A DNA stretch of 38,286 bases from Marinicella sp. (lineage in GTDB: Bacteria; Pseudomonadota; Gammaproteobacteria; Xanthomonadales; Marinicellaceae): positions 1-38,286 of the forward strand of contig JANQRW010000011.1 in NCBI GenBank assembly GCA_028284365.1, in the 5' to 3' direction. Made by a program: the position numbers and the translations under genes. The notes beneath the pieces are model-generated. The model made no database searches. It was given only the letters and a program-made list of their open reading frames with translations, and had not been told where the DNA came from. This document shows positions 1 through 38,286 of the stretch, in pieces; position 1 is the stretch's first letter; every line of letters starts with the position of its first letter.

Positions 1-397
1 AGCGGCCGCTTACGTTCCAAACTCACGCGACAGACCTACATCCATGTAGGCCAATCAGAGGCGAAGAGAATAGCCGATGAACACATGGCGACTTTGCAAC
101 AGGCAAATAAGCCTTGTGAGAGTGGCGTTATTCGTGCGAGGTTGCGTGCTATGTCTGCCGCGGTCTCGATCTCTGATCCAGTCTCGATTCTAACACCACC
201 ATCCTTGGCGGTGGCTTTCACTTTAGTCGGGAACACTTCGACTGAGCTCAGTGCAACGCAAATTTGAATGAAGACCCAAAGACATTCCTTTTCAACTCTT
301 GTGATGATGATTGGTTGTAATCATGAGCGGTCATTTCTGTGAAGCTGGCGGCTTCTCTAAATGATCAGTTCCCATTCAAATCAATGGTTTTCTCGCA
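1..397. other. Repeat-rich non-coding left end
   Basis: No credible gene is seen here. The stretch is more GC-rich than the genes beside it and is packed with short palindromes. These include a 7-bp perfect hairpin at 35-50 (CCTACAT, loop CC, ATGTAGG), an imperfect hairpin around 195-215 (CCACC..GGTGG) and the 12-bp palindrome ACTGAGCTCAGT at 241-252. Short open frames here are palindrome by-products. It looks like one or more copies of an interspersed intergenic repeat downstream of the decarboxylase gene. Confidence 0.6.
8..50 (+). repeat. Interspersed palindromic repeat, left copy
   Basis: This 43-base block shares GCTT, TCCAA, TCACGC, ACCT, TCCATG and GG, in the same order and with the same spacers, with the reverse complement of 38238-38280. 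It ends in the hairpin CCTACAT-CC-ATGTAGG. The two copies are diverged, not identical, so they belong to a dispersed family rather than being a recent duplication. Confidence 0.65.
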
Positions 398-1828
398 TCA
401 CCAGCGTTTTTCAATCACTGTGAGTAAGTCTTGAATGTCAACCAGTGATGTTGCTGTTGTCATCACTGTTATGCGCAAATACCTTTTACCGCCCATCATT
501 GTTGAAGTTAAGTGAAACAGCCCTTCGTTAAGCAATTCTTCCCGGATCTGAATCTGTAGTTGATCATCATTTTTATAACGAAAACATAAAATATTGCTTT
601 CTGGAAAATATGGACAGCTGAAATTTTTTCTTGCGTCAATGAGCTGGTAGGCTTTCTCGGCGATTGCAACCCGGTTTTCTACATATTGTGCCAGGGCTTT
701 TTCTCCCTGCCAGGCCAGTGTTAAAAATAGTTTCGTTCCCAAAGCTGTCTTGGTACACTCAACCGTTCGGTGTAGGTAGTCTTTACCTAAACTTGGACTT
801 CCATAAAACAAATAACTGGCTTGTTGTTGAAATGCGTTTTGTAACGTTTCAGCTTCCCTCACCAACACCGCGGTACATAAACCAGAAACACGCATCATTT
901 TGTGCGCATCCCACACAAAAGAGTCTGCCCTTTCTGCCCCGTTAAGCAAGTGTTTTAGTTGCTCTGATACCAAAAAAGCACCACCATGACAAGCATCAAC
1001 ATGAAACCACAAGTGATGATCTTTACAAATATCCGCTATTTGACTCAATGGATCAAACAACCCACTGCCAGTAGAACAGGCATTTGCTACCACTGCCATG
1101 ATACGAAAACCAGCCCCTTGTGTTTGTCGTATCGTTTGCTGTAAATCATCAACTTTGATGCGTTCATATTCATCAACAGCGACTGGAACCAAGGCTTGGC
1201 TACCCAGCCCCATGATTGATAATGCCCGTTGTATTGAATAATGACTGTTTGAGGGTGCGAGCACTTTCAAACCTTCAGGATTACCTTGTTCCCAGGCGTT
1301 TGGAGCAAGCTTTGATCTGGCCGCCAACAGTGCCACCAGGTTAGCCAATGATCCGCCATTCATCAAAGCACCAGCCCCATGCGGCTCAGCTGTTGGATTA
1401 ATTGGTTCCGGTTTCCAGCTCAACTTTTTTAACATCCAGTTAAGTACAACATGCTCTAAACTTGCCGCAGTTGAGCCCATTTCATAGATCGCACCGGGAT
1501 TATTAATGGCACCATGTATCAAATCTGCTACGGCAGAAGGAACGGCTGGCGATGCCACCTGATGGGCCAGGTATTTAGGGTGATGTAGCCGGGTTGAGTG
1601 CTTCAAATATATTTCTAAAAACTGAGCCAAGCCAGAATTTCCCAATGAACCATTTAATATGAGCTTTTCAGCCTCTAAAGCGACTTGATTCTGCTGCATT
1701 GGGCGCAACTGTGATACAGCCACTTCTTCGTTCTGTGACTGTTTGATATAGCCAACAAGCGTTGCTGCCGTTTGCTCTATCAGTGAGATAAACTGAGCAT
1801 CATTCCAGTCTAGAAATTCTGTTTTCAT
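398..1828 (-). CDS. Group II PLP-dependent decarboxylase
   Basis: A 476-residue protein of the pyridoxal-phosphate decarboxylase family that includes aromatic amino acid, glutamate and 2,4-diaminobutyrate decarboxylases. The Schiff-base lysine is K310 in DAHKMM. The PLP-stacking and aspartate segment is HVDACHGG (residues 276-283), where most relatives have HVDAAYGG. A glycine-rich phosphate-binding stretch, MNGGS, lies near 156-160, and SNSHYS (193-198) matches the usual Ser-x-His before the cofactor site. There is no signal peptide, so it should be cytosolic. The start is preceded by AGGGG. It lies 16 bases after tolB on the same strand, where pal would usually be. The substrate cannot be read from the sequence. 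Confidence 0.85.
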   Translation of the reverse strand: MKTEFLDWNDAQFISLIEQTAATLVGYIKQSQNEEVAVSQLRPMQQNQVALEAEKLILNGSLGNSGLAQFLEIYLKHSTRLHHPKYLAHQVASPAVPSAVADLIHGAINNPGAIYEMGSTAASLEHVVLNWMLKKLSWKPEPINPTAEPHGAGALMNGGSLANLVALLAARSKLAPNAWEQGNPEGLKVLAPSNSHYSIQRALSIMGLGSQALVPVAVDEYERIKVDDLQQTIRQTQGAGFRIMAVVANACSTGSGLFDPLSQIADICKDHHLWFHVDACHGGAFLVSEQLKHLLNGAERADSFVWDAHKMMRVSGLCTAVLVREAETLQNAFQQQASYLFYGSPSLGKDYLHRTVECTKTALGTKLFLTLAWQGEKALAQYVENRVAIAEKAYQLIDARKNFSCPYFPESNILCFRYKNDDQLQIQIREELLNEGLFHLTSTMMGGKRYLRITVMTTATSLVDIQDLLTVIEKRW

Positions 1829-1844
1829 TTACCCCTGGCCAACA

Positions 1845-3140
1845 TTACTTTAATAACGGAGACCAGCTTGGCTCTCGCACATGACCGTTGGATAAAACCA
1901 GATCATTTGAGGTTTGGGCATCAGTTGAAACGGCTTTCAATAAACCTTGACCAGCGTTGTTCTTGGTGGCATACAAAACCATGGCCCCATTAGGGGCAAA
2001 GCTTGGCGTTTCATCCAAAGAACCCTGGCTGAGCATCTGTACCGTGTTTGATGGCCGATGTAGCAGCGCAATTTGATAACGGTTGTTGTTACCGTGAACC
2101 ATGGCTAGGTACTTCCCATCTGGTGAAACACTGGCTCTGGCGTTGTAATCACCCTCAAAGGTAATGCGTTTGACATTTTTACTGATCAAATCAACTTCAT
2201 AGATTTGTGGTTTGCCACCACGATCAGAAGTGAAAAACAACGATTGTCCATCCGGTGCCCATTCCGGTTCCGTATCAATACCCCAGTGGTTGGTAATTTG
2301 GGTCAGCTGCTTATTAAAAATGTTAAGCGTGTAAATTTCTGGATTGCCTGATTTTGACAAAGTAACGGCCAAACGCTGACCATTGGGTGAGAATTTGGGT
2401 GCACCGTTAATGCCCTTAAAGCTGGTCATCAAAGTTCTGGCTCCAGTACTGAGGTCTTGTAAGTAAATCGCAGAATTACCCTGTTCAAATGAAACATAGG
2501 CCAGTTTTTTTCCATCCGGTGACCAGGTAGGCGATAGCAACGGTTCTTTAGAAGTTACCAAAGATTGTGGGCCATACCCATCTGAATCAGCAACTATCAG
2601 CTGATACTTAAAGTCTGCGCCGTTTTTAGCTGCTGTGACATAAGCCAGCTTGGTTGAAAAAACCCCAGGAGTGTTTAAAATTTTTTCATAAATTCGATCT
2701 GCAATGTAGTGTGCTCCTGCTCGGGCTTGGGTTTTATTCAAAGGCAGCGTTAATGCCAATAGTTGCTTTTGCTCTGCCACTGAAGACAGTCGAAAACGCA
2801 CTTCAATGCGATTGGCATCAACATAACTGACGTCACCATAGGACAAATAGTCCGCGCCCAATAAACGCCAAGTACCAAAGTTAATATCTGCATCTGCTCG
2901 CGGCTTATCAACCATTAATTCTTTCCCTAATGCTCTGAACTGTCCCGAACGCGCTAAATCATTGCGAATGATTTCAGCCATATCATGAACCAAAGGGTCT
3001 CCTGAAACCACAAAATCTGCCACCGCTATGGGTAAGGCCGAGGCATTACCACCATCAATGGTGATGTTCAGTTGGGCCATACTTTTTTGGTTGAAAACAA
3101 ACCCTGTGATCAACAGGCACAAAAGTAAAATTCGTTGCAT
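1845..3140 (-). CDS. tolB: Tol-Pal system beta-propeller protein TolB
   Basis: A 431-residue periplasmic protein of the Tol-Pal machine that links inner and outer membranes during division. The N-terminus has a signal peptide (residues 1-22, cleavage after SMA). A TolB N-terminal domain (about 23-160) precedes PD40/WD40-like propeller blades with repeated SPDGKKLAYVS, SPNGQRLAV, APDGQSLFFTS and SPDGKYLAMV motifs. Length matches the family (about 430). It starts 3 bases after tolA, as the last Tol gene of this operon. In most gammaproteobacteria pal and cpoB follow directly; here they do not. Confidence 0.97.
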   Translation of the reverse strand: MQRILLLCLLITGFVFNQKSMAQLNITIDGGNASALPIAVADFVVSGDPLVHDMAEIIRNDLARSGQFRALGKELMVDKPRADADINFGTWRLLGADYLSYGDVSYVDANRIEVRFRLSSVAEQKQLLALTLPLNKTQARAGAHYIADRIYEKILNTPGVFSTKLAYVTAAKNGADFKYQLIVADSDGYGPQSLVTSKEPLLSPTWSPDGKKLAYVSFEQGNSAIYLQDLSTGARTLMTSFKGINGAPKFSPNGQRLAVTLSKSGNPEIYTLNIFNKQLTQITNHWGIDTEPEWAPDGQSLFFTSDRGGKPQIYEVDLISKNVKRITFEGDYNARASVSPDGKYLAMVHGNNNRYQIALLHRPSNTVQMLSQGSLDETPSFAPNGAMVLYATKNNAGQGLLKAVSTDAQTSNDLVLSNGHVREPSWSPLLK

Positions 3141-3143
3141 AAA

Positions 3144-3917
3144 TCAATCTCCTTGGTATTGGAAAATAAAGTTCAAACGTCGCTCAAAAACATCTTCAAA
3201 ACCTTTGAACGGTAAAGGATCAGCCTTTTTCACGGCATTAATAATGGAGTTTCGTACCACCGCGCTGGCATTACATGGTGTACCAATTGACACGTCAATC
3301 ACACCGCCGCCTGGGATTTGGTTCACTTTGATTTGACACTGTAAGCCTGGTGGGGTTCCAACGGGTCTGGTCCAGGCTCGGGTCACGGCTGCTTGAATGG
3401 CTGCTGTATATAAAGTTAATTTAGTTCGCTTGGCATCTTCACGACCATTTTCTGCTCCAACCGGAGGTGTTGTGTTTTCAGTAGTTGGTTCATCACTGTT
3501 AGTGGTTGGTTTGACTTCTGGTTGTTGGTTGGCCTGTTCTTCTGCTTCTTGCCGCTTACGCCGAATTTCCTCTAAACGTTTTTGGCGTTCGCTTTTTTCT
3601 TGTCTTTTCACCTGATCCACCTCAGGTTTAATTACTGGTTTTTCCTCTGGTTTAGGTTCTGTTTTAGATTCAATTTTGGGCGGCTTTGGTTTTGGCTGCT
3701 CAACTTTGGGTTTAGGTGTTGGCTGTTGTGGCTTATTTTGGTTGTTTAATAAATTATCTAAATCCATGATTTCTGCCTGAATTGCAATTCCTTTGGGTGG
3801 CGTAATCACTGGGCCTTGGCCACTGGCAAATATCAGGAGTAACACCAAGCCAAGGTGCAGACCAATGGAATACATCAGCCCTTTTGTTTGTTCGGATTCG
3901 AAACTCAAGACGGCCAT
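3144..3917 (-). CDS. tolA: Tol-Pal system protein TolA
   Basis: A 257-residue inner-membrane protein that spans the periplasm and transmits force from TolQR to TolB/Pal. It has a single membrane segment at about residues 14-32. A Pro/Lys/Glu-rich linker (about 60-150, with PKPKVEQPKPKPP and a basic helix RQKRLEEIRRKRQ) follows. The globular C-terminal domain (about 165-257) has two cysteines (LQCQIK and GTPCNAS). It is clearly shorter than the roughly 420 residues of the E. coli protein because the helical linker is reduced. It lies 8 bases after tolR. Confidence 0.93.
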   Translation of the reverse strand: MAVLSFESEQTKGLMYSIGLHLGLVLLLIFASGQGPVITPPKGIAIQAEIMDLDNLLNNQNKPQQPTPKPKVEQPKPKPPKIESKTEPKPEEKPVIKPEVDQVKRQEKSERQKRLEEIRRKRQEAEEQANQQPEVKPTTNSDEPTTENTTPPVGAENGREDAKRTKLTLYTAAIQAAVTRAWTRPVGTPPGLQCQIKVNQIPGGGVIDVSIGTPCNASAVVRNSIINAVKKADPLPFKGFEDVFERRLNFIFQYQGD

Positions 3918-3925
3918 AACTGATG

Positions 3926-4339
3926 TTATTCTGGTTTGATTGGATCGCTGATCAAACCCACTTTTTTAGCCCCTGCTTGTTGTACAATAGCCATTGCTTG
4001 ATAAACAGTACCATAGCTAACTGACTCATCAGCACCTATCATGATTGGCACTTCGTCATTGACTTTAACAAAAGCGCTGAGCTTCTTACTCAATGTTTCA
4101 GCATCTATCAACTCATATTCCCCACCAATACTCAGGTACATGTCACCATTGGCTGTGACATTAACCACTGCAGGCTCAGTTTCAATGGTGATGGTGTTGG
4201 CATCTGATTCAGGTAAATTCACATCCACACCCAAGTTCATCAGCGGGGTGGTAATCATAAAAATTATTAACAAAACCAGGGTTACATCAATGTAAGGAAC
4301 CACATTAATTTCTGCTTTTACTTTTCGAGGCCGCCTCAT
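3926..4339 (-). CDS. tolR: Tol-Pal system protein TolR
   Basis: A 137-residue ExbD/TolR-family protein. A basic N-terminus (MRRPRKVKAEINVVPYID) precedes one membrane helix (about 18-36). The helix carries the conserved aspartate of the VPYIDVTLVLLIIFM segment, which couples proton flow through TolQ to movement. The rest is a periplasmic domain. It lies 3 bases downstream of tolQ and 8 bases before tolA, so the genes are co-transcribed. Confidence 0.95.
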   Translation of the reverse strand: MRRPRKVKAEINVVPYIDVTLVLLIIFMITTPLMNLGVDVNLPESDANTITIETEPAVVNVTANGDMYLSIGGEYELIDAETLSKKLSAFVKVNDEVPIMIGADESVSYGTVYQAMAIVQQAGAKKVGLISDPIKPE

Positions 4340-4342
4340 TTG

Positions 4343-5005
4343 TTATCCTATCTGGCGGTGCATAATGGCCGAAAATTCTTCCTTGAAAGCATCATATTGG
4401 GCATAGATGCGCTCCACTTTATCGCTGAATTTATTATAAAAAATCACCGCTGGTATAGCAGCAAACAAACCCATGGCTGTGGCAATCAAAGCCTCGGAAA
4501 TTCCTGGCGCAACCAACGCAATGGTGGCCTGTGTTACATCTGATAAGGCATGAAACGCCAACATGATCCCAACCACCGTTCCAAATAAACCAATATAAGG
4601 ACTGGTTGAACCTATGGTAGCCAATGTTGGCAAATGGCTTTCAAGTTTTTCAATTTCCCGATTTAATGCCACCCTCATGGCCCGATCAGAACCTTCAATC
4701 GAACGAATGCCACTTGGTGTGGTTTGTTTGCGTTTGAACTCTTTGAATCCAGCTTCAAATATCCGCTCAGATCCAGTATTTTTTTGTCCTGAAAGTTTGT
4801 CATAAAGCTTATTCAAATCAACCCCGGACCAAAAGTGCTCCTCAAATTTTTTGGCTTTATTCATGGCGTTAGCCAGGATTCGACCTTTGGAAAAGATAAT
4901 AACCCATGACCAAATTGATGCCAAAATCAGAATAATCATCACTGCCTTAACTGGCAAAGACGAACTCATGATGATTTCATAATAAAATTGTCCACTGTCG
5001 TTCAA
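4343..5005 (-). CDS. tolQ: Tol-Pal system protein TolQ
   Basis: A 220-residue ExbB/TolQ-family proton-channel subunit of the Tol motor. There are three membrane helices: about residues 15-38 and two close to the C-terminal third (about 130-155 and 165-190). The conserved small-residue segments YIGLFGTVVGIM and SEALIATAMGLFAAIPAV can be seen. Its start overlaps the ybgC stop by 4 bases, the usual order in gammaproteobacteria, which implies translational coupling. Confidence 0.96.
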   Translation of the reverse strand: MNDSGQFYYEIIMSSSLPVKAVMIILILASIWSWVIIFSKGRILANAMNKAKKFEEHFWSGVDLNKLYDKLSGQKNTGSERIFEAGFKEFKRKQTTPSGIRSIEGSDRAMRVALNREIEKLESHLPTLATIGSTSPYIGLFGTVVGIMLAFHALSDVTQATIALVAPGISEALIATAMGLFAAIPAVIFYNKFSDKVERIYAQYDAFKEEFSAIMHRQIG

Positions 5006-5400
5006 AACAATAACTCCTCTAAATATTGGGTTGGAAAACGCATCGGTTTGAATTTCTCAGCATTCAAACTGACGATTTGTACTTGGGCTTTTGCCACTAA
5101 AATACCTTCTACATGCATTTCTTGTTGAACTTGCATACTGACCTTACTGTGGCTGATAACCTCGGTACTGACCGTCAACAAATCATCCAGCCGCGCTGGC
5201 AGCACAAAGTCAATGTTCATGTTACGAATGGCCAAAATCACACCCGTTTCTTTGCGCATCTCGCTTTGTTGTAAACCTTTTGAACGTAACCATTCTGTCC
5301 GCGTGCGCTCAAAAAAGTTCAAATAATTGGCATGATAAACCACCCCGCCAGCATCTGTGTCTTCATAATAGACCCGAAATTGATGTGTGTATTTGCTCAT
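5002..5400 (-). CDS. ybgC: YbgC-type acyl-CoA thioesterase
   Basis: A 132-residue hotdog-fold thioesterase associated with Tol-Pal. The active-site segment YEDTDAGGVVYHANY (about residues 11-25) carries the catalytic aspartate and the tyrosine/histidine typical of YbgC/4-hydroxybenzoyl-CoA thioesterases. The family hydrolyses short-chain acyl-CoA or acyl-ACP at the inner membrane. It leads the tol genes (4-base overlap with tolQ) and lies 86 bases after ruvB. The combination ruv then ybgC-tol is a common gammaproteobacterial arrangement. Confidence 0.95.
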   Translation of the reverse strand: MSKYTHQFRVYYEDTDAGGVVYHANYLNFFERTRTEWLRSKGLQQSEMRKETGVILAIRNMNIDFVLPARLDDLLTVSTEVISHSKVSMQVQQEMHVEGILVAKAQVQIVSLNAEKFKPMRFPTQYLEELLF

Positions 5401-5486
5401 CTCAATTTAAACTTCTTCTTCAATCATCATTACCTGGCTTGACTGGGTAATCCATAGCGAAATGTTTTTGAACAGTGCTTCATTCG

Positions 5487-6533
5487 TTACTCAAACAAAT
5501 CTTCATTGAACTTTTTTTTAGGCGGTTTTATACCCATGGTTTCCCAGGTTTTAGCAGTGGCGATCCGACCACGAGCTGTTCGAGCTATTAACCCTTGTTG
5601 GATCAGGTACGGCTCTATCACATCTTCAACCGTGCCACGCTCCTCAGACAACGCTGCAGCCAGTGAATTAATGCCTACTGGGCCCCCCTCAAACTGCTGG
5701 GTGATGATTTCCAGTAATTTACGATCCATTTCATCCAGACCTTTTTGGTCCACTTGTAACATGTTCATGGCTGCTGAAGCGATGGCTTCGGTGATCACTC
5801 CATCGCCTTTGACCTCAGCAAAGTCCCGCACCCGACGCAATAAACGATTGGCTATTCTTGGTGTTCCACGTGAGCGTCTAGCCACTTCGACACAACCAGC
5901 CTCATCAGCCTCAATGTTCAAAATATGTGCCGAACGTGCCACAATTTGGGTCAAATCCTGAGTATCATAAAACTTCAGGCGCTGCACAATACCAAAACGG
6001 TCACGCAATGGAGAGGTCAATAAACCTGCTCTGGTGGTCGCTCCAACCAAAGTAAAGGGCGGTAAATCTAACTTAATTGAACGGGCCGCAGGCCCTTCGC
6101 CAATCATGATGTCGATCTGAAAATCCTCCATCGCTGGATATAAAACTTCTTCGACCATCGGTGATAATCGGTGAATTTCGTCGATAAATAGCACATCCTG
6201 CGGCTGCAGGTTGGTCAATAAAGCAGCTAAATCGCCGGCTTTTTCCAACACCGGACCAGATGTTTGGCGCATTTGAACACCCATCTCATTAGCAATGACA
6301 TGAGCCATGGTTGTTTTTCCCAGGCCTGGTGGGCCGAAAATCAATACATGATCCAGAGATTCCTGCCGTTTTTTAGCCGCTTGAATAAACAATTCCATTT
6401 GTTCTTTAACTTCTTTTTGGCCCAAATAATCTTGCAGATTCTGTGGCCGAATGCTGGCCTCAATGATTTTTTCCTGTGAGCTGGTGGGCAGGCCACCCAT
6501 CAGGCGATCATTCATTTCAAAAGAATTGTTCAT
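5487..6533 (-). CDS. ruvB: Holliday junction helicase ATPase RuvB
   Basis: AAA+ motor of the RuvAB branch-migration complex. Walker A is GPPGLGKTT (residues 67-75), Walker B is FIDEIH (116-121), sensor/arginine-finger segment is [18 protein letters not shown], and the winged-helix domain fills the C-terminus. I chose the ATG at 6533, giving 348 residues. It overlaps the ruvA stop as TAATG and has AAGGGGG eight bases upstream. A longer frame starting at 6560 adds nine non-conserved residues and has no better ribosome site. Third gene of ruvC-ruvA-ruvB. Confidence 0.96.
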
Positions 6534-7132
6534 TAACCAGCCCCCTTCAGTTGTAAACATAGCCTTATGATTTCTTCAGCACTCATCTCATCTTTGGCCA
6601 CTTGTTTTACCATTTGTGTGGCTTCAGCCGGTTTAAAGCCCAAGGCTTGTAAGGCTGATTCTGCCTCTGCCCGAATTCCAAAACGACTGGCTTGTGGTTG
6701 ATTTGGGTCGCCACCATCCATTGTGGTCACATCAACCTTGTCTTTCATTTCTATGATCAGGCGTTGGGCTGTTTTCTTACCAATACCTGGTACTTTAACT
6801 ATGGCGGTGACATTTTGTTCTTGAATCACCTGTGCAAATTCAGCAGAGCTCATGGTCGACAAAATGGCCAAAGCAGATTTAGCCCCTATACCATTCACTT
6901 TAAGCAAAGTTCGGAACAGCTCTCGTTGTGCAAAGCTTCTAAAGCCATATAAAATCGAAGCATCTTCTCGCACCAAATGATGGATGACCAATGTGACTTG
7001 GTGGTTCAATTCAGGCAGCTCAAAAAAAACACTGGTAGGTACTTCCACCTCATAACCCACACCATTCACATCAACGATTAAATGAGAAGGTGGTTCAGTG
7101 TACACCAATTGTCCTTTTAACCTACCTATCAT
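6533..7132 (-). CDS. ruvA: Holliday junction DNA helicase subunit RuvA
   Basis: A 199-residue junction-binding protein that tetramerises on Holliday junctions and loads RuvB. It has the N-terminal OB-fold (about 1-63, [11 protein letters not shown]). Two helix-hairpin-helix motifs follow ([16 protein letters not shown] and [16 protein letters not shown], about 70-125). A C-terminal RuvB-binding UBA-like helix bundle (about 150-199) closes it. It overlaps ruvC by 4 bases (ATGA) and ruvB by 1 base (TAATG), so the three are one operon. Confidence 0.97.
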
Positions 7133-7647
7133 TTAAAGTTTCTCCAGTTACTTGTGTTGTTAGCCACCAAGCGTTGTTGCGCCCAGCGGTTGTTGGCGTG
7201 ACAAATGGCCACAGCCAAGCCATCTGCTGCATCGTTTTGTACTTTTTCTGTTAAGTTTAATAGCAATTTAACCATGTATTGAACCTGTGCTTTATCCGCA
7301 CTGCCTTTTCCAACCACAGCTTGTTTAATGGCCTTGGGGGCATATTCATGAACCAACACATCATTGGCCACTGTAGCACAGATGGCAGCACCTCGTGCTT
7401 GTCCAAGTTTTAATGCTGCATTGGCATTTTTTGCCATAAACACTGTTTCTATCGCCATTTCATGGGGTTGGTACTGTTTAACCAGTTCATTAACCGCCGT
7501 GAAAATGACTTTAAGCCTTTCTGGAAAATCACCATCACCACACTTCACCGTCTCATGGTGTACATGCTGAATGGATTGCTTGTGGGTGTCAATAATCCCT
7601 ACGCCAGTAAAACGTGAACCAGGATCAATGCCGATGATGCGGTGCAT
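7129..7647 (-). CDS. ruvC: Holliday junction endonuclease RuvC
   Basis: A 172-residue RNase-H-fold resolvase that cleaves junctions processed by RuvAB. All four acidic catalytic residues are visible: D8 (GIDPGS), E67 (AIETVF), D139 and D142 (NDAADGLAVA). It is the first gene of the ruv operon and is transcribed divergently from xthA across a 132-base gap. yebC, the usual upstream neighbour in enterics, is not here. Confidence 0.97.
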   Translation of the reverse strand: MHRIIGIDPGSRFTGVGIIDTHKQSIQHVHHETVKCGDGDFPERLKVIFTAVNELVKQYQPHEMAIETVFMAKNANAALKLGQARGAAICATVANDVLVHEYAPKAIKQAVVGKGSADKAQVQYMVKLLLNLTEKVQNDAADGLAVAICHANNRWAQQRLVANNTSNWRNFK

Positions 7648-7779
7648 TAAATACGTTTAAAAAAGTCTACTTGGGTTTATTTTAAGTGATTGGTTATTTG
7701 GTTTGTTATGTTTTATTAACCTTTCACAATCATTTATGAGGTTACTTTGATACAATTTTATTTTTATTTTAAATCCACA
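7648..7779. other. Divergent ruvC/xthA intergenic region
   Basis: A 132-base AT-rich gap between divergent genes, so it must hold promoters for both. A TAAAAT hexamer on the minus strand (about 7679-7684) and TACAAT on the plus strand (7751-7756) are possible -10 elements. Neither has a convincing -35 at 17 bases. No terminator or RNA gene is seen, and no LexA-type operator (CTG-N10-CAG) stands out. Confidence 0.35.
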
Positions 7780-8547
7780 ATGAAAATAAGCTCTTGGAAT
7801 GTCAACTCTTTAAATGTTCGCTTGGAACATGTCTTACAATGGCTTGAAGTGGCACAACCTGATGTTCTGGCACTGCAAGAAACCAAAATGACCGATGATG
7901 TATTTCCCAAAGCCGCCATTGAGGCAGCCGGTTATCACGTGGTTTTTTCTGGACAAAAAACTTACAACGGAGTGGCCATCATTGCCAAAGAAAAACCCAC
8001 CAACATCATCACAGACATTCCTGATTTAGATGATCCTCAGCGGCGTATTCTTGCTGCTACTGTCGATGATGTCCGTGTCATTAATTTATATGTAGTTAAT
8101 GGTTCCGCTCCTGGTACTGATAAATTTACCTATAAACTCAATTGGTTAGAAAAAGTCACTGCATTTATCGAACAACAAATGACCAAGTACGATGATGTCG
8201 TGGTCTTGGGTGATTTCAACATTGCACCCGACGACAGGGATGTACATGATCCTACAAAGTGGCATGAAAAAATTCTCTGCACCACAGAAGAACGCAACGC
8301 ATTAAATGATATTTTGGACTTGGGTTTACAAGATAGTTTTCGGCTGCTACATGATGAAAGTGGGTTATTCAGCTGGTGGGATTACCGCATGAACGGCTTT
8401 GCTCGAGGTTTAGGTTTGCGTATAGACTTGGTTTTGTGCACCGATGAAATGTCAGAAGCACTGACTGCTGCATACATAGATATTGAACCAAGGGCGTGGG
8501 ATCGCCCTTCTGATCACACACCTGTGGTTGCTGAATTTGACTGGTGA
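7780..8547 (+). CDS. xthA: Exodeoxyribonuclease III (AP endonuclease)
   Basis: A 255-residue EEP-superfamily nuclease that removes 3' blocking groups and cuts at abasic sites in base-excision repair. Family motifs in order are SWNVNSLNVR (5-14), LALQETK with metal-binding E34, VINLYVVNGS, GDFNIAPDDRDV, GLRIDLVL and the catalytic DHTPVV near the C-terminus. The frame opens 11 codons earlier, at 7747, but homology begins at MKISSWNV, so I use the ATG at 7780. The cytochrome b561 gene follows after 7 bases. Confidence 0.95.
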   Translation: MKISSWNVNSLNVRLEHVLQWLEVAQPDVLALQETKMTDDVFPKAAIEAAGYHVVFSGQKTYNGVAIIAKEKPTNIITDIPDLDDPQRRILAATVDDVRVINLYVVNGSAPGTDKFTYKLNWLEKVTAFIEQQMTKYDDVVVLGDFNIAPDDRDVHDPTKWHEKILCTTEERNALNDILDLGLQDSFRLLHDESGLFSWWDYRMNGFARGLGLRIDLVLCTDEMSEALTAAYIDIEPRAWDRPSDHTPVVAEFDW

Positions 8548-8554
8548 TTGGTTT

Positions 8555-9076
8555 ATGAAAAAACACCCTTTATTAACTCGTATTTTACATTGGTTAACAG
8601 CTTTTTTAGTTATTGGCCTTTTTTTCTCAGGCTGGTATATGGTTGATCTGGATTACTACAGCCAGTGGTACCAAACTTTACCTGAATTACACTTTTTGGG
8701 AGGTTCTTTTTTATTGGGGCTGTGGTTGTGGGTGCTTATTCGGCTCTTCAGTGCAAAAAAAGTAATTTTTTCAGAACAACACAAGCTCATTGAACACCTG
8801 ACTGCTAAGTGGGTTAAAGGTTTATTTTATATTTTAGTCAGTGTCATGGTTGTCACTGGTTATTTGATGGCTACTGCTGATGGTGAGGTTTTGGTTTTAT
8901 TTGAGGTGATTAAACTACCCGCTCTTTCACATTTTTCTGCCAGTCAAGTCGATACCATGGGCTGGATACATGAATCTGTTTCATATGCCACCATGCTGCT
9001 ATTGGTCTTACATGTGGCTGGCGCATTGAAACATCACTTCGTCGATAAAGACGCTACTTTAAAACGCATGATTTAG
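8555..9076 (+). CDS. Cytochrome b561 family protein
   Basis: A 173-residue four-helix membrane cytochrome of the CybB type, probably binding two haems b and exchanging electrons with the quinone pool. Membrane helices are near residues 9-28, 46-64, 86-106 and 138-158. Candidate haem ligands are the histidines in RILHWL, LPELHFLGG, GWIHES and LLVLHVAG. The ATG at 8555 is preferred. An upstream start at 8483 lies inside xthA and adds 24 unrelated residues. It is followed after 10 bases by a YceI gene; b561 and YceI are commonly paired. Confidence 0.9.
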   Translation: MKKHPLLTRILHWLTAFLVIGLFFSGWYMVDLDYYSQWYQTLPELHFLGGSFLLGLWLWVLIRLFSAKKVIFSEQHKLIEHLTAKWVKGLFYILVSVMVVTGYLMATADGEVLVLFEVIKLPALSHFSASQVDTMGWIHESVSYATMLLLVLHVAGALKHHFVDKDATLKRMI

Positions 9077-9086
9077 GAAATTAATT

Positions 9087-9650
9087 ATGAAAATATTACT
9101 TACATTGCTGTTATTCACTTTTGCCAATTTGGTTGCTGCTGACAAATATAACATAGATACAAAAGGTGCACATGCTTTTGTACAATTTAAAATCAGTCAT
9201 TTGGGCTACAGTTGGCTTTATGGCCGATTCGATGAGTTTTCTGGTGAATTTGAGTTTGATGAAACCAGTCCGGAAAAAGCCAGCATTCAAATGACCGTAC
9301 AAACCGCCAGTGTCAACTCAAACCACACCGCCAGAGACAAACATTTACGTGGTGATGATTTTTTGAATGTGGAAAAATACCCAACTGCTACATTCATAAG
9401 CAAATCTTTTATTCCAGGTGAAAATGGTCATGGAACCATGGTGGGTGATTTAACCATCAATGGTGTGACCAATGAAGAAACACTGAAAGTAGAATTCACT
9501 GGTGCAGGTAACGATCCCTGGGGTGGGTTTCGTCGTGGTTATGAAGCAACTACAAAAATCACCTTGAAAGATTACAACATCAAAAAAAGTTTAGGTCCTG
9601 CATCAGAAAAGTTGTTATTAACTGTCACCGTCGAGGGCATCAAACAGTAA
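9087..9650 (+). CDS. YceI family periplasmic protein
   Basis: A 187-residue lipocalin-like YceI protein with a signal peptide (about residues 1-18, ending VAADKY). The family binds polyisoprenoids such as ubiquinone analogues in an eight-stranded barrel. Typical segments are YNIDTKGAHAFVQFKISHLG, HLRGDDFLNVEKYPTATF and the terminal beta strand LLLTVTVEG. AGGAAA precedes the start. Pairing with the adjacent cytochrome b561 suggests a shared redox or quinone-related role, which is inference. A strong terminator follows at 9674. Confidence 0.93.
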   Translation: MKILLTLLLFTFANLVAADKYNIDTKGAHAFVQFKISHLGYSWLYGRFDEFSGEFEFDETSPEKASIQMTVQTASVNSNHTARDKHLRGDDFLNVEKYPTATFISKSFIPGENGHGTMVGDLTINGVTNEETLKVEFTGAGNDPWGGFRRGYEATTKITLKDYNIKKSLGPASEKLLLTVTVEGIKQ

Positions 9651-9673
9651 GTTTTAGTTGTACCTATAATGTA

Positions 9674-9710
9674 AAAAAACGCTTTTACTTTTTGGTAAAG
9701 GCGTTTTTTT
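9674..9710 (+). terminator. Rho-independent terminator after yceI
   Basis: A hairpin with arms AAAACGCTTTTAC and GTAAAGGCGTTTT (one or two wobble or imperfect pairs) around a TTTTTG loop is followed by a T-run. It ends the xthA-b561-yceI transcript. Confidence 0.85.
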
Positions 9711-9955
9711 TGTGCTGCTGCTTGCCTACTTTTTATGTTTTAAGTAAAGGGCTTGCACGCTTTTGAAAACAACCCCTTAAAACTTCTTTTTTAACGGCTT
9801 AAGTTAATGATATTAAATGTTATTTTAAAACTGTTCCTCAAAGCGTTTGTTCGTGTTTTTTTGGTTAAATTTTAACCATTTGTTAACACTAAAGCTCTTT
9901 AACAAAAAAATCGTGCGGTGGCTACCATTTGTTCTTTTTAGGGGAAAATTTTCAA
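9711..9955. other. Gene-free spacer between yceI and tRNA-Lys
   Basis: No coding region is supported in these 245 bases. They hold a perfect 8-bp palindrome (TGGTTAAA, T, TTTAACCA) at 9862-9878 and the boxA-like motif listed separately. The palindrome could end the minus-strand tRNA transcript, but it has no clear T-run on that strand. Confidence 0.5.
9894..9926 (+). promoter_or_regulatory. rRNA-leader-like boxA motif, orphan
   Basis: GCTCTTTAACA at 9894-9904 is identical to the boxA core found before 16S rRNA genes in many gammaproteobacteria. It is followed, after an A-run, by ATCGTGCGGTGGCTACC (9910-9926), which loosely resembles the boxC part of rRNA leaders. No rRNA gene follows; the next gene is tRNA-Lys on the other strand. 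It may be a relic of an rRNA operon or a chance match. Confidence 0.35.
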
Positions 9956-10031
9956 TGGTGGGTCGTATAGGATTTGAACCTATGACCAATGGATTAAAAG
10001 TCCACTGCTCTACCAACTGAGCTAACGACCC
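9956..10031 (-). tRNA. tRNA-Lys (anticodon UUU)
   Basis: The minus strand folds as a 76-base tRNA. The acceptor arms GGGTCGT and ACGACCC pair fully. The D arm contains AGCTCAGTTGGTAGAGC, the anticodon stem GTGGA/TCCAT encloses CTTTTAA with anticodon TTT, and the T arm contains GGTTCAAATCC. The discriminator is A and CCA is encoded. A sigma70 promoter lies 45 bases upstream. Confidence 0.98.
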
Positions 10032-10075
10032 ATTTGAATAAACGGATGTGAAACCAGAATGTTTCGAGGTGCGCA

Positions 10076-10104
10076 ATGATAAAATATATCAATACATTAG
10101 GCAA
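10076..10104 (-). promoter_or_regulatory. Sigma70 promoter of tRNA-Lys
   Basis: On the minus strand TTGCCT and TATCAT are separated by exactly 17 bases. The sequence after the -10 is GC-rich (TGCGCACC), as in growth-rate-controlled tRNA promoters. The predicted start near 10069 leaves a leader of about 38 bases before the mature tRNA. Confidence 0.65.
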
Positions 10105-10138
10105 GTTTTTTTAGTGCTTATTTTAAGATTTTTTTGGG

Positions 10139-10573
10139 TCACTTATACTTTTTTCCATTCAACTCTATCCAGCCTCCTGCACGCCTTTTTTGTGGATCAT
10201 GGTGTGTCCAATGCACCACACCACCACGATCATTCCATTCATACTCACCTTTGATGATAACTACATCATCGACTTTAACTGGCACGCGTGGGGCTAAATC
10301 AATATTATGTGCGATCAATACCGTATGCCCTCTGTTTTCTACAATAAATTTTTGGTGTCGTGAACCTTGGTTATCATCGGCTAATATGCGTACAACATCT
10401 GCCTCAAACTTCACCAAAACATCATTGGCCTGTGCTGCATAAAGCGCACTTAAATCATCACTGTTGGCAGCACCATTATGTTGAAAATATGCTGCAATTG
10501 TTGCGACCAGTAAAAACAAAGCGCCTTGAAAAAGGCGCTTTAAACTGAATTTTTTAGGGCTGTTCTCAAGCAT
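10139..10573 (-). CDS. DUF3465 family protein
   Basis: A 144-residue protein with one N-terminal membrane or signal segment (about 15-31, FQGALFLLVATIAAYF). The rest is a DUF3465 domain, recognised from the conserved run LADDNQGSRHQKFIV, LLIAHN-like VLIAHNIDLAPR, and GEYEWNDRGGVVHWTHHDP. Function is unknown. The compact beta-rich domain is probably periplasmic and could be an OB-like fold. It overlaps the glutaredoxin-fusion gene by 8 bases, so it is the third gene of a gyrB-glutaredoxin-DUF3465 run. Confidence 0.85.
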   Translation of the reverse strand: MLENSPKKFSLKRLFQGALFLLVATIAAYFQHNGAANSDDLSALYAAQANDVLVKFEADVVRILADDNQGSRHQKFIVENRGHTVLIAHNIDLAPRVPVKVDDVVIIKGEYEWNDRGGVVHWTHHDPQKRRAGGWIELNGKKYK

Positions 10574-11465
10574 TCCAGGCGTTATAGCCTCCGCTTAAAT
10601 TAAACACTTTAGTGTACCCTTTTTTGCGGAAAAACTCTGCTGCTGACATGGATGATTGTCCTATCTGACACACAAATACCAACGGGGTATCTTTATCCAT
10701 GGCCTCAATACTTTCAATCGCTGCCTTATCCAATCGCACTGCATAATCAACCGTTCCCTCAGCTATTTTATCTGCCGACCTGACATCATAGATTCTAGGA
10801 TTTTCTACATCTGTGGCAAACCAATCTTGCAGTTCTGCCACTGATAAGTCCTGCACTGCGGGCGGTTCATTGGGGTTTTTAATGCGCAAACCTGAACCTT
10901 GAAGCTCATCAACCCAACTGATTTCGATACCATCAGATCGCTTCGCTGTACCGATATCCATATATACTTTCAAATCTCCAACATCAGCTATCACTTCATA
11001 GCCTTTAGGTTTTTCAAGGCTGAAACGGGTATTAAATTCGTCATCTATTGACAAAAACAATTGGTGATCGCCCATGTCTTTCAACCCTTCTTTGATGTGG
11101 CTTAAAGCATCATCAGTAATGCTTATTTCAGGTGGGGTTCGGTCTGGTTGTTGCAAATTGAGCAACTCATGCAGTTCACCCGTGTTAAACATTTCTGAAA
11201 CAATGTCATTACCGCCTATCAACTCTTTATTCACATACAGTTGCGGAATGGTAGGCCATTGACCATAGGTTTTGATACCCTCCCGAATCTCAGGATCTTC
11301 CAACACATTAAAAGAGGCAAAATCATCACCTATCAAATCTTTCAATATCTTAACGGTGTTACTGGAAAAACCACACATCGGTGTTTGTGGGGTACCTTTC
11401 ATGAATAAAAACACAGGATGATCATCCAGCATTGATTCTATTCTTTGGGTTGTTTGATCGGTCAT
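10566..11465 (-). CDS. Monothiol glutaredoxin / rhodanese fusion
   Basis: A 299-residue three-part protein. Residues 1-107 are a Grx4-type monothiol glutaredoxin with the CGFS active site at 31-34 and WPTIPQLYV, features of [2Fe-2S] carriers. Residues about 112-200 (ISITDDALSHIKEGL to SGLRIKNPN) resemble the HesB/IscA A-type scaffold fold, but this part contains no cysteine, so it cannot hold a cluster in the usual way. Residues about 205-299 are a rhodanese domain (RIYDVRSADKIAEG) with active cysteine C266 in VCQIGQSS. It is cytosolic and probably acts in Fe-S or sulfur transfer. It lies 13 bases after gyrB. Confidence 0.88.
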   Translation of the reverse strand: MTDQTTQRIESMLDDHPVFLFMKGTPQTPMCGFSSNTVKILKDLIGDDFASFNVLEDPEIREGIKTYGQWPTIPQLYVNKELIGGNDIVSEMFNTGELHELLNLQQPDRTPPEISITDDALSHIKEGLKDMGDHQLFLSIDDEFNTRFSLEKPKGYEVIADVGDLKVYMDIGTAKRSDGIEISWVDELQGSGLRIKNPNEPPAVQDLSVAELQDWFATDVENPRIYDVRSADKIAEGTVDYAVRLDKAAIESIEAMDKDTPLVFVCQIGQSSMSAAEFFRKKGYTKVFNLSGGYNAWNA

Positions 11466-11478
11466 TTTTATTCTCTGA

Positions 11479-13869
<2,391 letters not shown>

Positions 13870-13953
13870 TTATTCCAAAATAAAACAACCCATTATACCA
13901 GTTTTTCCATGCTAAAAAACCTGCCATTAAGCGATTAAAGTCTGGCTCTGTAA

Positions 13954-15036
13954 TTAAAGAACAACGGGTTTTATCTGATTTTGTTTCACGTGAAACACCG
14001 TTGCTTTTTTTAAAGTTGGTGTGAGCTTATCTTTTTCAACCGTTGTTAAGAAAATTTGATTGTGGCTGTTTTGGATAAACTCACTGAACACTGCTGTTTT
14101 AGTGGCATCCAACTCTGCGTCCATATCATCCAAACACAGGATGGGATGAACCCCTAAATACTGAGTTAACAGTTCAATATAACTTAGGTAAAATATGCTG
14201 GAGATTATTTTCTTTTGCCCCCTTGATAAATTCTCATGGGCGGCTTGTTGTTTAACAGTACTTTTAATGTCCATCTTATGCGTGCCAGAATTTAAGTTAC
14301 CATACAGTAAATTTTTTTCTCTCTCTGACTCTAATTGTTCAACCAAGGTCTTATCCTTTCCCCAACCCTGACGAAAAGAAACAACAAAAGAGTCAAGATC
14401 AGGCATAAAAAGTTTGATTTTATGTTGTACCGAAAGTTTAAGTTGTTGAAAAATTTCTTCACGCATAAGTGTTAATTGTGAAGCAAATTTCACGTACTGA
14501 TCTTCCCAGTAGTCAAGGTCATTAAGCTTTTTTTCTTTGTATAAAGCATTCAAGTGTTTATGACAGCGGCTTACTTTTGACCACGTTTCCAAGTAGCTAG
14601 GTTTCACGTGAAACACCAACCAATCAAAAAAAGATCGTCTGTATTGTGGCGGTTTATCCAGGAACAAGTATGAATCAGGATCTATTGAAACCACTGGTAA
14701 AACATGCGCAACATCAGACTGGGTTTTGATGTGTTGTTGGTTGAGTTTAACTTTTTTTTTCATCAACTTGGATAAAGTAGCACCCAATTCATGTGGGTTA
14801 TTCTCTTGGTCTACAAAAGCCGCAAATAATGCCAAGCCATCACACCCATGTTTAACCAGGTTTTTATTGCGTTTCGAACGAAAAGATTTTCCAGTAGATA
14901 AATAATAAATGGCCTCCAAAACAGATGTCTTACCAGAACCATTATCACCATAAAAAATATTAATGCGTTGATCGAAGCTTAATTCAATATAATCATAACA
15001 ACGAAAGTTACTGATTTTTAATTGTTTGATGTGCAC
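13954..15036 (-). CDS. recF: DNA replication and repair protein RecF
   Basis: A 360-residue SMC-like ATPase that helps load RecA at gaps. Walker A is GDNGSGKTS (30-38), the ABC signature is NLSRGQKKI, and Walker B is LCLDDMDAELD. The start is GTG at 15036, before HIKQLKISNFRCY. Two parS-like palindromes lie inside the gene, both encoding VFHVK (residues 141-145 and 347-351). The first coincides with the FHV segment common in RecF proteins. It lies 29 bases after dnaN. Confidence 0.97.
   Translation of the reverse strand: MHIKQLKISNFRCYDYIELSFDQRINIFYGDNGSGKTSVLEAIYYLSTGKSFRSKRNKNLVKHGCDGLALFAAFVDQENNPHELGATLSKLMKKKVKLNQQHIKTQSDVAHVLPVVSIDPDSYLFLDKPPQYRRSFFDWLVFHVKPSYLETWSKVSRCHKHLNALYKEKKLNDLDYWEDQYVKFASQLTLMREEIFQQLKLSVQHKIKLFMPDLDSFVVSFRQGWGKDKTLVEQLESEREKNLLYGNLNSGTHKMDIKSTVKQQAAHENLSRGQKKIISSIFYLSYIELLTQYLGVHPILCLDDMDAELDATKTAVFSEFIQNSHNQIFLTTVEKDKLTPTLKKATVFHVKQNQIKPVVL
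13982..13997. promoter_or_regulatory. parS centromere-like site 1 (perfect)
   Basis: TGTTTCACGTGAAACA is a perfect 16-bp palindrome identical to the bacterial chromosomal parS consensus bound by ParB. It lies in the last 15 codons of recF (VFHVK, residues 347-351), about 2.3 kb from the candidate oriC. The site itself is direct observation; ParB binding is inferred from the known motif. Confidence 0.8.
14600..14615. promoter_or_regulatory. parS centromere-like site 2 (one mismatch)
   Basis: GGTTTCACGTGAAACA differs from the parS consensus only at the first base, and the inner 14 bases are a perfect palindrome. It lies in recF codons for VFHVK (residues 141-145), 618 bases from site 1 and about 1.6 kb from the candidate oriC. 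Confidence 0.75.
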
Positions 15037-15065
15037 CTGGTGCTCTGATCACTGGGTCAAAAACA

Positions 15066-16166
15066 CTAAATTCTTAATGGCATCACCACCAAACGACAAT
15101 CCAAGCGATCAGGGTGTTTAATCAAACAACTGGATAAAGCTTCTTTGAAACTGAATTGAATTTCATTATCAGTTATGGCTTGGGTAGCATCGAGAATATA
15201 GTTAACATTAAACGCTGTTTCAATGTCATCAATATCAGTTTCAATGGCTATCACATCTTCTGCCTGTTCCTGATCAGGGTTGTGACCAACAATTTCGAGC
15301 TTGTTAGGTGTTATTTTAAACTTAACACCTTTGTACTGTTCGTTGGATAAAATAGCAACACGATGTAATGCATTACGTAAGGCTTCTCTGTCAGCAGTAA
15401 AACTGTTTTCCATATTCAGAGGAATCACCGATTCATAATCTGGGAATTTACCATCAATCAGTTTAGACGTCATACTGATTCCCTCGATTTCAATTTTGAT
15501 GTGATTAACCCCCATGTTTATGGTGATGGCTTGATCCAAATCACGAATCATTTTTTGCAACTCCAAGACACCTTTCCTTGGGACCAAGACTTGTTTGTTC
15601 AAACCACTGTTATTCACATAATCGCATTCAGCCAAAGCCAAGCGATGACCATCAGCCGAAACACAACGGATCTTATTATTCAAGACTTCAAACAGTAAAC
15701 CATTTAGGAAGTAACGCACATCCTGAACGGCCATACAAAATACTGTTTGTTTCAACATACGTTGTAAATCAGATGCACCCATGGTTACAGGTTGATACGA
15801 CTCCATATCATCAATTAATGGAAACTCTTGAGCAGGCAAAGTACTTAAACTAAAACGACTGTCACCAGAAGTAATAAGACATTTTCCAGATTCATAAGAG
15901 AAAGTAATGATTGAACCATCAGCTAATGCTTTACAAATATCTAGAAATTTATGTGCAGGAACTGTAACCTCGCCGCCTGATTGAGGATCAACTGTACATT
16001 CAGAACGCATCTCAACATCCAGATCACTGGTGGTAAGTAACAGCGTATCACCATCTAATTTCAACAACACGTTACTGAGTACTGGTAAAGTGCCTTTCTT
16101 TTCGACTACCCCGCATATTTGATTAAGGGGGGCTAATAAACTTTCTCTTTGGATGTTAAATAACAT
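15066..16166 (-). CDS. dnaN: DNA polymerase III beta sliding clamp
   Basis: A 366-residue clamp that tethers DNA polymerase to the template, made of three similar clamp domains. Recognisable parts are the N-terminus (FNIQRESLLAPLNQICGVVEKK), DLDVEMRSE, the ADGHRLALAE segment of the second domain, and the C-terminus PDRLDCRLVVMPLRI, where the last residues form the hydrophobic partner-binding region. Length equals the family norm. It lies between dnaA and recF; the 173-base gap to dnaA is the oriC candidate. Confidence 0.98.
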   Translation of the reverse strand: MLFNIQRESLLAPLNQICGVVEKKGTLPVLSNVLLKLDGDTLLLTTSDLDVEMRSECTVDPQSGGEVTVPAHKFLDICKALADGSIITFSYESGKCLITSGDSRFSLSTLPAQEFPLIDDMESYQPVTMGASDLQRMLKQTVFCMAVQDVRYFLNGLLFEVLNNKIRCVSADGHRLALAECDYVNNSGLNKQVLVPRKGVLELQKMIRDLDQAITINMGVNHIKIEIEGISMTSKLIDGKFPDYESVIPLNMENSFTADREALRNALHRVAILSNEQYKGVKFKITPNKLEIVGHNPDQEQAEDVIAIETDIDDIETAFNVNYILDATQAITDNEIQFSFKEALSSCLIKHPDRLDCRLVVMPLRI

Positions 16167-16272
16167 AATATTATATATAAAATAGTAATTTTAGTATTGA
16201 GTAATTCTGTTTATATTCTATTTAAGTTGTTGATTTTAAATACTTTATTTTAAATTAATTATTGGTTTAATT

Positions 16273-16281
16273 TGTGGATAA
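16273..16281 (-). promoter_or_regulatory. DnaA box, exact consensus
   Basis: TTATCCACA on the minus strand (TGTGGATAA on the plus strand), the strongest DnaA-binding nonamer. Confidence 0.75.
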
Positions 16282-16307
16282 CTTGTTAATAAAAAAACTA
16301 ACTTTTT

Positions 16308-16316
16308 TTACCCACA
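16308..16316 (+). promoter_or_regulatory. DnaA box, one mismatch
   Basis: TTACCCACA differs from TTATCCACA at the fourth base, and lies 2 bases before the next exact box. Confidence 0.5.
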
Positions 16317-16318
16317 TC

Positions 16319-16327
16319 TTATCCACA
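16319..16327 (+). promoter_or_regulatory. DnaA box, exact consensus
   Basis: TTATCCACA on the plus strand, 13 bases beyond the dnaA stop and facing the box at 16273-16281. Confidence 0.75.
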
Positions 16328-16339
16328 ACCTTTACACAA

Positions 16340-17635
16340 CTATTCAGTTAGTTTATTCACAATCTTCTGTCTGTCCTCATCAAGATCACTGTTTTCGGAT
16401 AATAAATCCTTAAATTTACGATACGCGTGCAAAACTGTGGTGTGATCCCTACCCCCAAAAAGTTCGCCAATCTCAGGGTAGCTTTTGTCAGTTAGTTCCT
16501 TTGCCAAAAACATGGCCAACTGACGCGGTCTGACAATTGAACGCTTTCTGCTCTTACCCAATAGTTCTGATAATTTCACATTGTAATATTGTGCAGTGGC
16601 TTTTTGGATATTTTCTACTGAAACAATTTGATGGTTGACTTTAAACAGCTCTTTGAGGATTTGTTTGGTGTATTCCAGATCGATGCTTTTACCAGTGAAA
16701 AAGGCATTGGCTTTAAGGGTGCTCAACGCGCCTTCTAACTCACGGATGTTAGAGTTCAATTGTTTGGCAATGTAAAAAGCCACATCATCAGGAATAGAAA
16801 AACCAAACTGCATGGCTTTTTCTTTCAAAATCGCTACACGGGTTTCATAATCAGGTGGGTCAATGGGTACCACTATGCCCCACCCCAGGCGAGATTTAAG
16901 TCGTGACTCCAAGCCAGAAACTTCCTTCGGATAACGATCACAGGTAATAATTACACGCTTTTGACCTTCCAGTAAATAATTAAAAGTGTGAAAAAACTCT
17001 TCCTGTGTGCGCTCCTTGCGGGCAAAAAACTGGATGTCATCAATTAACAAAGTGGTTACAGAGCGGTATTTATGCTTAAAAGCCTCCATGGATTTTTGTT
17101 GAATGGCTTTAACCATCTCATTGACATAAATTTCCGAATGGAGATAACACACGACTTCATCAGGGTTGTGCTTGATGATTTCATTGCCAATGGCATGCAT
17201 CAAATGTGTTTTACCTAAACCAGTGCTACCGTAAAGCAGTAAAGGGTTGAACTCTGGGTTTGGGGTTTGTGCAGTTTGTAGTGCAGCGGCCAAAGCAATG
17301 GTATTTGAACGTCCCTCGATGAAGTTTTCAAAAGAAAAACGTTCATCAAGGTTTGATGGGATGCTGATTTTTGTTTCAGGAGCAGCTTCGTTGGTTGTAG
17401 CTACTGATGATTTCTGTAAAGCCAAACTGGCGGTAAAAGGTTCCCCGAAAACTTCTTTTATGGCTGCTTGAATCAGGGAATAATAGTTGGATTTGACTTT
17501 ATTAAGCACGACATCATTGGCTGCGAACAGATTGATTCGTTGCTCACTGACATTCACTTCCAGTGGTTGTATCCACAACAAAATATCGTCTTTGGGTATT
17601 TCTGCTTCCAATCTTTTAAGACAATGTTCCCACAT
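16340..17635 (-). CDS. dnaA: Chromosomal replication initiator DnaA
   Basis: With the ATG at 17635 the protein has 431 residues and begins MWEHCLKRLEAEIP, the standard DnaA domain I start. The AAA+ domain has Walker A GSTGLGKTH (about 135-143) and Walker B LLIDDIQFF (about 193-201). The DNA-binding domain IV ends with RPRQLAMFLAKEL and the DnaA signature FGGRDHTTVLHAYRK. The frame is open up to 17758, adding 41 residues, but those are unrelated to DnaA. An extended -10 promoter lies inside that extension, so the shorter start is favoured. It is the first gene of dnaA-dnaN-recF. Confidence 0.97.
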   Translation of the reverse strand: MWEHCLKRLEAEIPKDDILLWIQPLEVNVSEQRINLFAANDVVLNKVKSNYYSLIQAAIKEVFGEPFTASLALQKSSVATTNEAAPETKISIPSNLDERFSFENFIEGRSNTIALAAALQTAQTPNPEFNPLLLYGSTGLGKTHLMHAIGNEIIKHNPDEVVCYLHSEIYVNEMVKAIQQKSMEAFKHKYRSVTTLLIDDIQFFARKERTQEEFFHTFNYLLEGQKRVIITCDRYPKEVSGLESRLKSRLGWGIVVPIDPPDYETRVAILKEKAMQFGFSIPDDVAFYIAKQLNSNIRELEGALSTLKANAFFTGKSIDLEYTKQILKELFKVNHQIVSVENIQKATAQYYNVKLSELLGKSRKRSIVRPRQLAMFLAKELTDKSYPEIGELFGGRDHTTVLHAYRKFKDLLSENSDLDEDRQKIVNKLTE

Positions 17636-17723
17636 AGATAGATTCTGGTTAAACCTGTATCCGTATTGCTGGATAAAGCAGAGGTGATACAGGTGATTTT
17701 TAAAGGTTTCAAACGAACGCACC

Positions 17724-17732
17724 AGTATAGCA
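17724..17732 (-). promoter_or_regulatory. Putative dnaA promoter (extended -10)
   Basis: On the minus strand TGCTATACT forms an extended -10 (TGn plus TATACT), with no good -35. The predicted start near 17717 gives a leader of about 80 bases before the ATG at 17635. Confidence 0.45.
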
Positions 17733-17868
17733 AGAAAAGCTGAAAATGCCCACAGCAAAGTGTTGTTTTAGATAGGTTTTAAACGATTGAGAGGTAATGA
17801 GCTTGAACTGTTGATGATCTACCAAATAATGCAATGTACAGACACCACCAATACAAATCAAAAAAGGC

Positions 17869-17897
17869 TTGAAAAAAACATAAAAAAACAGTATGAT
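17869..17897 (+). promoter_or_regulatory. Sigma70 promoter of rpmH
   Basis: TTGAAA and TATGAT are separated by exactly 17 bases (17869-17874 and 17892-17897), followed by a GC-rich stretch GCACGGCC. Transcription would start near 17904, about 60 bases before rpmH. The leader has a CTTTAA/TTAAAG inverted repeat. Confidence 0.7.
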
Positions 17898-17963
17898 GCA
17901 CGGCCTTTTTAGGGGTGCGCTTTAAGCAAGCCCAACGCGTTAAAGAATAACAGGTAGATAATC

Positions 17964-18098
17964 ATGAAAAGAACATTTCAACCAAGTAACTTAAAAAGAG
18001 CCAGAACCCATGGTTTCAGAGCACGCATGAAAACTGCTGGTGGTCGTGCTGTGATCAACGCCAGACGTGCCAAAGGCAGAAAAAGACTGGCAGCCTGA
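17964..18098 (+). CDS. rpmH: 50S ribosomal protein L34
   Basis: A 44-residue, very basic protein beginning [18 protein letters not shown] and ending KGRKRLAA, an unmistakable L34. It is a component of the large ribosomal subunit. It opens the plus-strand run rpmH-rnpA-yidC-mnmE, divergent from dnaA, and has a good sigma70 promoter at 17869. Two positions differ from the usual sequence (RAR for RKR and GGRAV for GGRKV), within normal variation. Confidence 0.98.
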
Positions 18099-18134
18099 TT
18101 AATCATCTGATTAGCTATAGCCTTCAGGTGTGTT

Positions 18135-18485
18135 TTGGAAGAATTCCCAAAAGGCAAAAGATTATTAACCCGACTTGACTACAGTCGGGTTTTTAGTAAG
18201 TCAAAAAGAATTCATAATTGCGCTTTCACTTTATTGATTCATTTTAATAATGAAATCAACCACAGCAAACTGGGTTTGGTGGTTTCAAAAAAAGTTCACA
18301 AAACTGCAGTACAGAGAAATCGAATCAAGCGTCTGATCAGGGAATCATTCCGCACCAAACAAAATTTAAAGCAAGCTGAATACGTTATCATGGCGAAGCC
18401 CGGTTCAAGCAATTACAACAACGCTGAATTGCTGACCTTGTTGAATCAGCTGTGGTCACAAACTGAGAAAAATAATGAACAATAA
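18135..18485 (+). CDS. rnpA: Ribonuclease P protein component
   Basis: A 116-residue basic subunit of RNase P, which trims the 5' leaders of pre-tRNAs together with its catalytic RNA. Seen are the substrate-leader binding strand RLLTRLDYSRVF near the N-terminus and the signature RNRIKRLIRESFR at about 58-70. The only usable start is TTG at 18135, as an in-frame stop lies at 18108-18110 and no ATG precedes the conserved part. It overlaps yidC by 11 bases. yidD, usually between the two, is absent. Confidence 0.96.
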   Translation: MEEFPKGKRLLTRLDYSRVFSKSKRIHNCAFTLLIHFNNEINHSKLGLVVSKKVHKTAVQRNRIKRLIRESFRTKQNLKQAEYVIMAKPGSSNYNNAELLTLLNQLWSQTEKNNEQ

Positions 18486-20196
18486 GAACCTATACCTGAT
18501 TATTTTAATGTTTTTGGGTTTTATTCTTTATACCCAATGGCAAAAAGACTACGGCCCCCAACCCATTCAGTCTACAAACCAAACCAATCAAGCCGACGGT
18601 AAAGATAAGACACCAAACATAAGTGCGGTGATTGATGAGGTGCCAGTTCAAACCACCCAACAGGTTGATGATATACCACAACCTTTGAACAACAATGTGG
18701 TTGAGAACAATGACGCAACAGTAACTCAATCACCGACAGCCACAAATATCATTGCTGAAGTTGAAACACCATTATTAAAATTAGAGTTTGCAGCCAAGGG
18801 AGCAGCCCTGGTTTATGCAGAACTTAAAAAATACCCGCTGAAAAAGAAAAATGAAGCAGTCCATGTGGTGTTGATGGATTACAGAAAAAATAAATTCAAA
18901 CTCGATGCTGGTTTGGTTACCCAAGGCGTCAATTTCACTCACAACGACATCTACCAAACAGACACACCCTCAGTGGTGATAAATGATGAGGTGACCAGCA
19001 TTCAGTTCACGCATAAAAAACTTGAAGGTGTATTGGTCAAGACCTATGAGATTGACCCCAACAGTTATGCCATTAAAGTGACCCAAACATTAACCAATAA
19101 CTCGAATCAATACTGGAATGTTTCAGAATACCAGCAGTTGATGAGAAATAACCCTTGGGCTGGTAATGACCCTTCATTCACTGATGCAGGTCGTTATTCG
19201 TTCAAAGGTGTGGGGTTTTTTGATGCTGAGGAGGGTTACGAAACCCGTGACTTTGAGGAAATACAGGAAGGGACATTTAACCTCAATTTAGCCCAAGACA
19301 GTTGGGTGGCTATGGTTCAACATTATTTCTTCGCAGGGGTAATTCCAAGTACTGATCAGGCTCAGTTGATGACCAAATACCGTCCCAATAATCCACACCC
19401 GTATTTGGCACAAATTGTTACCAATAACAAAGCAGTTGACCCCTGGACCACTGTTGACTTCGAGTCCAGTTGGTATGTTGGGCCTAAATTGCAAAAAGAG
19501 TTACCACAAATCGCCAAAGGTTTAGACTTAACTGTAGATTATGGTGTGTTTACCGCCATCTCAAAACCATTGTTCTGGGTACTTGAAAAAATACACAGTG
19601 TGGTTGGAAACTGGGGGTGGTCTATTGTTTTATTAACGGTCTTGATAAAGCTGTTGTTCTTCAAATTATCAGAAGCACAATACAAATCAATGGCGAGAAT
19701 GCGTCAGTTACAACCCCGAATTACGGTTCTAAAAGAACGCTATAAAGACGACAAGCAAAAATTCAACCAGGAAATGATGGGCCTGTATCAAAAAGAAAAG
19801 GTTAATCCACTGGGTGGTTGTTTACCTATTTTGATACAAATACCAGTGTTTATTGCACTGTATTGGGTCTTGTTGGAATCTGTAGAACTGCGTCAGGCAC
19901 CATTTATTTTGTGGTTACAAGACCTGTCTACACCTGATCCTTACTTCATCTTACCAGCGATTAACGCGGCAGCCATGATCATGACCCAAAAGTTGTCGCC
20001 AACACCAGGCATGGATCCAATGCAAGCGAAAATCATGAAAGCCATGCCGGTGGTATTCTCTATCATGTTTGCATTCTTTCAGTCAGGTTTGGTGCTCTAC
20101 TGGGCAGTTAACTCAGTCTTGTCATTGGCCCAACAATGGGTGATTACCAAGCGCATCGAAGCACAAGATGACAACAAAAAACCAGTCAGCAGTTAA
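18475..20196 (+). CDS. yidC: Membrane protein insertase YidC
   Basis: A 573-residue inner-membrane insertase of the Oxa1/YidC family. There is an N-terminal helix (about residues 4-20), a Gln/Thr/Asn-rich linker (about 25-90), and a large periplasmic beta domain (about 95-350). The conserved five-helix insertase core starts at WGWSIVLLTVLIKLLFF (about 381) and contains NPLGGCLPILIQIPVFIALYW, with LVLYWAVNSVLSLAQQ near the end. Length is standard. It overlaps rnpA by 11 bases and precedes mnmE by 15 bases. Confidence 0.98.
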   Translation: MNNKNLYLIILMFLGFILYTQWQKDYGPQPIQSTNQTNQADGKDKTPNISAVIDEVPVQTTQQVDDIPQPLNNNVVENNDATVTQSPTATNIIAEVETPLLKLEFAAKGAALVYAELKKYPLKKKNEAVHVVLMDYRKNKFKLDAGLVTQGVNFTHNDIYQTDTPSVVINDEVTSIQFTHKKLEGVLVKTYEIDPNSYAIKVTQTLTNNSNQYWNVSEYQQLMRNNPWAGNDPSFTDAGRYSFKGVGFFDAEEGYETRDFEEIQEGTFNLNLAQDSWVAMVQHYFFAGVIPSTDQAQLMTKYRPNNPHPYLAQIVTNNKAVDPWTTVDFESSWYVGPKLQKELPQIAKGLDLTVDYGVFTAISKPLFWVLEKIHSVVGNWGWSIVLLTVLIKLLFFKLSEAQYKSMARMRQLQPRITVLKERYKDDKQKFNQEMMGLYQKEKVNPLGGCLPILIQIPVFIALYWVLLESVELRQAPFILWLQDLSTPDPYFILPAINAAAMIMTQKLSPTPGMDPMQAKIMKAMPVVFSIMFAFFQSGLVLYWAVNSVLSLAQQWVITKRIEAQDDNKKPVSS

Positions 20197-20211
20197 ACAG
20201 TAAGTACAACC

Positions 20212-21531
20212 ATGACCAACACAACTGACACCATCGCTGCCATTGCCACTCCGGCAGGCGCTGGTGGTGTTGGTATCATCCGTATCTCTGGCCCCAATGC
20301 CACAGTTATTGCCCAAAAAATCAGCAGGTTAGATCAACAGCAAGTGCGTCATGTGCATTTTGCTACATTCAAAAACCAACAGCAACAAACCATAGATTCA
20401 GGTTTGGTGCTTTATTTCCAGGGACCAGCCTCATTCACTGGTGAGGATGTGATTGAAATACAAGGGCATGGTGGTCAAGTGGTGATGAATATGTTGCTCA
20501 AAGAAGTGATTCGCTTGGGTGCCCGCATGGCACGACCAGGAGAGTTCACTGAGCGCGCCTTTTTGAATGAAAAAATCGACTTGGTGCAAGCGGAAGCCAT
20601 TGCAGACGTGATTACCAGTGGTTCAGAGCAAGCAGTATTGGCCTCACAACGTTCTTTACAAGGCGCCTTTTCTAAACGCATCAATGACATCCTGATGCGC
20701 TTAATTGAAACACGGGTGTGGGTTGAATCAGCGATTGATTTTCCAGAAGAAGAAATCGACTTTCTATCTGATAAAGGCTTAAAGGATCAATTATCAAATT
20801 TGAATCAAGCTTTGAAAACCACGTTGGCTAAAACCCAAACGGGCGTGGTCTTAAACCAAGGTATCAGCATCGCGATTATTGGTAAACCCAATGCCGGTAA
20901 ATCATCTTTGCTGAACTGTCTCACTGAAGAAGACACAGCAATCATTTCTGAGGTGGCTGGCACCACCCGTGATGTGATCAAAGAAGACATCGTGATCGCA
21001 GGTATCCCGGTGCGCTTGATTGATACGGCTGGTATCCACGAAACTGATAACCCAATTGAACAACAAGGCATCCAACGGGCATTGAAAGTGAAACAACAAG
21101 CCGATGTGGTGCTGCATGTCATTGATGGCAGTGATTCAAATACAGTAGAAGTTAGTCAAGATAAAAACCACATTACGGTGATTAACAAATCTGATTTGTT
21201 GGTTGCTGATAAATCATATCCAGCAGGGGTACAGGTGGTTTCGGCCAAAAAAAAAGAAGGCATAGATCAATTGCGGCAGGCCATTGTAGAGCAAGTGACT
21301 TCAGGAGGCTTGAACGAAAACAGCTTTACCGCCCGTCAAAGACACATTGAACAACTCAAACTTACCCAGCAGCACATTGATGCTGCTGAAGTTCAACTCT
21401 CCCACAACCAAGGTGAATTATCAGCCGAAGAACTGCGTCTGGCTCAAAACACCCTGAATGAAATCACCGGAGCGTTCAATTCCGATGACCTCCTTGGTGA
21501 AATTTTTTCTAGTTTTTGTATTGGTAAGTAG
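20212..21531 (+). CDS. mnmE: tRNA modification GTPase MnmE
   Basis: A 439-residue GTPase that, with MnmG, installs cmnm5 groups on wobble uridines. The N-terminal folate-binding domain starts TDTIAAIATPAGAGGVGIIRISG. The G domain inserted in the helical domain has G1 GKPNAGKSSLLN, GTTRDV, G3 DTAGIHE and G4 NKSD. The C-terminus is FCIGK with the conserved cysteine. Its partner mnmG, often the next gene near the origin, is not in this window. Confidence 0.98.
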   Translation: MTNTTDTIAAIATPAGAGGVGIIRISGPNATVIAQKISRLDQQQVRHVHFATFKNQQQQTIDSGLVLYFQGPASFTGEDVIEIQGHGGQVVMNMLLKEVIRLGARMARPGEFTERAFLNEKIDLVQAEAIADVITSGSEQAVLASQRSLQGAFSKRINDILMRLIETRVWVESAIDFPEEEIDFLSDKGLKDQLSNLNQALKTTLAKTQTGVVLNQGISIAIIGKPNAGKSSLLNCLTEEDTAIISEVAGTTRDVIKEDIVIAGIPVRLIDTAGIHETDNPIEQQGIQRALKVKQQADVVLHVIDGSDSNTVEVSQDKNHITVINKSDLLVADKSYPAGVQVVSAKKKEGIDQLRQAIVEQVTSGGLNENSFTARQRHIEQLKLTQQHIDAAEVQLSHNQGELSAEELRLAQNTLNEITGAFNSDDLLGEIFSSFCIGK

Positions 21532-21575
21532 TTCTTAACCATATTTTTTGCACGATTGTGTGGCATGATGCAGGG

Positions 21576-23021
21576 ATGAGAACCGGTTCGATTAAAAACA
21601 AAGTTTTTGTGGGCTTGTTAATGATCACTTTATTGGTGGTCTTTGCGATGGCTTTGATGATGCTGTTTGGCATCGATCGGGGCTTTGATCGCTATAAAAA
21701 ATCGCAAGAATACCGCTTTAATCAAAAAATCTTGGAAATGCTGTCAAAACATTATCAAGCAGAAGGTAGCTGGGACACATTAAGGAATGAGCGTGCGGCT
21801 TGGAAAGAGTTGATTTATCATTCTGCATTTAAGGTGGCTGAGCGGGCTTTACCTCACCACAAACACAAAAAAACTGAACATGACCGCCAGGTTCCACCAC
21901 CCAAGAAAAAAAAACAACAAGCCAGGTTCACAATGAAACGGATGTTACCGAACTATTCAGTTTATGATGCCAAAAAAAACAAAGTGGTAGGCTCCATAAA
22001 TTGGGACAAAGAAGCACATCAATACATGAAAATAGTTAATGAGGGTGAGTTGGTTGGGTTTTTGGTAACTCAGAGTAACAAGGGTATTTATGCTGAGGAG
22101 GACCGGCAGTTTAATAAAGGTATTCAGAAGCTTTTATTGATAATGGCGATTGTTATGGCTTTGGTGTCTTTGTTGTTGACCTTGCCCATCGCCAGATACT
22201 TTACCGGACCAATACAACAACTGACCCAAGCCACCAAAAAAGCTTCAGCAGGTAACTTTTCTGTCAGGACAGACATTCGACGCAATGATGAGTTGGGACA
22301 ATTATCAAAGCACTTCAACCACCTGGTCAAAACACTGGAGTCTAATGCAATAACACAGAAAAACATGATGGCAGACATTGCTCATGAGTTGCGTACTCCA
22401 CTGGCAGTGACTTTGGCCCAAATAGAAGCCATTCAGGATGGTATCCACCAAATAGACGAAAAGACTTTAGGCATCCTACACCACCAGATCACAACCTTGA
22501 ACCACCTTGTTAACGATCTTTATGAACTGAGCCTGTCAGACCTGGGCACCATGCGTTATGAAATGAAAAGCGTTGATGTTTTGGCGGTTTTACGACAATC
22601 CGTGAACGCTTTTAAGCTGGCCTTTAAACAGAAATCAATAGCATGCGAGTTCGATTTCCAAGAGCAACCACACCGCATTTTGGGCGATGACAAACGGTTG
22701 TGCCAATTGTTTTACAACGTTCTGAACAATGCGGTTCAATACACCGAAGAAGGAGGAATTGTTCGGGTTAAATTGAATCGAGAAGACAGTGACTATGCAA
22801 TAATTATTGAAGATTCAAAACCAGGGTTAGAACCAGAGCACATGGCCAAAATTTTCGATCGCCTGTATCGCAAAGAATCATCAAGAAACAAAAAGTCCGG
22901 GGGCTCTGGTTTAGGCTTGGCTATAGCGGCAAACATTGTTAAAGCACACAGTGGAAGAATAAATGCCGAGCCATCATCTTTGGGCGGTGTCAAAATCATC
23001 ATTCGGTTAGGTAAAGCATGA
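21576..23021 (+). CDS. BaeS-like sensor histidine kinase
   Basis: A 481-residue membrane kinase. Membrane helices lie at about 8-30 and 184-205, enclosing a periplasmic sensor rich in lysine and histidine (PHHKHKKTEHD, PPPKKKKQQ). HAMP follows, then the H-box ADIAHELRTPLAV with the phospho-accepting histidine, the N-box YNVLNNAVQYT and the G-box GGSGLGLAIAANIVKAHSG. The ATP-lid DSKPGLEP..IFDRLYRKESSRNK resembles BaeS rather than the usual DxGxGI. The ATG at 21576 is chosen; a GTG at 21558 is possible. Neither has a clear ribosome site. It overlaps its response regulator by 4 bases. Confidence 0.92.
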   Translation: MRTGSIKNKVFVGLLMITLLVVFAMALMMLFGIDRGFDRYKKSQEYRFNQKILEMLSKHYQAEGSWDTLRNERAAWKELIYHSAFKVAERALPHHKHKKTEHDRQVPPPKKKKQQARFTMKRMLPNYSVYDAKKNKVVGSINWDKEAHQYMKIVNEGELVGFLVTQSNKGIYAEEDRQFNKGIQKLLLIMAIVMALVSLLLTLPIARYFTGPIQQLTQATKKASAGNFSVRTDIRRNDELGQLSKHFNHLVKTLESNAITQKNMMADIAHELRTPLAVTLAQIEAIQDGIHQIDEKTLGILHHQITTLNHLVNDLYELSLSDLGTMRYEMKSVDVLAVLRQSVNAFKLAFKQKSIACEFDFQEQPHRILGDDKRLCQLFYNVLNNAVQYTEEGGIVRVKLNREDSDYAIIIEDSKPGLEPEHMAKIFDRLYRKESSRNKKSGGSGLGLAIAANIVKAHSGRINAEPSSLGGVKIIIRLGKA

Positions 23022-23689
23022 AAAATGCACGAATCCTGGTGGTAGAAGATCAAGAAGATTTGGCCAGCTTGTTAAAAGACTATCTACAACAGGAACAGTG
23101 GCTGGTTGACTTGATTCATCATGGCAATGAAGTTGAGGACTTCATTCAACAACACATGGTTGATGTGGTTTTATTGGATGTGATGTTGCCAGGTAAAAAT
23201 GGTATGGATATATGTCGTGATATACGCAAAACTTCTGATGTGCCCATTATCATGACAACAGCAAGAGTAGACGAAATTGATCGTATTTTGGGTTTGGAAA
23301 TAGGGGCCAATGACTATGTTTGTAAACCCTACAGCCCAAGAGAGCTGGTGGCCAGGGTCAAAGTGTGGTTGCGCCAAAAAGCCAAACCTTGTTTAGCAGC
23401 GATCATTGAACTTGATAATGAAGCTTTAAAAGTCAGCTGTGGTGACAATCAAGCAGAGTTAACGCTGGTAGAGTGCCGCTTATTAGAAAAAATGATGTCC
23501 TTTCCCAGTCGGGTGTTTTCTCGAAACCAGCTGATGGATGCTGTTTATGATGATGGTCGTGTGGTGTCTGATCGCACCATTGACAGCCATGTGAAAAAGT
23601 TGCGGGCCAAGTTGAAGAAAATAAAGCCAGATCATGAGCTTATACACGCAATTTATGGTTGTGGGTATAAGTACGAAGAGTCTCGGTGA
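23018..23689 (+). CDS. OmpR-family response regulator, BaeR-like
   Basis: A 223-residue two-domain regulator. The receiver domain (about 1-120) has the acidic pair in VVEDQEDL, the phospho-acceptor aspartate in VVLLDVMLPGKNG, the TTA switch and the KPYSPREL lysine. The C-terminal winged helix (about 130-223) has SRNQLMDAVY, DRTIDSHVKKLRAKL and IYGCGYKYE. It overlaps the kinase start-to-stop by ATGA, so it is the cognate partner. A direct repeat suited to an OmpR-type dimer lies directly after its stop, before the Spy-like gene. Confidence 0.94.
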   Translation: MKNARILVVEDQEDLASLLKDYLQQEQWLVDLIHHGNEVEDFIQQHMVDVVLLDVMLPGKNGMDICRDIRKTSDVPIIMTTARVDEIDRILGLEIGANDYVCKPYSPRELVARVKVWLRQKAKPCLAAIIELDNEALKVSCGDNQAELTLVECRLLEKMMSFPSRVFSRNQLMDAVYDDGRVVSDRTIDSHVKKLRAKLKKIKPDHELIHAIYGCGYKYEESR

Positions 23690-23696
23690 CTTCCTT

Positions 23697-23715
23697 ATTT
23701 CTTACACATTTCTTG
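23697..23715 (+). promoter_or_regulatory. Candidate response-regulator operator (tandem repeat)
   Basis: ATTTCTT occurs at 23697-23703 and again at 23708-23714, 11 bases apart, one helical turn, as expected for a tandem-bound OmpR-family dimer. It is 51 bases before the Spy-like ATG. TAAGAT at 23729-23734 is a possible weak -10. A short ATTTC/GAAAT hairpin overlaps the second repeat. Confidence 0.4.
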
Positions 23716-23765
23716 TGAAATCGTTTTGTAAGATGAAACTCCCTTAATAAAAAATAGGTATTTGC

Positions 23766-24071
23766 ATGAAGAAACTAATGTTGATGTTATTGATTATGTG
23801 CTCACTGGCTGTTGTTGCTGGTCCGGGACATAAAAAAAGTGATTGGGCTGAAGAGTTGGGTCTGACTGAAGCACAGGCTAAAGAAATGAAAAGTATCAAA
23901 AAAGCCAATTACGAAAAAATGAAAGCTTATAAAAAAGAGTTGGCGGAAGAACGTGACGCCCAATTTGCAACAATCTTGAGTGAAGAACAAATGGCAAAGC
24001 TCAAAGAAATGCGTAAAAAGCACAAGAAACATAAAAAGCACAAAAAATACAAAAAAGAGCGCGGTGAATAA
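23766..24071 (+). CDS. Spy/CpxP-like periplasmic protein
   Basis: A 101-residue exported protein with a signal peptide (1-18, ending VVAGPG). It is helical and highly charged, with two LTxxQ-like repeats (LTEAQ near 33-37 and LSEEQ near 76-80), the hallmark of the Spy/CpxP/zinc-resistance group of periplasmic chaperones and stress sensors. The C-terminal tail is an extreme Lys/His run (KKHKKHKKHKKYKK) that could bind metal or anionic surfaces. It follows the BaeSR-like pair by 76 bases and ends at a terminator, so it is the likely target of that system, as spy is of BaeSR in E. coli. Confidence 0.82.
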   Translation: MKKLMLMLLIMCSLAVVAGPGHKKSDWAEELGLTEAQAKEMKSIKKANYEKMKAYKKELAEERDAQFATILSEEQMAKLKEMRKKHKKHKKHKKYKKERGE

Positions 24072-24098
24072 ACAAGCTCAATCCTCCTTTGAAAAATC

Positions 24099-24126
24099 AA
24101 ACGTCACATCTTGTGGCGTTTTTTTT
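24099..24126 (+). terminator. Rho-independent terminator after the Spy-like gene
   Basis: Arms AACGTCACA and TGTGGCGTT pair over nine positions (one G-T) around TCT and run straight into eight Ts. Confidence 0.85.
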
Positions 24127-24175
24127 GACTAAAAAAACAGTGAAAAAAAACAGGTAATTGTAATAACATACCTTG

Positions 24176-25501
24176 ATGCTAAATAAAAAACGTTCAAAAG
24201 CCATTCTTGGCTTATCCTTGCCCATCATTGGTGGCATGATGTCACAAAACATTCTGAATCTGGTTGATACAGCCATGGTGGGGAGGTTAGGCGCTCCTGC
24301 TTTGGCAGCAGTTGGTTTAGGTGGTTTTTTGAATTACATGTGTGTGGCTTTTTTGTTGGGTTTAAGCGCCGGTGTTCAAGCCATGGTCTCAAGACGCATG
24401 GGTGAGAACAAAGAGAACCAAGCCGCTTATCCATTGAATGCGGCGCTGCTTTTAATACTGATTGCTGCGGTGCCAATGACAGCGTTGCTGTATTTGATTT
24501 CACCTCATCTCATTTCCTGGTTTAATCCTGACCCGTTGGTCATGGAACAAGGCACTCCTTATTTACAAGCACGGTTTTTGGGTTTGATTTCTTTGGCGGT
24601 GCACTTCAGCTTTCGGGGATACTGGAGTGCAATAAATATGACCAAGATATACCTCAAGGCCCTGTTATTTGCTCACACCAGTAACATTGCAATCAGTTAT
24701 GTTTTGATTTTTGGAAAATTAGGCATGCCTGCTTTGGGGACCTATGGTGCGGGTTTGGGTACCAGTATTTCCATCACATTGGCGGTGTTTTATTATTTTC
24801 ATTGTGGTTATAAGCACACCCGTGGTTATGGCTTTATGGAAAACTTGCCAACGAAGGCCACTGTGCAACAAATGATCAAAACTTCAGTGCCCTCATCGAT
24901 TCAACAGTTCTTTTTTGCTGCAGGTTTTGCGGCACTTTACTGGATCATTGGCCAAGTGGGGACCAAAGAATTGGCAGGTGCTAATGTGATTATTAATTTG
25001 ATGTTGGTGGGTTTGTTGCCGGCGATGGGTTTTGGTTTGGGAGGTGCTACTTTAGTGGGACAAGCTTTGGGTCGTAAAGATGTAGACGGTGCACATTTAT
25101 GGGGTTGGGATACGGTTAAACTGGCTTGTATCACAGCGGCTGTGTTGATGTTACCTGTGGTGGTCTTTCCTGATTTGATTTTATCGGCCTTTTTAACGGA
25201 TCAAACGGTGATGGACATCACTCGCTTACCGTTACAGTTGGCGGCCATATCTTTGGGTGTGGAATGTATCGGCATCGTGCTGTTCAACACCATCAATGGT
25301 GCTGGTGATACCACGAGAACCATGAAAATTTCTTTTGCTCTGCAGTGGATTTTCTTTTTGCCGATGGCTTGGTTATTAGGTCCATATTGGGGCATGGGCT
25401 TAACAGCCATTTGGGTTGGTCAGATTGTATATCGATTGGTTTTTACCTGGGCCATGATTGCCATGTGGCAAGATCGAAAGTGGTCAATAATAGAGGTTTG
25501 A
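24176..25501 (+). CDS. MATE family efflux transporter
   Basis: About 441 residues with some twelve membrane helices in two related halves. The N-terminus LGLSLPIIGGMMSQNILNL then VDTAMVGRLGAPALAAVG is the MATE signature; the second half repeats it as VPSSIQQFFFAAGFAALYW. The family exports drugs or metabolites by Na+ or H+ antiport. The ATG at 24176 is preferred to the TTG one codon earlier. tag follows after 7 bases. The substrate is unknown. Confidence 0.92.
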   Translation: MLNKKRSKAILGLSLPIIGGMMSQNILNLVDTAMVGRLGAPALAAVGLGGFLNYMCVAFLLGLSAGVQAMVSRRMGENKENQAAYPLNAALLLILIAAVPMTALLYLISPHLISWFNPDPLVMEQGTPYLQARFLGLISLAVHFSFRGYWSAINMTKIYLKALLFAHTSNIAISYVLIFGKLGMPALGTYGAGLGTSISITLAVFYYFHCGYKHTRGYGFMENLPTKATVQQMIKTSVPSSIQQFFFAAGFAALYWIIGQVGTKELAGANVIINLMLVGLLPAMGFGLGGATLVGQALGRKDVDGAHLWGWDTVKLACITAAVLMLPVVVFPDLILSAFLTDQTVMDITRLPLQLAAISLGVECIGIVLFNTINGAGDTTRTMKISFALQWIFFLPMAWLLGPYWGMGLTAIWVGQIVYRLVFTWAMIAMWQDRKWSIIEV

Positions 25502-25508
25502 TAAAGTA

Positions 25509-26090
25509 ATGAGTGAGTCTATGAAAAAACGTTGTGGCTGGGCTGAAAACAGCACACCATTGGATCAAAAATACCACGATGAAGAGTGGGGTCGACCAGT
25601 GACTGATGACCGGGTATGGTTTGAGTTTTTGACTTTGGAAGGAGCACAGGCTGGACTGAGTTGGACCACCATTTTGCATAAAAGAGAAGGATATCGACAA
25701 GCGTTTGATGGTTTTGATTATGAAAAAATTGCCCAATACAGTGAGACCGAACAAGAGCATTTGCGTGAAAACCCCAACATCATACGCAACAAGTTAAAAA
25801 TCAAGTCCACTGTTACCAATGCACAGGCATTTATCAGGGTACAAAAAGAATTTGGTAGTTTTAATGACTATATTTGGGCGTTTGTTGGCGGCAAACCCAT
25901 TATGAACAAATGGTCAAACATGAACCAAGTGCCAGTGAGTACGCCTGAATCAGATGGGATGAGTAAAGATTTAAAAAAGCGAGGCTTTAAGTTTGTTGGG
26001 ACCACTATCTGTTATGCCTTAATGCAAGCAACTGGTTTAGTAATGGACCACACCAGGGATTGCTTTTGTTATTTGGAGTTAAAAAAATGA
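25509..26090 (+). CDS. tag: DNA-3-methyladenine glycosylase I
   Basis: A 193-residue base-excision glycosylase that removes 3-methyladenine. Conserved features are RCGWAEN near the start, YHDEEWGRPVTDD, LEGAQAGLSW with the active-site glutamate, and KKRGFKFVGTTICYALMQA. The zinc ligands of the Tag family are all present: the cysteine of RCGW, the histidine of YHDEEW, and the pair in DHTRDC. A start at the fifth codon (MKKRCGW) is also possible. Its stop overlaps the next start as ATGA. Confidence 0.96.
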   Translation: MSESMKKRCGWAENSTPLDQKYHDEEWGRPVTDDRVWFEFLTLEGAQAGLSWTTILHKREGYRQAFDGFDYEKIAQYSETEQEHLRENPNIIRNKLKIKSTVTNAQAFIRVQKEFGSFNDYIWAFVGGKPIMNKWSNMNQVPVSTPESDGMSKDLKKRGFKFVGTTICYALMQATGLVMDHTRDCFCYLELKK

Positions 26091-26617
26091 AGCGAGCTGT
26101 GCTTATTTTGACCGCGCTGATTTTATCTGCATGCGTGGAAAAAACCATCAATTCACAACAGGCGTTTTTTGAAAACCTGTCTTCTTTGTGTGGCCAAACA
26201 TTCACTGGCTACAGCACCTACCCTGGTGACCCTGGGCATGACTTTGCCGGCAAGTTGTTAAAAGCCCACTTCAGCAGCTGTGACAACCAACAGATTAAAA
26301 TTAAATTTGATGTTGGTGCTGACCGTTCAAGAACGTGGCTAGTTAGCCGGTCACAAGCCGGTCTCTTGCTCAAACACGACCACCGTCACAAAGATGGTAC
26401 ACCAGATGAAATCACCAACTATGGTGGATGGGCCGATAATCAGGGCACTGTTTGGCGCCAACATTTTGTTGCAGATGCTGAAACAGCAGAATTAATACCT
26501 GCAGCAGCCACCAATGTTTGGATGTTGCAGTATGATCCAGGCACGAAAGTTTTGACCTATGACTTGAAACGTCATAACAAACCGCGTTATCAGGCACAAT
26601 TAAAACCAAAACAATGA
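26087..26617 (+). CDS. Conserved lipoprotein of unknown function
   Basis: A 176-residue predicted lipoprotein. The N-terminus MKRAVLILTALILSACVEK has a textbook lipobox, LSAC, with the modified cysteine at 16. The mature part has LCGQTFTGYSTYPGDPGHDF, VGADRSRTWLV, LKHDHRHKDGTPDEITNYGG and a cysteine in HFSSCD that could pair with that in SLCG. I recall similar uncharacterised proteins in other gammaproteobacteria, but no function. The ATG at 26087 overlaps the tag stop by 4 bases; nine upstream codons belong to tag. It overlaps the acetyltransferase gene by 4 bases. Confidence 0.8.
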   Translation: MKRAVLILTALILSACVEKTINSQQAFFENLSSLCGQTFTGYSTYPGDPGHDFAGKLLKAHFSSCDNQQIKIKFDVGADRSRTWLVSRSQAGLLLKHDHRHKDGTPDEITNYGGWADNQGTVWRQHFVADAETAELIPAAATNVWMLQYDPGTKVLTYDLKRHNKPRYQAQLKPKQ

Positions 26618-27129
26618 GCTTTGAAATCATCACTGAACGGTTGCGACTTACGACGCTAAAAACCAATCAAACGCAGTTTGTTTTTGATTTATTTAATGAT
26701 CCAGACTGTCTCCGTTTTATCGGCGATCGGGGCATCAAAAACCTGGAAGATGCACAACATTACCTGGATGAAAAATTAATATACTCTTACCACTCATATG
26801 GGTATGGCCTGTTTCAGGTGGCATTAAAAAACAAACCTCAACCAATGGGGATTTGTGGTTTGGTGAAGCGAGATGAAACCAATCCACCTGACATAGGTTT
26901 TGCTTTTTTACCAGAAAATCGGGGCTGTGGTTATTGTACAGAAGCTGGCGCTGCTGTTTTGAAATGGGTTCAAAAAGAGCAAATAAGCCAGCGAATTTTA
27001 GCCTACACCAACCCAGACAATGTGGCTTCCATTCGGGTGTTAGAAAAGCTGGGTTTAAAAAAGCAGACCATCACCAAGTTGCCAGGACAAGACTTTGAAA
27101 GCTTGATAATGTTTGTTAACTTTGAATAA
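26614..27129 (+). CDS. GNAT family N-acetyltransferase
   Basis: A 171-residue GNAT protein of the RimJ/RimL-like branch. Features are ITERLRLTTLK at the start, GICGLVKRDETNPPDIGFAF in the central strand, the acetyl-CoA loop ENRGCGYCTEA, and the late ASIRVLEKLGLKK segment. It transfers acetyl groups to an unknown amine. It is last in the tag-lipoprotein-GNAT run, coupled by a 4-base overlap. Confidence 0.9.
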   Translation: MSFEIITERLRLTTLKTNQTQFVFDLFNDPDCLRFIGDRGIKNLEDAQHYLDEKLIYSYHSYGYGLFQVALKNKPQPMGICGLVKRDETNPPDIGFAFLPENRGCGYCTEAGAAVLKWVQKEQISQRILAYTNPDNVASIRVLEKLGLKKQTITKLPGQDFESLIMFVNFE

Positions 27130-27134
27130 AATTT

Positions 27135-27156
27135 CTTATTTAGTATATTAAATAAG
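27135..27156. other. AT-rich inverted repeat after the GNAT gene
   Basis: Perfect 8-bp arms CTTATTTA and TAAATAAG around GTATAT, 5 bases after the stop. There is no T-run and the stem has one G-C pair at its base, so it is a weak terminator at best. It may be an operator for what follows. Confidence 0.35.
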
Positions 27157-27180
27157 ACACCGACAAAAAGGGTTTAACCG

Positions 27181-27483
27181 ATGAAAACAGTTGTTTTTTC
27201 AGTGTTGCTGTTATTACAACAACCCTCCAATGTAAGTTTGTTCAAAGCAAACAATTACCATAAACTGTATACGGGTACAAAAAGTACGGCTGTTGGTGAT
27301 GTCAACAATGGTGGTCAGCTTGATGTATTAATCGGCTCTAGTGAAAGTGAAAATCTGTTGGTGGTAATGAAGACTTTCCTGCAGGCACTTTAGCGTTGCA
27401 AAAACTGACATTAATTGATAGATACCAATGCGCTTATTAATGATCCAAAAGTTCTGAAGTTGGCAGTAACCGGCTTGCCATAA
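27181..27483 (+). pseudogene. Decayed FG-GAP/VCBS repeat secreted protein
   Basis: An open frame from 27181 encodes a signal-like start (MKTVVFSVLLLLQQP) and one FG-GAP/VCBS-type repeat (AVGDVNNGGQLDVLIG), then stops at 27393 after 70 residues. Repeat-like coding continues in another frame from about 27363 (GNEDFPAGTLALQKLTLID). It continues after a second shift at 27421 (DTNALINDPKVLKLAVTGLP), ending at 27483. FG-GAP proteins are normally several hundred residues long, so this is a truncated remnant with at least two frameshifts. Confidence 0.6.
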
Positions 27484-27556
27484 TTAGCCATTTTTTCAAC
27501 TTATTTTGGTCATATTTGTTGGTTAAACTGTTTGTTTTTTTAAGCAGGAAAACCAC

Positions 27557-27757
27557 ATGAAACAGTTTTGTTTTTTTAATGAAGATGAGATTGATAATCT
27601 ACCAAAAGATTTTAAACTCATTCCTTTTGACGTGTCATTTTTGGAACCTAAAACTACCGAAAAACCCAAAATTTCGACATCAAAAAAGTTACCATGGGCA
27701 CACAGACCATCAGTATTGGCAATGCCTGAGTTGAGTAGTCAAAACCCAATTGATTGA
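27557..27757 (+). CDS. Hypothetical small protein
   Basis: A 66-residue frame with a plausible ribosome site (AGCAGGAAA, about 9 bases before the ATG). I do not recognise it. The first 35 residues (MKQFCFFNEDEIDNLPKDF, then KLIPFDVSFLEP) look protein-like, acidic and hydrophobic. The last part is antisense to the 3' end of the gtrA-like gene by 104 bases, which is unusual. It may be a real short gene, or an N-terminal fragment running on into opposite-strand coding DNA. Confidence 0.35.
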   Translation: MKQFCFFNEDEIDNLPKDFKLIPFDVSFLEPKTTEKPKISTSKKLPWAHRPSVLAMPELSSQNPID

Positions 27758-28043
27758 CCAACACATAGACACCGCTTTGGTGAAGGCTGAAGCCTGTTAG
27801 GGCAGTAATGAAAAACTTTGGGAAACGCTCTTTGTGTGAACCATCATCTTTAAAGGAATAATGGTAGTGGCCAAAGTAGGCTGTAATCAGTCCTCCAAAG
27901 AAACCACAAGCGTGAGCCCAAAAAGGATCAAGCCCACCATACTCATGCAACAGCAGGCCAATGCTGGCATGAACAACACTGGCGGTGACGCCCACCAGAC
28001 CATAACGAATCATAAGCCCTAACAGAGATTTATAAGAACTCAA
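27654..28043 (-). CDS. GtrA-like membrane protein
   Basis: About 129 residues with four membrane helices. RYGLVGVTASVVHASIGLLL at the start and FLMSKFWVFR at the end are typical of the GtrA family, associated with moving or modifying lipid-linked sugars. I use the TTG at 28043 because a perfect AAGGAGGT lies 5 bases upstream (28049-28056), inside the end of the Rieske gene. The ATGs at 28064 and 28061 lie upstream of that site and would place it within the coding region. It overlaps the Rieske stop by 14 bases. Confidence 0.82.
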   Translation of the reverse strand: MSSYKSLLGLMIRYGLVGVTASVVHASIGLLLHEYGGLDPFWAHACGFFGGLITAYFGHYHYSFKDDGSHKERFPKFFITALTGFSLHQSGVYVLVNQLGFDYSTQALPILMVCVPMVTFLMSKFWVFR

Positions 28044-28365
28044 CGAAGACCTCCTTTTCATCAAAGCTGATGACCAAGGAAGTCAGCGATTGGCCGGCGC
28101 AGGGTCCGCTGGTACACAGGCCTGACGTTGCATCAAAAGTGGCGCCATGGGCAGGGCAAACCAACTGTTTGTCAGGTGTTTCCAAAAAAGCATTTTCTGC
28201 ATAATTCATGCGCCGCCCCTGGTGTGGGCACTCATTGATAAAAGCCACCCATTCTGCATGTCCACGTTTGATCATGATGGAGGTGCTGCCGTTGTTGGTT
28301 GGTAATGTGTGCTCTGACCATTGATCAATTGGCACGTCTATTAATTGGGCAATTTTGTGTTTCAT
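28030..28365 (-). CDS. Rieske [2Fe-2S] domain protein
   Basis: A 111-residue stand-alone Rieske ferredoxin-like protein. The cluster ligands are C46 and H48 (CPHQGRRM) and C70 and H73 (CPAHGATF). An extra pair of cysteines (LCTSGPC, 84 and 89) lies in the loop after the second box. There is no signal peptide. It probably serves as a small electron carrier, partner unknown. It starts 8 bases after hemE, so it is co-transcribed with haem synthesis, and the gtrA start overlaps its end. Confidence 0.88.
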   Translation of the reverse strand: MKHKIAQLIDVPIDQWSEHTLPTNNGSTSIMIKRGHAEWVAFINECPHQGRRMNYAENAFLETPDKQLVCPAHGATFDATSGLCTSGPCAGQSLTSLVISFDEKEVFVEFL

Positions 28366-28373
28366 ATCGCCGT

Positions 28374-29420
28374 TTATTTTGATGAGTATTGTCGCACCGC
28401 GTCAACCAAAACACCCACCTTTTCAGGTTGCATGTCAGGCTGCATGCCATGACCCAGGTTGAACACATGTCCAGGTTCATTGCCATAGGCATTGAGTACT
28501 TCTTTGACGGCTTGCCGGATGTGTTCATCAGGTGCATATAAGGTTGCTGGATCCAAGTTGCCCTGTAAGGCAACCCGTCCACCTGTGAGTTTTTTAGCCT
28601 GATCAATATCAATGGTCCAATCCACACCGAGGCCGTGACAACCGGTTTGTGAGAGTGCCTCCAGGCTTTGGTTGGCACCCTTGCTGAATAATACAACAGG
28701 GGTATTACCAAATCCTGCGGCCTTTAGTCCATTCACAACCTGTTGCATGTACTTCAGTGAAAAGCTTCTGAAGTTTGCCGGACTCAATACCCCGCCCCAG
28801 CTGTCAAAGATCTGCACAGCTGAAGCACCGCTTTGAATTTGTCCAATCAGGTACTTCACAATGGATTGTGCTAATTTATCTAACAGCACATGTGCTAATT
28901 CAGGTGTTTTATAAAGCAATGCTTTTGATTTGGCGTAGGTTTTGCTGCCACCGTTTTCAATCATGTAAGTGAGTAAAGTCCAAGGACTGCCTGAAAAACC
29001 AATCAACGGCACTCGACCGTTGAGGGTTTTGGTCGTTAATGAAATGGCATCCATTACATACTGCAAGTCCTCGGCTTCAGGCACTGGCAACTGTTCAATT
29101 TGTTTGATGTCAGTTATGGGGTTTTTGAATTTTGGCCCTTCTCCTTGTACAAAATACAACCCCAGGCCCATGGCATCAGGAATGGTTAAGATGTCAGAAA
29201 AAATGATGGCAGCATCCAGCGGAAATCGCTCCAACGGTTGAATGGTGACCTCACAAGCCATTTCAGGGGTGCTGGCTAAAGTCATAAAATCACCAGCGTT
29301 TGCTCGCACAGCGCGGTATTCTGGTAAATAGCGTCCAGCCTGACGCATCAGCCACACGGGCGTGCGCTCAGTTTTTTCTCGGCGTAAGGCGCGCAGGTAC
29401 AAATCGTTTTGTAATTCCAT
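28374..29420 (-). CDS. hemE: Uroporphyrinogen decarboxylase
   Basis: A 348-residue cytosolic enzyme of haem biosynthesis that converts uroporphyrinogen III to coproporphyrinogen III. Seen are the N-terminal signature PVWLMRQAGRYLPEYRAVR, the active aspartate in AAIIFSDILTIPDAMG, GFSGSPWTLLTYMIEGG-like residues and the C-terminal GNLDPATLY and NLGHGMQPD. I use the ATG at 29420 (MELQNDLYLRAL), which gives the family length. A frame start at 29480 lies upstream of a likely promoter. Confidence 0.97.
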   Translation of the reverse strand: MELQNDLYLRALRREKTERTPVWLMRQAGRYLPEYRAVRANAGDFMTLASTPEMACEVTIQPLERFPLDAAIIFSDILTIPDAMGLGLYFVQGEGPKFKNPITDIKQIEQLPVPEAEDLQYVMDAISLTTKTLNGRVPLIGFSGSPWTLLTYMIENGGSKTYAKSKALLYKTPELAHVLLDKLAQSIVKYLIGQIQSGASAVQIFDSWGGVLSPANFRSFSLKYMQQVVNGLKAAGFGNTPVVLFSKGANQSLEALSQTGCHGLGVDWTIDIDQAKKLTGGRVALQGNLDPATLYAPDEHIRQAVKEVLNAYGNEPGHVFNLGHGMQPDMQPEKVGVLVDAVRQYSSK

Positions 29421-29445
29421 TAGCTCAAAAGCTGTAAAAAGGGCT

Positions 29446-29454
29446 ATTTTATCA
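29446..29454 (-). promoter_or_regulatory. Putative hemE promoter (extended -10)
   Basis: TGATAAAAT on the minus strand is a TGn plus TAAAAT extended -10, 25 bases before the hemE ATG at 29420. No good -35 is seen. Confidence 0.35.
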
Positions 29455-29519
29455 GTTAAGTCGGACAGAAACAGCCGCATCAGATCTATTTAGGCTATAT
29501 TCTGCTTATTATGCCACAG

Positions 29520-29540
29520 GACTAATTAGTCTGGTAAAAT
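29520..29540 (+). promoter_or_regulatory. Promoter with overlapping palindromic operator
   Basis: A 12-bp perfect palindrome, GACTAATTAGTC (29520-29531), directly adjoins an extended -10, TGGTAAAAT (29532-29540), on the plus strand. A repressor bound there would block this promoter. A second inverted repeat, ACCTCT/AGAGGT, lies in the leader at 29567-29587. The served gene starts at 29610. Confidence 0.35.
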
Positions 29541-29609
29541 GCCGCGCTTGGGTTGAACCTCTGAGTCATAAAGAGGTCTTATTGAAACTTTTTTACGACA
29601 ACAATAATT

Positions 29610-31004
29610 ATGAAAAAAATTACTTTGTGTTTTGGTATATGGTTCAGTTTGGGACTTGCTGCCCAAGCACTGGACCCTGAACAGGCGTTTGCAGATAACG
29701 TCGGTCAGATGACTAACCTCCAACAGTTGTTGAAGATGGCTAGAGAAGCAGAAGCAAATCAGTTGTTTGCCCGTCAGGAAGTGGTCTTGAAACGTTTGTT
29801 AGCGTTGCGACCATTCAGTCCTGATTTAAAGTTTGCACTGGTTAAAGCTTATGCACAACAGGATAAAAAAACCGAAGCCTATAATGATCTGATAGCATTG
29901 CAAAATGCTGGCTTGAGCTATCCTATTGGTGACAAAAAAGGTTTTGACAACCTCAAAGGCACTGGAGTTTATGATTATATTGAAGATGGCATGAACAACA
30001 ACGCCACTCCTTTTGGTGAGGGCACCAAGAAATTTGAGGTCAGCGACAACTATTCTGGCATGTTGTTTGAGAACATGGTTTATGATGAAGCTGGTGATCG
30101 TTTTTTATTAGGCAGTGTCCGAGCGGGTTCGGTGTACCAATATTCTGATAAGACGGGCTTTAAAGAATTTGTCAATCCGTCTAACCCTTCAACAGGTCCA
30201 TGGGGCATCATCGATTTAGCCATCGATCAAAAGGCAGATGTTTTGTGGCTTGCTTCGGCCACCATGCCACATTATACAGGAACCACCCAAACCAATTTTG
30301 GCAATGCCATGATCTCTAAGCTGAAATTAAGCACAGGCGAACTGTTGAATAATTTTGCGATGACTAAAACAGCGGAGCCTGTTTTGTTTAACAACATGCA
30401 TGTGACAGCCGGACAAAACCTGTATTTTATGAATGTGTTTAACAGCGGTATTTACAAAATCGGCAAAGATTCGGAACAAGTTGAGCCTGTTCTGTCGTTG
30501 TCAACATTAAACACAGCCAAAGCCATCACAACCAATGACAAAGAAACCATCATGTACATTTCAGATTATGATCAGGGGATTTTTGTGATTAACTTGGAAA
30601 CCAAACAAGTAGCACCGCTGATAAAAAAACCATCTGGTTTTTTTGCAGGCATCAATGACTTGTTTTATGATGAAGGAGATTTGGTTGCCATTCAAAGTGG
30701 TGTTCAGCCTGCTCGTTTGATGCGTTATGTTTTGCAAGAAGACTTGTTTTTACAAAACATGTTTCCTATCGAAGCCTCTAACCCTAACTTCAAAGCCCTG
30801 GGTAATGGCACCTTGGTGGGTGATAAGGTTTACTATGCAGCTAATTCACAATGGGCAAAGCTTGATGGCATTGGTCGGCTTTTGCCTGATACAAAATGGG
30901 AGCCCCTGGTGATTATGCAGTCACCCAAAAAATACAGGATGGAAGAACACATGGAGCAGCAACGTAAGATGGAAGAAATCAAACGAAAACGGGGTCTTAA
31001 ATAA
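29610..31004 (+). CDS. Secreted protein with TPR-like and propeller-like parts, function unknown
   Basis: A 464-residue protein with a signal peptide (1-20, ending AAQA). A helical stretch at about 35-110 (AREAEANQLFARQEVVLKRLLALRP) looks like one or two TPR-type hairpins. From about 140 on, repeated beta segments (FENMVYDEAGDRFLLGSV, IIDLAIDQKADVLWLAS, LFYDEGDLVAIQSG) suggest an SMP-30/NHL-like propeller. The C-terminus is a charged tail (EEHMEQQRKMEEIKRKRG). I cannot assign an enzyme or ligand. It stands alone, with its own promoter and a terminator. Confidence 0.7.
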   Translation: MKKITLCFGIWFSLGLAAQALDPEQAFADNVGQMTNLQQLLKMAREAEANQLFARQEVVLKRLLALRPFSPDLKFALVKAYAQQDKKTEAYNDLIALQNAGLSYPIGDKKGFDNLKGTGVYDYIEDGMNNNATPFGEGTKKFEVSDNYSGMLFENMVYDEAGDRFLLGSVRAGSVYQYSDKTGFKEFVNPSNPSTGPWGIIDLAIDQKADVLWLASATMPHYTGTTQTNFGNAMISKLKLSTGELLNNFAMTKTAEPVLFNNMHVTAGQNLYFMNVFNSGIYKIGKDSEQVEPVLSLSTLNTAKAITTNDKETIMYISDYDQGIFVINLETKQVAPLIKKPSGFFAGINDLFYDEGDLVAIQSGVQPARLMRYVLQEDLFLQNMFPIEASNPNFKALGNGTLVGDKVYYAANSQWAKLDGIGRLLPDTKWEPLVIMQSPKKYRMEEHMEQQRKMEEIKRKRGLK

Positions 31005-31016
31005 ATACAGACCCAC

Positions 31017-31054
31017 AAAAAGCCCGCAGTTAAAAATAACAGAACGGGCTTTTT
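31017..31054. terminator. Bidirectional terminator between convergent genes
   Basis: AAAAAGCCCG and CGGGCTTTTT form a perfect 10-bp stem around an 18-base loop. A-rich and T-rich flanks let it serve both the secreted protein gene and the DUF885 gene on the other strand. Confidence 0.85.
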
Positions 31055-31065
31055 GTTAAAAACGA

Positions 31066-32883
31066 TTAAGTGCTTTTGGTTTTTTCAATGTATTGATTGA
31101 CCAGCTGTTCTAAAATATTTAGGGGAACAGAACCGTTGTTTAAAACCGCACTGTGGAAGTCACGGATGTCATATTTGTCACCCAACTCTCGTTCTGCTTT
31201 AGCACGAAGCTCCAGGATTTTAGTCATGCCAACCTTGTATGCAGTGGCCTGTCCAGGGAGCACAAAATAACGCTCAATTTCTGAAACCACATCGGACTCT
31301 GCCATACCGGTGTTGGCTAACATATAGTTAATGGCACGTTCTCTGTTCCAGCGTTTGGCATGGATGCCCGTATCAACCACCAGTCGAACAGCCCGAAACA
31401 ACTCTGCTTGCAAACGCCCGATGTTGTCATAAGGGTCAGGCAGCATGCCCATTTCATAGGCCACTCTTTCAGCATAAAGCGCCCAGCCCTCTGAGTAGGC
31501 GGTGAATGGCACCATTTTGCGAAAGAATGGCATGTCTTCCAGCTCCTGTTGGATGGCTAATTGATAATGGTGACCGGGTGTGCCTTCGTGATAAGCCAAG
31601 GTTTTCATACTATATTTCGGTGTGGCCTTGATGTCATATAAGTTGGCATAAAACACACCGGGTCTAGAGCCGTCCATCGCTGGGCGTTGGTAGTATGCAC
31701 CTGGGGCGGTTTTTTCTTTAAACGCTGGAATCCTTTGAACATCAACTTCGGCCTCTGGAAAATCATGAAAATGGCTCGACATTTGACGCTCAATATCAAC
31801 CAGCATGGTTTTGTAGTCATCCAATATTTGATCTCGACCCTCATCATTATCAGGGTAATAAAAACGAGGGTTGATCGCCATATTTTCAATACTCTGGGTA
31901 AACCCGTCACTGACATCCCAGCCTTCACTGACTAAAATGTTTAATATCTCAGTTTGTATGCGATCAACTTCTTGCAGACCGACATTGTGGATGTAATCTG
32001 GAGAATAATCTGTGGTGGTGAAGAATTTCAAGGCCAGCGCATAAAAGGCATCGCCATCTGGCAAGCTCCAAACACCATGGTTTTCACTGACTTTGTTGTC
32101 TAATTTTACGAAGTAATCTATCAAGCGCTGGTAAGCTGGATATACCGTATTCTCAATGGCTGACTTGGCAAGCGCCGCAATCTCATTTTGGTCACCTTCT
32201 TCCAGTTCTGCCTCATCCATTTTTTTAGCAAGCGCCTGAAACAAAATGTTTTCCTTTGCTGGCGTGTTTACAAAACCATTCATTTCTTCCAGCACTTTGG
32301 TAACCACGAACTGTGGTGGTAAGATGCCCAAACCTTCTCGGTGCCTTAAGCCCTCCAAAACTTGGTCGAACTTTATTCCAACTTTGGACAGCCGAGACAC
32401 ATAATCTTCGGCGTCGCCTTTATTTTCTATTTGATGCGTGCTTTCCATAAATGATGGAAAACCATTTTGAACACCGAAAAACTGGTTGACTGGATAGTTA
32501 TGAAACCTAAATCGCTCACCCTCAACCACTGTGTTTAATAAAGACAGCATGACGTCTTTAGACATTTTATCAGTGGCATCTAAATCTTCATCTTGGTAAG
32601 AAAGCAGTGTTTTGTGTACTTCTTTGGCAAAAGCCATGGCTTCATCACCAGAAGCCAGGCTGGCGTCGTCCAGTTCAGCATTGTGACCCTCTATCCCAAA
32701 CCGCTCCAAAACCCGTATTGAACTCAGGGTCTCTGGGCTCTTTAAAGCAAACTGTAAAGCCGTTTTCCCGAAGAACAGGTTAATGTCATAAGGTTTGAAG
32801 TACCAGACATGAACAAAAAAGGCCGATGCAATCAGTACAACCACCAGCAACAGCCCTGCTAAATACTTAAACAGTTTTTTCAT
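31066..32883 (-). CDS. DUF885 family metallopeptidase-like protein
   Basis: A 605-residue protein with one N-terminal membrane anchor (about 5-27) and the rest presumably periplasmic. The DUF885 family is helical and related to zinc carboxypeptidases. The metal-binding motif HEGTPGHH (H432, E433, H438, H439) is present in the usual setting LAYHEGTPGHHYQ, with a following glutamate in YSEGWALYAE. It is probably a peptidase, but no substrate is known. It lies 13 bases after a VOC-family gene on the same strand. Confidence 0.88.
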   Translation of the reverse strand: MKKLFKYLAGLLLVVVLIASAFFVHVWYFKPYDINLFFGKTALQFALKSPETLSSIRVLERFGIEGHNAELDDASLASGDEAMAFAKEVHKTLLSYQDEDLDATDKMSKDVMLSLLNTVVEGERFRFHNYPVNQFFGVQNGFPSFMESTHQIENKGDAEDYVSRLSKVGIKFDQVLEGLRHREGLGILPPQFVVTKVLEEMNGFVNTPAKENILFQALAKKMDEAELEEGDQNEIAALAKSAIENTVYPAYQRLIDYFVKLDNKVSENHGVWSLPDGDAFYALALKFFTTTDYSPDYIHNVGLQEVDRIQTEILNILVSEGWDVSDGFTQSIENMAINPRFYYPDNDEGRDQILDDYKTMLVDIERQMSSHFHDFPEAEVDVQRIPAFKEKTAPGAYYQRPAMDGSRPGVFYANLYDIKATPKYSMKTLAYHEGTPGHHYQLAIQQELEDMPFFRKMVPFTAYSEGWALYAERVAYEMGMLPDPYDNIGRLQAELFRAVRLVVDTGIHAKRWNRERAINYMLANTGMAESDVVSEIERYFVLPGQATAYKVGMTKILELRAKAERELGDKYDIRDFHSAVLNNGSVPLNILEQLVNQYIEKTKST

Positions 32884-32896
32884 GTTGTTGTCCTAA

Positions 32897-33286
32897 TTAT
32901 GATTCTGAGTTGATCATGCAATAAGCGTTGAGTTTATTGCCATCCAGGTCTCGAAAATAAGCGGCATAAAAACCGTTACCACGGTCTCCTGGTTTGCCCT
33001 CACAGCTACCGCCTTGCTTTATAGCGGTGTTATAAAGTGCCTGCACTTGTTCGGGAGAATCTGCAGAAATGGCTGCCATGTGTCCGTTTCCTGGTCTCGC
33101 CTCTTTACCATCATGAGGGTGTAGTATTGAAAACCCGGTTGACTCCATGTCTTTAGCCCAAACGATGTATCCGTGTTCTTCTGAACCAGCCATGATTCGT
33201 TTGACATTGATTTCATTAAACAGGCTGTCGTAAAATCTTGATGCAGCCTCTAAGTCATTGGTGCCTACGGTGATGTAACCTAACAT
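32897..33286 (-). CDS. VOC family (glyoxalase/dioxygenase fold) protein
   Basis: A 129-residue protein with paired beta-alpha-beta-beta-beta units of the vicinal oxygen chelate superfamily. The start MLGYITVGTNDLEAASRFYDSLF and the end YFRDLDGNKLNAYC are typical. The metal-ligand pattern is incomplete by eye: the terminal glutamate of most enzymes is replaced by N (GNKLNAYC). The ATG at 33286 has a strong GAGGAG site; the frame opens seven codons earlier. It is first of a VOC-DUF885 pair. Confidence 0.85.
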   Translation of the reverse strand: MLGYITVGTNDLEAASRFYDSLFNEINVKRIMAGSEEHGYIVWAKDMESTGFSILHPHDGKEARPGNGHMAAISADSPEQVQALYNTAIKQGGSCEGKPGDRGNGFYAAYFRDLDGNKLNAYCMINSES

Positions 33287-33365
33287 GGTGAACTCCTCTA
33301 AAATCAATTATTGTGTGGCCTAGCTCGTTTATTGTCCAGTTTAAATTAATTGTGGAGATGAAAAT

Positions 33366-33794
33366 ATGAAAAAAGTCATGGCAAATGAAGCGCCCGCGCC
33401 AGTGGGTTTATATCCACATGCCAGACAGGTAGGCAAGCTGTTGTTCTTGTCTGGTGTCGGGCCTCGAAAAAAAGGTTCCAAAGACATCCCGGGCGTTAGT
33501 TTGGATGAAGGCGGTAACATCACTGCATATTGTATCGAAACCCAGTGTCGCAGCGTGTTTGAGAATGTGCGCCTTGTGTTAGAAGCGTCAGGTGCCAGCT
33601 GGGATGACCTGGTAGATGTGACGGTTTTTTTGACTAATATGGAAGAAGATTTTACTACCTATAACCGGGTATATGCTGAATATTTTGCCAGTAATCAGCC
33701 GTGTCGTACCACTGTAGAAATCAACAAATTACCCACACCGATAGCCATTGAGCTAAAATGTATAGCGGTCATCAATGAGAATACCAATGAGTGA
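33366..33794 (+). CDS. RidA family protein, probable 2-aminomuconate deaminase
   Basis: A 142-residue RidA/YjgF protein. The family's catalytic arginine is R114 (CRTTVEI), with E129 in IELKCIA. Other RidA signs are [10 protein letters not shown] and [12 protein letters not shown]. It directly precedes the 3-hydroxyanthranilate dioxygenase (8-base overlap) and ACMS decarboxylase genes. RidA-fold 2-aminomuconate deaminases occur in the equivalent nba/amn clusters of pseudomonads, so that role is likely. Imine deamination in general cannot be excluded. It opens the operon. Confidence 0.85.
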
Positions 33795-34329
33795 AAGTAG
33801 CACCAAACCAGTCGCGCCTTTTAATTTTAAACAGTGGATTGACGAACACCGTGAGCTACTAAAGCCACCGGTTTGCAACAAACAGGTGTTTGAAGAAGGT
33901 GATTTTATTGTGATGGTGGTAGGGGGTCCTAACGGACGTCGCGATTATCATTACGACGAGGGTCCTGAGTTTTTTTATCAGCTTGAGGGGGAGATGTTGT
34001 TAAAAACACAACAGAATGGTTCAGTTGTGGACTATCCGATCAAGGCAGGTGAAGTTTTTCTGTTGCCCCCAAAAATGCCCCATTCACCAGTTCGTTTTGC
34101 TGATTCTGTTGGATTGGTTGTTGAGCGTAAGCGCCTGATTAATGAGAAGGATGGGTTGATGTGGTATTGTGAAAGCTGTAACCACAAACTGTATGAAGAA
34201 TATTTCACTTTAGAAGACATCGAAAAAGATTTTTTCCCTGTTTTTGAACGGTTTTTTGCTGATGAGGAAGCGCGGACATGTGATCAGTGTGGTACGGTCA
34301 TGCCGGATCAAAACAAACTGGACCTTTGA
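33787..34329 (+). CDS. nbaC: 3-hydroxyanthranilate 3,4-dioxygenase
   Basis: A 180-residue cupin that opens the ring of 3-hydroxyanthranilate to give 2-amino-3-carboxymuconate semialdehyde. Iron ligands H55, E61 and H99 fit [12 protein letters not shown] and PPKMPHSP. R51 and R103 match the substrate-binding arginines, and E113 sits where the catalytic glutamate is expected. The bacterial-type second metal site is present as two CxxC pairs (C128/C131 and C165/C168). The ATG at 33787 overlaps the RidA gene by 8 bases; four extra upstream codons are unlikely. Its stop overlaps the ACMSD start as TGATG-type coupling. Confidence 0.96.
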
Positions 34330-35339
34330 TGTTCAAAATCGATATACACACCCATATATTACCCGAAAACTGGCCTAACTTACGCGAAAAGTATGGATAT
34401 GGAGGCTTTGTACAACTCGAACACACAGGCTGTGGCTGCGCCAGAATGATGCAGGATGGGGCTCATTTCAGAGACATAGAGGCTAATTGTTGGGACCCTG
34501 GTGTAAGGATGTCAGAGTGTGATCAACATGGGGTTCATGTACAAGTGTTATCAACCGTGCCGGTGATGTTCTGCTATTGGGCAAAAGCCAAAGACACCTA
34601 TGATTTAGCCCAATTTTTGAATGATGATATGGCACAAAAAGTTGTCCACAACCCCAAACGTCTGGTGGGTCTGGGCACGTTACCGATGCAAGCACCTGAT
34701 CTTGCGGTTAAGGAATTGGAGCGTTGTGTTAATGAACTTGGCTTAGCAGGCGTGCAAATTGGTTCACATGTGAACGAATGGAACTTGAATGCACCAGAAC
34801 TGTTCGAAGTGTTTGCAGCGGCGCAAGATTTAGGTGCAGCTGTTTTTGTGCACCCTTGGGACATGGTTGGTAAAAAACAAATGCAGCAATACTGGTTGCC
34901 CTGGTTGGTGGGCATGCCGGCAGAAACCTCCTTGGCCATTTGTTCTATGGTTTTTGGTGGTGTGTTGGAGCGTTTGCCCAAATTGCGCATTGCATTTGCC
35001 CATGGCGGTGGCGGTTTCCCTGCCAGCATTGGTCGCATTGAGCATGGTTTTCAGGTTCGGCCAGATTTAGTTGCTGTGCATAATCCACATAACCCGAGAA
35101 AATACCTCAAACAAATTTATTTAGACACCTTGGTGCATGAGCCAGGCGTGCTGGATTATATTGTTGATCTGATGGGGCCTGAACGTTTGGCTCTGGGTAC
35201 AGACTATCCGTTTCCACTTGGTGAGCTCCAGCCGGGTAAGTTGATCGAGTCCATGCCCTATGCAGATGCTGTTAAACAACGCATGCTCTCAGGAACGGCT
35301 CTTGAGTGGCTTAACTTAAACCAACAACATTTCTTCTGA
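34329..35339 (+). CDS. nbaD: Aminocarboxymuconate-semialdehyde decarboxylase (ACMSD)
   Basis: A 336-residue amidohydrolase-superfamily decarboxylase that turns ACMS into 2-aminomuconate semialdehyde, keeping it from cyclising to quinolinate. Zinc ligands are H7 and H9 (DIHTHILP), H175 (FVHPWD) and D292 (GTDYPFP), with the catalytic histidine H225 (AHGGGGF). Length equals characterised ACMSD. The frame is open 14 codons further upstream, but the ATG at 34329 overlaps the dioxygenase stop and starts right at the family motif. It is the third gene of the operon. Confidence 0.96.
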
Positions 35340-35340
35340 G

Positions 35341-36135
35341 TTGTTTGTGCGAATAAATCTTAAAAAAGCACCACAATCGATAGCTATAGTTTTAGATTTT
35401 TTCGGGTCGCAACCCAACCATTTTGATGCCGAAGCAGCGGCCGTTGAACCCATGCAAGCAGGTGGTTTTATTGGCAGCACGGTGCAAGGCGGTTCTTGTA
35501 ATGTTGATGTAATTCGCATGAATCCACACTGTAATGGTACACACACTGAGAGTATTTCACACCTGACCAATGAACTGGTTGCGCCGCACGAAGCCATCCA
35601 ACAACCATTAATGCTGGCTGAATTGATTACATTACAACCCAAACCGTTTTCAGATCAAGACGCTGAAAATTCGTATCAACCACCCAGCGAAACAGGCGAT
35701 TTAATCTTGGGCGTTGAACAGTTTACAGCCGTAACAAAATCTTTACGCCCGCAGACAAAGTCTTTAATAATCAGGACGTTACCAAACGATATTTCTAAAA
35801 AAAACCGTCGCTATAACAACAATGACCAACCTGCGTATTTCAGCAATGAAGCCATTAGGTGGTTGGCTAAACACACACAGATAGAGCATTTGTTGGTTGA
35901 TTTACCTTCTATTGACCGATTACACGATAATGGTTTGCTCAGTAATCATCGTTTGTTTTGGAACATTGAGCCTGGTTCGCATCGCTTGACCAAGTCGTGC
36001 TGGCCACATAAAACCATCACTGAAATGATTTATGTTCCCAACGAAATCAAAGATGGCAGTTATTTACTCAATTTACAAGTGCCGCGACTGAATCTGAATG
36101 CCGTGCCGAGTAATCCTGTTTTGTATTCTTTGTAG
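35341..36135 (+). CDS. Cyclase family protein, kynurenine-formamidase-like
   Basis: A 264-residue protein of the cyclase (PF04199-type) family, which includes bacterial kynurenine formamidase KynB. The metal site HxGTHxDxxxH appears as HCNGTHTESISH (about 63-74), with glutamate in place of the usual aspartate. Related PHCNGTHTE variants exist in the family. The start is TTG at 35341, one base after the ACMSD stop, or GTG at 35347; no ATG and no ribosome site are seen, so coupling is likely. Its place in a kynurenine operon supports N-formylkynurenine hydrolysis, which remains inference. Confidence 0.75.
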   Translation: MFVRINLKKAPQSIAIVLDFFGSQPNHFDAEAAAVEPMQAGGFIGSTVQGGSCNVDVIRMNPHCNGTHTESISHLTNELVAPHEAIQQPLMLAELITLQPKPFSDQDAENSYQPPSETGDLILGVEQFTAVTKSLRPQTKSLIIRTLPNDISKKNRRYNNNDQPAYFSNEAIRWLAKHTQIEHLLVDLPSIDRLHDNGLLSNHRLFWNIEPGSHRLTKSCWPHKTITEMIYVPNEIKDGSYLLNLQVPRLNLNAVPSNPVLYSL

Positions 36136-36143
36136 CCCTGACC

Positions 36144-37016
36144 TTGAGCAACAACACAAATTACCAACAAACCATATTTTTGACAACACTGGCTTTGGTG
36201 GCATTTGCGGCTAACTCAGTCCTATGTCGTGTTGCTTTGGTAGAGCGTTTGATGGATCCTGTCGGTTTTACCACGGTTCGACTGGGTTCGGGGGCTGTGG
36301 TTTTGTTGTTATTAATGATCTCGCGGTGGTATCGAAAAAACCACGTCTATCCGGTGCGGTTTAAATCAGCCAATATGCTGGGAACGTTGGCGTTGTTTGT
36401 CTATGCCATGTGTTTTTCGTTGGCCTACATACAATTGGAAACAGGTGCTGGTGCTTTGGTGCTTTTTGGGGCGGTACAATTAACATTAGCTGCATTGGCT
36501 TTTATCAATGGGAACAAACCAAAACAGATTGAGTTTCTGGGCGCAGCAATCGCCTTCACTGGTTTGATTTATTTATTGTCTCCGACGTGGGGCTCGCCGA
36601 GGGCACTTGGTTTTTTTCTGATGTTTTTAGCAGGTATGGCTTGGGCCGTATTTACCTGGGTTGGTAAAGGTTCAAAAAGTCCAACTCAAGACACCAGTCT
36701 GGCCTTTATTGGCTGTTTACCATTGCTACTTATAGTAAATATTTGGTGGCTTGAACCAGATAAATGGACTGTTTTGGGGGTGGTATTAGCCATTGCCTCT
36801 GGCGCAATAACATCGGCAATGGGCTACGCATTGTGGTATTCAGTGTTGCCTAAATTGTCAGCGATGCAAGCAGGCATCATCCAGTTGTTGGTTCCAATAA
36901 TAGCGGCCATCGGTGGTGTTGTATTCATTGGTGAAGGTTTGACGCAACGCTTGGTGGTTGCAACATTGCTGGTAATTGGAGGAGTCTATTTGTCCATGAT
37001 GAAAAAAAACAGCTGA
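36144..37016 (+). CDS. EamA/DMT family transporter
   Basis: A 290-residue transporter with about ten membrane helices in two EamA repeats (ALVAFAANSVLCRVALVE in the first, AIASGAITSAMGYALWYSVLP in the second). It probably moves a metabolite across the inner membrane. The start is TTG at 36144; the first helix begins about ten residues later, leaving little room for another start. It is the last gene of the 3-hydroxyanthranilate operon, 8 bases after the cyclase gene, and so could carry tryptophan or a pathway intermediate. That is inference. Confidence 0.87.
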   Translation: MSNNTNYQQTIFLTTLALVAFAANSVLCRVALVERLMDPVGFTTVRLGSGAVVLLLLMISRWYRKNHVYPVRFKSANMLGTLALFVYAMCFSLAYIQLETGAGALVLFGAVQLTLAALAFINGNKPKQIEFLGAAIAFTGLIYLLSPTWGSPRALGFFLMFLAGMAWAVFTWVGKGSKSPTQDTSLAFIGCLPLLLIVNIWWLEPDKWTVLGVVLAIASGAITSAMGYALWYSVLPKLSAMQAGIIQLLVPIIAAIGGVVFIGEGLTQRLVVATLLVIGGVYLSMMKKNS

Positions 37017-37077
37017 TATAAGTGGTCAGCTAAAAAGAGAAGGAAGCGTAAGCATGATGGTGGTTTTATAATTCTGC

Positions 37078-37105
37078 TTGAAAATCCGTGGCGAAAAGAT
37101 AACAA
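37078..37105 (+). promoter_or_regulatory. Putative terC promoter
   Basis: TTGAAA (37078-37083) and TAACAA (37100-37105), 16 bases apart, precede GAGGG and the ATG at 37133. The 116-base gap holds no recognisable yybP-ykoY riboswitch, which controls some TerC genes. Confidence 0.4.
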
Positions 37106-37132
37106 TAATTGTTTTAAATTTCGAGGGTAACA

Positions 37133-37933
37133 ATGGAAGGACTATTCACCATAGAGAACTTACTGACCTTGGGGATGTTGATCATGCTTCAGGCAGTTTT
37201 GGGTTTTGATAACCTGTTGTACATCATCATTGAGTCACAAAGGGTTGAACCGGAGCGACAATCAAAACTAAGAAAATCAGGGATTTGGCTGGCTGTTTTA
37301 TTTCGTCTGGTCCTGCTGTTCTTGTTGTTAAAAATTCTGTCTTACTTCACCGAACCCTTTTTCACATTGAGCTGGGAAGGCGTGGTAGAAGGTTCATTTA
37401 ATTTGCGAGCAGTGGTGGTCCTACTCGGCGGTATTTTTATCATTTATACGGCAATGAAAGAAATCTGGCACATGATGTTGTTAGAAGAGAATATCGATCA
37501 TCAGAAAAAACAAAAATCATCATTCGCCAAAGCGTTGATTCTGATTGTTACCATGAATGTGGTGTTTTCATTTGATTCAATTCTCAGTGCAATGGCATTG
37601 ACTGATAACTATGTTGTGATGGCATCCGCCATTTTGATAGGTGCCTTACTGATGGTTTGGTTGGCTGATACTGTGGCTGAGTTCTTACAAAAAAACCGCA
37701 TGTATGAAGTTTTGGGGCTATTTATTTTGTTTATCGTTGGTATCATGCTGCTGTCAGAAGCTGGTCACATCGCTCATTTGAAGTTCTTCGGGCATGAAAT
37801 CACTCAGATGAGCAAAGCTACATTTTATTTTGTGATAGTGATACTGGTGATAACAGAAGTGGTTCAATCCAGATACATGAAAAAACTAACCAGTCTCAAA
37901 GCAAAACGTTTAGAAGCTCATTTGAATGACTGA
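37133..37933 (+). CDS. TerC family integral membrane protein
   Basis: A 266-residue protein with about seven membrane helices. The conserved acidic pairs of the TerC/Alx/YkoY family are visible: LGFDNLLYI in helix 1 and VVFSFDSILSAMALT in the second half. The family is linked to tellurite resistance and manganese export. GAGGGTAACA precedes the ATG. The next frame, an antiporter N-terminus, overlaps its stop by 8 bases, so the two were one operon. Confidence 0.92.
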   Translation: MEGLFTIENLLTLGMLIMLQAVLGFDNLLYIIIESQRVEPERQSKLRKSGIWLAVLFRLVLLFLLLKILSYFTEPFFTLSWEGVVEGSFNLRAVVVLLGGIFIIYTAMKEIWHMMLLEENIDHQKKQKSSFAKALILIVTMNVVFSFDSILSAMALTDNYVVMASAILIGALLMVWLADTVAEFLQKNRMYEVLGLFILFIVGIMLLSEAGHIAHLKFFGHEITQMSKATFYFVIVILVITEVVQSRYMKKLTSLKAKRLEAHLND

Positions 37934-38105
37934 AAACTTGATGTTGGCCATTGCGGCCATTGGCATACTGGGTTCTTTGGCCCAGTGGGTGGTGTGGTGG
38001 TTGAAACTGCCTTCAATTCTGTTGTTATTACTGGGGGTTGTGCTTGGTAAACCAGTTACTGGTTTTTCAGAATCCACTTTTTGTTACTCAGTGGAGAATC
38101 GATGA
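37926..38105 (+). pseudogene. Truncated cation:proton antiporter N-terminus
   Basis: A 59-residue frame begins MTENLMLAIAAIGILGSLAQ, followed by WVVWWLKLPSILLLLLGVV and LGKPVTGF. That is the first helix of CPA1/NhaP-type sodium:proton antiporters, whose usual text continues LGPVTG and some 350-550 more residues. After about residue 47 the reading is unrelated (SESTFCYSVENR) and stops at 38105, where repeat DNA starts. An extra lysine (GKPVTG) is also unusual. The gene is cut by the repeat or by an assembly junction. Confidence 0.7.
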
Positions 38106-38286
38106 TTGGCTCGACCAGCGCAGGCAATGAGGGCATGGCGGTTTGCCTGAAAGGCAATAAGTCTTGATTAAATGCTGTCATGCGTGTACTCGGTTAGGCA
38201 GCCTACGAAGTAATGGCGATTTTGCGAAGCAAAGACACCGCCATGGACGGAGGTGCTTAGCGTGAACTTGGAGTGGAAGCTGCGCC
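38106..38286. repeat. Interspersed repeat at the right end
   Basis: A GC-richer, non-coding stretch made of short palindromes, such as the hairpin CACCGCCATGG..GGAGGTG at 38236-38255 and GTTTGCCTGAAAGGCAATAA near 38142-38161. The block 38238-38280 read on the minus strand matches 8-50. CATGGCG followed by TTGC and AGGCAA also recurs here (38134-38156) and at 84-108. It has the character of an intergenic repeat family found at both window ends. Confidence 0.65.
38238..38280 (-). repeat. Interspersed palindromic repeat, right copy
   Basis: On the minus strand this block has GCTT, TCCAA, TCACGC, ACCT, TCCATG and GG with the same spacing as 8-50, so the two window ends form a diverged inverted repeat. 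Confidence 0.65.

Follow-up and report, generated by a model that had tools for sequence, protein, structure and literature searches.

Two 16-bp palindromes lying within recF of a Marinicella-like bacterium can be read with high confidence as parS, the nucleation sites of a chromosomal ParABS system, set in the reading frame of the gene and ancestral to, or very old in, the Gammaproteobacteria. They were found in a stretch of 38,286 nucleotides (hereafter, the window), where recF occupies positions 13954-15036 of the minus strand (TIGR00611, E 6.7e-92). Site 1, the C-terminal site (13982-13997, no strand assigned), is TGTTTCACGTGAAACA and matches the 16-bp inverted repeat TGTTYCACGTGRAACA perfectly. 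Site 2, the internal site (14600-14615, no strand assigned), has one mismatch and reads GGTTTCACGTGAAACA as written in the window and TGTTTCACGTGAAACC on the recF strand. The two are 618 bp apart, start to start, and both their positions and the quality of the matches agree with an earlier note on this DNA. Read on the recF strand, site 1 encodes V-FHV-K-Q and ends 8 codons short of the stop, and site 2 encodes V-FHV-K-P within the segment DWLVFHVKP; as the earlier note had also claimed, VFHVK is written with identical codons (GTG-TTT-CAC-GTG-AAA) at both. The same note had placed one site where RecF proteins often have FHV. This holds for the site that it named, but not the limitation to one site, since gammaproteobacterial RecF has FHV at both places.

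The gene order around the sites is gyrB, recF, dnaN, and dnaA, all on the minus strand, followed by yidC and mnmE on the plus strand. The downstream neighbor of recF is gyrB (11479-13860, minus; NF011501, E 0), the upstream neighbor is dnaN (15066-16166, minus; TIGR00663, E 4.5e-97), and dnaA lies at 16340-17758 (minus; TIGR00362, E 3.1e-160). A candidate oriC (16273-16361, no strand assigned) is marked by DnaA boxes in the dnaN-dnaA spacer and the extreme end of dnaA, of which two are exact (16273-16281, minus; 16319-16327, plus) and two have one mismatch (16308-16316 and 16353-16361). The minimum of the cumulative GC skew falls in the 15-17 kb interval of the window, the same interval as the boxes. 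The sites are approximately 1.7 and 2.3 kb from the exact DnaA boxes, which bears out their supposed closeness to the candidate origin. Elsewhere in the window, a gene at 10566-11465 (minus) encodes a single chain of 299 aa that combines Grx4 monothiol glutaredoxin and rhodanese-like domains and also weakly matches an iron-sulphur assembly accessory domain.

Statistics on the window by itself are weak and merely suggestive, as two matches at ≤3 mismatches were reached in 5 of 100 shuffled windows, and the case must therefore rest on the genome and its relatives. We searched the whole genome, which comprises 91 contigs totaling 3,112,870 bases and is 99.84% complete, and the two recF sites were the sole matches at ≤2 mismatches, so that no additional copy lies far from the origin. 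A backwards control pattern gave 3 places in the same genome at the same tolerance. Given this, it is not the number of matches that stands out but their closeness (0 and 1 mismatch), their 618-bp spacing, and their place near the origin.

The genome encodes the proteins that such sites call for. As the earlier note had stated, neither parA nor parB is in the window; both were located elsewhere, so a chromosomal parB is not absent. The sole parB-family gene over the cut-off lies at C19:29400-29933 (1.2e-57) and is adjoined by parA (C19:30304-30825, 1.5e-66), after which comes rsmG. The order parB-parA-rsmG is a usual chromosomal arrangement. The ParB carries the motif GERRWRAA, which we take to be the CTP-binding motif. 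By analogy with the known ParABS system, this ParB would bind each 16-bp site, close as a CTP-dependent clamp, and slide onto dnaN-recF-gyrB; ParA would then move the ParB-parS complex, so that newly copied origins separate, and SMC may also be loaded at the sites. ParB-parS loads SMC in other bacteria, and a full SMC gene is present on contig C2 (1018 bits). The sites might thus be chiefly loading sites for the SMC condensin, with ParA-driven segregation secondary, which is compatible with the reading as a centromere. That parA adjoins parB argues against loading as the chief role, and we consider this emphasis rather unlikely.

At the base-contact positions defined in the Caulobacter ParB structure (PMC7383237), the ParB of the window genome is of the parS type at residues G170, R171, S172, R173, N178, G201, and R204 (Caulobacter numbering), with H in place of the Caulobacter Q at contact position 162. 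Noc, a ParB paralogue, has its own palindromic site, NBS, and is described in the same source as having Q173 and R201 (PMC7383237). As the present protein has R173 and G201, we rejected the sites as Noc binding sites.

The pair of sites was then sought across the class in a sample of one genome per family (143 genomes, with recF over the cut-off in 120). In total, 117 recF genes were counted. They do not include G033, a member of the same order whose gene was not fetched, or G214 and G236, whose split genes were treated apart. At ≤2 mismatches from TGTTYCACGTGRAACA, both sites were present in 92 of the 117 genes, the internal site alone in 11, the C-terminal site alone in 8, and neither in 6, so that 111 genes had at least one canonical site. 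In 87 of the 92 two-site genes, both sites were within one mismatch. Both were also kept in the two recF genes that are split into two pieces (G214 and G236) by frameshifts or assembly errors.

Genes that miss a canonical site often have another one close by. A replacement within recF or ≤200 nt after it was found in 10 of the 25 genes missing a canonical site, compared with 4 of the 92 with both (Fisher 2e-5), and the replacements occupy all three frames or positions after the stop. For example, the C-terminal place is empty in G190 and a perfect site starts 4 bases past the stop codon, the C-terminal site of G267 is in another frame (CSTWNI), a site of G279 (GSTWNI), also in another frame, lies 23 bases past the internal place, and the second site of G253 is in the third frame (NVSRET). 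The second site lies elsewhere within recF in G291, just past the gene end in G280, G227, G255, and G159, and approximately 60 bases after the gene in G172.

Furthermore, sites occur in genomes without recF. Loss of the gene looks common in the class, with recF below the cut-off in 23 of the 143 family representatives. In G258, only remnants of recF with stops are visible, at C1:2683-3410. We searched 22 of these 23 genomes (G167 was left out) and found a site at ≤1 mismatch in 13; the other nine had none at that tolerance, and three of these (G181, G239, and G265) had no parB match while six had one. In eight of the 22 (G161, G177, G206, G225, G259, G262, G272, and G282), parS lies in the spacer bordered by dnaN and gyrB, which indicates that the sites can outlive the gene. 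Four of them (G161, G225, G259, and G272) have two sites 26-38 bases apart. Two more recF-less genomes (G162 and G266) have a site beside gyrB with no dnaN in view. A pair of sites was also seen at 2782 and 2820 in G231, and in G266 (L249, 1286-1817) 12-13 parS-like copies, one every 43 bp, form a tandem array just before gyrB.

These patterns suggest that a set of approximately two sites would be kept, with a lost one re-founded nearby, and that the sites would often remain in the dnaN-gyrB spacer after loss of recF. They bear on the possibility that the sites do bind ParB but were selected for control of the dnaN-recF-gyrB operon and not for segregation. An excess of ParB is reported to lower expression around parS1-4 in P. 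aeruginosa, including recF-gyrB (PMC5521831), as such control would have it. At the native ParB level, however, genes by parS1 and parS2 are described in that report as not being affected in the way of those by parS3 and parS4 (PMC5521831), and any single one of parS1-4 is reported to be enough for segregation (PMC4368675). Turnover that keeps approximately two sites, whatever their exact place, is also more in keeping with a centromere than with an operator, and we regard selection for operon control as improbable.

The codons give strong evidence of selection at the level of the DNA. In the recF frame the site reads nTG-TTY-CAC-GTG-RAA-Cnn, and the DNA element thus prescribes the peptide [VML]FHV[KE][HPQR] at the internal and C-terminal places. 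Expected codon use was computed from the rest of the same recF genes. Among the 99 class genes with internal FHV[EK], H was encoded by CAC in 98 (40.8 expected), V by GTG in 98 (29.7 expected), and E/K by GAA or AAA in all 99 (53.7 expected); as the genomes are related, such counts are not independent trials, and no formal probability is attached to them. The internal site is preceded by V, L, M, A, T, or S, whose codon ends in TG in 95 genes and in CG in the other 4. It is followed by P (41), H (42), Q (13), or R (3), whose codon begins with C in 99 of 99; these following residues are chemically unlike, yet the AAC of parS demands a C-first codon for each. The C-terminal site (n = 96) has CAC in 94, GTG in 95, RAA in 96, and a C-first codon in 96, the following residue being Q (36), H (54), or R (6). 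In addition, the third base of the F codon and the first base of the E/K codon co-vary as the palindrome would have it, TTT with AAA and TTC with GAA (Fisher 4e-6 for the internal and 8e-4 for the C-terminal site). When 346 columns of the alignment were scanned, the 13 lowest third-base entropies belonged to 5 W/M columns, 7 parS columns, and one M-rich column (876), which probably corresponds to the residue preceding the C-terminal site.

A similar picture was obtained within the family. Eighty-two columns were degenerate with an amino acid common to at least 24 of 28 family recF genes, and the five with the strongest codon bias (V144, V141, V350, H143, and H349) are all parS codons, the sixth being the start codon. 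Synonymous codons are thus not free to vary at the sites. The earlier proposal of a dual-use constraint on protein and codon choice gains support from the near-invariant codons across the class, the counts of sites, and the replacements in other frames.

Could the palindromes nevertheless be a by-product of RecF protein conservation, with FHV[KE] needed by the protein and codon preference mimicking parS? RecF without parS does keep the F and parts of the motif, such as CFHNEP in E. coli and the C-terminal F.V in several other bacteria. On the other hand, CAC, GTG, and RAA are near-exceptionless against approximately 41%, 30%, and 54% expected from the same genes, P, H, Q, and R interchange while the codon always starts with C, and sites occur in other frames, after the stop, and between dnaN and gyrB in genomes without recF. 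The 51 recF genes from outside the class (44 of 113 genomes and 7 named records) had no site at ≤3 mismatches, either in the gene or in the 150 bases after it. A by-product of protein conservation is therefore very improbable. As F at both places, FH.E internally, and F.V at the C-terminus occur partly in recF without parS, the protein does constrain some letters. From these comparisons, parS seems to have settled on peptides already fitting part of its frame, and we infer that the DNA accounts for the codons, for the residues on either side, and for much of the H. The [VML]FHV[KE][HPQR] peptides of RecF would thus largely reflect centromere DNA.

The sites also erode where ParABS has been lost. 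Proteus is not known to have par genes. Enterobacteriaceae and Pasteurellaceae are reported to be without chromosomal par genes (PMC3909081). In E. coli K-12, Klebsiella, Enterobacter, Proteus, and Pasteurella, recF has lost the internal site (6-8 mismatches), and its C-terminal place is at 2-6 mismatches. Three further genomes (G300, G393, and G324) have neither parB over the cut-off nor recF sites. Accordingly, none of these eight recF genes has a site at ≤1 mismatch, and at 2 mismatches there is one, the C-terminal relic of Klebsiella. E. coli K-12 recF (L259) has a three-mismatch C-terminal relic, TGTTTACCGTGGAAAA, encoding MFTVEK, apparently left by an ancestor with ParABS.

There are exceptions on both sides. 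Acinetobacter baumannii keeps the internal site only and Aeromonas caviae the C-terminal site only; in the latter (L262), one-mismatch parS-like sites were also seen at 23574, 28030, and 30426, ≤10 kb after the C-terminal site of recF. Of the 114 class genomes with parB over the cut-off, five (G196, G198, G202, G207, and G217) have no recF site, and G424 likewise has parB and no recF site. Sites are present elsewhere in the genome in G202 and G207; the genome search at ≤1 mismatch gave none in G196 and G198, and the stretch of G198 that was fetched (L358) held no ParB reading frame. The parB model also matches the E. coli control genome and thus picks up other ParB-like proteins, so a parB match is no proof of a chromosomal ParABS. 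Conversely, G279 and G280 have sites without a parB match, and in G187 both sites are accompanied by a weak one; as these assemblies (G279, G280, and G187) are 90, 95, and 81% complete, the absence or weakness of parB may be due to missing sequence.

Changes in the sites appear to be accompanied by changes in ParB. Unusual changes common to the two recF sites were seen in three genomes, with a CACATG center in G173, CATATG in G246, and GTA for GTG in G180. The ParB of each is deviant at base-contact positions, with L171 and K204 in G173, S170 in G246, and P172 and K204 in G180. This amounts to 3 of 3 genomes with concerted changes against 1 of 17 others (G203, with N172; the window ParB is among the 17), in a small sample that was picked after the sites had been seen. 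In G153, the two sites are changed differently and ParB is ordinary.

The pair is also conserved among close relatives. Marinicella are the closest named relatives, and recF of M. marina is 69% identical to that of the window. A match at ≤1 mismatch was found in 30 of 33 family genomes, with 67 forward matches in sum against 0 for the backwards control, and 53 of the 67 fall in recF by its coordinates. In all 28 family recF genes that could be read across both places, both sites are present in the same codon register at ≤2 mismatches from TGTTTCACGTGAAACA; G012 and G019 are among the 28, though absent from the one-mismatch search result. Two further members of the order likewise have both sites in register, and identity to the window RecF among genes with both sites in register goes down to 33%. 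Three more genomes (G016, G022, and G023) have recF partial or split over contigs and are outside the 28; G016 shows both sites and the other two one each. Within the order, both sites with invariant CAC, GTG, and RAA were present in 56 of 56 recF genes fetched, a set drawn from 118 listed genomes mostly by top E-value and hence biased to close relatives.

G018, which has the same family placement, lacks recF and was kept outside the recF counts. It carries perfect parS at C1:3767731 and 3769727, one of them at the mnmE-mnmG boundary and both ≤4 kb from its parB; this genome does not look like the other members of the family, and its placement may be wrong. Members of the sister genus g3 have a third perfect site (G021:C1:12825, G026:C17:10271, and G027:C71:70232) approximately 2 kb beyond the end of recF; its position suggests that it probably falls within gyrB or close to it.

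Chance palindromes, for which the shuffled windows and the backwards control in the window genome had left some room, are refuted, since both sites are conserved in all 28 family genes and forward matches exceed backwards ones in the 33 genomes; the probability of chance is negligible. An RNA hairpin or terminator was rejected as well, as the palindrome is perfect without a loop and also occurs in other frames and in spacers.

Taken together, it is likely that the centromere of Gammaproteobacteria took up its place in recF before most of the class had radiated and that its DNA letters, rather than protein function, explain most of the class-wide RecF motifs. On this reading, the pair would also outlive the gene, be re-founded in any frame or after the stop once a copy decays, and co-vary with the base-contact residues of ParB, and a fossil of it would be seen in RecF of bacteria that lack ParABS, as in MFTVEK of E. 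coli. The centromeric parS pair would be a clear and testable case in which chromosome-maintenance DNA has for a very long time dictated amino acids in a conserved protein unrelated to it. The case also warns that conserved residues, such as the FHV motifs of RecF, need not signal protein function. The RecF signature could be used to predict ParABS centromeres from protein sequence in Gammaproteobacteria, and the natural losses, shifts, and replacements could be used to ask how many parS a chromosome needs and why they lie beside gyrB. On the practical side, deletion or recoding of recF in species with ParABS may remove centromere sites.

The occurrence of parS within recF has a precedent in P. 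aeruginosa, which the earlier note did not mention. There, parS1 (TGTTCCACGTGGAACC) and parS2 (TGTTCCACGTGGAACA) belong to the four parS closest to oriC (PMC4368675), are reported to be located in recF (PMC5521831, PMC3909081), and lie approximately 4 kb from oriC (PMC3909081). As given in PMC4368675, parS1 ends in AACC and parS2 is a perfect palindrome, a pair of end letters that recurs in the internal and C-terminal sites of the window. By this likeness, parS1 and parS2 very probably occupy the same two recF positions as the sites of the window, and would then fall on the same codons. The positions are shared by gammaproteobacterial recF genes of the class sample. There are also differences. 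P. aeruginosa is described as having a further two sites close to oriC, plus six that are weaker (PMC4368675), whereas the Marinicella-like genome has the recF pair alone at ≤2 mismatches, and the half-site is TTCCAC in the former and TTTCAC in the latter.

Coding sequences are reported to hold 9 of 10 parS in P. aeruginosa, and parS of Xanthomonas citri is placed at the 3' end of dnaN (PMC4368675, PMC3937727). In Caulobacter, transposon-borne extra parS are reported to be favored around recF-gyrB, with the native cluster elsewhere (PMC5815017). We found no account of class-wide conservation in recF in the open-access literature; the survey of Livny et al. 2007, which is outside that scope, may mention recF sites of other species. 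Frame-independent turnover, survival without recF, and a RecF peptide signature were likewise not found in the open-access parS literature. Like chromosomal parS generally, as described in PMC4368675 and PMC3937727, the present sites are 16-bp inverted repeats near oriC in a genome with parA and parB. Unlike parS generally, they lie in the same gene, in a conserved codon register, and with a conserved peptide in most of the sampled families of the class, and the site thus leaves a recognizable mark in a protein family.
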